A DNA stretch of 64,000 bases from an uncultured Bryobacteraceae bacterium (lineage in GTDB: Bacteria > Acidobacteriota > Terriglobia > Bryobacterales > Bryobacteraceae), in assembly GCA_938027685.1 (NCBI GenBank), contig CALJAM010000016.1, positions 1 through 64,000 of the forward strand, given 5' to 3'. Under the pieces are notes generated by a model. It searched no databases and was not told the origin of the DNA. It saw nothing but the letters and a program-made list of their open reading frames with translations. The translations under genes were made by a program, and so were the position numbers. The first letter of the stretch is position 1; the number at the start of each line of letters is the position of its first letter. This document shows, one piece after another, positions 1 through 64,000 of this stretch.

Positions 1-179
1 GCCGATTCCCTGGTGAGAAGCGACGCGTGGATGAACGTCAGCGTGGTCTCCCATTGTTCGCCCGAAGGCGAGCCCCCGTCTGCCAGTTGCGGAAAGTACA
101 GCACCGCTCCCGCACCCTCAGGTTCGATCTGGGCGGTTACGCCCCACGCGAGCACGAGCAGCAGTCCCACGAAGCGCAT
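1..179 (-). CDS. Secreted protein of unknown function, C-terminus cut by window edge
   Basis: The reading frame starts at an ATG at 179 and runs off the left edge with no stop. An AGGAGG ribosome binding site lies about 8 bases upstream. The first 17 residues form a clear signal peptide (MRFVGLLLVLAWGVTAQ). They are followed by a segment of the type LYFPQLADGG...WETTLTFIHAS, which I know as a recurrent N-terminal motif of secreted acidobacterial proteins that often carry immunoglobulin-like or cell-surface domains. Only 59 residues are visible, so no function can be given. It is divergent from the GNAT gene. Confidence 0.75.
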   Translation of the reverse strand, partial: MRFVGLLLVLAWGVTAQIEPEGAGAVLYFPQLADGGSPSGEQWETTLTFIHASLLTRES

Positions 180-311
180 GCAAAACCTCCTGAAGCCTGG
201 ATATTTTCTGCGGGGGTTTACCATTCTATCACGCCCTCGCCGCGCCGCTACCTGACCATATCGGCCGCGAGCTTCATCTGTTAGCATTGATGGGTTGCGG
301 CCGCGTAGAGC

Positions 312-1061
312 ATGTCGGACGCCCCAGGCATCGAAATACGGGTTCTTTCCACCACGGAAGAGTTCGAAAGGGCCGTCGAACTCCAGCGTGAAATCTGGGG
401 ATTTCACGAACTCGAACTGCTGCCGGTGCGCTTCTTCGTGGTGGCCGCCGGCGTGGGAGGCCAGACTTTTGGCGCCTACGATGGCGACCGCATGGTGGGC
501 TTCCTGCTCGCGATCCCGGGACTGAAGCCCACGGGCAAGCTCTACCTTCACAGCCACATGACGGGCGTTCTCGAACCCTACCGTAACCGGGGAGTGGGCC
601 GCATGCTGAAGTTGCGGCAGCGCGAGGACGCTCTGGCGCGCGGCTTCGACCTGGTCGAGTGGACCTTCGATCCCCTGGAGCTGAAAAACGCCTATTTCAA
701 CATCGAACGCCTGGGCGCGGTCGTACGCCGCTACGTACTGAACCAGTACGGAACCACCAGCAGTCACTTGCACGGCGGCCTCCCTACGGACCGCTGCGTG
801 GCCGAGTGGTGGATCCGCAGCCCGCGGGTCGAAGCTGCGATCGGAGGCAGGACGCCGCCGCGGCCGCCTGTGGAGGCCGCAATCGAAGTGCCCGTCGCGA
901 TCGCGCGCCTGCGTCGCGAAAATCCGCGAGAGGCGCGTCGCGTGCAAGCGCAAGTCAGCGCGCGGTTCCTCGAGCTGCTCGGCGAGGGGCTCGTCGTCAT
1001 CGGCTTCCAGCGCACGCCTTCGGCCGGCGTGTACCTGCTCGGCCGCTGGAGCCCGGAGTGA
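312..1061 (+). CDS. GNAT-family N-acetyltransferase (COG3375 type)
   Basis: This 249-residue protein has a GNAT fold. The acetyl-CoA pyrophosphate-binding motif is RNRGVGRMLK at residues 91-100, after the strand/turn segment around 75-90 (LYLHSHMTGVLEPY). The downstream part (EWTFDPLELKNAYFNIERLGA) is typical of the COG3375 group of predicted acetyltransferases, whose substrates are unknown. The start ATG has no strong ribosome binding site. The gene ends 6 bases before menC, so the two are probably cotranscribed. In related genomes this acetyltransferase family is found next to menC / N-acylamino-acid racemase genes, which suggests it makes or handles an N-acyl amino acid. That link is an inference. 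Confidence 0.85.
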   Translation: MSDAPGIEIRVLSTTEEFERAVELQREIWGFHELELLPVRFFVVAAGVGGQTFGAYDGDRMVGFLLAIPGLKPTGKLYLHSHMTGVLEPYRNRGVGRMLKLRQREDALARGFDLVEWTFDPLELKNAYFNIERLGAVVRRYVLNQYGTTSSHLHGGLPTDRCVAEWWIRSPRVEAAIGGRTPPRPPVEAAIEVPVAIARLRRENPREARRVQAQVSARFLELLGEGLVVIGFQRTPSAGVYLLGRWSPE

Positions 1062-1067
1062 GTAACG

Positions 1068-2183
1068 ATGGCCTTCCTGATCGAACGCGTTCATCTGCGG
1101 GAAATCCGGATGCCGCTGGTCCGCGCCTTCGAAACCAGTTTTGGGCGCACGACTGAGCGGCGCATCCTGCTGGTGGAAGTGACTGCGGACGGGGTTTCCG
1201 GCTGGGGCGAGGTGACCGCGGGCGAGCATCCTTTCTACAACGAGGAGTGGACGGACTCGGCCTGGTTCATCTTGCGGGACTACGCCGCGCCGCATCTGGT
1301 GGGCCGGCGCCTGGAAAGCGCGGCCGATGTGGCGCCCCTGCTGAGTCGCGTGCGCGGCCACCGGATGGCCCTCGGCGGACTGGAGGCCGCTGTTTGGGAT
1401 TTCGAGGCGCGGCTCAAGGGGCTGCCGCTATACCGGCACATCGGCGGAGGCGCGCATCAGCAGATACCTTGCGGCGTCTCGATCGGCATCCAGGAGTCCG
1501 TCGACGCACTGCTCGAGCGCATCGAGCGCGAACTGGAGGCGGGCTACCAGCGCATCAAGATCAAGATCAAGCCCGGCTGGGATGTAGACATCGTGCGCGA
1601 GGTGCGGCGGCGCTTCCCGCAGATCCGCCTCATGGTGGACGCCAATTCGGCTTACACCTTGGCGGATGCCGATCACCTGCGACGTCTGGACGAGTTCTAC
1701 CTGATGATGATCGAGCAGCCGTTGGCCCACGATGATATCGTGGATCACGCCGAATTGCAGCGCCGGCTGGAAACCTCCATCTGCCTGGACGAAAGCATCC
1801 GTTCGGCGCGGCACGCCGCGCAGGCCATCCGGCTGGGCGCCTGCCGCATCATCAACATCAAGCTCGGGCGCGTGGGCGGCTTTTTGGAGGCGCGGCGCGT
1901 CCACGATGTGGCGCAGGCGGCGGGCGTTCCGGTCTGGTGCGGGGGGATGCTCGAATCGGGCGTGGGCCGGGCCCACAACATCGCGCTTTCGACGCTGCCC
2001 AACTTTCAGTTGCCGGGCGACGTGTCGGCCTCGAAACGCTACTGGGCTCGCGACATCATCCGGCCGCCAGTCGAAGTCAGCCCCGAGGGCACGATTACCG
2101 TCAGCGAGCAACCCGGCTTCGGCTACGAGCTGGATGAAGATTTCATCCGGCACATCACCGTGCGCGAGGAAAGGATCGGTTAA
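1068..2183 (+). CDS. menC: o-Succinylbenzoate synthase / N-succinylamino acid racemase
   Basis: This 371-residue enolase-superfamily enzyme belongs to the muconate-lactonizing subgroup, OSBS/NSAR family. OSBS dehydrates SHCHC to o-succinylbenzoate in menaquinone synthesis; many relatives also racemise N-succinyl amino acids. Visible residues are the KxK catalytic pair (K164, K166 in [11 protein letters not shown]), metal ligands D191 (MVDAN), E216 (IEQP) and D241 (LDES), and the second catalytic lysine K265 (NIKLGRVGG). A GGAGTGA ribosome binding site lies 7 bases before the ATG. It follows the GNAT gene by 6 bases; this pairing is common for promiscuous NSAR/OSBS enzymes, so both activities are possible. 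No other men gene is in the window. Confidence 0.88.
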
Positions 2184-2214
2184 GCAGGAACCTCGCGAGC
2201 CGCCTCGCCCGGAT

Positions 2215-2889
2215 TCATCCCTGCGGCGTAAGCACGCCCGTGGTCTTCCCGCGAAAGATGCGCGACATGTGGTGTTGCAGGTACAAATTGGTGAAGAAAA
2301 AGGTCAGGATCGGGCTCAATCGCAGGCCGATCGGCTCGACCTGGTTGTAATACCCGAGCATCGAGGAACGGATGTCGAAGGCGCCCAGCCAGAAGCAGAC
2401 CGCGGCGCCGATTCGCAGCAATGCGACCAACGTTTCGGCCTGGAGTCCGGTTCTCCGCGCGATGGACCGGCCCCCCGTCGCGATCGAGAAAAAGAGCAGT
2501 ACGACGTAAAGCGCATACATCACGATGGCGTTACTCCGCGGCAGGAGTTTCCTGACCCAGGCAGCCTGGCGGAATGCCCGGTAAAGGGAGAACAAGCCGC
2601 AGGTGACAGAGCCGAGCAGCAGCACCAGGGCCCAATGCATGTTCGGAGGAAGGGGGGCGGCGCCAAGATGAGGCGTCACGACGGGCGCCGGCGCGCCGGG
2701 AACGATGGGCGGCGGAGGCACCGCCGGTGCTGCTGCGCCCAGCACCTGCGTCACCGGCATCCACTGCTCGCCCTCCCCGCTGCGCAGCAGATCGGTCGCT
2801 ACAATACTCCCCTCAGCGTAGTACCGTCGTAAATCCTCGAGACTGTAAGGGCCGTATTACCGCTGCCCACGGAACAGGTAGCACGCCAT
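2215..2889 (-). pseudogene. GYF_2-domain membrane protein interrupted by an in-frame TAA
   Basis: Reading from the ATG at 2889 gives MACYLFRGQR, then TAA at 2859-2857, then YGPYSLEDLRRYYAEG... in the same frame to the stop at 2215. The two halves together form a GYF_2 domain (aromatic start, YGPYSLEDL, ...W at about residue 43) followed by a Pro/Ala-rich linker and a membrane part with about four hydrophobic segments. The stop falls where GYF_2 proteins usually have Gln (GQQYGP), so CAA to TAA is the simplest explanation. A GAAGAGG ribosome binding site precedes ATG 2889. If the stop is real, translation could only restart at the ATG at 2760, giving 181 residues without the GYF_2 domain. It may also be a sequencing error. 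Confidence 0.72.
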
Positions 2890-2945
2890 GACGCTGCCTC
2901 TTCGGTACCGCGCGATTATACCCTTAAGGGGATGGGAGGTGTCCG

Positions 2946-3770
2946 GTGGCGCACGACGAGGCCTGGCAGTTGCGCGCGATCGGCCTGGTCCGATCCGACG
3001 TGAAAGAGCGCAAACAAATGCCGCCCCTGGGAGCGCCCGCAGCGATCGAGGTATATCCGGAATTTGCCGACGGTTTGCTTCGTTTGGAGAAGCATAGTCA
3101 CATCTGGGTGCTGGCCTGGCTGCACGGGGCTGAGCGCGATCTGCTCCAAGTGGTGCCGCGCGGCGTGCGGGCCGAAGAACCCGATGCGCTCCACGGCGTA
3201 TTCGCGGTACGCTCGCCGGTGCGGCCCAATCCCATCGGGCTGACCGTGACGCGCATCGTCCGCGTTCACGATACGCGGATCGAGGTGGCCCGCCTGGATT
3301 TCATCGACGGCACACCCGTGATCGACCTGAAGCCGTACTTTGTGAGCCGCGATCTGGTGTTCTCTGCGGCCAACCGCCAGATCGGCCGTCCGGCGAGCCG
3401 CGAGAATCTGCGCGAATCCCTTATCGAACAGGCCCTCAATTTTCACGGCGAAACCTGCCCCGATTTGGCCCTCGCCGTGCGCGTCATGGAGCATTATCGT
3501 TGGGAGGTGCTCGGCGGCAGCGATCCGGAAGGGCTGCGAGTGATCGCGCCGTGGGAGCGTGGCTGCTTAGTGGATGCGCTGATTGGCATGACCCGTGTTT
3601 CGCCCGGCCGCGGCACACTCTCGCTGCTGGCCGGGGACCGGGTTCGCCTCGAGTTGCGCGACCGGGCCCACGAGTACCTGCTGTTGCCGCTGCTGGTTTA
3701 TGACGTGGCAGCCACGCTTGCGGCCCCGGACGAGGCGCTTTTCGATTGGCGCGAGGTAACGCCCGGGTAG
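2946..3770 (+). CDS. TrmO-like tRNA methyltransferase fused to an FmdE-family domain
   Basis: This 274-residue protein has two domains. Residues about 8-135 match the TsaA/TrmO family (SAM-dependent N6-methylation of t6A37 in tRNA): AIGLVRSD, SHIWVLAWLHGA, and the signature RSPVRPNPIGLTVTRI near residue 90-105, then DFIDGTPVIDLKPY. Residues about 155-260 match the FmdE family, named after formylmethanofuran dehydrogenase subunit E: FHGETCPDLALAVRVM with the H-x-x-x-C-P pair. FmdE domains occur with metal/molybdopterin-linked functions and their role alone is unclear. The GTG start is preceded by GGGAGG 8 bases upstream. I did not name it trmO because the fusion may have changed the role. Confidence 0.82.
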   Translation: MAHDEAWQLRAIGLVRSDVKERKQMPPLGAPAAIEVYPEFADGLLRLEKHSHIWVLAWLHGAERDLLQVVPRGVRAEEPDALHGVFAVRSPVRPNPIGLTVTRIVRVHDTRIEVARLDFIDGTPVIDLKPYFVSRDLVFSAANRQIGRPASRENLRESLIEQALNFHGETCPDLALAVRVMEHYRWEVLGGSDPEGLRVIAPWERGCLVDALIGMTRVSPGRGTLSLLAGDRVRLELRDRAHEYLLLPLLVYDVAATLAAPDEALFDWREVTPG

Positions 3771-3915
3771 TTTCTGCGGTCGCGCGTCCTCTTCTCGCCG
3801 GCCGGTGCTGCGAGCGCGCGGGGACGGGCGTCGTGAGCCTTCGCACTCTTTCGCGCACAGGTTGCCAGGCCGCGCGTCACGGTGGCGCGCTCCGGAATCT
3901 CGGTCCGCGCGCGAA

Positions 3916-4770
3916 TCACGACCCGGTTCCCTCCCGTCGCTGCTCCAGGCGCTCGATAACCTCTTCCCAGGAGGCAGGGGCATCTTCCGTCGCCGGCAAG
4001 ATCGCTCGCGAGCGATCGAACAGCGATTCCGCCGCCAGGGTCATGATAGGGATCACGCCGAGTTCCCGCAGGGTTTCGTTGACCTGTCGCAGTTCGTGAT
4101 ACCGGCGCTCGCACGCGCCAAGGTGGGACGTGATCCAGTTGGCCGCTACTCGTTCGAAGGGATTGGCGGTCATGAACTCAGAGAGGTCGTCGAAAAGTTC
4201 CCGCGCGATGCCGGCGCGTCGGGCGGCAGTCAGCATCTCGATCAGCAGCGCTTCGAGGCCCTTCGAGAACACGCTGCGCAGCATCTTGAAGCAGGAAGCG
4301 CGGCCCGTTTCCTCGCTGAAGAAGCCGGCGTTCAGGCCGTAGCGGCAGAGCAGCTCGGCGGCGCGCCGACCCTCGGGACCGCCGGTCAGGATGCGCACCC
4401 GCGCTCCCTCGGCGCCCACGGCGCCCAATATGACGCCTTCGGCGAAGCCGGCGCCGCTTGCCCGTATGCACTCGCCGATTTCGCGCTTGACGCGAGGCGA
4501 GGTCGAGTTCAGATCCAGGTACGCCTGGCCCGGGCGGAGCAGGGGTTGCCAACGCCGGGCGACTTCGAGCGCGGTTTGCGCGGTGACGGAGGAGAGGATC
4601 CAGTCCGATCGCGCAGCGAGCTGCTCCGGCTCCAGGAACGTAACGCGCACCTTCTCCCGTATCAGATCGAACGCGGCCACATCCGCACCTCCTCGAAGCA
4701 TGACGGAGGCGAACAGCGATCCCACCTGACCAAAGCCGATGAAGCCGATCCTGATCCTCTGCTCCTGCAT
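3916..4770 (-). CDS. NAD(P)-dependent 6-phosphogluconate dehydrogenase-like oxidoreductase (DUF1932)
   Basis: This 284-residue protein begins with a Rossmann motif GFIGFGQVGSLFA at residues 9-21. The C-terminal half has the DUF1932 signature FKMLRSVFSKGLEALLIEML, in which the lysine of FKML corresponds to the catalytic lysine of beta-hydroxyacid dehydrogenases. The substrate is probably a 2- or 3-hydroxyacid; it cannot be named from sequence. I chose the ATG at 4770 because the strong GGAGGAGG site sits 8 bases before it and the family starts here, although the frame is open further upstream. It lies 37 bases after the MgtC/DUF4010 gene and is probably cotranscribed. Confidence 0.85.
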   Translation of the reverse strand: MQEQRIRIGFIGFGQVGSLFASVMLRGGADVAAFDLIREKVRVTFLEPEQLAARSDWILSSVTAQTALEVARRWQPLLRPGQAYLDLNSTSPRVKREIGECIRASGAGFAEGVILGAVGAEGARVRILTGGPEGRRAAELLCRYGLNAGFFSEETGRASCFKMLRSVFSKGLEALLIEMLTAARRAGIARELFDDLSEFMTANPFERVAANWITSHLGACERRYHELRQVNETLRELGVIPIMTLAAESLFDRSRAILPATEDAPASWEEVIERLEQRREGTGS

Positions 4771-4807
4771 CGTTCCACACCTCCTCCGGCAGCCCGATCC
4801 CTGCGGC

Positions 4808-6055
4808 TCATCGGGCAAGCGCCCAGACGGCGCCTCCTGCGGAAAAGATGGCCACAAAGCTGAGCGCCAGCCTTCGCGCGAGTCCGGGCGCTCCGGATTG
4901 CGCAGCCAGGGCCGTCTTGACCACCGCGTTGGCCGCCAGTGCGAGCAGCGCGCCCAACGCGGCGGTTCCCAGGGGCAGGCGTCCGGCATGGGCAAGATCA
5001 GCGAGAGACAGCGCCGCGGCGTCTACGTCCGCCGCGCCGCCTAGGGCGCTCACGGTGACTACGCCGGTGTTGCCGGCTGCTGCGGCCGCCGCTTTCTCCA
5101 GCAGCACGATGACGCCGAACAGAGCGCCGAAGCGCAAGGCCGGTCCCAGGCGCAACGGGTTGCGCACGCGCAACGCGGGACGCTGACCTTCCGCCGCTGT
5201 CGGGCGCCCGGTGAGACGGGTCAGCAAGAGTCCCGCCGCGGTCATCGCCGCCAGCGGCGCCGCCAAAGCCTGCCCGAGCGCCGGATTGACAGCGCTCAGG
5301 ATGACGAGCACGCGCGGGAACTGAACGGTGTTGGCCAGCAGGACGGCCTGCCAGTAAAGGCCGGCGTTCTCCGGTTCCTCGGCGCAAGTGCGGGCCAGCG
5401 AGGCCGTCGCCGCGGTCGAGGAAGCTAGCCCGCCGAACAGCCCCGCCAGACGTGCGCCGGCGCGCGGTCCGAGAAACTTTTCGACAAAGTAGCCCACGTA
5501 GGAGACCGAAGAAACCAGGATGACAAACAGCCAAACCTGCCGCGGCACGAAGACGCCCTCCGGCCCGAGGCCGCCCGCAGGCAGCACGGGATAGATGATG
5601 AAAACGAGGGCCAGGAAGCGGAGCGTGTCAGTGAATTCCTGCTCGGTGATGGTCTTACGGATGAAGTGGTGCAGGGCCCGCTTGGCCTCGAGCAGGATGG
5701 TGATGGTCACCGTCAGGCCCACGGCCAGAGTCGGACCGAAGGTGGCCTCCGGGGCGGAAGTCAAGTAGCCGAGGCAGAAGGTCGCCACCGCGGCCATCTC
5801 GGTCGTGATGCCGGAGCGCTCGGGGCTTTGGTAATGAAAGACCGCCAGAAGGGCCGCGATGGCCGCCAGCGCGGTCACCGTCAGCCAGACACTTCCCAAC
5901 AAGCCACACAGACTGCCCGTAAGCGCGATCAGGATAAAGTCCCGCACGCCGGGCTGGCGTTCCATTTCGGCGCGCGAGAACTCGCGCTCGGCGCCGATCA
6001 GAAAACCTATCAGCAAGGCAACGGCGGTCGAGCGCAACAGGTCGGCGGCTGGCAC
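4808..6055 (-). CDS. MgtC/SapB family membrane protein with DUF4010
   Basis: This 415-residue integral membrane protein has about 11-12 hydrophobic segments. The N-terminus has the MgtC/SapB pattern (ALLIGFLIGAERE..., GVRDFILIALTGSLCGLLG), and the C-terminal two thirds match DUF4010 (FLGPRAGARLAGLFGGLASSTAATASLA). MgtC-type proteins are linked to Mg2+ homeostasis and stress, but long DUF4010 proteins have no agreed function. No Mg2+ riboswitch or leader is apparent upstream. It precedes the DUF1932 dehydrogenase by 37 bases. Confidence 0.85.
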   Translation of the reverse strand: MPAADLLRSTAVALLIGFLIGAEREFSRAEMERQPGVRDFILIALTGSLCGLLGSVWLTVTALAAIAALLAVFHYQSPERSGITTEMAAVATFCLGYLTSAPEATFGPTLAVGLTVTITILLEAKRALHHFIRKTITEQEFTDTLRFLALVFIIYPVLPAGGLGPEGVFVPRQVWLFVILVSSVSYVGYFVEKFLGPRAGARLAGLFGGLASSTAATASLARTCAEEPENAGLYWQAVLLANTVQFPRVLVILSAVNPALGQALAAPLAAMTAAGLLLTRLTGRPTAAEGQRPALRVRNPLRLGPALRFGALFGVIVLLEKAAAAAAGNTGVVTVSALGGAADVDAAALSLADLAHAGRLPLGTAALGALLALAANAVVKTALAAQSGAPGLARRLALSFVAIFSAGGAVWALAR

Positions 6056-6109
6056 GGGTCTACTCCCGACATGGTCATTAGAACAAAGCGCGGGCCTCGT
6101 CGCCAGCGC

Positions 6110-7315
6110 TCATTCGTAGCGCAGGGCTACGGCGGGATCCAGACGTGCGGCCCGGTTGGCCGGCAGCAGGCCGAAAATCACTCCCACGGCGAACGCCACT
6201 GCGAACGCGACCAGCACCGAGAGACGGGAGATCGGTACGCGCACCTGGGGAGCGATGAAGCGAACGCTGAGCGGGATCCCCACTCCCAGCAGGATGCCCA
6301 GCACGCCTCCGGAAACGCTGATCAGCACGGCTTCCAGCAGGAACTGCTGAAGGATGTCGCGCCGGGAGGCGCCGACGGCCATGCGCACGCCGATCTCGCG
6401 CGTTCGCTCGGTCACCGTCACCAGCATGATGTTCATGATGCCGATGCCGGAGATGACCAGTGCGATCGCCGCCACCAGGATGAGCACGATGGTCAGCGCC
6501 AGCGCGATCTGTTTGGCGGCGCCCAAAATGGCGGAGAGGTTCTCGACCGTGTAGCGCGCGCCGGGACGATGACGACTTTCAAGCAGCGCGCGCACCTGTG
6601 CGGTCACGGGTTCGACGTCCTCAGTGCGGCGCACCTGCACGTACAGCGGATCGATGCGCTCGACGGGCGTGAAATACCGCTGCACGGTGATGGGAATCAG
6701 GATGGTCTCGCGCGTCAGCTCGGAGAGTCCGAAACTTTCCACTCGCTCCTTGAAGACCCCGACGACGGTGAACTGCAGCCCGTGAATCTTGACGATCTCT
6801 CCGATGGCCGAGTGCGGGCGCCCGTAGAGACGCTGCGCCAGCTTCTCGGTGAGCAGCGCCACTTTCTGCCGCAGCGTGACGTCGCCTTCGTCGAGCGCGC
6901 GCCCGGCGAGGATGACGAGGTTGCGCACGTCCGCGTAGTAGTGGTCCGAACCCACGATGCGCACGTCCTCCTCGCGGCCCTCGATCATCATGCGGTCGAA
7001 GCTGGTCATCACGCCGGTGACCGCGCGGATGCGCCCGTCCAGCTGCGTGCGCACGGCCTCGACGTCGGACCACTTCAGGTAGTCCGCTTCCACCTCGGGC
7101 ATGTTGGAGCCGGCGGCCTCGTAGTAGGCGTAAATCATGTTCGACCCCACGCCCTGGATCTGCTCGAGTATGTACTCGCGGCTGGTCAACGAAATGGTCA
7201 CTACGAGGATGACCGAGGCGTTTCCGATCACGAGCCCCAGGGCCGTGAGCCCGGTGCGCACGGGGTTGGCGCGAAGGGCGCTGACGCTGAAGCGGAAGGC
7301 CTCGCCAAGGAACAC
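6110..7315 (-). CDS. MacB-type ABC transporter permease
   Basis: The 401-residue protein has the MacB/FtsX architecture. A first transmembrane helix (residues about 20-42) is followed by a large periplasmic MacB_PCD domain (about 45-260) and three C-terminal helices. The conserved coupling segment is VTERTREIGVRMAVGAS, and the end is PANRAARLDPAVALRYE, the usual MacB permease C-terminus. Such permeases work with an ATPase and usually a membrane-fusion protein in mechanotransmission or efflux. Neither partner is adjacent: the upstream neighbour is a TPR protein and the downstream one an MgtC protein, so the ATPase must be elsewhere. The next gene upstream ends about 25 bases away. Confidence 0.9.
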   Translation of the reverse strand: MFLGEAFRFSVSALRANPVRTGLTALGLVIGNASVILVVTISLTSREYILEQIQGVGSNMIYAYYEAAGSNMPEVEADYLKWSDVEAVRTQLDGRIRAVTGVMTSFDRMMIEGREEDVRIVGSDHYYADVRNLVILAGRALDEGDVTLRQKVALLTEKLAQRLYGRPHSAIGEIVKIHGLQFTVVGVFKERVESFGLSELTRETILIPITVQRYFTPVERIDPLYVQVRRTEDVEPVTAQVRALLESRHRPGARYTVENLSAILGAAKQIALALTIVLILVAAIALVISGIGIMNIMLVTVTERTREIGVRMAVGASRRDILQQFLLEAVLISVSGGVLGILLGVGIPLSVRFIAPQVRVPISRLSVLVAFAVAFAVGVIFGLLPANRAARLDPAVALRYE

Positions 7316-7340
7316 GGTTCAGTCGCCGAGTTCCATGGTA

Positions 7341-8204
7341 TCAGGAGAGCTGCCTCAGAAGCCGCTCGGCTTCCCGGCGAGGCGGATCGTCGGGCGTTAG
7401 AGGAGAGGCCAGGTATTCGCGCAGCAGGCGCCGCGCCTCGTCGAGGTTGCGACCCGCCTGGATGTACATGGCCGCACGCTCGAACTTCAGGCGGGCGCTG
7501 CCGGGAGCGATCTTCTCAGCCTGGGCAAGCAGCGCCTCGCTTTCCTCGAAGCGACGCTGTTTGGCCAGGAACCGCGCCAGATCGATCACGCGACCGAGCT
7601 GACGAGGCGCCTGCTCCAGCGCCAGGCGCAGATGCTGCTCCGCGCGGGCGAATTCCCTTCGCTTCTCGGCCAGGCGCGCCTCGGCGTAGTGACGCTCTGC
7701 GGGGTCCAGTCGTCCGATCCGTTCGAGCAGCGCCGCAGCCCTCTCGAGTCCCCCGCCCAGGAAGCCGGGCGCTTCGAGGTAATACTCGAAAAGGTCGTTG
7801 ACGGCCTCGATGTTGTCGGGATCCAGCTGAACGGCCCGCTCGAAGTGCTCGCGCGCCTTGCGCGCCAGCCCGGGCGCGGTCAGGAAACTGGACGTCTCCG
7901 CACGGCGGCCATAAGCCCGGCCGAGCCAGTGGTGGTAACGGGCGTTCAATGGATCGGCGGCCACTGCCTTCTCGAAACATTGCGAGGCCTTCTTGTACTC
8001 GCCTTCCATGTACCAGGCCATGCCCAACAGCTCCCAGGTGGGCCCGTCCTTGACGGGGAGGGAGGAGAGCAGGGCGATGGCCTCTCGGTACTCCGTGCGC
8101 TGATACAGTTGTCGGGCGCGCTCGAGCTCCCCGGCTCCGGCAGCCGCGATCGCGGCCCAGAACCAGCCTATCAGCGCCGGCGCCAAAAGCCGCATCGCAC
8201 CCAT
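7341..8204 (-). CDS. Exported tetratricopeptide-repeat protein
   Basis: The protein has 287 residues from the ATG at 8204. I chose this start because GGAAGGA lies 9 bases upstream; a GTG at 8222 and an ATG at 8195 are alternatives. An N-terminal signal peptide (RLLAPALIGWFWAAIAAAG) is followed by at least five TPR-like units, clear at WELLGMAWYMEGEYKKASQCFEKAVAADP and ARKAREHFERAVQLDPDN. TPR proteins are scaffolds; the partner is unknown. It ends 25 bases before the MacB-type permease and may share its transcript, which would make a role beside the transporter possible. Confidence 0.85.
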   Translation of the reverse strand: MGAMRLLAPALIGWFWAAIAAAGAGELERARQLYQRTEYREAIALLSSLPVKDGPTWELLGMAWYMEGEYKKASQCFEKAVAADPLNARYHHWLGRAYGRRAETSSFLTAPGLARKAREHFERAVQLDPDNIEAVNDLFEYYLEAPGFLGGGLERAAALLERIGRLDPAERHYAEARLAEKRREFARAEQHLRLALEQAPRQLGRVIDLARFLAKQRRFEESEALLAQAEKIAPGSARLKFERAAMYIQAGRNLDEARRLLREYLASPLTPDDPPRREAERLLRQLS

Positions 8205-8222
8205 TCTATCCCGTCCTTCCAC

Positions 8223-8533
8223 ACATTTAGATGCGACTGAAGGTGAAAGGGTTTGGTGCGTCGGGCTCAGGGAGGTTTCCCAAATTGCCCGCCAGACCGA
8301 GCATGCGCAGACCTGCCGCCCGGGCGGCCTCCCCAGCCACGGTTACAGCCGGGCGGGCGCGTGTACGGCCGAACCTTCGCGCCGCCGACTGCGCCCAGCC
8401 AGGGCCCGAATACGCCGGCCGAAGGGCGCTCCGATTTGCCGTCAGCGACCGAGAACGCGAGCCTCGGCAGCGGCACTCCCGGGTTTCGCCAGGGAAGCGG
8501 CCGGCCTCGCCCGTACAATGGAACTGGGTGTCG
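8223..8533. other. Intergenic stretch without recognised gene
   Basis: This 311-base stretch separates two divergent genes. I see no convincing reading frame in it: the plus frame open through it has no family features and poor codon use. It holds a perfect 14-base palindrome GCCGCCCGGGCGGC at 8315-8328 and a TACAAT at 8513-8518, which could be a -10 box for the downstream genes but has no good -35 partner. I looked for SRP RNA, tmRNA and RNase P signatures and did not find them. Confidence 0.4.
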
Positions 8534-8830
8534 ATGATCGGTCGGGCACGGCTCCTCCTGCTTTTGGCGGTTTCGCTGGTTCGCGGTCAATGGCCGCGCG
8601 AAGAACCCGAGCCGAAGCTGCCCGGCGGCAAGTCCCAAAAGGAGGAGCTCCTCAAGGCCGATTACGAGCAATCGTTACGCGACGCCGAGCGACTGGCGAA
8701 GCTTTCTGAGGAGTTCCGCGCGGAACTGGAAAGGCAGGGCCGTCACGTGCTCTCGGTTTCAACGTTGCGCAAGATCGAGGAAATCGAGCGCCTGGCGCGC
8801 CGCATTCGCTCCAGGCTGCGTCGTTTCTGA
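8534..8830 (+). CDS. Small secreted helical protein of unknown function
   Basis: The 98-residue product starts at the ATG at 8534 with a signal peptide (ARLLLLLAVSLVRGQ). The rest is highly charged and predicted to be helical: KADYEQSLRDAERLAKLSEE and a C-terminal LRKIEEIERLARRIRSRLRR. I recognise this combination, including the Arg-rich last helix, from small uncharacterised acidobacterial proteins, but know no function. It ends 9 bases before the hydrolase-PDZ gene, so the two are probably one unit. Confidence 0.65.
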   Translation: MIGRARLLLLLAVSLVRGQWPREEPEPKLPGGKSQKEELLKADYEQSLRDAERLAKLSEEFRAELERQGRHVLSVSTLRKIEEIERLARRIRSRLRRF

Positions 8831-8839
8831 TCGTCGGCG

Positions 8840-10045
8840 ATGCAGGCTGTGCTGTTGACAGCACTGGCGATTTGGTCCGCGCTAGGCGGTCAGACCTCTT
8901 CCCCGCCGCTGCTGCTTGCGGCGGTGGAAGACGGCCCCCTGCTGTTCGTGCTGCCGGCGTCGCGCGAGGCAGCGGCGGAAGCCTTCGATCGCTGGCGGCC
9001 CCTGGCGTCGGGCCGCGGGTGGACGGTGGCAGTCCTGCGCGCCGAAGCGGCTGTCTCCGACGGCTCGGTAGGGTTGATCGAGAGTGCGCTTGAAAGTGTG
9101 AGCCGCCAGGTGCGCGTCACCGCCGAGCGCGTGTATCTGGTGGGTGAGGGCCCCGGTGCAACGGCGGTCTTTTATGTCGTCTCGCGACGGCCGGACCTTT
9201 GGGCCGCGGCTGCGGCGCTGGGAGGGACTCCCCGCCCGGCCATCGAAACCAACCGGCTGTTCGCCGCGAACACGAGCCTGGCGCCCGTACTGTGGGTGCC
9301 TCGTGCCGATGATCCGCTAGCGGCCGATCTGCGGGCGCGCCTCCGCGGCGCCGGATACCGGCTTGTCGATCCCGCCAAGGCCGAGATGACCGCCGCCGAG
9401 CTGCTGGACTGGCTGGGCCAGCACCGGCGGGAACCCTTCCCTTACAGGATCGATTGCGAGACGGGCAATCCGGTCTTCGCGCGCTGCTACTGGGCCTCCA
9501 TCACACGGCTGGATTTCGATCTGCGCAACGACGCGTTGCCTTCCTCGCGCGTCCCGCCGGGATCGGGGGCGTCGCTGGCGCTGGGCGGCTTCGGCTTCGA
9601 TCTCTCGGCGCCGGGGCCCGGTGTGCTGGTGGCTTGGCTGCCGGAGAACTACCGGGGCCCGCTGAGGCTCGGCGACCGCATCGTGGCCGTGGCGGGGCGA
9701 GAGCTGGCTGACGCACGGGCCTACGTGGAGTTCATGGAACGCCAGACGGAGGAGCGCTCGACGGCCGTCATGCTCCTGCGCGAAGGCCGCCGGATGCGCA
9801 TCGAAACGCGCATCGTTCTGCCCAAGCGCGAGGAGGTCGGGACCGCGCGCCTGCAGGCGGAATACCTGCCGGAGACGCGGGAGCTGTTCGTCATCTCGCG
9901 CGGCGTCGCGGCCTTGCAGCTTACCCTGCCTGCGTCCTGGACGCCCTGCCGGCTCAACTGGAACGGCCTCGAAGCGGGGACCGCCGAGAAGCCCGGGTGC
10001 TGGGAGCTCCAGCACGGCGGTTCCGCCCGCCCCTGCCCGCGGTGA
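8840..10045 (+). CDS. Secreted alpha/beta-hydrolase-like protein with PDZ domain, nucleophile missing
   Basis: This 401-residue protein has a signal peptide (residues 1-17), an alpha/beta-hydrolase-like region (about 30-195) and a PDZ-like region at about 265-325 (GPLRLGDRIVAVAGRELADARAYVEFM). At the nucleophile elbow the sequence is LVGEGPGATAVFYV (about residue 100-113). The usual GxSxG serine is glycine, so the esterase site appears dead. The C-terminal part after the PDZ is a short beta-rich tail with three cysteines. A substrate- or peptide-binding role is more likely than catalysis, but this is inference. It sits between a small secreted protein and pyrR. Confidence 0.6.
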   Translation: MQAVLLTALAIWSALGGQTSSPPLLLAAVEDGPLLFVLPASREAAAEAFDRWRPLASGRGWTVAVLRAEAAVSDGSVGLIESALESVSRQVRVTAERVYLVGEGPGATAVFYVVSRRPDLWAAAAALGGTPRPAIETNRLFAANTSLAPVLWVPRADDPLAADLRARLRGAGYRLVDPAKAEMTAAELLDWLGQHRREPFPYRIDCETGNPVFARCYWASITRLDFDLRNDALPSSRVPPGSGASLALGGFGFDLSAPGPGVLVAWLPENYRGPLRLGDRIVAVAGRELADARAYVEFMERQTEERSTAVMLLREGRRMRIETRIVLPKREEVGTARLQAEYLPETRELFVISRGVAALQLTLPASWTPCRLNWNGLEAGTAEKPGCWELQHGGSARPCPR

Positions 10046-10085
10046 GGCCGTGGAGCTCTGTGTTAACCTGTCGGACGGATTCCCC

Positions 10086-10637
10086 ATGACTGCCACGCGC
10101 GAAAAGGCCCAGATCATGAGCGCATCCGAAATCGAGCGCACGCTGGTGCGGCTGGCTCATGAGATTCTCGAGAAGACCGAGGACCTGGACCGCCTGGCCT
10201 TCGTCGGCATCCGCCGACGGGGCGTACCCATCGCGCAGCGGCTGGCCGAGAAGATCAAGGCGCTCGAGAATCGCGACATCCCCGTGGGTGTGCTGGACAT
10301 CACGCTCTATCGCGATGATCTGTCGACCATCAGCACACAGCCGATCCTCAACGCCACGGAGATTTCCTTCCCGGTGACCGGAAAGGATATCATCCTCACC
10401 GACGATGTGCTTTTCACCGGGCGCACGGTGCGTGCGGCGCTGGACGCACTATTCGATCACGGCCGCCCTGCGCGCGTGCAACTGCTGGTGCTGATCGACC
10501 GAGGACATCGCGAGTTGCCGATCGAGGCTCGCTTTGTGGGTCGCACGATCACGACGACGCGCGACGAGATGGTCGAGGTGAAGTTCAGGGAGATCGATCA
10601 GGTCGAGAAGGTGGTGCTGGTGGAGAAGGCGGCCTGA
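10086..10637 (+). CDS. pyrR: Bifunctional pyr operon regulator / uracil phosphoribosyltransferase
   Basis: This 183-residue PRTase-fold protein has the PRPP-binding motif IILTDDVLFTGRTVRAALDAL and the PyrR-typical ends IMSASEIERTLVRLAHEI and DEMVEVKFREIDQVEKVVLVE. PyrR binds pyr mRNA and attenuates pyrimidine genes when UMP is high, and it also makes UMP from uracil. I chose the ATG at 10086 because it gives the usual family length; a GTG at 10050 in frame would add 12 poorly conserved residues. It heads pyrR-pyrB-pyrC. I could not make out a PyrR-binding leader with terminator/antiterminator in the short upstream space, so the site of control is open. Confidence 0.93.
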   Translation: MTATREKAQIMSASEIERTLVRLAHEILEKTEDLDRLAFVGIRRRGVPIAQRLAEKIKALENRDIPVGVLDITLYRDDLSTISTQPILNATEISFPVTGKDIILTDDVLFTGRTVRAALDALFDHGRPARVQLLVLIDRGHRELPIEARFVGRTITTTRDEMVEVKFREIDQVEKVVLVEKAA

Positions 10638-10661
10638 GGTTCGGGCGCATTGGAGGCCTGC

Positions 10662-11570
10662 ATGCGAGCGGGGTTGCTGGGCATCGAGCATCTGGAACGC
10701 GCCGAAATCGAGGCGATCCTGGAGCGGGCCAAGGCTTTCCAGCCTGCGCAAAACCAGCCCTTCGTCAAGCTGGATACGCTGCGCGGCCGGTTGATCGTCA
10801 ATCTGTTCTTCGAGGCTTCCACGCGCACGCGCACCAGCTTCGAGATCGCCGCGAAGAGACTGGGCGCCGACGCCATCTCGATCACGGCCGCCGGCTCCAG
10901 CCTGTCCAAGGGCGAATCGCTGGTGGACACGCTGAACACGCTGGCGGCCATGCGTCCGGACGCCATCGTGATGCGGCATTCGGCTTCCGGCGCACCGCAC
11001 TTTCTGGCGCGCCACCTGCCCATTCCCATCATCAACGCGGGCGACGGCACGCATGAGCATCCCACCCAGGCGCTGCTCGACGCCCGCACGATCCTCGATC
11101 ACCGGCCCACGCTGGAAGGGCTCCGTGTGGCCATCATCGGCGACATCGTGCACAGCCGCGTGGCTCGTTCGAACATCTTTCTGCTCTCGAAATTCGGCGC
11201 CGAGATCGTGCTGTGCGGCCCTGCTTCCTTGGTTCCCCCCGAGCTGGCGCGCATCGCGCCCGGCGTTCGCATCACCTACGACATGCGGGAGGCCATTCGC
11301 GGCGCCGACGTGATCATGATGCTGCGCGTGCAGCTGGAACGGCAGCAGGAAGCTGCCTTCCCGGCCGGCGAGTACTTTCAGTTCTACGGCCTGCGCCTGG
11401 AACACCTGGAGCTGGCCAAGCCGGACGCCATCGTCATGCATCCGGGACCTATCAATCGCGGACGCGAGATCTCCTCCGAGGTGGCCGACTCGCAGCGTTC
11501 GGTCATCCTCAATCAGGTCGAAAACGGCGTGGCCGTGCGCATGGCGGTACTGGAACGCATCCTGGGTTGA
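10662..11570 (+). CDS. pyrB: Aspartate carbamoyltransferase catalytic subunit
   Basis: The 302-residue enzyme condenses carbamoyl phosphate with aspartate in de novo pyrimidine synthesis. Signatures are the carbamoyl-phosphate motif FFEASTRTRTSFEIAAKRLG, DGTHEHPTQALLDA and the C-terminal MHPGPINRGREI. I chose the ATG at 10662 because GGAGG lies 6 bases upstream; a TTG at 10650 is in frame but less likely. It lies 24 bases after pyrR and 2 bases before pyrC. No pyrI regulatory subunit is present, consistent with a PyrB-PyrC type assembly and PyrR-based control. Confidence 0.96.
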   Translation: MRAGLLGIEHLERAEIEAILERAKAFQPAQNQPFVKLDTLRGRLIVNLFFEASTRTRTSFEIAAKRLGADAISITAAGSSLSKGESLVDTLNTLAAMRPDAIVMRHSASGAPHFLARHLPIPIINAGDGTHEHPTQALLDARTILDHRPTLEGLRVAIIGDIVHSRVARSNIFLLSKFGAEIVLCGPASLVPPELARIAPGVRITYDMREAIRGADVIMMLRVQLERQQEAAFPAGEYFQFYGLRLEHLELAKPDAIVMHPGPINRGREISSEVADSQRSVILNQVENGVAVRMAVLERILG

Positions 11571-11572
11571 AC

Positions 11573-12865
11573 ATGCCGAAGCTGCTCATTCGCAACGGGC
11601 GCGTGATGGATCCCGCCACCGGGTTCGACCAGGTGGCGGACGTGCTCATCAAAAGCGGCCTGATCGTACGCATCGGGCCGAACCTGCACGCAACCGGGGC
11701 CATCGCCTTCGACGCTACGGGCCTGGTCGTTGCGCCCGGCTTCATCGATCTGCACACGCACTTGCGCGAGCCCGGATACGAGCATGCGGAGACGATCGAA
11801 ACGGGGACGAAAGCCGCGGTGGCGGGCGGTTTCACCACCGTCTGCGCCATGCCCAACACCAAACCGGTCAACGACGACGCGGCTGTTACGCGCTACATCC
11901 TCGAGCAGGCCGAGCGCTTCGCCCTGGCCAACGTTCTGCCCGTCGGCGCCATCACCGAGAACAGCGAGGGCGAACGGCTGGCCGCCATCGGTTCGATGAA
12001 GGCGGCGGGGGCCGTCGCTATCTCCGATGACGGCCGGCCCGTGATGAACTCCCGCGTCATGCGCCGGGCCATGGAGTTCGCGCGCGCCTTCGATCTGGTG
12101 GTCATCGACCATTGCGAAGACCTGAATCTATCGGCGGGCGGCGACATGCACGAGGGAGAGCACTCGGTGCGGCTGGGCCTGCGCGGCATCCCTTCCGTGG
12201 CCGAAGACATCATGGTGGCGCGCGACCTACTCCTGGTCGAGCTGACGGGCGCGCGTCTTCACGTGGCGCACGTCTCTTCGGCGCGCTCGCTCGCCATGAT
12301 TGCCGAGGCCAAGCAGCGCGGCCTGCCCGTGACCTGCGAGGTTACGCCCCATCACATCGCGTTGACGGACGCCGACCTCGCCGGTTACGACAGCAACTTC
12401 AAGATGAAGCCTCCGCTGCGCTCGGCGGCGGATCGGGACGCCCTCATCGAGGGCATCGTTTCGGGGGTCGTGGATGCGATCGCTACCGATCACGCGCCCC
12501 ACCCGGGCAGCGAAAAAATGCAGGAATTCGAAAAGTGCCCGTTCGGCGTGATCGGTCTCGAGACGGCCCTGGGCGTAGCCCTGAAGACGCTGGTACATAC
12601 GGGAAAAATCCCCCTGATGCGACTCATCGAACTTTTCACCACGGGGCCGGCGAGAGTGCTCGGGTTGAGTCGTGCGGGGCTGGAGCCGGGCGCCGTGGCC
12701 GACTTGACGATTTTCGATCCCGAGCTGATCTGGACCTACGACGTCAACCGCTCTTTTTCCAAGAGCAAGAACTCGCCCTTCGACGGCTGGACGTTTCGGG
12801 GAGGTCCCGTAGCCACCGTCGTCAAGGGGCGCATCGTCTGGCAGCGAAGCCAGGAAAGGGGTTGA
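11573..12865 (+). CDS. pyrC: Dihydroorotase, class I
   Basis: The 430-residue amidohydrolase closes carbamoyl aspartate to dihydroorotate. The metal-binding HxH motif is in FIDLHTHLREPGYEHAET. Further motifs are AMPNTKPVND, VTPHHIAL, the GYDSNFKMKPPLR substrate segment and ATDHAPH with the catalytic Asp. The length and the FKMKPPLR motif fit the class I (bacterial, PyrB-associated) enzymes. The start codon follows the pyrB stop by 2 bases and the stop precedes the UPF0182 gene by 1 base, so translation is probably coupled. Confidence 0.96.
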   Translation: MPKLLIRNGRVMDPATGFDQVADVLIKSGLIVRIGPNLHATGAIAFDATGLVVAPGFIDLHTHLREPGYEHAETIETGTKAAVAGGFTTVCAMPNTKPVNDDAAVTRYILEQAERFALANVLPVGAITENSEGERLAAIGSMKAAGAVAISDDGRPVMNSRVMRRAMEFARAFDLVVIDHCEDLNLSAGGDMHEGEHSVRLGLRGIPSVAEDIMVARDLLLVELTGARLHVAHVSSARSLAMIAEAKQRGLPVTCEVTPHHIALTDADLAGYDSNFKMKPPLRSAADRDALIEGIVSGVVDAIATDHAPHPGSEKMQEFEKCPFGVIGLETALGVALKTLVHTGKIPLMRLIELFTTGPARVLGLSRAGLEPGAVADLTIFDPELIWTYDVNRSFSKSKNSPFDGWTFRGGPVATVVKGRIVWQRSQERG

Positions 12866-12866
12866 A

Positions 12867-15617
12867 ATGTCCGGATTCGATTTCACCGATACGCGCAGTC
12901 TACCTGCACCTCGCCCGCGCTGGGGGCTGACCGCTTTTCTGATCGTGCTCGCGGTGCTGTTGCTCAGCGCGCGGGCCATCGCGTCGTTCTTCCTCGAATA
13001 CCAGTGGTGGAAGGAATTGGACCAGCTCCCCACCTGGGTGGACATGCTGATCTACTCGGCCACTCCGGTAGTGCTGGGCGCGCTCCTGGGGTGGGCTGTT
13101 CTAGTTGCGGCCCACGGCCGCGCCTTGCGCTTCGCAGGGGTCAGGGTTAGGCGGCACCGGATTTACCGCCGGGTGATGGCCGTCGTGCTGTTGCTGGTGG
13201 CATGGCTCATCTCCTCGGCCAGCGTGGATACCTGGACCGTGGTGCGCTTCTTCGGGGGTCGCTCGCTGCCGGAGGAGGCCGCTGCCTGGCGCGACCCCAT
13301 TTTCGGCAAACCCCTGGGCGCCTATCTGTTCGACGTGCCTTTTTACTCCATCCTCTGGAAGTATCTTCTGGCGCTGGCCGTGACGGCCATTCTGGTGTAC
13401 TGGTTGACGGCGCGCGGCTGGCAGATCCGCGAGCGGCTGCCCGAGTGGGAGGAGGCCCAGCAACTGGATTTGCGATTCTTGCGGCTGGAGGGCGCCCTGG
13501 AATCGCGTTTTCTAAGGCTGGCCGCCGTGGCCGGACTGCTGGCGCTGGCGTTCCGCTTTTATCTCGGGCGCTACCAGATGCTGGTCAACGATCACGGCTT
13601 CATGGTGGGCATCAACTGGGTGGACCATCGCCTGGGGCTACCCCTCCAGTGGCTGCTGATCGTTGCCTGCCTGGCGGCCGCCATCTTCGTTTGGGTGGGC
13701 CGCTGGCGGTGGGCGGCGTGGATGGCGCTCGCGCTCGTGCTGCGGCTGGTCGTACCTGCGATCGTGGGGGCGGTCTACGTGCGACCCAACGAGATCTCCA
13801 TCGAGCGCCCCTACATCGAAAAGCACATCCGCGCCACCCGCAGCGCCTTTGGCCTCGAGCAGCGCACGCGCGAGTTCGAGTTTCCGGCCAAGCTGGAGGC
13901 CCGGGTGGATCTTAGCCAACACAAGGCGCTACTCGACAACGTGAGGCTCTGGGATTGGCGGGCCTTTCACGATACGGTGACCCAGATCCAGGCCTTGCGC
14001 CCCTATTACCGTTTTGCCGACTCCGACGTGGACCGCTACATCATCGACGGTCAACTGCGGCAGGTGCTGTTGACGCCGCGCGAGCTCGACATCCGCCAGT
14101 TGCCGGAGGCGCGCACGCGCTGGATCGTGCCGCACTTCATGTACACCCACGGATACGGCCTGGTGATGGCCGAGGCCAACCGCATCACGCCGGACGGGTT
14201 GCCCGTGTTGCTGATCCAGGATGCGCCGCCGGAGGTCAAGACGCCCAGCTTGAAGCTCGTGCGGCCGGAGATCTACTACGGCGAATCCACGCACGAGCCG
14301 GTCTTCGTCAACACCGCCCAGCCCGAATTCAGCTACCCTTCAGGCGCCGAGAACGTCTTCACGCGCTACCAGGGCCGCGGCGGCTTCCCCGCTCACAGCT
14401 GGCACGTGCGCATCGCGGCCGCCTTGGCGCGCGGGGACGTCAACATCCTGCTGACCGGCTTCCTCACGCCCGGAAGCCGCATGATGATCCGGCGCAACGT
14501 CCGCGATCGGGTCCAACGGCTGGCGGGCTTCATCACCTGGGATCCGGATCCGTACCTGGTACTGACCGACTCGGGCCGCCTGGTCTGGACGATTGACGGC
14601 TACACCAGCGCGCGCCTGCACCCGTACTCACGCGGCGTCGAACTGCCCGGCGCGGGTCAGGTCAACTACATGCGCAATGCCGTAAAAGCCACCATTGACG
14701 CCTACGACGGCACCACGAATATTTACATCTTCGATCCGTCGGACCCCATCATCCGGGCCTACCAGCGTCTGTTCCCGCGCCTGCTGAAGCCGGCATCGGA
14801 AATGCCGCGCGAACTGCGCTTCCACGCACGCTATCCGGAGCTGTTCTTCCGCGTGCAGGCCGAAATCTACCGCACCTACCACATGCTCGATCCGCAGGCC
14901 TTCTACAACAAGGAGGACGTCTGGGACATCGCACGCAACATCCAGGGACAGGGCGGTCAACCGCAGCAGGTCCAGCCCACCTACGTGGTGGCGACGCTGC
15001 CCGGCGAGGACAACCCCGAGTTTCTCCTCATCCTGCCCTTCACGCCGCGCAACAAGGACAACATGATCGGTCTGATGGTGGCGCGTTGCGACGGCGAGCA
15101 TCTCGGCGAGCTGCTGTTCCTGCAACTCTCCAAACAGGAGCTGATCTATGGCCCGATGCAGATCGAGGCCCGCGTCAACCAGGATCAGATCATCTCCAAG
15201 GACCTTACGCTTTGGAACCAGCAAGGCTCGCAGGTGCTGCGGGGGCAGATGCTCGTGCTGCCCATGGGCGAAACCTTCCTCTACGTGGAGCCGCTTTACA
15301 TCCAGGCCTCGGAGGCCCGCATGCCGCAGTTGCGCAAGGTGGTGATGGCGATGGGCAACTATCTCATCTACACGGACACCTACGAGCAGGCGGTGGCGGA
15401 GCTGGCCGCAATCATGAAAGGCGCCCCGGCGGAAGCGGTACGCGCGGCGCCCGCGGCAGCGCCCGCCGCTGCCGCGGCTCCGGCAGCCCCCGCAGATCCG
15501 CGCATCGAATCCATTCGCAGACACTTGCTACGCTACCGTGAACTCGCCGGCCAAGGGCGTTGGGCCGAAGCGGGCCGGGAGCTCGAGGCGATCGAAGCCG
15601 AACTGAGCAAGCGCTGA
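12867..15617 (+). CDS. UPF0182 family membrane protein
   Basis: The 916-residue protein belongs to the UPF0182/COG1615 family. It has about seven N-terminal membrane segments (to about residue 310) and a large soluble C-terminal domain with the family blocks FMYTHGYGLVMAEANRI, YPSGAENVFTRYQG and MSR-like PGSRMMIRRNVRDRV. An Ala/Pro-rich linker (residues about 855-880) leads to a short helical tail. Family function is unknown. It starts 1 base after pyrC, so it is cotranscribed with the pyrimidine operon, which is a chance arrangement as far as I know. Confidence 0.9.
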   Translation: MSGFDFTDTRSLPAPRPRWGLTAFLIVLAVLLLSARAIASFFLEYQWWKELDQLPTWVDMLIYSATPVVLGALLGWAVLVAAHGRALRFAGVRVRRHRIYRRVMAVVLLLVAWLISSASVDTWTVVRFFGGRSLPEEAAAWRDPIFGKPLGAYLFDVPFYSILWKYLLALAVTAILVYWLTARGWQIRERLPEWEEAQQLDLRFLRLEGALESRFLRLAAVAGLLALAFRFYLGRYQMLVNDHGFMVGINWVDHRLGLPLQWLLIVACLAAAIFVWVGRWRWAAWMALALVLRLVVPAIVGAVYVRPNEISIERPYIEKHIRATRSAFGLEQRTREFEFPAKLEARVDLSQHKALLDNVRLWDWRAFHDTVTQIQALRPYYRFADSDVDRYIIDGQLRQVLLTPRELDIRQLPEARTRWIVPHFMYTHGYGLVMAEANRITPDGLPVLLIQDAPPEVKTPSLKLVRPEIYYGESTHEPVFVNTAQPEFSYPSGAENVFTRYQGRGGFPAHSWHVRIAAALARGDVNILLTGFLTPGSRMMIRRNVRDRVQRLAGFITWDPDPYLVLTDSGRLVWTIDGYTSARLHPYSRGVELPGAGQVNYMRNAVKATIDAYDGTTNIYIFDPSDPIIRAYQRLFPRLLKPASEMPRELRFHARYPELFFRVQAEIYRTYHMLDPQAFYNKEDVWDIARNIQGQGGQPQQVQPTYVVATLPGEDNPEFLLILPFTPRNKDNMIGLMVARCDGEHLGELLFLQLSKQELIYGPMQIEARVNQDQIISKDLTLWNQQGSQVLRGQMLVLPMGETFLYVEPLYIQASEARMPQLRKVVMAMGNYLIYTDTYEQAVAELAAIMKGAPAEAVRAAPAAAPAAAAAPAAPADPRIESIRRHLLRYRELAGQGRWAEAGRELEAIEAELSKR

Positions 15618-15627
15618 GGCCGGATCC

Positions 15628-16016
15628 ATGCCGAACCGGGCCCGCGAGCGGCCGGCGCAGGCGGAGTGGGATCTCCAGATGGCCGAACAATCGACCTCGG
15701 CGGTTTCCACGAACGGGCCTGCTTCGTCGCCACCCAGGCGGCCGAGGAGGCCGTGACGGCCCTTCATTTGCGTTGCCGGCAGGAGGCCAGGGGACAGGCG
15801 GTGGCTCGTCCCCTACACGAACTGCCGTCCGAGGCGACGGTCCCGTCGGAGCTCGTCGAGAAAGCTCGCACACTCGATGCTTTTTACATCCCGCCTCGAT
15901 ACTCCAACAGCCATCCCGAAAGGCCGCCCTTCGAGCACTACGGCCCGCTGCAGAGTACGGAGGCTCTGGCGTATGCCCGTGAGGCCGTCGGATTCGTCCG
16001 TGCTCAAATGGCCTGA
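15628..16016 (+). pseudogene. Frameshifted HEPN-domain protein (HEPN/MNT pair)
   Basis: From the ATG at 15628 the frame reads QAEWDLQMAEQS, the usual first helix of an MNT-associated HEPN protein. The family then continues in a different frame (GGFHERACFVATQAAEEAV ... LDAFYIPPRYSN ... AREAVGFVRAQMA) to the stop at 16014-16016. A single base lost near 15690-15695 (between CAATC and GACCTC) would join the two. HEPN proteins of this type are RNase-like toxins or partners whose activity is blocked by AMPylation by the adjacent MNT protein. The neighbour at 16000-16335 is also broken, so the pair is decayed. The short frame from 15666 could still give 116 residues. Confidence 0.7.
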
Positions 16017-16335
16017 CGCCGACACGGTTCTTGCAGCCCTGAGACGGTGAGCCGCAAAGGCCGGGTCTGAACGCGCCGAGCTGTTGAGGATGGGCTGCTT
16101 CGGCTCTCACGCCCGGGACGACTTGGGCGTGGGCAGCGATCTCGACGTCGTTCTCCGGGTGCGCCAGGCTGCCAAGCCGTTTGTGCGCCGCGCGGTGCGG
16201 TGGGACCTGAGCGTCCCGCCGGTACTCTGTGACGCGCCGGCCCACACGCCGGAATAGGGGGCGCGGGTCCCGCCCGCCCGTACCGTCGGCTCGGAACTCA
16301 CAGAGGTTTGGGAGCGGCCGGGAGAGGCAGGCTGA
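16000..16335 (+). pseudogene. Broken MNT-type nucleotidyltransferase (HEPN/MNT pair)
   Basis: In the frame from the GTG at 16000 the sequence reads WPDADTVLAALRR, TGA at 16048-16050, then ERAELLRMGCFGSHARDD, VGSDLDVVL and RRAVRWDLSVPP. It meets TAG at 16255-16257 and then runs to a TGA at 16333-16335, near the family's usual length. The nucleotidyltransferase fold motif GS-x10-SDLD is still readable, but the usual GSYARGD has become GSHARDD. Where the first stop stands, relatives have Trp (TGG to TGA). The start overlaps the HEPN end by 17 bases, the typical arrangement of an MNT antitoxin gene. Two stops make it non-functional. Confidence 0.72.
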
Positions 16336-16344
16336 ACGGCGCAG

Positions 16345-16656
16345 TCAGTGTCGCGATCCGGGCGGCACGTATTCGGGCGGCAGCTCCGTGCCCTCGCCGA
16401 AGAAGTACTCTTCCATGCGCTTGAGCAAGAATTCCTGCGCCTGGCGCGTCCCCAGGTTCAGCCGATACTCGTTCATGAGGATTTTCATGTACTCGACCCA
16501 CTGCCGCCAGGCTTCTTTGGAGACGTTCTCGTAGATTCGCCGACCCAAAGGATGACCGTCAAAGGGCACTTCATCCAGGCCCGGCATCTCACGCTTGAAC
16601 TTCACGCAAAACACCGTACGGCCCGGCGATTTCTGTTCGCTTGCTTGTGAACTCAT
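16345..16656 (-). CDS. yggX: Fe(II)-trafficking / oxidative damage protection protein
   Basis: This 103-residue cytosolic protein matches the YggX family along its length: RTVFCVKFKREMPGLDEVPF near the N-terminus, RRIYENVSKEAWRQWVEYMK and MNEYRLNLGTRQAQEFL in the middle, and PPEYVPPG at the end. YggX protects Fe-S clusters and limits Fenton damage. The Cys of FCVK is the conserved family cysteine. An AGGGAGCG ribosome binding site precedes the ATG. It is a single gene that converges on the HEPN/MNT relic. Confidence 0.93.
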   Translation of the reverse strand: MSSQASEQKSPGRTVFCVKFKREMPGLDEVPFDGHPLGRRIYENVSKEAWRQWVEYMKILMNEYRLNLGTRQAQEFLLKRMEEYFFGEGTELPPEYVPPGSRH

Positions 16657-16777
16657 CCGTAGCGCTCCCTCTTGCTACTTCCAGCTTACCCCAGCAGCCG
16701 AGGCCGGTCGGCGCCGCGTTTACCCATCCATGCCCCGGTGCGCAGCCTGACCGCGTCCCGAAGACGACCGCCAAGCT

Positions 16778-17794
16778 TCAGCCCTTGACTTCGTAGCCGT
16801 GCTGGCGGCGGTGGTGACTGCCGTCGAAGGCTTGCGTGGACTTGAACAGCTCGTATCGACCGTCGCCGGCGGCCTCGCGAACCCGGTCGAGCAGCGCCTG
16901 CTGCTCTTGGCGCGTCATGGGCCGGAAGTTGCGCGCCAGCTCGGCCACCTCGCGCAATTGCTCCATGGACGTAATGCCCACTACTTGCACACTGACCGGC
17001 TGGCTCCAGGCGTAGCGGAGGCACTCGGCCACGCTCAGTCCCGCGCGCGCCACCAACATGCCTTGCGGATAGCTTCCGCCCAGCCCCTTCATGCCGATGA
17101 CGCCCACGTTTTTCTTCAGGCACACGGGAACCACTTCGCGCTGGAAGCTGCGATACCAGGCATCCATCGGGTTGATGGGCATCTGCGCGGTGTCCCATTG
17201 GTACGGCTTGGCCAGCATCTTAAGGTGAATGCGAGGATCCTTGTGACCGGTGAAGCCGATGAAGCGGACCTTGCCCTGCTTGCGGGCCTCGATGGCCGCT
17301 CGGATGCCCCCTTTCTCGAAGACCCAGTCCGGATCGTTGTCGTAGACAATCTCGTGGAACTGCCAGAGGTCGATGTAGTCGGTTCGGAGGCGGCGCAAGC
17401 TTTCCTCGAGGTTCTTCATCGAGCCCTGGTAATCCCGCTCGCAGTTTTTGGTCATCAGAAAGACGCGCTGACGGCGGTTGTCCATGGCCAGCGCCTTGCC
17501 CATCCACTCTTCCGCGCGGCCACCGTGGTAATCCCAGGAGTTGTCGAGAAAATTGATGCCCTCGTCCATGGCGGCATGAACGAGGCGGATGGCCTCGTTC
17601 TCGTCTTTGGTCGCGGCGAAATGCCAACCGCCGAGTCCGACGATGGACACCCGCACGCCGGTGCGGCCCAGTACCCGCATGGGAAGGCCGGTCGCCGAAG
17701 CCGGCGTGGTGTCCGCGATCAGACCTTCAGCCAATGCAGTCCAGCCTGTCGCCCCTGCCAGAAACTCCCTACGCGATGAGCGCGGCACATCCAT
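16778..17794 (-). CDS. Aldo/keto reductase with Tat-type signal
   Basis: The 338-residue TIM-barrel oxidoreductase keeps the AKR tetrad: D84 (FLDNSWDYHGG), Y89, K116 (MTKN) and H147 (WQFHEIV). The N-terminus SSRREFLAGATGW matches the twin-arginine signal consensus, so it is likely exported or membrane-anchored folded, which is unusual for an NADPH-dependent enzyme but recurrent in this bacterial group. The C-terminal segment RPMTRQEQQALLDRV is typical of predicted AKRs of the COG1453-like group. The substrate is unknown. It ends about 120 bases before yggX. Confidence 0.85.
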   Translation of the reverse strand: MDVPRSSRREFLAGATGWTALAEGLIADTTPASATGLPMRVLGRTGVRVSIVGLGGWHFAATKDENEAIRLVHAAMDEGINFLDNSWDYHGGRAEEWMGKALAMDNRRQRVFLMTKNCERDYQGSMKNLEESLRRLRTDYIDLWQFHEIVYDNDPDWVFEKGGIRAAIEARKQGKVRFIGFTGHKDPRIHLKMLAKPYQWDTAQMPINPMDAWYRSFQREVVPVCLKKNVGVIGMKGLGGSYPQGMLVARAGLSVAECLRYAWSQPVSVQVVGITSMEQLREVAELARNFRPMTRQEQQALLDRVREAAGDGRYELFKSTQAFDGSHHRRQHGYEVKG

Positions 17795-17827
17795 GATTCT
17801 CCTCCCTGATTTAAGCGTGCTCTTTTA

Positions 17828-20233
17828 TTAGATGCCGTCAGCGCCGACAAGCATCCACTCCGTTTCGCCCTCGTGCGGTTGCCAGTGTGCTGCGATAAGG
17901 CAACTCCGGGAGACGCCCGCGGGCGGCGGTGCGCCCGGGGTCACCTGCATCCAGATTTCGCCCGAGCCCTCGTTGTCGGCCAAGGACACGCCCCACCAAC
18001 CGCGATGTTCCAACCATTCGGTATCGAAGGTTTCGCCCAGGCCGCGGACCACCATGGCTGCGCCGATGCGTGTTTTCGCCGCCTGCTCCCGGGTGCGTGC
18101 GCTGAAGTGCCACTGATTGGGCTTATCCTCCCAATATTCGGGCGGGTTGCCTTCGTTGTACGGCGTGTCGAACTGATCGGTTTGGCTGAACCCAAGACCC
18201 GCTTCGCAGGTCAGCCGCACCGAGAGCGTGGCGCCGGCACGGTAAACGATGACGAGACCCTGTGCCTCGTCGATCTCCATCTGTTCAAAGGCATGCAACA
18301 GCCAGCGGTATTCGGCGGGTTCAGGCGCCGCCAGTTCGTCGAGCACCCCCACCAGCCCGGGGCGGAGGAACACGAGGTGGCGCACGAACAGCGTGAGTTT
18401 TCCGCCGTAGGCCGCCGTAGCGTCGCCGGCGACGTAACTGATGCGGTTCTGGTGACGGAAAGCGGCGATCCTGCCCCGGGCTTTGGCGCTGCGAGCGAGC
18501 TGGCCCTCGCCGTTGACCAGGATCGAGTTGTGGGCCTTGGTCTGCCGCGTCCAGAGCGCATGGTGAGGCATGTCGTAGGCAGGACCGTAATAGCCCGAGG
18601 GAATCGCGAGTCCGCGTCCGCCCTTCAAGATGGCAAAGGAGTTCTGATCGGCGTGGCTGTGGCTGACGCTGCCGTAAGGGCTTGACTTGAACAGGATCAG
18701 GGTATCCTCGCGCGGGCGATCGAGCGCGCTGTGCAGCGCCGCCCAGCCTACCCCGCGGAAAACCGCAGCCGAGGGCAGATCGGAGGGCGGCGCCGCCGCT
18801 ACATCGTCTTCGGTGAGCGCCCCGATGAGGGGATCGGCCGTCACGGAGGCCCCCGTCTGCCGCGCGTACCAGACGCAATGCGGATCGCGAAAGCGGCGCC
18901 CGTGGTGCATCATGAGGGTCGCACCGGAGCCGCCCACGCCGCCCTCGAAGCCGTCGCCGAAGGGCTTGATCTCAGCGACCGGGCTGGTGCAGTAAAGGAT
19001 GAAGCGCCGCACGCGCTGGAAGAAGGGCCGCTGATAAAGGTCGAAGCCTGTGGCGGCCAGCAGGGATTCGAGCGCACCGAGATAGATCGTGTTGTAGGAA
19101 AGAGCGTAGCTGATGCCTTCCGCCCAGCCGCCGTCCCGGTCGCCCCAATGCGGGTAGAAAGTGGTCAACGCGCGCAAGGAGTAATCGAGCCACTCGCCGG
19201 CATCCGGCGCTTCGTCCTTCAGCACCACGGCGTATTCGCTCAGGTAGGCGATGAGCCGCCCGTTGTGGCTTTCGCCCGGGAGCGCCAGGTAGTCGGCGCG
19301 TTGGAGCCGGGTCAGCACCTGACGTGCGCGTCCGACGGTCATTTCGCGCACGCGCGTCCGTTCGTCCTCATCGAATAAGTCGAAAAGCCAGTCATAGGCG
19401 CGGTGGCCGTGCTTGGCCATCGAAAGGCCGGGCTCGTCGCCCCATGGCGCCATCACGGACATGGGACCCTCGATGCCCCACCTTTCGACCTCCAGCAGGA
19501 TGCGCTTGGCGGCCAGACCGTACCTTTGATCCCCCGAGAGCACGTAGGCCAGCGCGAGCGTGCTCATCGCGTTGTCGATCACGCGCCGGAACTCACGGAA
19601 GTAGCTCACGTATCCCATCCGCTGCCGCGCGGGATCGGCGTAGGTGTGATACTCGGGCGGCTTGGGCGGTTCGGTGTTCAGGTAGCGTTCCGCGCTCGAG
19701 CGGATCGAATTCCATGCGGCGCGCCGACCGGCTTGCAGCGAGCGGCGAATCTCCGGCAGGGCGTCGCGCAGGAAGATGTAACGGGGGTGGCCTTCGGGCA
19801 CGCGCGCCAGGATCTCGGCGGGCTCGATCCACGGAAACTCGGTCACACCTTCGGGCACGCGGAACCGCCATACGCCGCGCTTGGCCAGCACGCGGTCGTC
19901 CGGGTCGCAGGCCTCCACGTCCCAGCAGTATTCGCCGGGTGAAAGCGGGCGGGCCGGCAGGTGCACGGGGTCGCGTAGATAAGGGGCCTGGTAGACCTCT
20001 TCGCCTCGCTCGTTCCAGATGAGCAGGCGGTACATGGCCGCGCCGGGCGCGCGCCACCAGGCGAAGCCGGGCGGATTGATGGAGACGGTTTCGCCGTCCT
20101 GGGGCTGCGGAAACAGCGCCCGATCGCCCGGGGGTGAAGCGGGAAAAGCCGCGGCAGCCAGCCCCCGCAAACGCGCGAGCGGGAGAGCCGCGGTGCGCAT
20201 CAGGGCTCGGCGCGAAAGCTGCATCGGCTCCAT
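17828..20233 (-). CDS. Exported heparinase II/III-like polysaccharide lyase (DUF4962)
   Basis: The 801-residue protein starts with a Tat-like signal (LSRRALMRTAALP). Residues about 40-130 form the fibronectin-like N-terminal module of DUF4962 (INPPGFAWWRAP). An alpha/alpha barrel follows (about 150-480), then the heparinase II/III beta-sandwich domain with YGSVSHSHADQNSFAI and TKAHNSILVNGEGQ. These hold the His/Tyr residues expected in uronate-cleaving lyases. Likely substrates are acidic polysaccharides (alginate- or glycosaminoglycan-like). It is the first gene of a minus-strand pair with the aldo/keto reductase, 33 bases apart, divergent from the 20270 gene. Confidence 0.85.
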   Translation of the reverse strand: MEPMQLSRRALMRTAALPLARLRGLAAAAFPASPPGDRALFPQPQDGETVSINPPGFAWWRAPGAAMYRLLIWNERGEEVYQAPYLRDPVHLPARPLSPGEYCWDVEACDPDDRVLAKRGVWRFRVPEGVTEFPWIEPAEILARVPEGHPRYIFLRDALPEIRRSLQAGRRAAWNSIRSSAERYLNTEPPKPPEYHTYADPARQRMGYVSYFREFRRVIDNAMSTLALAYVLSGDQRYGLAAKRILLEVERWGIEGPMSVMAPWGDEPGLSMAKHGHRAYDWLFDLFDEDERTRVREMTVGRARQVLTRLQRADYLALPGESHNGRLIAYLSEYAVVLKDEAPDAGEWLDYSLRALTTFYPHWGDRDGGWAEGISYALSYNTIYLGALESLLAATGFDLYQRPFFQRVRRFILYCTSPVAEIKPFGDGFEGGVGGSGATLMMHHGRRFRDPHCVWYARQTGASVTADPLIGALTEDDVAAAPPSDLPSAAVFRGVGWAALHSALDRPREDTLILFKSSPYGSVSHSHADQNSFAILKGGRGLAIPSGYYGPAYDMPHHALWTRQTKAHNSILVNGEGQLARSAKARGRIAAFRHQNRISYVAGDATAAYGGKLTLFVRHLVFLRPGLVGVLDELAAPEPAEYRWLLHAFEQMEIDEAQGLVIVYRAGATLSVRLTCEAGLGFSQTDQFDTPYNEGNPPEYWEDKPNQWHFSARTREQAAKTRIGAAMVVRGLGETFDTEWLEHRGWWGVSLADNEGSGEIWMQVTPGAPPPAGVSRSCLIAAHWQPHEGETEWMLVGADGI

Positions 20234-20269
20234 AATACCCTCGCTGAGGCCGTGCTACGCTGTGCTGTG

Positions 20270-20734
20270 ATGGGGTTGAGCGAGGTGTTTCGGGCTTTGG
20301 GCGAGAGCGCCCTGAACGAGCTCCTGCGCCACGTATCGCTCGGCAAGCTGCGCGCCTTCCAGCTTTACGAGCCCTTGAAGATCCGCATGCACGTGCGCAA
20401 GCTGAACGCCGAGACGCTGCGCAACAGCGGCCCGCGGCTGTGGCCCAGGCTGGCGGAAGGCGACGAAGACCTGGCGCGCGACCTGGCACAGGCGATCCTG
20501 GTTTCCAACCTCGAGATGGTGCAGGCCGTGCTCGACTTTCTCGGCTTGCCTCACCGGGACGGGTTTTTCGAAAAGGATCTGGAGGCCTCGCAGTATCTGA
20601 CCGAAGGCTGGCAACAGCGGGTCTGGGAACGCTTCCGCGGAGAGTATCCGGAGGCACTGCTCCTGTTCTACATCAACCACCTCGCCCAGGAGCTGGCCAA
20701 GGCGGAAGAAGTGTTCTCGCCCTCGGCCGCCTGA
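20270..20734 (+). CDS. Conserved helical protein of unknown function
   Basis: The product has 154 residues from the ATG at 20270; a start 18 bases earlier is in frame. It has no signal peptide or membrane segment and is almost all helix, with a conserved-looking core SLGKLRAFQLYEPLKIRMHV and NLEMVQAVLDFLGLPH. The second half resembles a bundle ending LLFYINHLAQELAKAEE. I do not recognise a family with known function. It lies 47 bases before pheS on the same strand. Confidence 0.6.
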   Translation: MGLSEVFRALGESALNELLRHVSLGKLRAFQLYEPLKIRMHVRKLNAETLRNSGPRLWPRLAEGDEDLARDLAQAILVSNLEMVQAVLDFLGLPHRDGFFEKDLEASQYLTEGWQQRVWERFRGEYPEALLLFYINHLAQELAKAEEVFSPSAA

Positions 20735-20781
20735 CGGGCGCGTTTGCGCCAACTCACGCTAGAATAGGCGGTTAAGCCCTC

Positions 20782-21822
20782 ATGCCTGAATCTGCCCTGA
20801 CTCTGGAGTCGGCGCTTTCCGAGCTGGAAGCACGCGCCCGCGAACGCATCCTGGCCGCAGCCACACGCGAAGAACTCGAAGCCGTGCGCGTGGAGGCGCT
20901 GGGGCGCAAGGGCACGTTGGCGCAGATCTCCCGTCAGCTGGGCAGCCTGGCGGCGGAGGAGCGGGCGCGAGTCGGGCGGCTTCTCAACACGGTGAAGCAG
21001 GAGCTCGAACAACTGCTGGCCGCGCGCCAGGCCGAATTCGAGCAGCGCGAGCTCGCCGCCCGGCTGGAGGCCGAATGGTTGGACCTGACGCGTCCGGCGC
21101 CGGGCCCCCGCCGAGGCCACCTCCATCCGATCACCCAGCTTCAATACGAGATCGAGGATCTGTTCACCTCGCTCGGCTTCGCGGTATTGGACGGCCCCGA
21201 GGTGGAGACCGAGTATCACAATTTCGACGCGCTCAACATTCCGCCCGATCATCCGGCGCGCGACGTGCAGGACACTTTCTGGCTGGTGAACGGCCTGCTG
21301 CTGCGGACACACACCTCGCCGGTGCAGGTGCGCGGCATGGAGAGATTCAGGCCGCCGCTGCGCATGATCGCGCCGGGTCGCGTCTTCCGCAACGAGGAAG
21401 TGGACGCCTCGCACGAGCACACCTTCTATCAGGTCGAAGGCATGATGATCGACCGCGAAGTCTCCGTCGCCCACCTGATCTACTTCATGAAGGTGCTTGT
21501 GAATCATATCTTCCAACGCGAGACGGAAGTGCGGTTGCGGCCCGGTTACTTTCCTTTCGTGGAGCCGGGCTTCGAGCTGGATCTGGCCTGCCTGGTCTGC
21601 AACGGACGAGGCTGCCCGGTCTGCAAGTATTCCGGTTGGGTGGAGATGCTCGGCTGCGGGCTCGTGCATCCCAATGTGCTGCGCACCAGCGGCATCGATC
21701 CTGAGGAGTGGATGGGGTGGGCCTTCGGGTTGGGGCTCACGCGCCTGGCCATGATGCGTTACGGGCTGGACGACATCCGCTGGTTTCAGAGCGGGGACCT
21801 GCGTTTCCTGAGGCAATTCTGA
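20782..21822 (+). CDS. pheS: Phenylalanyl-tRNA synthetase alpha subunit
   Basis: The 346-residue subunit carries the catalytic core of the class II synthetase. An N-terminal coiled coil (about residues 1-90) that contacts tRNA is followed by the motifs: HPITQLQYEIEDLFTSLGF, motif 2 at GRVFRNEEVDASHEHTFYQVEG, and motif 3 at GWAFGLGLTRLAMMRYGL. A cysteine cluster CLVCNGRGCPVCKYSGW, seen in many bacterial PheS, lies near residue 270. It is followed after 45 bases by pheT. Confidence 0.97.
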   Translation: MPESALTLESALSELEARARERILAAATREELEAVRVEALGRKGTLAQISRQLGSLAAEERARVGRLLNTVKQELEQLLAARQAEFEQRELAARLEAEWLDLTRPAPGPRRGHLHPITQLQYEIEDLFTSLGFAVLDGPEVETEYHNFDALNIPPDHPARDVQDTFWLVNGLLLRTHTSPVQVRGMERFRPPLRMIAPGRVFRNEEVDASHEHTFYQVEGMMIDREVSVAHLIYFMKVLVNHIFQRETEVRLRPGYFPFVEPGFELDLACLVCNGRGCPVCKYSGWVEMLGCGLVHPNVLRTSGIDPEEWMGWAFGLGLTRLAMMRYGLDDIRWFQSGDLRFLRQF

Positions 21823-21867
21823 ACGATGGCGAGCCGGAACGGGCCGCCTTGCTGATCTTTCTCGGCC

Positions 21868-24198
21868 ATGAAATTCTCGTACAACTGGCTGCGCGAGTTG
21901 GTTGAGGACCTGGACCTGGATGCCCGAGCGCTGGGGCTGGAAATCACGATGAAGACCGCCGAGTGCGAAGCGGTGGAGCCTTACGGGCAGCATCTGGAGC
22001 GCGTGGCGGCGGCGCGCGTGCTCGCGGCCGAGCCCATCCCCGGCGGCCACAACCGGAAAGTGACCGTGGATACGGGCCGCTACGGCGTCAGGACGGTGGT
22101 CTGCGGGGCCCCGAACTGTCGCGTGGGCATGGTGACGGCCTATGTTCCCGCGGGCACGGAGCTGCCGGACGGTCGCATCGAGAGGCGTGTGATTCAAGGA
22201 ATCGAAAGCGACGGCATGCTGGCCAGCGGCGCCGAGCTCGGCATCAACCGCGATGCGGCCGGCATCCTGGAATTGGAGGCGAACCCCGGCGATCCGCTCC
22301 CCGGTTGCGTGCCCGACCAGATCCTGGAAATCGACAACAAATCGCTCACGCACCGACCCGATCTTTGGGGCCACCTGGGCCTGGCGCGCGAAGCGGCCGC
22401 CATCGTGCGCAAGCGTCTGCTGGACCCGGTTCGCATCGAGCGGCTGCCGAAGGGGCCGGCCCCGATCCGCGTAGCCATCGAGGATTTCGACCTCTGCCCG
22501 CGTTACAGCGCGCTCGTCTTCGAAAACGTCACCGTGCGGCCCTCGCCCTTGTGGCTGCAATACCGGCTTCAGGCCGTGGGCCTGAATCCCATCAACAACA
22601 TCGTGGACGTGACCAACTACGTGATGGCCGAACTGGCGCAGCCGCTGCACGCCTTCGATCAGGATCTGCTGCACGGCGACACCATTTACGTGCGTCCCGC
22701 ACGCGAGGGCGAACGCCTGACGGCGTTGAACGAGGAAACCTACCGGCTGGATCCTGCGGCCCTGGCCATCGCGGACGCCCGAGGACCGGTTGCGCTGGCC
22801 GGCGTCATAGGCGGCCTCGACACCGCCATCAGCGCGCGCACTCGCCGCGTCGTGCTCGAGAGCGCCTGCTTCCAGGCATCCTCGATCCGCAAGACCTCGG
22901 CCCGCCTCAAACTGCGCACCGATGCCTCGATGCGCTTCGAAAAGGGGCAGGATCCGCATAACACCGTGCGGGGGTTGGCGCGCGCCTGGGAGCTGTTCGA
23001 GCAGGTTTCGCCGGGCATCCGGCTGGTGGGCGGCCTGGCCGACTGCTGTCGGCCGCTGTCGACGCCTCCGCCCATCGAGTTGCCGCTGGACTGGCTGACG
23101 CGCAAGTTGGGGCGGGCGGTGCCCGAGGCCGAGGTCCGCGACATTCTTGAGCGCCTTTGTTTTGTCGTGCGCGAGGGCGGTCCGCGAGTCTTTCTGGTGA
23201 CCCCGCCATCCTGGCGGGCGACGCGCGACGTCTCCATCAAGGATGACCTGGTCGAGGAAGTCGGGCGCATGATCGGCTACGGCACGATCGCGCCCGAGCC
23301 GCCGCGGGTGGCCTGTACCGTACCCCCGCAGGAACCGCTTCGCCTCTTTCTGCGCGCGGTCCGCGAGGCGTTCGTCTCCCAGGGCTTCACGGAGGTGCAC
23401 AACTACTCGTTTTACGGCGAGGATCTGGCGCGCCGCTTCGCATTGGATCCCGCGGAGCACCTGGCGGTCGCCAATCCCATTTCGCCCGAGCAGAAGCTGA
23501 TGCGGCGCAGCCTGGTGCCGCTGATCTACCGCAATCTGGAAGAGAACGCGAAGCATCTGGAATGTTTCCGTCTGTTCGAGGTCGGCCGCGAGATCCATCC
23601 GCAACCGCAGGGATTGCCGCGCGAGATCCATCACGCGGTCGCGGCGATTTACTCCCGCCAGGAAGGCGAGGGCAATCTTTATGAGCTGGCGCGCGTGGCC
23701 CAATGTCTGATGCCGGGGGCGGAGGTGCGGCCCGCGGCGCCGCGATCCTTCGAACATCCGGCCCGCGCGGGCGAGATCTGGTGGCGCGGCGCGTGCGTGG
23801 GACGCCTGTTCGAGCTGCATCCCGCGTTGCTGGCCGGGCGCGCCGCCTTGCTCGATCTGGATCTGGAGCGCATCCATGAACTGGGGCCGGAGCCTAAGCG
23901 CTACCGACCGGTCCGCCGGTTCCCGACCAGCGCCTTCGATCTCTCCGTGATCGCCCCCCAGCGCGCCTTGATCGGGGAGATCGAGAAGCTCATGGTGCGG
24001 CTGGCCGGCGAGGACCTGGATTCCATCGAGTTTCTGCGCACCTACAGCGGTCCGCCCATTCCGGAGGGTCACCAGAGCGTTTCCTTCCGGCTGCGAGTGG
24101 GGGCCGCCGACCACACGCTCTCGCTGGATGAGGTCGGCGAGATCCGCGCGCGCATTATCGCGGGTCTGCGGGCGGCAGGCTACGATCTGCGTTTGTAA
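21868..24198 (+). CDS. pheT: Phenylalanyl-tRNA synthetase beta subunit
   Basis: The 776-residue beta subunit starts with MKFSYNWLRELVEDLDLD. Next come the tRNA-binding domain (about 40-150), B3/B4 editing domain (about 200-380; INNIVDVTNYVMAELAQPLHAFD), B5 (about 400-475), the inactive catalytic-like module (DVSIKDDLVEEVGRMIGYG ... NYSFYGEDLARRF) and the C-terminal ferredoxin-like anticodon-binding domain (RFPTSAFDLSVIAP). The length is normal for the family. It forms the alpha2-beta2 enzyme with PheS and ends 6 bases from the convergent guaB stop. Confidence 0.97.
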   Translation: MKFSYNWLRELVEDLDLDARALGLEITMKTAECEAVEPYGQHLERVAAARVLAAEPIPGGHNRKVTVDTGRYGVRTVVCGAPNCRVGMVTAYVPAGTELPDGRIERRVIQGIESDGMLASGAELGINRDAAGILELEANPGDPLPGCVPDQILEIDNKSLTHRPDLWGHLGLAREAAAIVRKRLLDPVRIERLPKGPAPIRVAIEDFDLCPRYSALVFENVTVRPSPLWLQYRLQAVGLNPINNIVDVTNYVMAELAQPLHAFDQDLLHGDTIYVRPAREGERLTALNEETYRLDPAALAIADARGPVALAGVIGGLDTAISARTRRVVLESACFQASSIRKTSARLKLRTDASMRFEKGQDPHNTVRGLARAWELFEQVSPGIRLVGGLADCCRPLSTPPPIELPLDWLTRKLGRAVPEAEVRDILERLCFVVREGGPRVFLVTPPSWRATRDVSIKDDLVEEVGRMIGYGTIAPEPPRVACTVPPQEPLRLFLRAVREAFVSQGFTEVHNYSFYGEDLARRFALDPAEHLAVANPISPEQKLMRRSLVPLIYRNLEENAKHLECFRLFEVGREIHPQPQGLPREIHHAVAAIYSRQEGEGNLYELARVAQCLMPGAEVRPAAPRSFEHPARAGEIWWRGACVGRLFELHPALLAGRAALLDLDLERIHELGPEPKRYRPVRRFPTSAFDLSVIAPQRALIGEIEKLMVRLAGEDLDSIEFLRTYSGPPIPEGHQSVSFRLRVGAADHTLSLDEVGEIRARIIAGLRAAGYDLRL

Positions 24199-24204
24199 CG
24201 GCCC

Positions 24205-25677
<1,473 letters not shown>

Positions 25678-25765
25678 TCATACGGGAAGCCCGGCGGCGT
25701 GTGCAACGCTCCGGCCGGTAAGCACGTAGCGGGCGTTTGCCCGCGCTATCCGGAGCCGGGCAGTC

Positions 25766-26128
25766 TCAGATTCTGGCTGCCCCGGCCAGCGCAAGCGATC
25801 CTTGCGTGCGGAACTCGTACCGCTCGATGAGTATGGCCGCCTGTCCGGGTTGAGCGCGCACCACCCGTCCCGTGGCAACCAGCTTGAGCGGGCATTCGTT
25901 GTTCAGTCGCACCGGCCAGTTCACTGAGACCTCAACGCGATCGCCTGGCATGAGCTGGTGGTCGGTACGAATGAGCACGCCGCGCGAGCTCATGTTGACC
26001 GTCTTGCCAAGGCCGAACTCCGTGCCGTTGCGGTTGAAAAGGCGAAACCGCACCTCTTGTTCGAGCGGGAACCGCTTGGCTGCCCGGCGCTCCAGGCGTC
26101 TCGGGGGAGTTTTAGCCGCCTGTTCCAT
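25766..26128 (-). CDS. PilZ-domain protein
   Basis: The 120-residue single-domain protein has the PilZ c-di-GMP binding pattern: an arginine-rich RxxxR ([11 protein letters not shown], residues about 12-22) and NMSSRGV in place of the usual D/NxSxxG at about 45. The rest is a beta barrel ([22 protein letters not shown]). PilZ proteins are c-di-GMP effectors; a target cannot be named. It is divergent from the RidA-like gene and about 1 kb from the c-di-GMP-type glycosyltransferase locus, which may be a functional link. Confidence 0.85.
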
Positions 26129-26265
26129 CTCCGCGAACGCTCCTCGTGTTTTTAGATTGCCTCAGACGCCCCACCGCCGCCTATAGGCCAAAGGATTCAT
26201 TTTGTGGGCAGACCCGGGTACTAGACCCTATGGGAGCGGCCTGGTACCTAGGTTATCATGGCGGC

Positions 26266-26715
26266 ATGCACGTTCCTGGCATACCTTCCTGTTTGCTGCT
26301 GAGCGTTTGCCTCGCCGCCACCATGGCGGGGGCCGAGAAGCGGGTCATCCATCCGCCGGAGTTTCCGGCCGGCCGTCCGTTTAGTACGGGGCTGCTGGTT
26401 GGCGACACGCTCTACATTTCCGGTCAGGTCGGGGCCGATCTGAAGACGGGCCAGATCCCGGAGGATTTCGAGGCCGAAGTGCGCCAATGCCTGGACAATA
26501 TCGGGCTCGTGCTGAAGGCGGCGGGCATGAGTTTCGCTGACGCGGTCTCGGTGCAGGTGTACCTGACCGACATGAGCCTGTTCCCGCGCATGAATGCGGT
26601 CTACGTGAAGTACTTTCCCGAGCCCCGGCCGACGCGGACGACGGTGGGCGTGGCGTCTCTGGTCGGCAAGGCGCGCATCGAGATCACAGTCACGGCGCGC
26701 AAGTCGAGCAAGTGA
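26266..26715 (+). CDS. Exported RidA-like protein lacking the catalytic arginine
   Basis: This 149-residue YjgF/RidA-family protein has a signal peptide (PSCLLLSVCLAATMAGA), unusual because canonical RidA is cytosolic and removes reactive enamines/imines. The fold signatures GRPFSTGLLVGDTLYISGQVG, LDNIGLVLKAAG and VQVYLTDMS are present. The region matching RidA Arg105 (usually V-A-R-L-P) reads GVASLVGKA, so the key arginine is serine. It probably belongs to the non-Arg RidA subgroups of unknown activity. I chose the ATG at 26266 because the frame upstream has no family features. Confidence 0.8.
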   Translation: MHVPGIPSCLLLSVCLAATMAGAEKRVIHPPEFPAGRPFSTGLLVGDTLYISGQVGADLKTGQIPEDFEAEVRQCLDNIGLVLKAAGMSFADAVSVQVYLTDMSLFPRMNAVYVKYFPEPRPTRTTVGVASLVGKARIEITVTARKSSK

Positions 26716-27132
26716 CGCGATGCGGCGCCGCGCTCAGCTTCCTGCCGGCGAGCCTCGGAGGCTGCTTCGGTCGTCGCGGAGTGCCTGCGCGAACTCACCG
26801 GAAGCCCGCTGCGAACTCCTGCGCCGGCCGGCGTCGATTTCGGGCGTGAGCTGACCGGAACCCTCGCAACTCAACGTCTCGGACTCGGGCACACGTTCGA
26901 GGCTGCCAACGTCGGTATCGCGCAGGCTCAGCGACGAGCTGCTCGCGCTGCCCCCCTCGCGGGCATGCTGGCAGCATGGCGGCGTTATCCCTTGTTGCCG
27001 CCCCCACTGCCCGCTCGCGGACACAGTCCCAGGCGGGCGGGGGCACACCGTTGTTGCGGTAGCGTTCCTAGTACTTTCGTACAGTGCTACGGCGCCTCCC
27101 TAAATTGTGTCTGCTTAAGTGACGAATTATTT
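26716..27132. other. Intergenic stretch before the exopolysaccharide-type genes
   Basis: I see no supported gene in this 417-base stretch; open frames on both strands lack signals and family similarity. The last 60 bases become AT-richer (TAAATTGTGTCTGCTTAAG, GAATTATTT), which fits a promoter region for the gene at 27133. An imperfect palindrome lies there (next entry). Confidence 0.4.
27069..27089. promoter_or_regulatory. Imperfect palindrome, candidate operator
   Basis: TAGTACT and AGTGCTA are separated by 7 bases. TAGTACT pairs with the reverse complement TAGCACT with one mismatch, making a dyad of 21 bases about 45 bases upstream of the ATG at 27133. The size and placement fit a dimeric regulator site. 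No regulator is encoded beside it. Confidence 0.35.
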
Positions 27133-28008
27133 ATGGCAGGCTTCAGCATGTGGCCATCGAACGAAATCGGCGGCGGGGTAGGCCGCGCCGGGCGATGGAT
27201 GCTCTTGGGACTGGCTACGATCCTGGCGGGCCAAGCCTACGGCTCCGCCTGGCCACAGAAGAGGGGTCACGGCATCCTCATTGTGCACGCGTACGGATAT
27301 CGGGCGGAGGAGCGCTTTGACGAGCGCGGGCAACGCACCAGACTGGGCGAGGAAGCCCGCTTCCGCAGCACAGCAATTCAGGGTTGGTTGGAAGCCGGCC
27401 TGACGGATCAGTGGACGCTGGTCATCAGCGCCCCCGTGCATCGGCTCGGCTACCGAGATCGTTGGAGCGAGCAGAAGAACCTGGCCCTGGGGGACCTGCA
27501 GGTCGGCGTCCGGCGTAGCCTCCGTCAGCCGGAGACGGGCTGGCAGGTTGCCGTACAGGCTTTGGTCAAGGCGCCGGCTTACGATGCCAATGGCCGCCCC
27601 AGGCCCGGCAATGGGCAGGCCGACGCCGAGGGCAGCGTACTCTTCGGGCGCAGCGTACCGCTGGGACGAAAGTGGGGCTACGTGGCCGCCGAGACGGGCT
27701 ATCGGAAGCGGTGGGGCCGGCCGGCCGACCAGCTGCGGGGTGAGGCGGCCGCCGGGCTTCATCTGCATAGCCGCCTCACCCTCTCGGTGCAGTTCTTTGC
27801 CATCCGCGGCCTGGGCAGCCTTCTGCCGCCGGAACGGGCAACCAACCCGCTGATCGAGCCGCGCTTCGACCTGTACAAGATGCAGGGTTCCTTGCTGGTA
27901 TGGCTCTCGAAGGGATGGGCTATGCAGATGGGTTACGTGAAAGACCTGGTAGGTCGCAATGTCGGCGCGGGCCACGCCTTGGTGCTCGGAGTATGGCGGA
28001 AGTTCTGA
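27133..28008 (+). CDS. Outer-membrane beta-barrel-type protein (XagA-like)
   Basis: The 291-residue protein has a signal region (GRWMLLGLATILAGQAYG, about residues 21-38) and then alternating hydrophobic/aromatic strands, ending with LVLGVWRKF, an aromatic C-terminus typical of outer-membrane barrels. The next gene, a MshEN-glycosyltransferase, overlaps its end by 16 bases. I recall the same order in xagA-xagB of Xanthomonas (biofilm polysaccharide), where XagA is an outer-membrane protein. Likely role is polysaccharide export, an inference. An ATG at 27148 is an alternative start. Confidence 0.6.
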   Translation: MAGFSMWPSNEIGGGVGRAGRWMLLGLATILAGQAYGSAWPQKRGHGILIVHAYGYRAEERFDERGQRTRLGEEARFRSTAIQGWLEAGLTDQWTLVISAPVHRLGYRDRWSEQKNLALGDLQVGVRRSLRQPETGWQVAVQALVKAPAYDANGRPRPGNGQADAEGSVLFGRSVPLGRKWGYVAAETGYRKRWGRPADQLRGEAAAGLHLHSRLTLSVQFFAIRGLGSLLPPERATNPLIEPRFDLYKMQGSLLVWLSKGWAMQMGYVKDLVGRNVGAGHALVLGVWRKF

Positions 28009-29975
28009 CCTCAGATGGGCGTGAGCCCGTGGGTGCGGCCGGAGACAGGGGCGTCCTGTCCGACGGGGGCGCGTGCTCGGCGCAGGCGGCGGAGTGGAGC
28101 GGCTCGGAGCGGGTGGACTCCCAGGCGCTTCCGGACGAAGGCAGGCCTCGAATCGGCCAGAGGCTCGTGGAGCGAGGCCTGCTGACGCCCGCCCAACTGG
28201 AGGCGGCGCTGGCGGAGCATCGTGCAACGGGCGTGCCGTTGGGACAAGTCTTGCTGGGGTGGGGCTGGGTCCGAGCACTGGATTTTTACGAAACGTTGGC
28301 CGAGCAGCTCGGACTGCCTTTCGTCAATCTCCTCGAAACGCCGCCCGACCCTGCGTTTTTCGACCCCGCGCGCATTCAGGAATACGCCGAGTCGCTGTAC
28401 CTGCCGTGGCGGCAGAGCCGCGGCTCGCTTTGGATCGTCGTGGCGGAACCGTCGCAGACGGTGTTCGAGAAGCTTCGGGAGCAGTACGGACCGGAGGTCG
28501 AGTTCGCCGTCACATCGCGCTTCGACATCCTTTGGACCATCCAGCGGCTGGGCCAGCCTCATCTGGTCCATCGCGCCACCTTAGACCTGTGGGAGCGCGC
28601 GCCCGAGCTCTCCGCGCGTGTGATCCTGAGCTGGCCGCAGTGGGTTGCATTGTACGCCGCGATCGCGTTGTGGTCGGCTGCGGTCTGGTTCTGGCCTGAA
28701 ATTAGCCTCCTGGCGACCAATGCAGCGGTCACGTTTTTCCTCGTTTCGGCTTTTCTGCTGAGGGTCGTGCTCGTTTGGCGCGCCCGGCGCCGGCGTGCGG
28801 CGCAGCAGCGGCACCGCGACCTGACTCTAGAAGACAAGGATCTGCCTGTCTACACCATCCTCGTGCCGCTCTACCGCGACGCGGCGGTGGTCCCTGTGCT
28901 CGCGCGCGCCCTGCGCAGGCTGGATTATCCCCGAGGCAAGCTGGACATCAAGCTGATCTTGGAAGACGACGATCTGGAGACGGTGGAAGCCTGCAAGCAG
29001 GCTGGACTGGAGGCCAACGTGGAGCTGATCCGTGTGCCTCCCGGCCATCCGCGCACCAAGCCCAAAGCCCTGAATTACGCGCTCCACTTCGCGCGCGGCG
29101 AGTTCGTTACCATCTACGACGCCGAAGACGTCCCAGAACCGTCGCAGCTGAAGCGGGCCGTGGCCGCGTTCCGTCAGGGGCCCCAAGAGGTCGCCTGCTA
29201 CCAGGCCAAGCTGAACTATTTCAATTGGAACGAGAACTGGCTGACGCGCCTCTTCACCCTCGAGTACTCGTTATGGTTCGACTGGTATCTGCCCGGACTC
29301 GAATCGCTCCGCATTCCCATCCCGCTGGGCGGCACCTCGAACCACTTCGATGCCCGTGTGCTGCGCGCGTTGAGAGGGTGGGATCCGTTCAACGTCACCG
29401 AGGACGCCGACCTTGGCGTCCGCTTCACGCAAAAAGGTTGGCGCGTGGCCATGCTGGACTCGACCACCTTCGAGGAGGCCAACTCGCAGGTCCGAAACTG
29501 GATTCGCCAAAGGTCGCGTTGGATCAAAGGCTACATGCAGACCTACCTGGTCCACATGCGCCATCCCATACGACTTGCTCGCAGTCTCGGCCTGCGAGGC
29601 TTCCTCGGCGTGCAGTTTTTCGTGGGCGGCGCATTCCTCGCGCCGTTGAGCTTTTTGCCCTTACTGGCGCTGTTCGGATTCTGGCTGGCCGGCGCCCGTT
29701 TCGTGGATGCGCTGTTCCCGAGCTGGTTGTGGCCCTTCGCGGCGGGCAATTTCGTCCTGGCGGGCGCCGTGCTGTGTCTGTTTCATATGATGGCAGCCTG
29801 GCATCGCGGTCGGAGGCGATTGGCATGGTGGGCTCTGCTGCTGCCCGTTTACTACCTGCTCATGTCGGTGGCGGCCTACAAGGGTCTGTGGCAACTGGTC
29901 CGCCGGCCGCACTATTGGGAGAAGACCGAACACGGATTGACCCGACACGATGCCGTCCATCTGCTTTCCCTGTGA
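27993..29975 (+). CDS. Processive glycosyltransferase family 2 with N-terminal MshEN domain
   Basis: The 660-residue protein starts with a MshEN (type II secretion E N-terminal) domain at residues 53-112. Both tandem motifs are readable: RIGQRLVERGLL...AALAEH and PLGQVLLGWGW...TLAEQLG. This domain binds c-di-GMP in other proteins. After two membrane helices (about 216-262) is a cellulose-synthase-like GT2 domain: EDDD at 324-327, DAED at 376-379, TED at 469-471 and QRSRW at 506-510, then about four more helices. These are the signs of a processive beta-glycan synthase that pushes polymer through the membrane. The nearest analogue I know is XagB of Xanthomonas. Start ATG overlaps the previous gene. 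A start further upstream is open but less likely. Confidence 0.85.
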   Translation: MAEVLTSDGREPVGAAGDRGVLSDGGACSAQAAEWSGSERVDSQALPDEGRPRIGQRLVERGLLTPAQLEAALAEHRATGVPLGQVLLGWGWVRALDFYETLAEQLGLPFVNLLETPPDPAFFDPARIQEYAESLYLPWRQSRGSLWIVVAEPSQTVFEKLREQYGPEVEFAVTSRFDILWTIQRLGQPHLVHRATLDLWERAPELSARVILSWPQWVALYAAIALWSAAVWFWPEISLLATNAAVTFFLVSAFLLRVVLVWRARRRRAAQQRHRDLTLEDKDLPVYTILVPLYRDAAVVPVLARALRRLDYPRGKLDIKLILEDDDLETVEACKQAGLEANVELIRVPPGHPRTKPKALNYALHFARGEFVTIYDAEDVPEPSQLKRAVAAFRQGPQEVACYQAKLNYFNWNENWLTRLFTLEYSLWFDWYLPGLESLRIPIPLGGTSNHFDARVLRALRGWDPFNVTEDADLGVRFTQKGWRVAMLDSTTFEEANSQVRNWIRQRSRWIKGYMQTYLVHMRHPIRLARSLGLRGFLGVQFFVGGAFLAPLSFLPLLALFGFWLAGARFVDALFPSWLWPFAAGNFVLAGAVLCLFHMMAAWHRGRRRLAWWALLLPVYYLLMSVAAYKGLWQLVRRPHYWEKTEHGLTRHDAVHLLSL

Positions 29976-30324
29976 AACTTTCTCCGCGAGGCAGCCCCTG
30001 GGCGCACCCCACCCTACGCTTGCGTGTGTTTATCTTGGACGCGCCGTGGTTATCCCAGCGGAGCCGCGCCACGGCCGCGTGCCGCTGGCTCCCACAGCGG
30101 CAGTCGCAGGCGGTTTCCGGGATTCACGACATGATCCGCTCCCGGCAGGCGATGTGCGTTGACGCTGTGAGTCGACTAACAACCGTTGCTGCGGCGTGAC
30201 GGACCGGCGTCTCGAGACCGGGAACGGGTGCTCGAGCTCCGGTGCAAGAGCAGGGCCAACACGCGACCGGGCGAAGAAGTTTTCGCCTTGCTGCTCGAGA
30301 TGCCCTGAGCCGTACCGGGGTGTA
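29976..30324. other. Intergenic stretch between convergent genes
   Basis: I see no gene in these 349 bases. They hold short inverted repeats: GGCGAA...TTCGCC at 30270-30287 (6-bp stem, 6-base loop) and a TCTCGAGA palindrome with GC flanks near 30208-30216. Neither is followed by a T-run, so I do not call a terminator with confidence. Confidence 0.35.
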
Positions 30325-31671
30325 TTATTTACTTCCGGCCCGCTCTTCGGAAGACCTCTTCGAGCGCGCGCGGCGGATTTCTTCGAGCCTTTCGGCAATG
30401 CGTCTTTCCACGCCACGGTCGGTGGGAAAGTAGTAGCGCCGGCCGGCCAGCGAGGGGGGCAGGCAGGGCATATCGGGCAAGGCGTCCGGCAGGTCGTGTG
30501 CGTGCTGGTATCCTTCGCCGTAACCCCACTCGCGCATCGCCTGCGTGACCGGGTTGCGCAGGTGCAGCGGCACCGGTTCGGCAATGGTCTGCTGCACGTC
30601 GCTGCGCGCGCGGTTGAGGGCCTGGTAAGCCGCGTCGGACTTGGGCGCCAGGGCGAGGTAGATCACGGCTTGCGCCAACGCCTGGTCGCCCTCCGGGATG
30701 CCGAGAAAGTGGACCGCCTGCATCGCGGCGACCGCCTGCTCGAGGGCGCGGGGATCGGCCATGCCGATGTCTTCGATGGCCATGCGAATGAGCCGTCGGG
30801 CGATGTACAACCGATCTTCGCCGGACTCCAGCATCCGCGCCAACCAATACAACGCCGCATCCACGTCGCTGGAGCGGACGGACTTGTGAAGCGCCGAGAT
30901 CAGGTTGTAGTGCTCCTCGCCTGCCTTGTCGTAAAGCAGCACCTTGCGCTCGATGGCTGCCTCGACGGCCTGCGGCGTCAGGCGACCCGGCGGGGAGGCT
31001 GCGACCGCCGCCTCCAGAGTGTTGTAGGCCACCCGCGCGTCGCCATTGGCATAAATGGCGATCTGGCGCAGCAGTTCCTCCGGCGCTTCGATGTTCAGTT
31101 CGCCCAGCCCTCGCCGCCGGTCAGTGAGCGCGCGCTTGAGTAGGACGAGAATTTCGTCCACCGTGAGCGGCCGCAGCATGTAGACCTTGGAGCGGGAAAG
31201 CAGAGCCGAGATCACTTCGAAGGAAGGATTCTCGGTGGTGGCGCCGATGAGGGTGATGTCGCCGCGCTCGACATAAGGCAGGAAGGCGTCTTGCTGCGCC
31301 TTGTTGAACCGGTGAATCTCGTCGATGAAGACCAGGGTGCGCCGACCGAGCTTGCGGTTGCGTTCAGCCTCGGCCATGACCGCCTTGACTTCCTTGATGC
31401 CGCTGAGCACGGCGCTGAAGGGAACGAAGTCTGAGCGTGTCAAACGGGCGATGATGCGGGCCAGCGTGGTCTTGCCGGAGCCGGGCGGTCCCCAGAGAAT
31501 GATGGAGCCGAGCTGATCGCGTTCCAACTGCACGCGCAAGGGCTTGCCCGGACCGAGGATATGCTCCTGGCCCACGAATTCCTCCAGCGTCTCCGGGCGC
31601 ATGCGATCGGCCAACGGACGGTCCTTGTCGACCGGACCGGGGGATGGGGGGCCTGCATCGAAGAGGCTCAT
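30325..31671 (-). CDS. rarA: Replication-associated recombination protein A (AAA ATPase)
   Basis: The 448-residue RarA/MgsA protein acts at stalled replication forks. Walker A is GPPGSGKTT (residues about 60-68), Walker B LVFIDEIHRFNKAQQD, followed by sensor TENPSFEV. The C-terminal tetramerisation region ends with the family block GYQHAHDLPD ... RYYFPTDRGVERRIAERL. Its ATG overlaps the stop of the upstream RNA methyltransferase gene by 4 bases, so translation is coupled. Confidence 0.95.
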   Translation of the reverse strand: MSLFDAGPPSPGPVDKDRPLADRMRPETLEEFVGQEHILGPGKPLRVQLERDQLGSIILWGPPGSGKTTLARIIARLTRSDFVPFSAVLSGIKEVKAVMAEAERNRKLGRRTLVFIDEIHRFNKAQQDAFLPYVERGDITLIGATTENPSFEVISALLSRSKVYMLRPLTVDEILVLLKRALTDRRRGLGELNIEAPEELLRQIAIYANGDARVAYNTLEAAVAASPPGRLTPQAVEAAIERKVLLYDKAGEEHYNLISALHKSVRSSDVDAALYWLARMLESGEDRLYIARRLIRMAIEDIGMADPRALEQAVAAMQAVHFLGIPEGDQALAQAVIYLALAPKSDAAYQALNRARSDVQQTIAEPVPLHLRNPVTQAMREWGYGEGYQHAHDLPDALPDMPCLPPSLAGRRYYFPTDRGVERRIAERLEEIRRARSKRSSEERAGSK

Positions 31672-32459
31672 CGCGAACTCCTCTGCCGGCGCGCTTCGTA
31701 AAGCAGGACGGTTGCCGCCATGGCGGCGTTCAGCGATTCGACTCCCGAGGTAGGGATGCGCAGCTCTCGGGCCGCCGCGCGGAGCGTGGCGCGCACGCCG
31801 CTTCCCTCGTTGCCGATTATGAAGGCACAGCTTCGGGTCAAATCCGCCTCGCCCAGCAGGTGCTTTCCAGCCGGGGAGGCCGCGTAAAGGTCCAGGCCCT
31901 GCTGCCGGAGTGAGGCCAGGGCGAGCGATTCCTCGGCGCCCCAGACCATGGGTACCCGGAACACGGACCCGGCAGAGGCGCGTATGGTCTTGGGGTTGTA
32001 AAGATTCACCGTCCCTTTGAGCGCCAGCACGCCGGTGGCGCCGAATGCCTCGGCGGCGCGCAGAATCGCTCCGGCATTACCCGGGTCCTGCAGGCCGTCC
32101 AGCACGACCACCAGGGCGCGCCCGCAAAACAGTTCCGGCAGGGTCCACTGCGGCGGCTCGACCAGCGCGAGAACCCCTTGACTGGTCTCGGTGGTGGAGA
32201 TGGTGTGGAAGAGGCGGTCAGGCAGCACGAGGAGGCGCACGTTCGCCGCCCCGCGCAGCCGCCTTTCCACGGCGGGGCGGGCCGACTCAGCCGCCAGCAC
32301 CGTCCGGATCCGGCAGCCGCTCCGCAGGGCTTCCTCCAGCAGGTGAAAGGTTTCGGCCAGGCAGCAGCCGTCACGCGTCAGGGTACCCCGCAGAGCAGCC
32401 CTGCGAACCTCTCTCAGCAGCGGATTGGCGGCGCTGGTGAGACTCTCGGCTCGGGTCAT
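31668..32459 (-). CDS. SPOUT-class RNA 2'-O-methyltransferase (TrmH/SpoU family)
   Basis: The 263-residue protein has an N-terminal substrate-binding segment (NPLLREVRRAALRGTLT...) and a C-terminal SPOUT knot with motif 1 GLQDPGNAGAILRAAEAFG, motif 2 CAFIIGNEGSGV and motif 3 RIPTSGVESLNAAMAATVLLYE. It is of the rRNA/tRNA ribose-methylating type (RlmB/TsnR-like); the exact site is unknown. I chose the ATG at 32459, as upstream sequence lacks similarity. It overlaps the rarA start by 4 bases. Confidence 0.92.
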   Translation of the reverse strand: MTRAESLTSAANPLLREVRRAALRGTLTRDGCCLAETFHLLEEALRSGCRIRTVLAAESARPAVERRLRGAANVRLLVLPDRLFHTISTTETSQGVLALVEPPQWTLPELFCGRALVVVLDGLQDPGNAGAILRAAEAFGATGVLALKGTVNLYNPKTIRASAGSVFRVPMVWGAEESLALASLRQQGLDLYAASPAGKHLLGEADLTRSCAFIIGNEGSGVRATLRAAARELRIPTSGVESLNAAMAATVLLYEARRQRSSR

Positions 32460-32556
32460 GGCCGTCGCGCTTGAGCCTTGCCGCCGGGGTGTAGACTGAT
32501 TTCGAGAGGTCTCCCGGCGCGTGCAGCCTGTTGAGGTCCCGACAGCATCATACCGC

Positions 32557-33147
32557 ATGAAGGGCGAGTATCTCGCGCTGGTTCCCATCGCCGCCGGGGC
32601 ACTCGTGCTGGCGGAGTGGTTCAGCCTGGCGGTCCAGATCCGGCGTCAGGCGCGCGTGGATGAGGCACGTACGGCCGACGTCATCGTGGTCCTCGGAGCT
32701 GCGGCCTACCGGGGACGACCCTCTCCCGTGCTCAAGGCGCGTCTGGATCACGCGCTGGCTTTGTATCGGCGGGGTTTGGCGCCGCGGATCCTAACTACAG
32801 GCGGGTCCGGCGGCGACCCAGTCCATACGGAGGGCGAGGTGGGACGCGCCTACCTGGTGCAGCGCGAAGTGCCTTCGGAAGCCATCCTCGTCGAAGCCGA
32901 GGGGGAAAGCACGGTGCACTCGCTGGCCGCGGCCGCTGAGATCATGCGTCGCATGAATCTCGACAGTTGCATTCTGGTCAGCGACGACTACCACATCTTT
33001 CGCGCGAAACGCATCCTGCAGGCGCGAGGCTTCCGCGTCTACGGCTCGCCGCGGCCTGCGCCGCCACGCCCGGCTCTCACCGAATGGTGGCTCTGTCTCA
33101 GGCAGGCTGTCGCCTATTGGTTATGGACGCTGGGAATCGCCCTGTAG
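32557..33147 (+). CDS. YdcF/SanA family membrane protein (DUF218)
   Basis: The 196-residue protein has one N-terminal membrane helix (ALVPIAAGALVLAEWFSLAV) and a DUF218 domain: ADVIVVLGAAAYRGRPSPVL, ILTTGGSGGD, EGESTVHSLAAAAEIM and LVSDDYHIFRAKRI. The family is linked to cell-envelope functions (SanA, ElyC), probably on the periplasmic side. The ATG at 32557 was chosen; a GTG at 32521 with GAGG upstream is also possible. The gene converges with the LytTR gene 20 bases downstream. Confidence 0.85.
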   Translation: MKGEYLALVPIAAGALVLAEWFSLAVQIRRQARVDEARTADVIVVLGAAAYRGRPSPVLKARLDHALALYRRGLAPRILTTGGSGGDPVHTEGEVGRAYLVQREVPSEAILVEAEGESTVHSLAAAAEIMRRMNLDSCILVSDDYHIFRAKRILQARGFRVYGSPRPAPPRPALTEWWLCLRQAVAYWLWTLGIAL

Positions 33148-33167
33148 GACGGCAGCCGAGTGCGAAC

Positions 33168-33944
33168 TCATAGACGCAGGAGCGCGCGCAACCGCTTGGT
33201 CTGTGAACGGCTGACGGGGATCTCCGTCTGGTTCTTGTCGTCCATCCGAAGCAGGTACGTGGATTTGAACCAGGGAATGACTTCCTTGATGCGGTTGATG
33301 TTCACCACATAGGAGCGGTGCACGCGCCAGAAAATCTCCGGATCCAGGCTGGAGTGCAGTTCTTCGATCGTGCGATAGTTCGATTGGCCCTCGAGGTTGG
33401 TGGTGACGACCGTAATCAAACCGTCCTCGATAGTCGCGTAAATGACATCGTTGGCATCGACAATGAAATTGCGGTTGCCGCTCTTAACCAATAACTTGGT
33501 GCGATGCGCGGGACGCGGCGGGGCGGCAGCCTCGGGGAGGCGCAGCCGGTCTTCCAGAGCCTGGCGCGCACGCTCGATCGTGAGCGCCAGTCTTTCCCGC
33601 TGGATGGGCTTCAGCAGATAATCGAGGGCCTGCACGCGGAAGCCCTCCACCGCGTACTGGTCGTAAGCCGTGGCTAGTACGAACTTGGGCAACGGGATCT
33701 TTTTCTCCTGAAGCATCCGGATCACCCCGAAGCCGTCCAGGCCCGGCATCTGAACGTCGAGGAAGACCACATCCGGATCGGTCTGCTCGATCAGCCGCAC
33801 CGCTTCGATGCCGTTGGTGGCGGCGCCCACGACGACGACTCCGGGAAAGCCCTTGAGCAGGTAAATCAGCTCATCGCAGGCCGGCTTTTCATCGTCGACC
33901 ACGAGTGCCGTGATGGTATCGGTAGCCCGCTGCCCCATCGGCAT
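33168..33944 (-). CDS. LytTR-family response regulator
   Basis: The 258-residue protein has an N-terminal receiver domain (about residues 10-128) with phospho-acceptor Asp in DVVFLDVQMPGLDGFG and the switch Lys in LDYLLKPIQRER. A LytTR DNA-binding domain follows at about 155-255 (KSGNRNFIVDANDVIYATIEDG, FWRVHRSYVVNINRIKEV, IPVSRSQTKRLRALL). No histidine kinase is adjacent. The ATG at 33944 is chosen; the ATG two codons downstream (33938) is an alternative. It is divergent from the inositol-phosphate synthase gene. Confidence 0.9.
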   Translation of the reverse strand: MPMGQRATDTITALVVDDEKPACDELIYLLKGFPGVVVVGAATNGIEAVRLIEQTDPDVVFLDVQMPGLDGFGVIRMLQEKKIPLPKFVLATAYDQYAVEGFRVQALDYLLKPIQRERLALTIERARQALEDRLRLPEAAAPPRPAHRTKLLVKSGNRNFIVDANDVIYATIEDGLITVVTTNLEGQSNYRTIEELHSSLDPEIFWRVHRSYVVNINRIKEVIPWFKSTYLLRMDDKNQTEIPVSRSQTKRLRALLRL

Positions 33945-33947
33945 GTT

Positions 33948-33953
33948 AGTATA
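33948..33953 (-). promoter_or_regulatory. Candidate -10 element for the LytTR gene
   Basis: TATACT on the minus strand ends 3 bases before the ATG at 33944. Transcription from it would begin in or next to the start codon, giving a leaderless mRNA. The -35 region is weak (GTCACC at a 17-base spacing), so the call is tentative. Confidence 0.3.
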
Positions 33954-34002
33954 ACACTCTGCCTCGTAGAGGTGACTGAACGCAACGCGCGAGGAGTCGA
34001 AT

Positions 34003-35322
34003 TTGGCCAGTAATGGAAACGTAACAATCCGTCCCGCCGAGGGGAAACTCGGCGTTCTCACACCCGGCATCGGCGCGGTGACCACGACCTTCGTCGCCGG
34101 CGTCGAGGCGATCAAGCGCGGCCTGGGCCGGCCCTTCGGCTCCCTCACTCAGATGGCCACCATCCGGCTGGGCAAGCGTACCGAAGGCCGGTGCCCGCTG
34201 ATCCGCGATTTTGTCCCGCTGGCGGATCTGAACGACCTCGTCTTCGGCGGCTGGGACATTTTTGAGGACAACGCGTACGAGGCAGCCCTGAAGGCAGGCG
34301 TCCTCGAGAAGAGTCTGCTCGATCAGGTCCGCGAGCCGCTCGAGGCCCTGCGCCCCATGAAGGCGGTTTTCGACCCGCAGTACGTGCGCAAGCTAAGGGG
34401 GCCGAACATCAAACAGGGGCGCTCGAAAATGGAACTGGCCGAGATGCTGATGGACGACATCGAGCAGTTCCGCCGCTCCACGGGCGCCTCGCGCCTGGTC
34501 ATGATCTGGTGCGCTTCGACCGAGGTCTACCAGACCCCGCAGGAGGTTCACCAGAACCTGGCGCGCTTCGAACGGGGCCTGCGGGAAAACGATCCCGCCA
34601 TCGCCCCCAGCCAGATTTATGCCTACGCCGCGCTGAAATGCGGCGTGCCATTCGCCAACGGCGCCCCCAATCTGACGGTCGAAATCCCGGCCCTGGTCGA
34701 GCTGGCGCGTGAACGCCACGTGCCGATAGCCGGCAAGGACTTCAAGACGGGTCAGACCTTCATGAAAACGCTTATCGCCCCCGGGTTGAAAGCACGAATG
34801 CTGGGCCTCACCGGGTGGTTCTCGACCAACATCCTGGGCAACCGTGACGGAGAGGTTTTGGACGACCCCGGCTCGTTCAAGACCAAGGAAGAAAGCAAAC
34901 TCTCGGTGCTGCACACGATTCTTCAACCCGAACTTTACCCGGAGCTGTACGGCAATTTCTACCACACGGTGCGCATCAACTTTTACCCGCCCCGCGGCGA
35001 TGCTAAGGAAAGTTGGGACAATATTGACATATTCGGGTGGCTCGGCTACCCAATGCAGATCAAAATCGACTTTCTCTGCCGGGATTCGATCCTGGCCGCT
35101 CCTGTCGTGCTCGATTTGGCCCTTTTTCTCGATCTGGCCCAGCGAGCGGGCATGCGCGGCATCCAGGAATGGCTTTCTTTTTACTTCAAGTCGCCCATGA
35201 CGGCCCCCGGACTTTACCCGGAGCACGACGTTTTCATCCAACTCATGAAGCTCAAGAACACCATTCGCTGGATGCGGGGAGAAGCCCTCATCACTCACCT
35301 GGGTCTGGAGTATTACGACTGA
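34003..35322 (+). CDS. ino1: myo-Inositol-1-phosphate synthase
   Basis: The 439-residue protein converts glucose-6-phosphate to inositol-1-phosphate using NAD+. Signatures are the N-terminal TPGIGAVTTTFVAGVEA, FGGWDIFEDNAYEAA, FANGAPNLTVEIPALVELA, and the active-site block GKDFKTGQTFMKTLIAPGLK with conserved lysines. The start is TTG at 34003, decided by a strong GAGGAG site 6 bases upstream; no ATG fits. An NAD-dependent epimerase gene follows 12 bases later. In bacteria such genes feed inositol phospholipids or solutes. Confidence 0.92.
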   Translation: MASNGNVTIRPAEGKLGVLTPGIGAVTTTFVAGVEAIKRGLGRPFGSLTQMATIRLGKRTEGRCPLIRDFVPLADLNDLVFGGWDIFEDNAYEAALKAGVLEKSLLDQVREPLEALRPMKAVFDPQYVRKLRGPNIKQGRSKMELAEMLMDDIEQFRRSTGASRLVMIWCASTEVYQTPQEVHQNLARFERGLRENDPAIAPSQIYAYAALKCGVPFANGAPNLTVEIPALVELARERHVPIAGKDFKTGQTFMKTLIAPGLKARMLGLTGWFSTNILGNRDGEVLDDPGSFKTKEESKLSVLHTILQPELYPELYGNFYHTVRINFYPPRGDAKESWDNIDIFGWLGYPMQIKIDFLCRDSILAAPVVLDLALFLDLAQRAGMRGIQEWLSFYFKSPMTAPGLYPEHDVFIQLMKLKNTIRWMRGEALITHLGLEYYD

Positions 35323-35334
35323 AATACGGCTCTC

Positions 35335-36375
35335 ATGGAGATGGAGAAGGAATGCGGTGAGGAACGGCGGCCGCGCAAAGTCCTGGTGATCGGCGGGACG
35401 CTTTTCATCGGCCGCCTTCTGGTGAGCGAGTTACTGAAGGCGGGGCACGAAGTCTGGGTGCTCCACCGCAAGCCGGAGCACGACCTGGGCAAGCGCGTCG
35501 GCAATCTCGTGGCCGACCGCAATGATATCGATGCGGTGCGGCGCATCCTGGCCGAACACAAATTCGAGGTAGTGTTCGACAACGTCTACGACTGGGAGCG
35601 CGGAACCACGGCGGCGCATGTGGAAGCGGCGGCGCGGGCCGCGGCCCATCCCGGTCTGCACCGTTACGTGTTCATGTCCAGCGTAGCGGCTTACGGAGAC
35701 GGACTCAACCACCACGAAGGGGATGCGTTGGCGCCGGACGAGCATCCTGATCCCTACGTGCGGAACAAGGCCATGTCGGAGCGAGCCTTGTTCCGGCTCC
35801 ACCAGCGCAATGGAATCCCCGTGGTCACGCTGCGGCCCCCCTTCGTCTACGGCCCTGGAAACCCGTTCTATCGGGAGGCGTTCTTTTGGGATCGGCTGCG
35901 CGACAACCGGCCGCTCATCCTGCCGGGCGATGGCCGCCGCCTTATGCAGTTCGTCTACGTGAAGGATCTGGTGTGGGCCTGCCTGAGGGTGCTCGAAGTG
36001 CCCGGCGCCGCGGGCCACGCTTTCAATATTGCCAACCCGCGCCCCATTACTCAGGCCGAGCTGATCGCCGCCTTGTCGGAAGCGGCCGGTAAAAAGGCAA
36101 CGGTGGTGCGCATTCCCCGCGAGAAGATTTACCAGGCCGGCGGTCGGGTGATGAGCCCGCCTTACTACTTCGGCGCCTATTTCGACCTGCCACCCATCAC
36201 CATGCTCATTACCAAGGCGCAGCGGGTGCTGGGCTTCAAACCCACCCCGTTCGACGAGGGTTTGAGGGAAACTTACCGTTGGTATGTCCGCCACGGTCCC
36301 CGACGGCCGGTGGACTATAGTTTCGAAGACAAGCTGCTAGCTTGGGCCCAGGCCACAACCGCTGCGGCGCAGTAA
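35335..36375 (+). CDS. NAD-dependent epimerase/dehydratase
   Basis: The 346-residue extended SDR has the dinucleotide motif VLVIGGTLFIGRLL (residues about 16-29), FMSSVAAYGDG and the catalytic YxxxK (YVRNK, about 140-144). DGRRLMQFVYVKDLVWA is typical of sugar-nucleotide epimerases and the CSP41-like group. The substrate is unknown. It lies 12 bases after the inositol-phosphate synthase gene and is likely cotranscribed with it, which makes a role in an inositol- or sugar-derived product plausible. Confidence 0.85.
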   Translation: MEMEKECGEERRPRKVLVIGGTLFIGRLLVSELLKAGHEVWVLHRKPEHDLGKRVGNLVADRNDIDAVRRILAEHKFEVVFDNVYDWERGTTAAHVEAAARAAAHPGLHRYVFMSSVAAYGDGLNHHEGDALAPDEHPDPYVRNKAMSERALFRLHQRNGIPVVTLRPPFVYGPGNPFYREAFFWDRLRDNRPLILPGDGRRLMQFVYVKDLVWACLRVLEVPGAAGHAFNIANPRPITQAELIAALSEAAGKKATVVRIPREKIYQAGGRVMSPPYYFGAYFDLPPITMLITKAQRVLGFKPTPFDEGLRETYRWYVRHGPRRPVDYSFEDKLLAWAQATTAAAQ

Positions 36376-36383
36376 ACGGGCCA

Positions 36384-36611
36384 TCACCGTCCCCTGCCGC
36401 CGTTAGGCCAGAACTTCCAGCAATAGATGGCACCCAGGACGAGCAGGAATGCGCCCCACCAGATCGCGGCGTGCAGATGGCCCATCGCCTGCGGAAGACC
36501 GGAGGGGTAGAACAGATCCCAGATTCCTGCGGCCAGAATCAGCAGGCCGTAGACTCCCAGCAGCGCGCCGATAAAGAACCAGATGGAAATGCGGTGGCCC
36601 TCGCCCGGCAT
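36384..36611 (-). CDS. Small two-helix membrane protein
   Basis: The 75-residue protein has two hydrophobic helices (WFFIGALLGVYGLLILAAGI and HAAIWWGAFLLVLGAIYCW). I chose the ATG at 36611 because GGAGG lies upstream. It starts 8 bases after the stop of the sodium:solute symporter gene. Small membrane proteins of this type next to SSS symporters occur in several bacterial groups and may be accessory, but no function is established. Confidence 0.65.
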   Translation of the reverse strand: MPGEGHRISIWFFIGALLGVYGLLILAAGIWDLFYPSGLPQAMGHLHAAIWWGAFLLVLGAIYCWKFWPNGGRGR

Positions 36612-36619
36612 GTCGCCTC

Positions 36620-38332
36620 CTACCAGAAGATCAGATTGAGGGCAACGAAGCCCGCCCCCACCACGGCCGCCCAGAATCCGGGCCTCTGGAAAACCGGTAG
36701 GTGGCCGTGCGAGGGGATCTCCGTCAGACCGTAGACCAGGCCTACCAACTCCTTCTGGGGTTTGGGACGCGTGACCAGACTTACCGCGACCGTGACCACT
36801 ACATTGGCAACCAGCGTCCACATGGCGCGGTAGATGTTATCGGCCATGTCCTTGGCCTCCGGCGAAAACGCCACGTAGCGCACGGCCGAGGGGTCCAGCT
36901 TGACCCAGAGGAACAGCAGGAAGGAAACCACCATCCCCGCCAGAAGGCCCCAGAATCCGGCAGCCGGAGTGGCCCGCTTCCAGAGCATCCCCAGCAGCAC
37001 GGTGCCGAACATGGGGACCACGAAAATGACGAAGATGACCTGCGCGTAAACAATGATGCTGGAAAAGAACATCACTAAGTAAGCCGTGGCGATGCTCACG
37101 AAGACGCTCAAAATCGTGCACCAGCGCCCCATCGTGACGTAGTGCGCGTCTGAGGCCGTCTTGCGGATCAACGGGCGGTAAATATCGTAAGTCCAGACCG
37201 TCGCGAAGGCGCTGACGTTACCCGCCATGCCGGACATGAAGCCCGCGATCAGCGCCGTCACTCCCAGCCCCAGCAGGCCCGGGCCGCAGTAGCGCGCTAT
37301 CATCAGCGGCAGCACTTCGTTGTAGCTATGGGCGCCGGTAGCGATGGCTTCCGGCTCGCTCACCAGCGTGAAGGGCAACACCGCCCGGCCCAGCAGGCCG
37401 GGCAGGATGACGATGAGCGGCACCATCATCTTGAAGAAACCGCCGATCACGGTGCCCAGCTGGGCCGAGCGCAGATCGCGAGCAGCCATCACGCGCTGGA
37501 TGATCAAAAAGTCCGTGCACCAGTATCCGAACGAGATGGCCAGTCCCCAGCCGAATACGATCCCCGTCCAATGAATGCCCATCGGGTTGTCGGCGAACGA
37601 GCCGGTCGTGCGCCACATGTGAGTGAAATCCTGCCCGGGGAAGTTGGCTGCAATCCGCTCGACCATGCCCTTCCAACCCCCGGCTTCGATCAACCCCAGG
37701 ATGGGGACGATGAGGCTTCCCAGCCAGATCAGGAAAAACTGAAGGACCTCGTTGAAGATCGCCGACCGCAACCCACCGGCCATGACGTAAATGGCCACGG
37801 TGAGCGAGGAGACCCATATGGAGAAATGGATGTTCCAGCCCAGGATGACCTTCATGATGACGGCCATCGAGTACATGTTGATGCCGCTCATGAGAATGGT
37901 CATCACCGCGAAGGAGATGGCCGAAAGCGAGCGCGCTGCTTCTCCGTACCTCAGTTTCAGGTAGCCAGGCACGGAGTGCGTGCGGCATATGTAGTAAAAA
38001 GGCAGCATCACCAGAGCCAAAAACAGAATGGCCGGAATGGCGGCGATCCAGTAAGCGTGGCCCACCAGAATTCCGTACTGGTAGGTCGCCGCGGCGTAGC
38101 CCATGGTCTCGAGCGACCCTAGGTTGGCGGAGATGAAACTGAGTCCGGCAATCCAAGCCGTCATCTCGCGCCCGGCCATGAAGAAGTCTTCGCCCGTGCT
38201 GGCGAAACGCTTCAAATAGAGTCCGATGCCGAGCACCAGCGCGAAGTACAACACGACGATGACCAGATCGACGGGGCTCATCGTCAGCACGTGGGCGCCG
38301 GTGGCGGCGAGCAGGCACATGGGTAGGTTCAT
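36620..38332 (-). CDS. Sodium:solute symporter (SSS family)
   Basis: The 570-residue transporter has 13-14 membrane helices of the SSS (SglT/PutP) fold. Recognisable parts are the N-terminal FMAGREMTAWIAGLSFISANLG (substrate/Na+ site helix), RYGEAARSLSAISF, and GLGVTALIAGFMSGMAGNVSAFATVW, the family sodium-site helix. It probably takes up a sugar or related solute; the substrate is not defined. The ATG at 38332 was used; an ATG at 38281 (MSPVDLVIV) would match the family start better but has no ribosome binding site. Confidence 0.88.
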   Translation of the reverse strand: MNLPMCLLAATGAHVLTMSPVDLVIVVLYFALVLGIGLYLKRFASTGEDFFMAGREMTAWIAGLSFISANLGSLETMGYAAATYQYGILVGHAYWIAAIPAILFLALVMLPFYYICRTHSVPGYLKLRYGEAARSLSAISFAVMTILMSGINMYSMAVIMKVILGWNIHFSIWVSSLTVAIYVMAGGLRSAIFNEVLQFFLIWLGSLIVPILGLIEAGGWKGMVERIAANFPGQDFTHMWRTTGSFADNPMGIHWTGIVFGWGLAISFGYWCTDFLIIQRVMAARDLRSAQLGTVIGGFFKMMVPLIVILPGLLGRAVLPFTLVSEPEAIATGAHSYNEVLPLMIARYCGPGLLGLGVTALIAGFMSGMAGNVSAFATVWTYDIYRPLIRKTASDAHYVTMGRWCTILSVFVSIATAYLVMFFSSIIVYAQVIFVIFVVPMFGTVLLGMLWKRATPAAGFWGLLAGMVVSFLLFLWVKLDPSAVRYVAFSPEAKDMADNIYRAMWTLVANVVVTVAVSLVTRPKPQKELVGLVYGLTEIPSHGHLPVFQRPGFWAAVVGAGFVALNLIFW

Positions 38333-38356
38333 TTCCGGTTCGCGCGCAAGTCTCTC

Positions 38357-38382
38357 ATTCTACACTGGCGCAGAACCGGTTC
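38357..38382 (-). promoter_or_regulatory. Candidate promoter with LacI-type palindrome before the symporter
   Basis: On the minus strand TAGAAT (38357-38362) fits a -10 box 25 bases before the symporter ATG. A perfect 10-base palindrome GAACCGGTTC (38373-38382) lies just upstream in the -35/spacer region. AACCGGTT with a central CG step is typical of LacI-family operators, which suits a sugar-transport gene. No LacI gene is in the window. Confidence 0.4.
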
Positions 38383-38415
38383 ACTTGTACTTGGCCGGGT
38401 GCGGAAGCCTTGGTC

Positions 38416-38601
38416 TCACTGCCCGCCGTACTTGATGAGCAGCGACTGCACGCGCGAGAAGAGCACGCCCAGCGTCGGCGCCACGGGAGTCAGGATCGCT
38501 CCCGCCGCTACGGCCACGAAGCCGGCCATGAGCGCGTACTCGATCAGATCCTGACCGTCCTCGTCGTCCCAAAAGTGGCGTCGCCAATCCCCGACTTGCA
38601 T
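38416..38601 (-). CDS. Flp-family type IVb pilin
   Basis: The 61-residue protein has the Flp pilin pattern: a short positively charged leader, then DDEDGQDLIEYALMAGFVAVAAGAI, with the E and Y that follow the processing site, and a hydrophobic helix. Flp/Tad pilins are processed by TadV and form adhesive fibres. I chose the ATG at 38601 because GGAG is 8 bases upstream; GTG at 38607 is possible. No tad gene is visible nearby, so it is an orphan pilin. Confidence 0.8.
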   Translation of the reverse strand: MQVGDWRRHFWDDEDGQDLIEYALMAGFVAVAAGAILTPVAPTLGVLFSRVQSLLIKYGGQ

Positions 38602-38797
38602 GGGCACAGCTCCGTAACCTTATCGTGCGCCCGGCCGCCGGCCCCGGCAACCCGGTGATCCCCCGAAACACCGGCGGCAATCGACTGAAGTCACGCTGCC
38701 CTTCCTGCCTACGCCGTCGAGGCCCACGATGCGCCGAGCTGGGATTTCGGCCCCGAAAGCCTTCCTGATCCGTTATATTGCGTGGAGGGCAAGGGCC

Positions 38798-39016
38798 ATG
38801 CGCCTGCTGCTTCGCGAGATACGCGATTTGATCCGAGGCCCTGAGTTCCTCGCCATCTTGCTTATTTGCCTGCTGCTCGGCAGGGGCGGACCTGTGCACG
38901 TCTGGGTCGTCCAGGCTCCCCGATGGCTCGAGGATACCAGCGGCCGCCTTCTAACGGTCTGTCCCGGCGCCGAGGTCTTCGAAGCGCTTCGGCGAATCTT
39001 GCCGGTGCCGCAATGA
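38798..39016 (+). CDS. Short hypothetical protein
   Basis: A possible 72-residue protein begins at an ATG preceded by GTGGAGGG. It has one hydrophobic stretch (EFLAILLICLLLGRGG) and no similarity I recognise. It ends 39 bases before selD and could share its transcript. Real translation is uncertain, since it may be chance open frame in GC-rich DNA. Confidence 0.35.
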   Translation: MRLLLREIRDLIRGPEFLAILLICLLLGRGGPVHVWVVQAPRWLEDTSGRLLTVCPGAEVFEALRRILPVPQ

Positions 39017-39055
39017 AGCTCAACGTCGCCGGGCTTGCACGCTAAACTGTTTCCG

Positions 39056-40078
39056 ATGTCGCTGCGCAAGCTGACGGCGCACGTCAAGGCGGCCGGTTGA
39101 GCGTCCAAGCTGGGTCCGGGGTTCCTGGACCGGATACTCGCCGCGCTGCCGCGCGTGCCGGATGAGAACGTGCTCGTGGGTTTCGATACCGCGGACGATG
39201 CGGGTGTGTACAAACTGACGCCCGAGTTGGCTCTCGTGCAAACGGTGGATTTCTTCACGCCCATCGTGGACGAGCCCGCCGTTTTCGGGGCCATCGCGGC
39301 CGCCAATGCGCTCAGCGACATTTATGCCATGGGTGCGCGCCCGCTATGCGCTCTCTCGATCGTGGCGTACCCCGCTCGGGGAGACGTGGAGCTGCTGAGC
39401 GAGATCCTACGGGGCGGCGCGGAGAAGATGCGCGAGGCCGGCTGCGTGATTCTGGGTGGCCACAGCGTGGCTGACGAGGAGATCAAGTTCGGCTATGCGG
39501 TAACGGGCACGGTTCATCCGGAGCGCGTGCTGACCAACCGAGGCGCCCAGCCGGGCGACGCCCTGGTGCTCACCAAACCGCTCGGCACCGGCCTCATCTC
39601 TACCGCCCTCAAGCGCGGCATAGCCGAGCCCGCGCACGTGGAAGCCTCGGTGAGCTCCATGCTGGAACTGAACCGCGCAGCGAGCGAGGCACTGATCAGG
39701 CTGCGGGTGCACGCGTTGACCGACGTGACCGGCTTTGGACTGATCGGCCATGCCCGCGAAGTGGCGGTCGCAAGCGGCGTCACGCTCTCCATCGAGGCGT
39801 CCAGCGTGCCGTTGTTGCCCGGAGCTCTGCAATATGCCCGCGCGGGAGCCATTGCCGGCGGCTTGAAGAACAACCGCGAGTTCGCCTCCTGCGCCGTGGA
39901 GCTGGCGGGCGACATCGCGCCCGAACTGTTGGACGCCCTGTACGACCCGCAGACCTCCGGAGGCCTATTGGCTGCACTCCCCGAAGAGGACGCTCAACGA
40001 TTCCTGGCCGATTTCCCCCGGGCGCGCCGCGTTGGATCGGTGCTACCACGCGGGGAGCGGTGGGTCCGGATTGTATGA
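39056..40078 (+). CDS. selD: Selenide, water dikinase, predicted selenoprotein
   Basis: SelD makes selenophosphate from selenide and ATP, the selenium donor for Sec-tRNA and selenouridine. The frame from ATG 39056 has TGA as codon 15 (39098-39100): KAAG-U-ASKLGPG. Relatives have Cys here with K three residues later (Cys17/Lys20 in E. coli SelD), so Sec sits exactly at the catalytic position. The rest is normal: VGFDTADDAGVYKL, GAIAAANALSDIYAMGA, ILGGHSVADEEIKFGYAVTG, LTDVTGFGLIGHAREV. Total 340 residues counting Sec. A SECIS-like hairpin follows the TGA. Standard gene finders would cut the first 33 codons and start at 39155. It overlaps pyrF by 4 bases. Confidence 0.88.
39113..39131 (+). promoter_or_regulatory. 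Putative bacterial SECIS hairpin in selD
   Basis: In the mRNA GGUCC (39113-39117) pairs with GGACC (39127-39131). The nine-base loop GGGGUUCCU can form an inner GG/CC pair with loop GGUU and a bulged U at 39126. The hairpin begins 12 bases after the UGA, near the 11 bases of E. coli fdhF, and the loop starts with G, as the bacterial consensus asks. Extra pairing UCC/GGA below is possible. Confidence 0.65.
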
Positions 40079-40770
40079 ATCCTGTCCCTATCATCGTTGC
40101 GCTCGATTTCGATTCCGCCGAGCCGGCGCGCGAGTTGGTGGATCGCCTGGGTCCGGTGATCTCCTTTTACAAAGTCGGACTGGAACTTTACGCGGCCGCG
40201 GGCATGGATTTCGTGCGCGAGCTGGTGGCGCGCGGCAAAGACGTCTTTCTCGACCTGAAGCTTTACGACATCGGGGAGACGGTGAAGCGCGCCACCGCCC
40301 AGGTGGCCCGCAGCGGCGCGCGCTTCCTGACGATCCACGGCAGCAAGGCCGTGATGCGCGCCGCGGTCGAGGGGCGCGGATCGGCGCCTTTGAAGCTGCT
40401 GGCCGTCACCGTGCTGACCAGCTTCGATCAGGAGGATCTCGCCGATTTGGGCTACCCCTGTGACGTGGCGGAATTGGTCCGCCTGCGCGTTCGAGCGGCC
40501 ATGGAGGCAGGCGTGGACGGCATCGTCTGCTCTCCGCTGGAAGTCGCCGCCGTGCGGGCGCTGGCGCCGGGCGCCATCTTGGTCACGCCCGGCGTGCGCT
40601 CGGCCGGTGCGGCGAAAGGGGACCAAAAGCGCGTGGCTACGCCCGCCGAAGCCATCCGCGCGGGCGCCGATTACTTGGTGATCGGCCGGCAGATCACGCG
40701 CGCAGCCGACCCGCGTCAGGAGGCGCTCAGAATCCTCGAGGAAATCCGGACGGCCCAATCCGCCAGTTGA
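40075..40770 (+). CDS. pyrF: Orotidine-5'-phosphate decarboxylase
   Basis: The 231-residue enzyme decarboxylates OMP to UMP. The family blocks are IIVALDFDSAEPAR, KVGLELYAAAG, VFLDLKLYDIGETVKRA (catalytic DxKxxD), DGIVCSPLEVAAVR and TPGVRSAGAAKGDQKRVATP. The ATG at 40075 overlaps the selD stop (ATGA). Other pyr genes lie 28 kb away in this window. Its end overlaps the convergent ctaF gene by 55 bases. Confidence 0.95.
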   Translation: MNPVPIIVALDFDSAEPARELVDRLGPVISFYKVGLELYAAAGMDFVRELVARGKDVFLDLKLYDIGETVKRATAQVARSGARFLTIHGSKAVMRAAVEGRGSAPLKLLAVTVLTSFDQEDLADLGYPCDVAELVRLRVRAAMEAGVDGIVCSPLEVAAVRALAPGAILVTPGVRSAGAAKGDQKRVATPAEAIRAGADYLVIGRQITRAADPRQEALRILEEIRTAQSAS

Positions 40771-41084
40771 GCCGTCAGACCCGGCTCCACAGGTTCACGC
40801 GCCAGCGTGTCCAGAAAACAAAGCATCAGGAAAATGCCCAGCATGGCCAGCCCCACCACGAAAATGATCGCGTTGATCGGCCTTTCGTGACGCAGGTGCA
40901 TGAAGTAAAGCGCCACCAGCGAAGCTTTCGCGCTGGCGATGGTCAGGGCAATCACAACGTTGACAAAAGCTGAGCCGAAATGCACGCCCGCGGCGACCAC
41001 CGTGATCACGGTAAGAACCAGCAGGGCGCTGAGGACTGCCAAATAAGTGCGTGGCGCTCTCTCTGCTGCGCTGTGAGCTTTCAT
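40716..41084 (-). CDS. ctaF: Cytochrome c oxidase subunit IV (prokaryotic type)
   Basis: The 122-residue protein has three membrane helices and the COX4_pro pattern (YLAVLSALLVLTVITVVAAG, ASAKASLVALYFMHLRHE). It is the last gene of the act-cta operon, 8 bases after ctaE. I chose the ATG at 41084, as upstream residues are antisense shadow sequence. The C-terminal tail overlaps pyrF by 55 bases, so its last 18 residues are constrained by both frames. Confidence 0.85.
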   Translation of the reverse strand: MKAHSAAERAPRTYLAVLSALLVLTVITVVAAGVHFGSAFVNVVIALTIASAKASLVALYFMHLRHERPINAIIFVVGLAMLGIFLMLCFLDTLAREPVEPGLTAQLADWAVRISSRILSAS

Positions 41085-41092
41085 GCCGACCT

Positions 41093-41758
41093 CTAACTGA
41101 TCAGATAAAGCAGCGGAAACAGGTAGATCCAAATCATGTCCACCAGGTGCCAGTAAAGACCCGCAATTTCCACCGGGTTGTAGTATGCGGGAGAGAAATG
41201 CCCTCGCAACGCGCGCCGCAGCAGCCACCCGATCGTAACCATTCCGGCCACGACGTGAAGGCCGTGGAGCCCGGTCATCACGAAGTAAAGGCTGAAAAAC
41301 ATGTGCACGCCGGGCACCGGATCGCCCTTGTGACTGTAAAACCGTCCCGGAAGAAGGCCCTCGTGGAATTTGTGCGAGTACTCCACATACTTTACGCCCA
41401 GAAAGACCGCCGCCAGGGCCAGCGTGGCTAGCAAGAACCGGACCAGCCGCTTTCTCTCGCCTGTCCGGGCGCTGTGCACCGCCATGGCCATGGTGAAGCT
41501 GGAAACCAGCAAAACCACGGTGTTCAGCGCGCCCAGCCAGCGGTCAAGGTAAGTGTGGCCGTGATGAAACGCGTCCGGGTGCAGCATTCGGAGAATGCCG
41601 TAACCCGTGAAGAGGCCGCCGAACAGCAGGATTTCGGTGACCAGGAACAGCCACATCCCGATCTTGGCCGCCTCGGCCTGCTGCACCGGTTCGTGGAAGT
41701 GATGCTGTAAAAAGGGCGCGTGGGCCTGCGACTCGGCCGTGGCCTGCGGTGTGCTCAT
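41093..41758 (-). CDS. ctaE: Cytochrome c oxidase subunit III
   Basis: The 221-residue subunit has about five to six helices. Typical blocks are [61 protein letters not shown] and [18 protein letters not shown]. It stabilises the catalytic subunit. The start ATG overlaps the ctaD stop by 4 bases. Confidence 0.94.
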
Positions 41759-43368
41759 GCGGACCTCGCTACCGTCTCTTCTTCCGTCTCCAGCGGCGGG
41801 AAATCGTACGGCCCCCGGTCGACGACGGGCTGCTCGAGGAAATTATGAGTCGGCGGCGGAGACGTGGTCTGCCACTCCAAGGTCATGCCGCCCCAGGGGT
41901 TGGGAGGCGCCTCGGGCTTCCGGCGCAGGGAAGCCAGCAGGTAGCCGGCTACGATCAGCAGGCCCAGCGCCAGCACCCACGAGCCCACTGTGGAGAGCAC
42001 GTGCAACGCCTGAAATTCGGGCAGGTAATTGTAGTAGCGGCGCGGCATGCCGCGACTGCCCAGCACGAACTGGCTCAGAAACGTCGCGTTAAAACCTATG
42101 AACACCAAAGCGGCGGCGACCCGCGCTGCCGTCTCCGAGTACATCCGTCCGAACATCTTGGGCCACCAGTAATGAAGACCGGCCAGAAAGGCGATAAATG
42201 TCCCGCCCATCATGACGTAGTGGAAGTGAGCGACCACAAAGTAAGTGTCGTGCAGATGAACGTCGGTCGCAAGGCTCCCTAGGAACAAACCGGTAAGCCC
42301 CCCGATCGCGAACAGCAGCAGGAAAGTGATCGCATAGATCATCGGGGCTTGCAGGCGGATGGAGCCCTTGTACATCGTGGCGACCCAGTTGAAGACCTTG
42401 ACCGCGGAGGGAATCGCCACCAGGAAGGTGAGGAAGGAAAAGATGGCGGAAGCCAGCACCGACTGGCCGCTCACGAACATGTGATGCCCCCAGACCAGAA
42501 AGCTCACCCCGGCGATGGCCACACTGGAGAAGGCGATGGCCCGGTAGCCGAAAATCGGGCGTTGCGAAAAGACGGGGATCACCTCGGAGATGATGGCCAT
42601 GCCCGGCAGGATCATGATGTAAACGGCGGGGTGAGAGTAGAACCAGAAGAAGTGCTGAAAGAGCACGGGATCGCCGCCGAGTTTGGGGTCGAAGATGCCC
42701 ACTCCGAAGACGCGCTCGAGGAACAGCAGCAGCACCGTGATGCCCAGCACCGGCGTGGCCAGGATCTGGATGATGGCGGTCGCGTACATGCCCCAGACGA
42801 ACAGCGGCATGCGGAACCAATTCATGCCCGGCGCACGCAGTTTGTGCGTAGTGGCGATGAAGTTGATGCCCGTAAAAATGGAGGAGAAACCGAGGACGAA
42901 CACGGCCAGAGTGACGAGATTGACGGCCCCCCCGGTGGATGTGCTGTAAGGCGTGTAGAAGGTCCAGCCGGTATCGATGCCGCCCGTAACAAGAGAGGCG
43001 AGCGCCATGATCGCCCCAGCCACATAGAGGTAGTAACTGGCCAGGTTCAACCGCGGGAAGGCTACGTCTTTGGCGCCCAGCAAAAGCGGCAATACGAAGT
43101 TGCCCAGCGCCGCCGGTATCGAGGGGATGATGAAGAGAAAAATCATCACGGCGCCGTGCAGCGTAAACACCTTGTTATAGGTGTCGGCGTCCATCAACGT
43201 CTTCTGCGGGGTGATGAGCTCCAGTCGGATGAGCATCGCCAGCACGCCGCCCAAAAAGAAGGCCAGCAGCGTGGACCACAGGTACATGACGCCGATGCGC
43301 TTGTGGTCCAGCGTGAACAGCCAGGAACGAAGCCCGCGGGTCTCGGTCAGGTAGTTGGCTCCGGTCAT
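41755..43368 (-). CDS. ctaD: Cytochrome c oxidase subunit I (A2-type, caa3)
   Basis: The 537-residue catalytic subunit has 12 helices. The high-spin heme/CuB ligands are in [25 protein letters not shown] and [12 protein letters not shown]. The D-channel glutamate of A1 oxidases (HPEVY) is absent; the YSHPxV motif marks the A2 subfamily, as in Thermus and Rhodothermus caa3 oxidases. The helix with [13 protein letters not shown] holds the heme a low-spin ligand. It overlaps ctaC and ctaE by 4 bases each. Confidence 0.96.
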
Positions 43369-44306
43369 TTCTGCTCCTTGATAAACTCGATGAGGGCGTT
43401 GATCTCGCGCTCACCGAGCAGGCCCTGGAAAGTCGGCATGACCGGCTGGTAGCCGGCGACGACCTCGGTCTGTGGTTGGAGGATCGAACGGCGGAGATAG
43501 TCTTCGTCCGCAGTGACGGTCCGGCCGTCGCTCAGGCGTACCGGCTTTCCGAAGATGCCCTTGAAGCTGGGTCCCTCCAGCCGGCTGCCGTCGAGCGAGT
43601 GGCAAACTTCGCAACCGTACCGGGTGTAGAGCAGGCGCCCGAATTCAACCAGGGGCATGCCTTCACCCAAGCCCCCGCCGCTCTCCAGCCACGAGCGGTA
43701 TTCCTCATCGCTCACCGCGTGGATGACTCCCAGCATGTCGGAGTGGCCGCGGCCGCAATATTCGGTACACAGAATCCGATGAGCGCCCGGTTCGGTGACT
43801 TCGAACCAGAGTTGCGTGTAGCGGCTCGGCAACACGTCCTGCTTGATGCGGAAACTCGGCACGTAGAAGCTGTGGATGACGTCCTCGGAGATCATCACCA
43901 GCTTGACGGGCTTGCCGACCGGAACGCGGATCTCGTTTACCGTGCGGAGCCCGTTGGGATACTCGAACTGCCACAGCCATTTCTTGGCCACGACCTTGAT
44001 TTCCAGGGCGTCCGCCGGCGGCACGGCCGCGCTGATATAGCCGTGGAAGCCCCAGAAAAAGATGACGATGACCAGCGCCAAAGGGATCAGGCTCCAAAGA
44101 AGTTCCAGCGCGGTGTTATGCGTGGGCGCCGCGCCCCGCCGAACGCGGCTGCCCTGTCGGTAACGGATCACGAACCAGGCCGTAAGGGCTGCAATCAGCA
44201 GGAAGAAGAAGGCTGAGAGCCCGAGCAGGAAGTAGAAGAGAGAGTCCACGTCCCGTGCGACCGTGCTGGCCGCCGCGGGCATCAGCAGCTCACGCAACCG
44301 GCTCAT
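43365..44306 (-). CDS. ctaC: Cytochrome c oxidase subunit II with fused cytochrome c
   Basis: The 313-residue subunit has two N-terminal helices, a cupredoxin domain with the CuA site ([11 protein letters not shown] and [12 protein letters not shown], giving H, C, C, H, M ligands), and a C-terminal cytochrome c domain with CEVCH heme motif and a late Met (QPVMPTFQG). This is the caa3 architecture: electrons come from the ActE/ActA heme proteins or a soluble cytochrome. The ATG at 44306 was chosen; it overlaps the sco stop by 4 bases. Confidence 0.95.
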
Positions 44307-45112
44307 CGGACGGCCTTCTCCCCGCTGCGCAGCAGCTGGGCGTCGCGGCGCCACAATCGCACCAGCACCACGGCCAACACCAGTGTGCTCAGCAACGCTC
44401 CGGCGCGCATGAAGTTGGTGGCGAACAGTACGTACGAGCGCGCCTGAGGATCGTAGTGAAAACAGAAAAGCAGCAGCCGGTCCACGCTGAACCCCCCGCG
44501 CGACTGCGCGGCCTCGGCCAGCGCCAGCCGCACGTCACGCGGCTTGAAGCGCACGCCGTAGAGATAGCGCGCCGGTTTTCCCTCCGGCGTGAGGATCATG
44601 ATGGCGGCCGCATGCGCATATTGCCGCGTACGCTCGTCATAGCGATAGTGGAAGCCGACCTGTTCCGCGAGTTTCTTGACATTGCCGCGGTAGTCGACCA
44701 GAAAGTGCCATCCCGGCGCAGGGCGACCGTAACTTTCCAGGTAGGCCGCCCGCTTGCGACGCGCCAGATCGAAGGTTTCTGAAGGATCGATGCTGATCGT
44801 AACGACCTCGAAATCCTTTCCCGGCGTGCCCGGGATCTCCCGCAGCGCGTCCGTTTGCCCGTTCAGGATGAGGTTGCAGAGCGAAGGGCAGGAATAATAG
44901 ACCAGGTTGAGGATCACCGGCCGACCCTTGCGAAAGAATTCGGCCAACCGCACCGGGTAACCGTCTTCGGCTATGAACTCGAGGCTCAGGTCCGCCGGCT
45001 GACCGATCTTCTCCTCTATGCCCACACCCTCCAGCTCGTCGGGTAACTTCGACTGGCAGACCGCCGAAGCGGCGGCCAGCAGAACCAGGATGGTCAGTCG
45101 ACTAACGCGCAC
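44303..45112 (-). CDS. SCO1/SenC-type copper chaperone
   Basis: The 269-residue protein has a signal peptide, a thioredoxin-like SCO domain with C75 and C79 (YYSCPSLCN) and the third copper ligand H167 (QYAHAAAIM), and a C-terminal membrane helix (ALLSTLVLAVVLVRLW) that puts the domain in the periplasm. SCO inserts copper into the CuA site of subunit II, which is encoded next. It overlaps ctaC by 4 bases and the small protein at 45102 by 11. Confidence 0.93.
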   Translation of the reverse strand: MRVSRLTILVLLAAASAVCQSKLPDELEGVGIEEKIGQPADLSLEFIAEDGYPVRLAEFFRKGRPVILNLVYYSCPSLCNLILNGQTDALREIPGTPGKDFEVVTISIDPSETFDLARRKRAAYLESYGRPAPGWHFLVDYRGNVKKLAEQVGFHYRYDERTRQYAHAAAIMILTPEGKPARYLYGVRFKPRDVRLALAEAAQSRGGFSVDRLLLFCFHYDPQARSYVLFATNFMRAGALLSTLVLAVVLVRLWRRDAQLLRSGEKAVR

Positions 45113-45434
45113 GGTCTCCTCCCCTCTCGCGAATCACCAATTCCATCGCCTGCCGGATCGGAATGCGCACGATCCCCTTCTCGCGATCGACGTACCCGTA
45201 AGAGTTCAGCTCGGCGTCCTCGCGGGCGCGAAGGCTGCGCAGATCTTCGGAAACCGGCTCGATCTGACGGACAAATACCTGACGCTCGCGTGCGTAATCC
45301 ACATAGGCTTGCAAGGCCAGAATTACGACCGCCAGGAAGGCCAGTGTCAAAGCACCGAACACTACGATCAGCCGCGCGCGAGGCTCGCTCGTGTCGTAAC
45401 CGGGTTGAGTGGAAGCTGAGGGCTGCTCAGACAT
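45102..45434 (-). CDS. Small membrane-anchored protein between actF and sco
   Basis: The 110-residue protein has one membrane helix (LIVVFGALTLAFLAVVILALQAYV, residues about 22-45) and a charged C-terminal part with a YG-Y-DREKGIVRIPIRQAMELV segment. That segment resembles the membrane-attached small proteins found at the same place in act/cta clusters of related bacteria, where it has no assigned function. It overlaps actF by 8 and sco by 11 bases, so it is part of the operon. Confidence 0.75.
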   Translation of the reverse strand: MSEQPSASTQPGYDTSEPRARLIVVFGALTLAFLAVVILALQAYVDYARERQVFVRQIEPVSEDLRSLRAREDAELNSYGYVDREKGIVRIPIRQAMELVIRERGGDRAR

Positions 45435-46617
45435 TGTGGAACTCCAGCGAGCGAACCAATCGCGGGTCGCCGACCGGCAACAGGGCCCGGCCGCGCAACT
45501 GACGCCAGAACAGCAGCCCGACCGTGGAAGCGGCGGCTAGCAGCGTCGCGCCATCCAGCCAGTGCCAGCGGGGTCCGCTACGGTCCAGAGCCGGCATCAC
45601 CTGCCAGTACAGGTCCAGGTAATGGATCGCCAGCACCCAGGCAGCGACGAGGCCCAGCTGACGCAGATTCCGTTTTGACGCACGCGAGATCAAGGCGAAA
45701 AAGGGGGCTAGGAAATGCCCGAAGGCAAGCAGCAATGCCACAGGCAACCAGGCTCCCTGGGTGCGGGTGCGGAACCAAGCCGTTTCTTCGGGTAGGTTGG
45801 CGTACCAGATCAGCATGTACTGGGAAAAGGCAATGTAAGCCCAGAAAACAATCAGACCGAACAGCCACTTACCCAAATCGTGATAATGTTCGACGTGGAC
45901 TTCGCGCACGAGGTAACCTGCTCGACGCAGACCGAGAAGGATCAGGATGACGGCGGCCAAAAATCCCACGGCGCTGCCGCTGTAGAAATAGACGCCGAAA
46001 ACGGTCGAGTACCAGTGCGGCTCGAGCGACATGATCCAGTCGAAGGCGGCTACAGTGACCGTCAGCACCGTGAGAACCAGGCCGGCCGCGCTCAGCCGCG
46101 TTGGGGGGGCCAGGCGCGGGTTCTGGTCCTGCGCCCACGACCAGGTGCGCAGCAGGCGACTGAGCAGAGCCCATAGGAGCAGGATCGCAACCCCACGAAC
46201 TAGAAAGAAAGGCACGTTCAGGTACGCCTGTTTGCCTTGCAGCACGCTATCCGCGGCCACGGCTTCGTGGTGCGTCCATTCGTAAAGGCGGTGCAGGTTG
46301 AAGCCCACTGGAATGAAAAGTACGAAGGCCGCCGGCAACGCGCCCATAACGTTTTCGGCGATCCGCCGCAGGCTGACGCTCCATACGGCGCCGCTCAAAT
46401 GCTGCACCATCACGAAGAACAACGCGCCCAGGCCGAGCGACGTGACGAACAGAAAAGCCACGAGGTAGGAGAAAGCGAAGCGCTGCGGATCGGCGCCGAA
46501 GCCGGCCAAAGCGAGAAGCCAGCCTACGACCGCCGCGGTCGCCAGAAGGTTACGTCCCCGCCGCCAGCCGGCCTCGGTCAACGTAGAAGTTTCAAGAACC
46601 GCTATGGCCGTTCTCAC
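45427..46617 (-). CDS. actF: Alternative complex III subunit ActF (quinol oxidoreductase membrane subunit)
   Basis: The 396-residue membrane protein of about 10 helices belongs to the ActF family, related to NrfD/ActC. Typical parts are FVMVQHLSGAVWSVSLRRIAENV, LYEWTHHEAV and FAFSQYMLIWYANLPEET. ActF and ActC form the quinol-side membrane part of the complex. It overlaps actE by 4 and the small protein by 8 bases. Confidence 0.92.
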   Translation of the reverse strand: MRTAIAVLETSTLTEAGWRRGRNLLATAAVVGWLLALAGFGADPQRFAFSYLVAFLFVTSLGLGALFFVMVQHLSGAVWSVSLRRIAENVMGALPAAFVLFIPVGFNLHRLYEWTHHEAVAADSVLQGKQAYLNVPFFLVRGVAILLLWALLSRLLRTWSWAQDQNPRLAPPTRLSAAGLVLTVLTVTVAAFDWIMSLEPHWYSTVFGVYFYSGSAVGFLAAVILILLGLRRAGYLVREVHVEHYHDLGKWLFGLIVFWAYIAFSQYMLIWYANLPEETAWFRTRTQGAWLPVALLLAFGHFLAPFFALISRASKRNLRQLGLVAAWVLAIHYLDLYWQVMPALDRSGPRWHWLDGATLLAAASTVGLLFWRQLRGRALLPVGDPRLVRSLEFHNV

Positions 46618-47168
46618 CGTAGTTGATCCCGTAGTTCATCCGGCACGTCGGCCGGCGTAGCGCTCGCGGCGCGCTGCAGCGCGCGCACGTAGGCGACGAT
46701 GGCCCAGCGGTCGTGCTCAGGAATCTGATAGCGGTAGGCCGGCATGGTCCGCCTACCATTAGTGATGACCTCGAAGAGTTCCCGGTCGCTAACTTCCCGG
46801 AGCCTGGTTTCCCGCAGGTCGCCCGCCGGCCAGCTTCCGCGCAGGGCCACAATACCCCGCCCGGCGCCGGTGCGGTCGTGGCAAGGTGCGCAATAAATAT
46901 CGAAGCGCTCACGCCCGCGCTCGAGCGTCTGCATCGTCCAGGGCAGAGGGCTGCTCTGAGCCTGGGAAAGCTCCGACAGAGCGCCTCGCGCGACCGTACC
47001 GGGAACGGGCGGCCGCGACATGCGCCGGTCCGCAAACAGCGGTGTTTCGCCCTGCACGCGGAAGCGCGGCTGCCGATCCATGTCGGGGATGATTTCAATG
47101 GGCGGCTTCCGCGACGTACGGCTGCAGCCCAGCAGCGCCAAGGCCAACGCGATGGCCGCGATCCTCAT
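46614..47168 (-). CDS. actE: Alternative complex III subunit ActE (mono-heme cytochrome c lipoprotein)
   Basis: The 184-residue protein starts with a lipobox (LALALLGCS) and has a single heme motif CAPCH in YCAPCHDRTGAGRG with a distal Met (TMPAYRYQIPEHDRWAIVAY). It is the electron exit of alternative complex III toward the oxidase. The ATG at 47168 overlaps the actD stop by 4 bases. Confidence 0.93.
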   Translation of the reverse strand: MRIAAIALALALLGCSRTSRKPPIEIIPDMDRQPRFRVQGETPLFADRRMSRPPVPGTVARGALSELSQAQSSPLPWTMQTLERGRERFDIYCAPCHDRTGAGRGIVALRGSWPAGDLRETRLREVSDRELFEVITNGRRTMPAYRYQIPEHDRWAIVAYVRALQRAASATPADVPDELRDQLR

Positions 47169-47715
47169 TCGGCCTCCAACACCTGGATGTGCTCGCCGCC
47201 CGTGGCGCGCAGGGCCTCGGAGGCCTGAACCGCATCGAACCGCTCGCCGTCGTTTTCGACCACCAGCACGAAGCGGTCGTCGGTGACGGCGGGATACCGG
47301 GGATGTGCGAAAACCGGGTGATGGAAGCGCGGCAATCCGTTCAGCGCCAGCATCCCGAGCACGGCCGCGAAAGAAGCCAGCAACACCGCCAGTTCGAAGG
47401 CGACCGGGACGGAAGGTTCCACCGCGAAGAAAGGCTTGCCCCCCACGACCAGCGGATAACTGACGGCCCCCGTCCACCACTGCAGAAGAAACGCCGCTGA
47501 TGCGCCCGTCACGCCGGCGACGAGGGCAGCCCAACCCAAGGGTGAACGCCGTATGCCGAGCGCTTCGGCGAGGCCGTGGACGGGGAAGGGCGACAGAACG
47601 TCGAGCTTCCGGTACCCACGCTCGCGCAACGCTCGTACCGCTGCGAGTAACTCCTCGGCATCTTCGAATTCCGCCGCCACCCCGTAGATGCCGCCGATCC
47701 GTTCCGTGGATTGAC

Positions 47716-47719
<4 letters not shown>
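47165..47719 (-). CDS. actD: Alternative complex III subunit ActD (DUF3341)
   Basis: The 184-residue protein matches DUF3341/Act[22 protein letters not shown] at the start, two central helices ([20 protein letters not shown] and [20 protein letters not shown]), and a C-terminal [15 protein letters not shown] segment. It overlaps actC and actE by 4 bases each. Confidence 0.92.
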
Positions 47720-49074
<1,355 letters not shown>

Positions 49075-49077
49075 ATG

Positions 49078-51978
49078 CTAGCTGCCCTCCTCCGCGGCGA
49101 GCTCGGGATTGGGATTGCGCAAGCGGGCCAGGTAACTGGTCCGGGGGCGTGTGTTCAAGGAAGCCAGCAGCGAGTAATTGCGCGGATCCCGCTTCAGCCG
49201 CGAAACGCGGCTGTCAGGGTCGTTCACGTCGCCGAAGACGATCGCCTGCGCGGGACAAGTCTGCTGGCAGGCGGTCAGGATCTCGCCGTCGCGCAAGGGG
49301 CGGCCTTCGGCCTTGGCCTGAACCTTCTTTTCCTCGATGCGCTGCACGCAGTACGTGCATTTCTCCATGACCCCGCGCATGCGCACCGTCACGTCGGGGT
49401 TGTAGACCATCTTTTCCACTTCCTGCAACCCCTTGTGGTAGTCGAGGAAGTTGAACCGTCGCACCTTATACGGGCAGTTGTTCGCGCAGTAACGCGTACC
49501 GATGCAGCGGTTGTAAGCCATGTCGTTGAGGCCTTCCGGACTGTGGTTGGTGGCGGCCACGGGACAGACGGTTTCGCAAGGCGCCAACTCGCAGTGCTGA
49601 CAGGCGACGGGCTGCCATGCGATCTGCGGATCGTCCGGTTCGCCCACGAAGTAACGGTCCAGGCGGATCCAGTGCATTTCGCGGCCTCGCCGCACCTGGT
49701 CCTTGCCGACGATGGGGATGTTGTTCTCGGCCTGGCAGGCCAGCACGCAGGCGTTGCACCCGATGCAGGCGTTCAGGTCCACCACCATGCCCCACTGGTG
49801 GCCCTGACTGTAACTGTGTTCTCTGAACAGCGAGAAGGCGTCGACCTTACCGTCAGGCTTGCGGGCGAAATCCGGCTGCGCGCGAAACTCTTCCAGCGTC
49901 GCCTCGCGCACCAGCGGACGGCCCTCCATACTGTGGTGCTCCTGCGTGGTGACCAGCGGGTACCGCCGCCCGGTCTTGCGCACCTGGAGGCCTCTCAGAA
50001 AGCCCTGCGTGTTGAGCGTGCGCAGCGGATAGGGATTGTGGCCCACGCGGTTTCCCACACGGCCGCAGCGCGTTCGGCCATAACCGAGTGCGATGGAGAC
50101 GGCGCCGTCGGCGTGCCCGGGTAGGATCCACACCGGGGCGGCGATGCGCCGACCGCCGGCCTCCAGCTCCACCACGTCGCCGCTCTCTACCCTCAGGCTG
50201 CGTGCCGTGGCCGGGCTCATGCAGGCCGCGTTGTCCCATGTCAATTTGGTGATGGGATCGGGCGCTTCCTGAAGCCAGCCGTTGTTGGCGAAACGGCCGT
50301 CGTAAGTCGACGAGCTGGGATGAAACTGCAGTTCCAGGTCCTCGCTTTTGCCGGGAGCCTGCGCGAGCAGGGCCTGGAGTCGGCGAGGATCCGGCGAGAC
50401 CGCCACCGCGCGAAATTCCGTTCCGGAAATCACGCCGTCATGCAACGCCTGCGCCCAAGCGCGCTCGGCTTCCCGTCCCTTCCACTGCCGGAGCCAGTAT
50501 TGCCGAACGATGTCGTAACTACGACGCTGTGGATAGTCGGCGAGCAAGGCAATAACTTCTGCTGCCGTCCTGCCGCCGAACAGGGGCGCGATCGTGGGCT
50601 GTTGAATGGCGGCCGTTCCGTCGGCCGCGCGCCCGTCTCCCCAGGACTCCAGGTAGTGCGCTTCGGGCAGATGCCACGTCGCCAGTGCCGCCGTTTCGTC
50701 CGGTTCCTGTCCGAGGTGGATCGTCAGGGGCACGCGCCTCATCAGGTCGGCGAATGCAACGTCGGCCGGAGCGTTGTAGACGGGATTGGCGCCCAGTATG
50801 ACCAACGTCTTTACCTCGCCCGCTTCGGCCTCTTCAGCCAGCCTTTGAAGCCCTTCCGCGCCCGTTCTGACCACCGGCTCCGTGTAGTAGACGGTTCGCC
50901 CGGCGTTGCCCAGTTCGTAATTGATCCAGTGCACAAGGGCATGGACGGATGCGGGTTGGCGCGGCCCGGCCAAAACGAGGCAGCGCCCGCGGTGACGCTC
51001 GAGATCGCGCACGATTGCGGTAAGCCATTTCGGCGCGCCCGGGTCCGGAGCCTTGAGGCCGCCCAGCCCCAGCTGTCGCGAAAGGTAACGCGCGACCTCG
51101 CCGACCTCGCTCGGACGCGCCCGCCAACGATGGTCGGCATTGGCGCCGGTGAGCGAGTAGCCGGTCTCGACAACGTAGAGGCGGTTCATCGAGTCGGCCC
51201 GACGCCGCTCCGCGTACTGCCGGATCCATACGGGCGCAAGGCAATCCAAGCCGAGAAAGTCCGCATCGAGCGAAACGATGACGTCCGCCTGATCGAAGCG
51301 ATACTGCGGCTGCAGGGGGCGGCCGAAAGCCAGTTCGGCGCCGGCCGCCTCCGCCTCCCGCCCCAGCGGCTCATATTCGATCCAGCGGGCGGCCGGGAAA
51401 CGCTCGAGAAGGAAAGCCCGCAAATCCGCCAGCGACGGGGAGCCGATCGCCCCGCTCACGACGCGCAGGCCCTCGCCTTTGCCGGCGGCCTTCATGTGAG
51501 AGGCGATGAACGCCTCGAATTCCTCCCAGCTTGAACGGCGTCCCACCCGCAGAACGGCACGCGAGCGGTCGGGATCGTAGAGACTGAGCACGGAAGCCTG
51601 GACGAACGCGGTGGCGGCGCCGCGGCTGGCCGGATGTTCGGGGTTGCCCTCGATCTTGGTCGGGCGGCCTTCGTGCGTCTCCACCAGTACGCCGGTCGAG
51701 AGTCCGCCTAGCGTCATGATGCTGGCGTAGTACAGCGGTCGGCCGGGAACGTAACCCTCCACCCCCTTGCTGAAAGGCAGAATTCTTTCCTCCGGGCGGC
51801 GGCAAGCAGTCAAGCCGGCCAAACCGAAGGAAGCCGCCATCAGCTTCAGCAGCGCGCGTCGTGAACCGACCCACTCCGAGGCATGTTCCGGGAATTCCCG
51901 CTCGAGCCATCGGCGAAACTCCGGATCGCCTGCGGCCTCGCTAAGACTGCGCCAATACTTGCGTGCGTGTTCGCTCAT
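49078..51978 (-). CDS. actB: Alternative complex III subunit ActB (fused MoCo-like and Fe-S protein)
   Basis: The 966-residue protein has a Tat signal ([21 protein letters not shown], near residue 45-66), a large molybdopterin-oxidoreductase-like region that in this family carries no cofactor (about 70-700), and a ferredoxin-like Fe-S domain at about 730-930. The iron-sulfur motifs are [57 protein letters not shown] and CTYCVQR...ACQQTCP, enough for three [4Fe-4S] and one [3Fe-4S] cluster. The ATG at 51978 was chosen; it overlaps the actA stop by 4 bases. Length is normal for the fused form. Confidence 0.96.
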
Positions 51979-52619
51979 CGGTGACAGGCCGAACAATTCG
52001 TAGGCGGCTTGATCCCTCGCCGCGCCATCAGCTCGCGGCCGATCTCGGTCGGGTCACGATCCGGCTGCCAGTCCAGACGCGTGACCAGCTCCGGCGGACG
52101 CAACGACGGCGCCGGATTGCGGTGACAATCCAAACACCAGGCCATGCTCAGCGGCTGGACCTGCCGAACCTCAACCATCTGGTCCACCCTCCCGTGGCAG
52201 CTCACGCAACTGACCCCGGCCAGCACGTGGGCCCGGTGGTTGAAGTGGACGTAGTCCGGAAGACGATGGATGCGCACCCAGTTCACGGGCTGCCCGGTCT
52301 CGTAACTCTCGCGAATTTTTGCCAAACGCGGACTGTCTTTCTTGACGCGAGCGTGGCAGTTCATGCAAACTTCGCTCGGCGGGATGCCCGCGTGAGCCGA
52401 TTGCTCGACGCCGATGTGGCAGTAACGACAATCCATGCCCAAATTCCCGGCATGCAGCTTATGGCTGTAAGCCACCGGCTGTATGGGCGAGTAACCCACC
52501 TCGGTGTACTGGGGACGGCTCACGAATGCAAATAACGTTATCCCGCCCAAAAGAACTAGCAGAAATAGTAAAAAAAAGATCCTAAAATACCTGTCTACCT
52601 GCTTTTCGAAAAGCTGCAT
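51975..52619 (-). CDS. actA: Alternative complex III subunit ActA (pentaheme cytochrome c)
   Basis: The 214-residue protein has one N-terminal membrane helix (IFFLLFLLVLLGGITLFAF) and five CxxCH heme motifs: CRYCH, CMNCH, CVSCH, CLDCH and CSACH. This is the pentaheme subunit that takes electrons from ActB or the quinol site. It is the first gene of the twelve-gene operon and follows the promoter at 52644-52673. Confidence 0.95.
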   Translation of the reverse strand: MQLFEKQVDRYFRIFFLLFLLVLLGGITLFAFVSRPQYTEVGYSPIQPVAYSHKLHAGNLGMDCRYCHIGVEQSAHAGIPPSEVCMNCHARVKKDSPRLAKIRESYETGQPVNWVRIHRLPDYVHFNHRAHVLAGVSCVSCHGRVDQMVEVRQVQPLSMAWCLDCHRNPAPSLRPPELVTRLDWQPDRDPTEIGRELMARRGIKPPTNCSACHR

Positions 52620-52643
52620 CCTGACTCACGGTTCTCATGAGCA

Positions 52644-52673
52644 ATTAGAACAGCGGTGCCGCTGCCGCGTCAA
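52644..52673 (-). promoter_or_regulatory. Promoter of the act-cta operon
   Basis: On the minus strand TTGACG (52673-52668) and TCTAAT (52649-52644) are 18 bases apart. Each matches the sigma-70 consensus in five of six bases. The 5' leader is about 18 bases to the ATG at 52619. Confidence 0.65.
52651..52664. promoter_or_regulatory. Palindrome between -35 and -10 of the act-cta promoter
   Basis: CAGCGG-TG-CCGCTG is a perfect inverted repeat of two 6-base arms and sits wholly inside the spacer of the act promoter. A protein bound here would block or shape RNA polymerase binding, as repressors and MerR-type activators do. Confidence 0.4.
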
Positions 52674-52814
52674 TCCGCTAGTGATATAGATGCTCGCTCC
52701 CCGGCCGAGTCGCAAGCATTCGGACCGGATTCCCCGATTCGTCCTCTGCTATAGTGGGACGCCCGTGGTCGCTCGCGCCAAGCGGTCCGCCACGGGGAGG
52801 ACGCAGAGGTGAGA

Positions 52815-55049
52815 ATGGTATTGATTCTGACCTTGGCCGTTGGGGCTTGGGCGGCGGAGCTGGCCCGCTGGGAAGCCACGGGACTCTCCCGCGGCCTGGA
52901 ACTCGTCGAGGGAGAGCGTGCCCAGTACGCATGGGAGGGTGCAGGCCCGGCCCGTGTGGCAGTGGTCCGGCCGGTGAAAGACTACTTTCATCGCGCCGCC
53001 TTTTTGCTTCGCTGCCGCGACGCTTTCGCCGGACCCATCTGGCTGGTTCTCGAGCACCCGGATCGCGGTTACGGCTTGATCAGTGTCGGCGGGCGGGGTG
53101 TGACCGTGCGAAGGCAGTCCAACATCTCGCGTCTGAATACTCGCAAGCCGCGCCGGGCGGTCTTCGAGTTGGGTGCGTTGGGTGCAGGCGCGGAGATCAG
53201 GATCGAGGGGCTGGATCGCCTGCGGTCGGCCGCGCTCCTCGACGCGGAACCGCCTCAACAGAGGCCCCCGCTGGTGGAACCGGCTTTACGGCTCTCACGG
53301 CCCGTGCAACTGGTGACGACCGCGGGCGCCGACGCTGCGCGTCCCGAAGAGCTGCCCCGCGCTTTGGAGAGCCTGCGCGAGCTGCTGCCGCTGGCCCGCG
53401 CCTTGGGCTTTAACGGCATCGAGAGCTACGTGAAATGGGATTTCGTGGAGCGCTCGCCCGGAGTCTTCGACTGGAGCTACTACGACGCCGTAGTTGCGGA
53501 GATCGAGCGCCACGGCCTGCGCTGGTTCCCGCTGCTGATCGTCGGCTCGGCCTACACCTTGCCCGAATGGTTCTACCACTCGCCGGAGAACCGCGGGTTT
53601 GTCTGTCTGGAGCATCGGCTGCGCAACGACATCCAGTCGATCTTCTGCAACCACCAGGCACGGTATGTCCGCCGCTTTCTCGAGGAGTTCGGCAAACACT
53701 ACGGCGGCCGCAAGGTCCTGCTCGGCATTCGGCTCGGGCCCAGCGGCAACTACGGGGAGGCACAGTATCCGGCGCGCGGCGATTGGGGTTGGCGTGGACG
53801 GCCCATCCACACGCACATCGGCTACTGGGCGGGAGATCCCTGCGCCAAACCGCACTTCCAGAACTGGCTGAGGCAACGCTATAGCCGCATCGAAAAACTC
53901 AATCAGAGCTGGCAGGAAAACTACGGTTCCTTCATGGAGATCGAACCCTTCCTGCCGCTGACGGCGCTGACCCGGCGCAAGCGTCTGGACTTTGCCGACT
54001 GGTACATGGGCGCCATGAGCGAGTGGTGCCGACAGTGGGCGGAGTGGGCTCGCGCGGCCCTTCCCGATGCCGTGATTCATCAGTCTTCCGGTGGATGGGG
54101 GCCGGTGGAGATCGGCACCGACTACACGCACCAGGCACGCACCATGGCGCGCCTGAAGGGCGGTATCCGTCTGACGAACGAGAGCGACAACTTCGCGCAG
54201 AACTTCGCTATCACGCGCATGGCGTCCTCGGCGGCGCGCTACTACGGAGCGGCTTTGGGCTACGAACCTGGCGGGTTCGGCAGTGCGAGGGGCGTGGCGG
54301 CCCGGCTCTTCAACATGATCACGAACGGCGGCGAGCACCTGTTCTTTTACCACGCCAACCTCTGCGGCAACGACCAGGCGATCGAGGCGTGGCTCGCGCA
54401 CGCGCCTTTGCTCGATCGACGCGCCGCACCCTTGATCGACGTCGCCGCCTTCTACCCGGACGCCACGATCAAACTGGACGATGAGACCATCCGCTACCTT
54501 TGGGCCTCGGCGTTCCTCACTCGCGCGGAGGCGATGCGCTCGACCCTGGACTTTGATTACGTCAGCGAGCCCATGATCGAGGATGGCGCTCTCGACCGCT
54601 ATCGGGTCTTGATCTTCCTCTGGGGCTACGTCACCGAGAAGTCCGTGCTGGAACGAATCGCCGAGTGGGTGGACCGGGGCGGGATCCTTATCTATCCTGA
54701 GCGTCCGCGCGGGCTGCTGGAAACCGTCGAGGGCGACAATTCCGTCGCGCGGCGCTGGAGGGAGGGTCAGACGGGCCGCGGCCGCGTGATCTTCTTCCGC
54801 GGCGATCCGGAGCCCGGCGAACCCTACGCCCGATTCGTACGCGAGCAGCTGCGAGCCTTAGACGTGCTGCGTCCGCCCGTCCGCCGCGCCCTCGCGATCG
54901 AGAAGCCGGCGTGGGTCTACTGGAGCGTGCTCGAGAACGGCTTGCTTGCGCTGCTGAACTTCGGAGACGACCCTGCGATCGTGCGGCTCGCCGACGGTCG
55001 TACCCTGCGGTTGGAGCCGTATACTTTCCGCTTCGAGCAGAGCTGGTGA
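52815..55049 (+). CDS. Secreted glycoside hydrolase-like protein (GH42-type barrel)
   Basis: The 744-residue protein has a signal peptide (MVLILTLAVGAWA). After a beta-rich N-terminal part, a TIM-barrel region of GH42/GH14-like type begins at about 190: GFNGIESYVKWDFVERSPGVFDWSYYD, with catalytic-acid candidate Glu in RLGPSGNYGEAQYP and a Glu in GIRLTNESDNFAQ as likely nucleophile. A Rossmann-like trimerisation/ATP-free domain and beta tail follow (YRVLIFLWGYVTEKSV). The substrate is unknown. I chose the ATG at 52815 (AGAGG just upstream); TATAGT at 52750-52755 may be the -10 box. Confidence 0.75.
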   Translation: MVLILTLAVGAWAAELARWEATGLSRGLELVEGERAQYAWEGAGPARVAVVRPVKDYFHRAAFLLRCRDAFAGPIWLVLEHPDRGYGLISVGGRGVTVRRQSNISRLNTRKPRRAVFELGALGAGAEIRIEGLDRLRSAALLDAEPPQQRPPLVEPALRLSRPVQLVTTAGADAARPEELPRALESLRELLPLARALGFNGIESYVKWDFVERSPGVFDWSYYDAVVAEIERHGLRWFPLLIVGSAYTLPEWFYHSPENRGFVCLEHRLRNDIQSIFCNHQARYVRRFLEEFGKHYGGRKVLLGIRLGPSGNYGEAQYPARGDWGWRGRPIHTHIGYWAGDPCAKPHFQNWLRQRYSRIEKLNQSWQENYGSFMEIEPFLPLTALTRRKRLDFADWYMGAMSEWCRQWAEWARAALPDAVIHQSSGGWGPVEIGTDYTHQARTMARLKGGIRLTNESDNFAQNFAITRMASSAARYYGAALGYEPGGFGSARGVAARLFNMITNGGEHLFFYHANLCGNDQAIEAWLAHAPLLDRRAAPLIDVAAFYPDATIKLDDETIRYLWASAFLTRAEAMRSTLDFDYVSEPMIEDGALDRYRVLIFLWGYVTEKSVLERIAEWVDRGGILIYPERPRGLLETVEGDNSVARRWREGQTGRGRVIFFRGDPEPGEPYARFVREQLRALDVLRPPVRRALAIEKPAWVYWSVLENGLLALLNFGDDPAIVRLADGRTLRLEPYTFRFEQSW

Positions 55050-55097
55050 GCCGAGCCGGTTGCGGCTGCGCGCGCCGATCTGCGACACTCGGGTTTC

Positions 55098-55919
55098 ATG
55101 CCGGTGCAGTGCCGCGTCGTCGGGCCGGCGGCCGCGGTGATCGCGCTCCTGGCCCTCGCCGCCCGAGCGGCGGTTCAGGACCCCCCGCCGGCCGGTCAAT
55201 CGCCGAGGGCCGTGCCCCAGCACGAGGAGCTTTTCTATCGTGCGGAATGGCGGTTGGTGCATGCCGGAAACGTGCGCTTGAGCTGGGGTCCTGCCGGTGA
55301 GAACGGCGGTTGGAGGGCGCAGCTCAGGCTGCAGTCGGCCGGCTTGGTTTCGCGGCTGTACCGGGTGGACAACGAGTACGTGGCCTTCTTGGACGCAGCT
55401 CTTTGCGTCACCAGTTCCACTCTGCGTGCCAACGAAGGACGCAAACACCGCGAGATCCTTGTCCATTTCGACGGAGCCGCCGGAAAGGCCGGCTACCTTG
55501 AACGCGATCCCGTGCGCGACGTCGTGGTGGCCGCGCACGAAATCGACATTCCGGCCTGCGTGCACGACGTGGTGGGTGGCCTTTACCGCCTGCGAGCGAT
55601 GCGCGTCGAACCAGGGCAGGTCGTCTACCTGCCCATCAGCGACGGTAAGAAAAGCGTCTCTGCCCGCGTCGAGGCCCAGCAGCGCGAAACGATCCGCATC
55701 GGCGATACGACTTATCAGACGATTCGCTACGAGGCGTTCCTCTTCAATAACGTGCTCTATAGGCGCTCGGGACGGCTGTTCGTCTGGCTCACCGACGACG
55801 AGCGTCGCCTGCCGGTGCAGATCCGCGTGCGCCTGCCGTTTTACATCGGCACGGTCACGCTCGAGCTGCGGCCGGGACGCGGCGGCGGAGCCGAATCTTC
55901 CTCCGGGGGAAGCCCATGA
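55098..55919 (+). CDS. Exported DUF3108 protein
   Basis: The 273-residue protein has a signal peptide (VIALLALAARA) and a DUF3108 beta-sandwich: EELFYRAEWRLVHAGNVRLS at the start, VDNEYVAFLDA, and the last strand RRLPVQIRVRLPFYIGTVTLEL. These proteins are envelope-associated with unknown function, often next to envelope biogenesis genes. The last codons overlap the next gene by 4 bases (ATGA). Confidence 0.83.
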   Translation: MPVQCRVVGPAAAVIALLALAARAAVQDPPPAGQSPRAVPQHEELFYRAEWRLVHAGNVRLSWGPAGENGGWRAQLRLQSAGLVSRLYRVDNEYVAFLDAALCVTSSTLRANEGRKHREILVHFDGAAGKAGYLERDPVRDVVVAAHEIDIPACVHDVVGGLYRLRAMRVEPGQVVYLPISDGKKSVSARVEAQQRETIRIGDTTYQTIRYEAFLFNNVLYRRSGRLFVWLTDDERRLPVQIRVRLPFYIGTVTLELRPGRGGGAESSSGGSP

Positions 55920-56974
55920 GGACCGGCTTGGTTTGTGCACTCGGCTGCTTGCTTGCTTTGGGCCTCACCGCCCAGGAACGGGCGCCGATGAGCAATCGGG
56001 AGGTACTGGCGACGTGCGAGCGCGCCGCCAACCTCGTCGAATCCACTGCCACCGCAGCGCCGGATCTGGTGCGCGCCAGCGCGCCGTTGGCCGAGAACGT
56101 CCGGCAGGCGTGCCTGAGCCTCCGCAACGTCTCGCCGCAACACGCGCTGCCGACCTACACGCTGCTCACCAACCTGCGTGCCTATCTGGCCCTGGCCGAC
56201 GCTCTGCCCAAGCCGCAGCCCGTCAATGCCGAGGCCCTGAAACAACTTGGCGAGCTTAGGGACCTGACCGTTCGTTGGGAAACGCATTTCACCGCTCTGC
56301 TCGAACAGAAGGAGTTCCTCCTACGCCATCCCGATCGCGATAACCTGCGCCGCTACGCCGAGGCCAACCGCAAGCTCGGACCGCCGCAGCCGGGGAACCC
56401 GCGCGTGGTCTTCCTCGGCGACTCGATCACCGACGGCTGGCGGCTCAATGAGTATTTCCCCGGACGCGACTTCGTCAATCGGGGCATTAGCGGGCAGATC
56501 ACCGGTGAAATGCTGGGCCGCATGAAAGCTGATGTGATCGACCTCAAACCGGCGGCCGTACTCGTCCTGGCGGGTACCAACGACATCGCTCGCGGCGTCG
56601 AGCTGACTACCATCCAGAACAACCTCACCATGATCGCCGATCTGGCCGAGTTTCATGGCATCAAGCCGCTTTTCGCTTCCCTGCTGCCGGTCAGCGATTA
56701 CCACAAGGATAAGAACCCGGCCTTTGAACAGACGCGCCGCCGGCCGCCGGAACTGATCCGTCGGCTGAACGATTGGATAAAGGACTTCTGCCGCCGACGT
56801 AACTTCGTTTACGTCGACTATTACTCGCACATGGTGGACGGTGCGGGATACCTCAAGGCAGAGCTCGCTGACGATGGTCTGCATCCGAACGCCGCCGGCT
56901 ACCGTCTGATGGCGCCTGTGGCTCTCGAGGCGATCGAGAAAGCACTGGCCCCGGCCGCCCGGCGCAGGCGCTGA
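55916..56974 (+). CDS. Secreted SGNH/GDSL hydrolase
   Basis: The 352-residue protein has a signal peptide, a helical N-terminal part (about 25-150) and an SGNH domain. Block I is FLGDSITDGW with Ser170; block II is NRGISGQ, block III AGTND, and the catalytic Asp/His are in DDGLHPNAAGYR. Such enzymes are esterases, often acting on O-acetylated glycans. The start overlaps the DUF3108 stop by 4 bases. Confidence 0.87.
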   Translation: MRTGLVCALGCLLALGLTAQERAPMSNREVLATCERAANLVESTATAAPDLVRASAPLAENVRQACLSLRNVSPQHALPTYTLLTNLRAYLALADALPKPQPVNAEALKQLGELRDLTVRWETHFTALLEQKEFLLRHPDRDNLRRYAEANRKLGPPQPGNPRVVFLGDSITDGWRLNEYFPGRDFVNRGISGQITGEMLGRMKADVIDLKPAAVLVLAGTNDIARGVELTTIQNNLTMIADLAEFHGIKPLFASLLPVSDYHKDKNPAFEQTRRRPPELIRRLNDWIKDFCRRRNFVYVDYYSHMVDGAGYLKAELADDGLHPNAAGYRLMAPVALEAIEKALAPAARRRR

Positions 56975-57020
56975 GGCGCCCGGGCAGCGCGGCCCGCCGC
57001 AAATGCGCCAGAATGAAAGT

Positions 57021-58082
57021 ATGCGGCGGCTTGCTCGGCTTCTGTTGCTGGCCGCGCTCGCCCTTCCTGCACAGCAACGCCTTAGCGTCGACGAGCTCGT
57101 CGCTTTCGTGCGTTCCTCGATCCAACTTCGCCATCCCGACCGTCAGGTGGCCGAGTACCTTAAGAAGATCACGCTGAGCGAGCGGCTCGAGGAGGCGGTC
57201 ATCGAGCGGATCCGTGCCCTGGGGGCCGGTCCGCGCACCCTGGAGGCGTTGGAGGCGCTGCGCGAGAGCTCGAAAAACCTCCCTCCCCCTGCTGCTGTCC
57301 AGCCCAAGCCTGCACCGGCGGCCATCCCGCCGCCCAGCCCGGCCGAGCAACGCCGCATCCTCGAAGCCGTGCAGGAGTACGCGCGCAATTACATCCGCGG
57401 TTTGCCCGACTTCATCTGCACGCAGGTAACCAGGCGGTATGTAGATCCCACGGGACTGGAGTTCTGGAGCCAACAGGACGTCATAACCGCCCGCCTCACT
57501 TACTTCGAGCAGCGCGAGGACTATAAGGTGGTGCTGATCAACAATCGCCCCACCGACATCAGCTACGATCGGCTGGAAGGCGCGACCTCGACCGGCGAAT
57601 TCGGCAGCATGATGCGCGAACTGTTCGCGCCGGAGACGCAGGCGCAATTCCGCTGGGAACGCTGGGCTACGCTGCGCGGGCGCCGCACGCATGTTTTCTC
57701 GTACTTCGTCGAGCAGCCGCGCTCCCGCTGGCGCATCAGTTACCAAAAAACGCTCGAAATCACGCCCGGCTACCGCGGCCTGGTTTACGTGGATGCGGAT
57801 ACGTTGGCCGTGGCTCGCATCACGCTGGAGGCGGTGGGCATCCCGCCGGACTTCCCCATCCAGGAGGCCTCCACGGTGCTGGACTACGATTTCGTGGAAA
57901 TCGCGGGCCGCAAGTACTGGCTGCCGCTGCGCGCCGTCGTGCGGATGCGCGAGGGTAAGCTCCTGCTCCGCAACGACGTGGAGTTCCGCATGTATCGTAA
58001 GTTTGCCGCCGAGGCCACGATCATCTTCGAAACCCCCGAGCCGCTGCCCGAGGATAAGACCAAGGAACAGCCGCCGCAATAG
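57021..58082 (+). CDS. Secreted protein of a Bryobacterales-type family, unknown function
   Basis: The 353-residue protein has a signal peptide (ARLLLLAALALPAQQ). A helical segment and a Pro/Ala-rich linker (residues about 90-115) are followed by a beta-rich domain from NYIRGLPDFICTQVTRRY to LLRNDVEFRMYRKF. The blocks NYIRGLPDFICTQVTRRY and FPIQEASTVLDYDFVEIAGR recur in many paralogues of Solibacteres genomes as I recall; the fold resembles LolA/outer-membrane lipoprotein sorting proteins, an inference. I chose the ATG at 57021, preceded by GAAAG; an in-frame ATG is 18 bases upstream. Confidence 0.7.
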   Translation: MRRLARLLLLAALALPAQQRLSVDELVAFVRSSIQLRHPDRQVAEYLKKITLSERLEEAVIERIRALGAGPRTLEALEALRESSKNLPPPAAVQPKPAPAAIPPPSPAEQRRILEAVQEYARNYIRGLPDFICTQVTRRYVDPTGLEFWSQQDVITARLTYFEQREDYKVVLINNRPTDISYDRLEGATSTGEFGSMMRELFAPETQAQFRWERWATLRGRRTHVFSYFVEQPRSRWRISYQKTLEITPGYRGLVYVDADTLAVARITLEAVGIPPDFPIQEASTVLDYDFVEIAGRKYWLPLRAVVRMREGKLLLRNDVEFRMYRKFAAEATIIFETPEPLPEDKTKEQPPQ

Positions 58083-58107
58083 CCTGCAGCGCGCTACACT
58101 CGATGCC

Positions 58108-59429
58108 ATGCGAAAACGGTTCTTGTGCTTAACACTGTTCGGCCCCGTGCTCCTTTCGGCCGTCGAGCCCATCCTGTTCAACGACGACGGCGCCTGGTGC
58201 TGGTTTCAGGACGAACGCGCCGTGATCCACCGTGGCTGGTTGGTCTTCGCCTCGGTCGCCGCGGGCGCGCACGACCCCGGCCGCCGCGCCGATGTCGAGG
58301 TGCTGGCCTACCATCTGCGCCTGGGCCGGAAGGTCCTCAGCGAGCTTCACGACCGCTTTCAGCTTGACGATCATGATGCGCCGGCCCTCTGGGTCCGACC
58401 CGACGGGCGTTGGCTGGCCGTCTACGCCAAACACGGGTCCGAGAACCGGTTCTACTACCGGCTGTCAATGCGCCCCCATGACCCGACGAGGTGGGGACCT
58501 GAGCTCAGCTTTGTACCCGGCGAAAGCTCGCGCCTCACTTACTCGAATTTATGCTATCTCGCCGATGAAAAGCGGTTGTACAACTTCTTTCGGGGCTTGG
58601 ACGACAGCTTTAAGCCCTCCTACGCCTTCTCGAACGATGCCGGTGAGAGTTGGAAAACCGGCAGGATCATAATCCAGGTGCCGGGTAAGTTCCGTCATCG
58701 ACCGTACGTGAAATACGCGTCGAACGGTAAGGATACGATCCATTTTTTCTACACGGAGGGGCACCCGCGCAATTATGACAATAGCGCGTACCACGTTTAT
58801 TATCGGAACGGTTGCCTGCACCGCTCCGACGGCACGGTAATCCGAAGGCTGGAGGAAGGGTTGAGGGAGCCCGCGGAAGGCACGCGTGTGTTCGCGGAGA
58901 CTCCGACAACGTCGCGCGGGTAAGTGATATTCACATCGACCGATACGGCCGCCCCTACGTAGCCTATTCAGTGCAGAAAGGGGGAGCCGGTCTGCCCGAG
59001 AAAGAGCATGGTGAGGACCACCGCTATCGATACGCCCGTTGGGATGGCTCTCGCTGGCATGACTACGAGATTGCCTACGCCGGCGCTCGCCTGTATGCCG
59101 GGGAAAACGATTACACCGGAAATATTGCGTTGGATCCTGCCGATCCCGATACGGTCTACATATCCACGAATGCGGATCCCCAAACCGGGCGGCCCCTGAT
59201 TAGCCGTCGGGACGGCCGGCGCCACTGGGAGATTTTCCGCTGTACAACCTCGGATGGAGGCAGAAGCTGGCATTGGATCGCACTGACCCGCGATTCGACC
59301 TTCGATAACATTCGCCCCGTTGTTCCCGTGCCCGAAGGGGCGCAGGGCGCCGTTCTGTGGCTGCAGGGCGTCTACCTGAGCTACACGAATTACGACCTGG
59401 ACGTGGTTGGAATCGTTCTGAAAAGATAG
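58108..59429 (+). pseudogene. BNR-repeat secreted protein with a single-base frameshift
   Basis: The first part (58108-58923) begins with a signal peptide and reads NDDGAWCWFQDERAVIHRGW, the start of BNR-4 type secreted proteins (putative glycan hydrolases or lectins). It reaches FA ETPTTSRG and a TAA. The true continuation RGDSDNVARVSDIHIDRYGR is in another frame (58896 on to the stop at 59427-59429). If TTCGCGG at 58891-58897 were TTCCGCGG the two halves would be one frame, so a single C appears lost. Everything else is intact over 440 residues. Assembly error or true decay cannot be told apart here. Confidence 0.75.
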
Positions 59430-59483
59430 CGGCGGCAGCCGAGCACTGGCAGGGGCTGTCGCTCTCCTCGGACGTAGCAGCGG

Positions 59484-61157
59484 TCAGCGTTCGATCTTGT
59501 AAACGAAGATCGAATATCCCGCCTTGGTTATCGGTCTCGTCTCTCGGAAAATTCGATAGTACTCGTGATACTGCGGCTCGAAAAAGTGTCCCGGCAAAAG
59601 CGACGCGCTCACGGCGTAATAGCCGGCCCGGGGCTCGAGCTGCCTTCGGCCGGCGGCCAGTAGGTCGTTCCAGGGCGGCGGAATCAATTCCAGCTCTCGG
59701 TCGTTGAAGTAGGCCCAGGGATTGTCGGTGCCGAAGTAAGAGAGGCGGAGCTTGAGGATCTTCAGCTCATCGAAACGTTTCCGGAGGAGCCGAAGATCCT
59801 GTCCCCAGTCCAGGTTGCTGTCCGCCAAATACCTGAGCCCGTTGTCCGGTCCTCCTATCCAGCGGTTGAAGAAAGAAATGCTGTGCGGGAATATGCTGAG
59901 GGACTCCGCAGCCAGGCCGGTGAGCAGCGCGCCCAGTAGGACGGCACGATGTCGGTGCGCCAGCCGATCGATGGCAAGCCCGCAAATCAGCATCCCGAAG
60001 GGTAGGGCGGGCAATATCAGCCGAATGCCGAGCTGGAGAGTCGAGAGCGAAGCAAGGCCGATGTATAGCGGGCCAGGGGCCAGCCAGAGAAGATCAGCCC
60101 CCGCCATTCGCCGAGTGCGCCAGCGGACCCAAAGCACTGCGAAGCCAAGCAGGAGCAGCACCTGCAGTGCAATCGGAGCCTTGACCGCGAGCGCAGCAAG
60201 GAAGTACCACCGTTCTCCGCGCCGTCGCTGCCGACCCCAGAGGTAAGTCCAATTGCCCGCAGCATTCGCTCGCAGCAGGGAGATTCCGCCCTCCCAAAAG
60301 GGCTCCGGAACAGGAATCCATCTGAATGGCAGGACCGCTTTCCGCAGCAGAGGAGGGATTGCAGGCTCCGATCGCAGTTACTCCAGTTCCTCCCCGGCAA
60401 GACGGCGGGCTTCAAATTGTGAAGCTGCCAACGCCCCGAAGTAAGGAATAGCAAGCACGAGGAGAGTCCCTGTCAGGGCTTGCCGGAGTCGGCGCGGACG
60501 CCTCGAGAGGGCCCGCAGACCGACGATCACGGGCGTTGAAGGGATGAGCACGCTCATGGAGAGTTTGGCGAGCAATGCGACCAGCAAAGCTCCGCCCAAC
60601 AGCGCTGCATTTGCCGGTCCCGGCGCATGCCAATATCGCCAGGCTCGATACCAGAAGAGCAGGTATCCGCATGTGGCTGCCAAGTCGTTCTTGAACAGAG
60701 CCTGGTGACCCAACACCGTAGGCTCCAGGGCAAACGCCAGAGTCAGCAGTACGGCAGTGCGCCCGCCGTCGAGTTGCATGGCCCAACGCCAGAGCAGGAA
60801 TGCGGTGAGAAGGGGGAAAACCAAGAGGGGTATGCGGGCCAGGAAGAAGATGCGTCGGATCTGTGCGGCGTTCATCCGCTCCATCATCAGCAAGGCCAGC
60901 AGCCAGCCGTCCCGTGTCGACCATGCAGGATGGTCCCGGGGAACCGGTAGACCAAGCTGCTTGGGAACCCAGCCTCCCGCGATCTTGATGCCGGGCGGCA
61001 CGTCGCGCGGCGCCAAGCGGTCGTCACCCTCCCAGTACAGGCGCGCCGAAAGCAGGTGCGCAGGTTCGTCTACTGTGACGCCGGTGTGCCAGGCTTGAAA
61101 GATCAAAGCGCCCGCAAGCGCCGCAAGGATCAGGGCCAGCCCGAGGCGCTCCCACAC
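59484..61157 (-). pseudogene. GT39-type membrane glycosyltransferase interrupted by an in-frame TAA
   Basis: Both halves lie in the same frame: the first from 61157 (GTG; a start at 61211 is also open) to LAGEELE, TAA at 60380-60378, then LRSEPAIPPLLRKAVLPFRW through GGISLLRAN to the stop at 59484. The first half has the GT39 signature TVDEPAHLLSARLYW with the catalytic DE pair near the N-terminus; the second carries more helices and the C-terminal ELELIPPPWNDLLAAGR soluble part. About 11 helices in all. CAA to TAA would explain it, as in the GYF_2 gene at 2859. GTG start at 61157 lies 7 bases after the RraA stop. Confidence 0.75.
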
Positions 61158-61164
61158 AGACGGC

Positions 61165-61989
61165 CTAGTCGGGCAGCACGGTGCGGTCAGGCGGGATGCC
61201 GAGCTTCTCATACAGCTTGCGGCGGCCGGCTTTGTCTGAGTCCAGGATCTGGCGCGCGGCGCGAGCCACCTCCTCGGCGTGCTCGCGCGGGACCACGATG
61301 ACGCCGTCGCCGTCCGCCACCACCACGTCGCCGGGACGCACCAGCACCCCTCCGCACATGATCGGTCGGTTCACCGACTCGATTTCGTTGCGGCCCGGCC
61401 TGATGCCCCGTCCGGGACGGCGGTAGTACAGCGGCACCTTTTGCTTAATGATTTCGTCCGTGTCGCGCGCCCCGCCGCTGGTCACGACGCCCACCATGCC
61501 ACGCAGCTTCCAGGAGAGGATGTTGTTAGAGCCGATCGTGCCGGTATCGCCGTCTTCGCCGCCGTCGATCACCAGCACGGTTCCCGGCCGTAGCAGATTC
61601 ACAAAGGGTTCGGGCGAGATTTCGCGGTACCAGGCGGCTTCCCATTGGCGGAATTCCTCCAGCGTCATCTTGGAAGCGCGCTTGTTGGTGGGCACATAGC
61701 GCGCGGTAACCGCGATGCCTGCGATGCGGTGCGTGAAGTTCTCCGTATCGCGCCATAACGGCCGGATCTCCGGATTCATGAGCCCGACGTCCTGCAAACC
61801 CGCGATGTCCATCCCGTCGCTCACGTCGGCCACGCGCAATCCCTCGTAAAGCTTGAGGATGCGCGCGTCTTCCTCCGCCGTCGTCGCGGGTATGCGGATA
61901 AACTCCTTCAGCAGGGGCGTCTGGCCCCAAACGGGCACTGTCAGGAGCACCAGCACAGAGATTTGCAGCCAGATCCTCCGCCCAGCCAT
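61165..61989 (-). CDS. Exported RraA-like protein
   Basis: The 274-residue protein has a signal peptide (RIWLQISVLVLLTVPVWGQ). The RraA / dimethylmenaquinone methyltransferase-like fold is shown by GLRVADVSDGMD, FTHRIAGIAVTARYVP, and VTSGGARDTDEI, which carries the metal-binding Asp. Family members are aldolases, RNase E inhibitors or of unknown activity. An extra insert (ASKMTLEEFRQWEAAWYREI) is present. The AAGGAGG site is 8 bases before the ATG. It precedes the broken GT39 gene. Confidence 0.84.
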   Translation of the reverse strand: MAGRRIWLQISVLVLLTVPVWGQTPLLKEFIRIPATTAEEDARILKLYEGLRVADVSDGMDIAGLQDVGLMNPEIRPLWRDTENFTHRIAGIAVTARYVPTNKRASKMTLEEFRQWEAAWYREISPEPFVNLLRPGTVLVIDGGEDGDTGTIGSNNILSWKLRGMVGVVTSGGARDTDEIIKQKVPLYYRRPGRGIRPGRNEIESVNRPIMCGGVLVRPGDVVVADGDGVIVVPREHAEEVARAARQILDSDKAGRRKLYEKLGIPPDRTVLPD

Positions 61990-62031
61990 GATGCGATCCT
62001 CCTTGGCGAATAATTGCCGATCAAGGCGGGA

Positions 62032-64000
62032 TCAATCCTCGCGGTCGAGCACCTCCCGAACCTTCCGTGCCAGCGTGTCAGGCAGGAACGGCTTTTGCAG
62101 ACAGACGACGTCGGCCGTGGCGACGCCCTGCCGGACCGCGCCATCTTCGGTGTACCCCGTCATGTACATGACTTTCAGGTTCGGGCGCACGTTGCGAAGC
62201 TGTTCAGCCAGCTCGCGCCCATTCATCTCGGGCATTACGACATCGGTCAGCAGCAAGTCGATGCGTCCGGAATACCGCTTCACTAAAGCGAGCGTCTCGG
62301 GGCCGCTGCCTGCCTCCAGCACCTGGTAGCCGTGCTGGACCAACATCTGGCGGACGAGTTTACGCACGCCCGGCTCGTCTTCCACCAGCAGGATCGTCTC
62401 TCCGCCCGGCGGCGTGGGCTCGCTGACCGCTTCGGTGCGTGGTGCGGGCGGCGCGTGATTCGCGCTGGCATGGGGCAGGTAGATGCTGAAGACGCTGCCC
62501 CTGCCGACTTCGCTTTCCACGGTAATTTCGCCGCCGCACTGCTTGACGATGCCGTAGACAATAGAAAGTCCCAGGCCGGTCCCCTTGCCCGGTCCCTTGG
62601 TTGTGAAGAACGGCTCGAACAGGTGGTTGAGGGTCTCCGCATCCATGCCGTGCCCGGTGTCACGCACGCGCATGACCGCCCAGTTTCCGGGGCCGGGCAC
62701 GCCGCGCTCTCCCGCTCCGCGCACCAGGTTGGCCGTCTCGATCGTCACACGCCCGCCGCCCGGCATCGCGTCGCGCGAGTTGATCACTAAATTCATGATT
62801 ACCTGCTCGATCTGCGTGGGGTCCGCGCGCACCTTTCCCAGATCGGGCGCCAGTACGGTCTCCAGCTCGATATCCTGCCCCACCATGCGACGAAGCAGCC
62901 CCACCATGTTGCGCACCACCTCGTTCAGATCCACGAGCACAGGTTGCACCACTTGCCGGCGGCTGAAGGCCAGCAGACGGTCCGTCAAGGCCGATGCCCG
63001 TTCGGCCGCGGCCAGGATTTCTTCCGCGTAGCTCCGCACAGGGTGCTGCGCCGGAAGGTCCATGAGCAGCATGTGGCTGTAAGCGCCGATGATGGTGAGC
63101 AGATTGTTGAAGTCGTGCGCGATGCCCCCTGCCAGGCGCCCTATGGCCTCGATCCTTTGGGACTGTCGCAGTTGCTCTTCCAGGCGCTTGCGTTCGGTGA
63201 TCTCGCGCGCGATGCCCAGCACACCCACCGGCTTGCCGTCTTCGAAGGTCAGATGGCTGCTGACCTCAACCAGTAACCGCCGGCCGTCCTTGGTCCGGAT
63301 GGCGATCTCGTAGGTGGTCGAGCCCTCGCCGCCCAGCTTCCGCACGATCATCTGGCGTGCCAGTTCGAGGTGCTCGGGCACAACGATATCGGAGATGCTC
63401 ATGCCGAGCGCCTCCTCGCGGGTGTAACCGGTGATGCGTTCGGCTGCGCGGTTGATTGAGGTGAAACGGCCCTGTAGATCGTGGGTGTAAACAATGTCGT
63501 TGGCGCTCTCAAAAAGATTGCGGTAACGCTCCTCGCTGGCCCGCAGCGTTTCCTCGGTCCGCTGGCGCTCGAGGATCTCCGCGCGGAGCGCCTCGTTCAC
63601 GCGGGCCAGCTCCGCGGTCCGCTCGCGCACCCGCTCCTCCAGCAACTCGTGCGCACGCGCCAGTTCCTCTTGCGCCTGCCGGCGTTCGCGCACTTCGCGC
63701 TCCAGTGCGAGGTTCATTGCTTCGGCTTCCGTGGCGCGACGCCGGGCGGCCTGTGCCCAGTGGATCGAGAGGGCCACCAGGGTGGCGACGATCAGACCCA
63801 AGCCCGAAACGAGGAAGGGCATTACTAACCAGCGCTTCGTCACCCAGCCTTCTCGCGGCCAGACCCGGATCGCCCATGACCGGCCGCAGGCGCTTAGGAC
63901 GGCTTCTCGAATCCATTCCGGCCCCTGTCGCGGCGAATGCGGCGGATTCAGATAGACGACACGCCCGTCGTCGGCGATCTCAATGACAAAGCCCGCTGTA
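62032..64000 (-). CDS. CHASE-PAS histidine kinase with C-terminal receiver domain, N-terminus cut
   Basis: The frame is open to the right edge, so the true start is outside the window. Visible order: the end of a periplasmic CHASE-type sensor domain ([14 protein letters not shown]), one membrane helix ([20 protein letters not shown]), a coiled coil, a PAS domain ([20 protein letters not shown]), HisKA with the His of [11 protein letters not shown], HATPase ([29 protein letters not shown]), and a receiver domain with Asp in [13 protein letters not shown]. This is a hybrid kinase; no response regulator gene follows in the window. It ends 43 bases before the RraA-like gene. Confidence 0.88.

Follow-up and report, generated by a model that had tools for sequence, protein, structure and literature searches.

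Well-studied synthase-dependent polysaccharide systems, such as those for cellulose, poly-GlcNAc and alginate, employ periplasmic subunits and TPR-type outer-membrane exporters. In iron oxidisers, Sfz1-6/Sfb1-4 represent a candidate cluster for the twisted-stalk exopolysaccharide, according to the accessible text of two reports (PMC8250860, PMC4643136). The accessible part of a study on Xanthomonas describes XagABCD as an operon for exopolysaccharide and biofilm whose XagB is a putative glycosyltransferase; deletion of xagA or xagB reduced the biofilm of an rpfG mutant (PMC3609779). For NfrB-NfrA of E. coli, c-di-GMP gating was shown experimentally, as stated in the accessible text of PMC8669469.

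The locus described here lies in a 64,000-nucleotide stretch of DNA from an uncultured Bryobacteraceae bacterium (hereafter the window; assembly GCA_938027685.1, contig CALJAM010000016.1). It belongs to the known, little-characterised sfz/xag exopolysaccharide clusters, which encode a BcsB-like protein, an MshEN-GT2 synthase, a polytopic protein, a GH113 protein, "Sfz5" and CotH. The cluster kind itself is already known, and what is new here is a reduced two-gene form; unlike the sfz clusters, the window has the Sfz2- and Sfz5-type genes only, with the barrel gene first. The features are as follows.

25766..26128, - strand: PilZ-domain protein (Pfam PilZ, 36.3 bits), a neighbour outside the unit; by the locus in L028, absent from L029-L031
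26146..26715, + strand: Rid-family protein with an N-terminal hydrophobic stretch (Pfam Ribonuc_L-PSP), outside the unit; by the locus in L028, absent from L029-L031
27133..28008, + strand: outer-membrane beta-barrel, 291 aa including the signal peptide (mature part ~27241-28005); COG4313-like 12-stranded channel, probably Sfz5-type
27993..29975, + strand: MshEN-GT2 synthase of the Sfz2/XagB-like kind, 660 aa, with Pfam and NCBIfam matches; start set by the overlap
27993..28008, + strand: 16-nt overlap of the synthase start with the barrel end
28149..28307, + strand: MshEN tandem c-di-GMP motif, 53 residues, i.e., two 24-mers and a 5-residue spacer (NF053729 match; motif table)
28851..29534, + strand: GT2 catalytic region with DAED, GGTSNHF, TED and QRSRW (Pfam Glyco_tranf_2_3, residues 318-544 of the ORF from 27900)

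As far as the accessible text of PMC8250860 goes, Sfz2 has the same architecture as the window synthase, namely MshEN (called EpsE-like there) and GT2 with TED and QxxRW, and the order sfz1-sfz6 matches the six-gene order that we found in gammaproteobacterial clusters. However, the published Sfz4 is a GH10 protein, whereas the larger cluster scanned here encodes GH113, and the published Sfz6 is longer than the CotH proteins of the clusters here. The synthase of Ferriphaselus R-1 (L036), which is 50% identical to the window synthase, is very probably the published xagB-like gene, as judged by organism and gene order. XagABCD resembles the window locus as an exopolysaccharide system with a glycosyltransferase, a likeness drawn from the accessible description rather than from Xanthomonas sequence. 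NfrB-NfrA is similar in that MshEN is fused to GT2, the partner lies in the outer membrane and the genes overlap (by 14 nt), but in the accessible text of PMC8669469 the GT domain of NfrB is N-terminal and MshEN is C-terminal, whereas MshEN is N-terminal in the window synthase, and NfrA is a TPR-rich barrel, unlike the 12-stranded barrel of the window. The window synthase was thus not taken as NfrB, given its reversed domain order and a score of 32.5 bits against the NF008411 equivalog cut-off of 1170. A separate NfrB-like protein is encoded on contig C30 of the same genome.

With BcsA-BcsB, the window synthase shares the GT2 fold, TED/QxxRW and a membrane-integrated, processive character, and a BcsB-like subunit occurs in larger clusters of the window's kind; the c-di-GMP domain is PilZ in BcsA, whereas it is MshEN here. 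BcsA/CelA was rejected as an assignment (57.9 of 699.1 bits for TIGR03030 and 48.6 of 992 for NF008558), as was the poly-GlcNAc synthase PgaC/IcaA (35.8 of 422.3 bits for TIGR03937).

Overlapping genes for a synthase and a barrel

The synthase most likely starts at ATG 27993, and ATG 27900 was dropped, because an identical ATG overlapping the barrel gene by 16 nt recurs in six of the six Bryobacteraceae loci checked (window, L028, L029, L030, L031 and G001). This bears out the original prediction of an upstream barrel gene overlapping the synthase, and the overlap may couple the translation of the two. The barrel and a full-length synthase were found in the same four of 61 near genomes (its own counted) and were adjacent in every one; their pairing is not due to chance, since the two genes neighbour each other in other genomes too.

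The synthase matched Pfam Glyco_tranf_2_3 with 89.5 bits (cut-off 27) and carries DAED, TED and QRSRW. We compared it with homologues in 81 loci, i.e., the window and the best 80 of at least 572, which is the nearest set and not a random one. Among these 81 rows, GGTSNHF was invariant, and the other motifs departed rarely (one A-to-G in DAED, two T-to-A in TED and one S-to-T in QRSRW). The AF2 model of the synthase (pLDDT 90.2) had hyaluronan synthase, BcsA and chitin synthase as its best PDB matches in Foldseek; the whole-synthase fold search returned no MshEN structure, but its list was filled by the GT domain and is hence uninformative on MshEN. Together with the Pfam and NCBIfam matches, the model agrees with the earlier view of a processive GT2 fused to MshEN. 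Identity to the window synthase was 59-75% in L028-L031 and 43-52% for homologues outside Bryobacteraceae. In a quick tree, from which the partial rows L052, L061, L077 and L085 were left out (as from alignment A3), Bryobacteraceae stood beside gammaproteobacterial, Gallionellaceae and Desulfobulbaceae rows (SH-aLRT 83, not starred), with long-branch warnings for L089, L029 and L036.

The upstream protein has a signal-peptide-like N-terminus, as judged by eye, and had no Pfam or NCBIfam match of its own up to E 1; specifically, PF13557 (Phenol_MetA_deg) did not match the window barrel, whereas 9 of 54 barrel family members matched it (best 4.3e-12). The AF2 model is confident (12 strands, mean pLDDT 94.5), so that the barrel of the original prediction is upheld as a predicted 12-stranded outer-membrane barrel with the COG4313/FapF fold. 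PDB entry 4rl8 was matched by the family profile (E 8.4e-08) and by the model in Foldseek (E 2.0e-09), with Z 25.2 and an rmsd of 2.3 over 239 residues for model and structure (VIA). The 12-stranded fold is shared with 4rl8 and FapF (5o65; Z 23.8) at 13% identity, but the window barrel is tied to a polysaccharide synthase and lacks the extra N-terminal domain that FapF has. Homologues of the window barrel occupy the sfz5 position in six gammaproteobacterial clusters, and the window barrel is therefore probably Sfz5-like, by cluster position rather than by Sfz5 sequence. No description of Sfz5 as a barrel was found in the literature searched; the words "barrel" and "porin" are missing from the main text of PMC8250860.

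Reduction of the cluster in Bryobacteraceae

Of the five Bryobacteraceae loci of sufficient length, four (window, L028, L030 and L031) were without genes for the BcsB-like and Sfz3-like proteins. L029 retains a half-length BcsB-like part and Sfz3, and L030 and L031 have just an ORF of 141 aa and 158 aa, respectively, weakly like part of Sfz3. Elsewhere in the genomes, PF03170 (BcsB) matched in none of four (G000, G001, G002 and G027). A BcsB profile gave at best 0.0044 over 63 positions in the window's own genome (G000), which is not credible, and weak values in G002 (0.065) and G001 (0.16); we took none of these as real copies. An Sfz3 profile had no match in G000, G002 and G027, and its match in G001 (4.4e-4 over 164 positions) was weak and likewise taken as not real. 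Nor did the window locus show the GH113 hydrolase or the CotH protein that larger clusters encode, and none of the neighbours given to Pfam was a co-polymerase, TPR exporter or deacetylase, as had been predicted. Judged from sequence, the larger, already described sfz/xag cluster kind was reduced to two genes specifically in this lineage. If the system works, the BcsB-like, Sfz3-like, GH113 and CotH proteins would not be essential in this lineage, since they were not found at the locus.

A BcsB-like gene was present upstream of the synthase in 68 of the 81 loci (the half-length one of L029 counted), with five of the 13 others cut by the contig end, and an Sfz3-like gene downstream of it in 77. 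Among ten class-level genomes in which a strong barrel was found, six had the order BcsB-like, GT, Sfz3, GH113, barrel and CotH; as L172, L173 and L175 are contigs of L033, L041 and L035, these six ordered clusters add three new ones. In L177, the BcsB-like gene is split across two ORFs. A plasmid search yielded eight records and was of no use for synteny.

A candidate export route

We consider it likely that the locus is a reduced two-gene sfz/xag member, encoding a c-di-GMP-gated synthase whose glycan leaves via the barrel. By homology, c-di-GMP would bind the N-terminal MshEN domain, and this binding would free the GT2 domain, which may polymerise a sugar nucleotide processively and extrude the chain via its own membrane helices (cf. 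hyaluronan synthase and BcsA). The chain would then exit via the 12-stranded outer-membrane barrel, as suggested by linkage, fold and co-occurrence; no periplasmic bridge for it was found.

Of the 81 loci, 54 (the window included) have a barrel homologue beside the synthase, and 12 of the 27 others have one at a different place in the genome; the orthologues of the former are thus linked and those of the latter unlinked. For the remaining 15 no barrel was found in the genome. Loci without a barrel include some MAGs, and L037, L038, L063, L074, L083, L090 and L100 bear isolate or strain names. Thirteen of the 15 are not Chloroflexota. The two Chloroflexota loci (L105 and L107) have the synthase and a BcsB-like gene, and since Chloroflexota are not known to have a classical outer membrane, the missing barrel agrees with an outer-membrane role. 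Distances of the partner correlated with those of the synthase at a Spearman value of 0.46 for the barrel (54 loci), 0.83 for the BcsB-like protein (68 loci) and 0.87 for Sfz3 (77 loci); the barrel is therefore associated less closely with the synthase than are the genes that this locus has lost. Strong barrels without a nearby synthase also occur (G257, G113 and three of ten class-level matches, L178-L180). Absences are soft in those searches that scored only 4, up to 7 or up to 9 candidates per genome.

COG4313 channels are regarded as serving uptake, and the barrel-synthase correlation, the weakest measured, the 15 genomes showing no barrel and the barrels lacking a nearby synthase would all fit a barrel that takes up oligosaccharides or small molecules as a porin, or that anchors the glycan in the outer membrane, with export occurring elsewhere. 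The nearest folds (COG4313, FapF, KdgM and NanC) point the same way, but FapF is itself an exporter. Moreover, where the BcsB-like and Sfz3-like genes are gone, the barrel alone of the partners remains, its gene overlapping that of the synthase, and no sugar transporter or glycosidase appeared among the immediate neighbours scanned with Pfam (Rid, PilZ, IMPDH, MgsA, SpoU, DUF218 and LytTR); we thus regard a role other than polymer exit as unlikely.

The MshEN switch and the neighbouring genes

The synthase matched the MshEN family PF05157 with 38.8 bits (cut-off 23.1) and the NCBIfam c-di-GMP motif NF053729 with 57.1-57.2 bits (cut-off 38). In the tandem motif, RIGQRLVERGLLTPAQLEAALAEH-RATGV-PLGQVLLGWGWVRALDFYETLAEQ, all four conserved glycines are kept. 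Also in favour of c-di-GMP gating, the genome encodes a GGDEF protein that passes the cut-off and carries RWGGDEF. The motif table confirms that both motifs are present and that the first ends with His instead of Gln, which departs from the published relaxed pattern at the final position; motif 2 ends with Gln and begins with Pro, not Arg. A sequence alignment with MshE, made as a check of the pocket, showed most residues kept; in MshE numbering, Gln32, Arg38 and Leu54 are replaced by His, Pro and Phe, respectively.

Across the family, both motifs fit the relaxed pattern in 12 of 81 rows, or 17 if a terminal His is allowed, and 24 rows retain all four glycines (three of the rows being cut). 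At the level of motifs, some branches of the synthase family thus retain the MshEN switch, whereas it is eroded in others. Such frequent erosion, the three changes in the window copy and the fact that no second GGDEF protein of the genome passes the cut-off would suit an MshEN domain that no longer acts as a switch, leaving the synthase constitutive or otherwise controlled. We think this improbable, however, as the window copy belongs to the better-kept set by its glycines and its score, NF053729 still finds 68 of 77 family members with an E value of at most 0.01, and L028-L031 retain Gln where the window has His. In addition, Gln32 changes shift the c-di-GMP affinity of MshE no more than about fivefold, according to the accessible text of PMC5013675.

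That the locus is a decaying, non-working remnant of a complete cluster, having lost necessary parts, is very unlikely: L029 indeed has more of the parts than L030 and L031, and the window and L028 have neither, but both genes are open and carry the catalytic motifs in the window as well as in L028-L031, identity to the window remains 44-62% for the barrel besides the values given above for the synthase, and the 16-nt overlap is preserved in all six loci.

For the c-di-GMP-gated synthase and exit barrel favoured here, the lineage seems to retain the switched synthase and a small barrel only, which points to a minimal working set. Possibly, though we hold this doubtful, the two proteins alone (the c-di-GMP-switched synthase and the COG4313-type barrel) take a polysaccharide from its cytosolic precursor to the surface and need no BcsB-like, TPR or OPX parts for it. 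In this reading, the same barrel (Sfz5) would also be the outer-membrane exit of the twisted-stalk polysaccharide of iron oxidisers, and Ferriphaselus would have an Sfz5-CotH pair that had been overlooked. The Sfz5 position in the candidate stalk cluster, uncharacterised so far, would gain a predicted fold and a testable role.

The compact synthase-exporter of the original prediction stands as an MshEN-GT2 synthase with an overlapping outer-membrane barrel, but the PilZ gene, which had been counted in it, does not belong to the unit. This gene lies 1.0 kb from the barrel gene on the opposite strand, with the Rid-family gene in between, and is linked within the genus only. Specifically, PilZ, IMPDH, Rid and MgsA are all absent from L029-L031, whose loci extend ~7-8 kb to each side, and the G001 contig is too short to judge the PilZ side; the same four genes recur at L028, which is of the same genus.

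The gene pair and the putative c-di-GMP switch

The locus comprises two overlapping genes:
27133-28008, + strand: gene A, outer-membrane barrel protein, 291 residues; its N-terminus resembles a signal peptide (MAGFSMWPSNEIGGGVGRAGRWMLLGLATILAGQAYG followed by SAW, cleavage site placed by eye)
27993-29975, + strand: gene B, MshEN-GT2 synthase, 660 residues, start taken from the conserved overlap

The ORF list placed the start of gene B at 27900; this was set aside for 27993, since an overlap of exactly 16 nt between the synthase ATG and the barrel gene's end is present in all six loci compared (the window, the other Bryobacteraceae L028-L031, and G001). In E. coli, the NfrB and NfrA genes overlap by 14 nt, according to the available text of PMC8669469. 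Gene B encodes a linker of ~50 residues followed by MshEN, membrane helices, GT2 and more membrane helices; before the GT domain, the model has two long helices, and one exceeds a simple hydropathy threshold. Both MshEN and GT2 scored over cut-off in Pfam and NCBIfam, and the protein fell below every equivalog cut-off tried (BcsA, PgaC and NfrB). Over 81 aligned homologues, GGTSNHF was invariant, whereas DAED differed once (A to G), TED twice (T to A) and QRSRW once (S to T). The AF2 model built from 81 sequences (mean pLDDT 90.2) had as top PDB matches hyaluronan synthases, BcsA and chitin synthases, which are membrane-integrated processive synthases. We infer a c-di-GMP-switched processive synthase with the outer-membrane barrel as its minimal partner, in which the synthase would make a polymer when switched by c-di-GMP and the barrel would probably serve its export across the outer membrane, import being a less likely role.

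In the available text of PMC5013675, the MshEN motif consists of two stretches of 24 residues with a spacer of 5 between them. In the window these are motif 1 RIGQRLVERGLLTPAQLEAALAEH, spacer RATGV and motif 2 PLGQVLLGWGWVRALDFYETLAEQ. Compared with MshE, Arg9, Gly11, Gly18, Leu25, Leu29, Leu39, Gly40, Gly47, Leu58 and Gln61 are kept, whereas Leu10 is changed to Ile, Gln32 to His, Arg38 to Pro and Leu54 to Phe. The relaxed pattern, as that available text gives it, is missed only at the last place of motif 1. This place is Gln in L028-L031, and motif 2 ends with His in L028 and L031. Of 81 rows, three of them cut in the MshEN part, 12 satisfy the relaxed pattern in both motifs (17 with His permitted last) and 24 have all four glycines; NF053729 was matched at E <=0.01 by 68 of 77 family members. 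Judged from these motif counts and profile matches, the predicted switch domain is well kept in the Bryobacteraceae branch; in many alphaproteobacterial branches it is eroded, and the switch may be lost or altered there. The own genome (G000) encodes one GGDEF protein that scores over the cut-off and carries RWGGDEF, so that the bacterium can probably make c-di-GMP; one further match lies below cut-off. Note that in many alphaproteobacterial synthases among L037-L106, the MshEN motifs are eroded, yet the GT core is almost invariant. Homologous synthases also occur in plasmid-collection records of Frigoribacterium, Geobacillus and Nonomuraea (H2, H3 and H5), the last matching in the GT part only.

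The barrel and its linkage to the synthase

The barrel alone had zero Pfam or NCBIfam matches. An iterated profile found homologues in 54 of the 81 synthase loci (the window and the top 80 among at least 572), and nine of these 54 family members matched PF13557. The AF2 model from the 54 homologues (mean pLDDT 94.5) has 12 long strands and resembles the COG4313 channel 4rl8 (Z 25.2, rmsd 2.3, 239 aligned), followed by FapF (Z 23.8), KdgM (Z 19.7) and NanC (Z 19.3). Foldseek again ranked 4rl8 and FapF at the top, and the family profile matched 4rl8 in sequence (E 8.4e-08).

The linked barrel lies downstream of the synthase in 44 loci and upstream in 10 (the window, L028-L031, L089, L091, L098, L102 and L103). 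For 12 of the 27 loci without a linked barrel (L036 and 11 of 25 others), the genome has one at another place, with E 2.1e-17 or better; a search of the L100 genome found none. Thus, barrel and synthase occur together in 66 of 81 genomes, and no barrel was found for 15. Two of these are Chloroflexota (L105 and L107), a phylum not known to have a classical outer membrane. Among the 13 others, seven (L037, L038, L063, L074, L083, L090 and L100) are named as isolates or strains, indicating that missing sequence cannot account for all absences. Among 61 near genomes, own counted, the barrel was present in four and the full-length synthase (at least 60% identical) in the same four, adjoining each time, three of these carriers being of one genus. 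In 297 sampled Acidobacteriota genomes, a synthase at E 1e-40 or better (four candidates scored per genome) was found only in the window's own; strong barrels (E <1e-20) were present in three, own counted, and in the other two a synthase was absent within ~7 kb. Distances correlated with those of the synthase for the barrel (Spearman 0.46), BcsB (0.83) and Sfz3 (0.87), and none of 300 label shuffles was as high as any of these values, which are however weak evidence because species relatedness alone yields such correlation. Of the three partners correlated, the barrel is the most loosely tied. In four genomes (G374, G378, G381 and G382, those of L084, L088, L096 and L097), two to four barrel copies are clustered outside the synthase flank.

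The sfz/xag cluster and its probable reduction in Bryobacteraceae

Upstream of the synthase, a BcsB-like gene is present in 68 of the 81 loci, and downstream of it a polytopic protein in 77. In 369 sampled genomes of the class of Ferriphaselus sp. R-1 (G356), ten had the barrel at E 1e-20 or better. In six of them (L172-L177, three being L033, L041 and L035 again), the genes run BcsB-like, synthase, polytopic, GH113-like, barrel, CotH. One of the other four is G356 itself; in the last three (L178-L180), the remaining cluster genes were absent in ~16.5 kb. The available text of PMC8250860 gives the same six-gene order for sfz1-sfz6 of stalk-forming Zetaproteobacteria, with Sfz1 BcsB-like, Sfz2 an EpsE-N/GT2 protein and Sfz5 (929-983 bp) of unknown function, so that the window barrel is probably of the Sfz5 type by gene order. 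It differs in giving Sfz4 as GH10, whereas the clusters here have GH113, and Sfz6 as CotH plus SH3, longer than the CotH proteins here. Per the available text of PMC4643136, the iron-oxidiser genes were originally named bcsB-like and xagBCD-like, and that of PMC3609779 reports less biofilm in a Xanthomonas rpfG mutant after xagA or xagB deletion. In Ferriphaselus sp. R-1, the barrel (E 2.1e-40) directly adjoins a CotH protein (L160, 789-3817, - strand, contig C3) on a 229,680-base contig, and the xagB-like synthase is on a separate 465,728-base contig. This barrel-CotH pair contrasts with the statement, in the available text of PMC8250860, that Betaproteobacteria lack sfz5 and sfz6.

We read the window locus as a stripped form of this cluster kind. 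In a quick synthase tree, the five Bryobacteraceae rows form a single clade (SH-aLRT 100), neighboured by eight rows from gammaproteobacteria, Ferriphaselus and Desulfobulbaceae (SH-aLRT 83, not starred). L029 branches first and has a half-length BcsB-like part and barrel in one open frame, then synthase and an Sfz3-like gene. In L030 and L031, barrel and synthase are accompanied by a small ORF weakly resembling Sfz3 positions 108-212:
L029 6154-7938, + strand: BcsB-like half with a C-terminal membrane helix, running in-frame into the barrel through an internal signal-peptide-like stretch; possibly a polyprotein
L030 8701-9123, + strand: membrane-protein-like ORF, 141 aa, right after the synthase
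L031 9790-10263, + strand: membrane-protein-like ORF, 158 aa, right after the synthase

Of the cluster genes, just the barrel and the synthase are present in the window and in L028; the G001 contig (3.7 kb) is too short for judging cluster content. Searches of G000, G001, G002 and G027 gave no PF03170 match, a best BcsB-profile match of 0.0044 over 63 positions, and a sole Sfz3-profile match in G001 (4.4e-4 over 164 positions); we took these weak matches as absences.

Neighbouring genes and a second MshEN glycosyltransferase

The original prediction had counted in a PilZ gene 1 kb upstream. This gene does not belong to the unit: it lies on the opposite strand, with a Rid gene between, and is linked only in L028, of the same genus, where PilZ, Rid, IMPDH and MgsA adjoin the locus; they do not in L029-L031. 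The own genome has a second MshEN glycosyltransferase:
L158 (contig C30) 852-2696, + strand: protein in NfrB order, GT then MshEN

It scored 518.8 bits for NF011305 (cut-off 409) and 38.9 for the c-di-GMP motif (cut-off 38), and inspection by eye of 20 kb around it revealed no NfrA-like gene. Rid-family enzymes are known as cytosolic; the Rid-family protein of the window (26146-26715, + strand) has an N-terminal hydrophobic stretch that by eye resembles a signal peptide, which is odd for the family.
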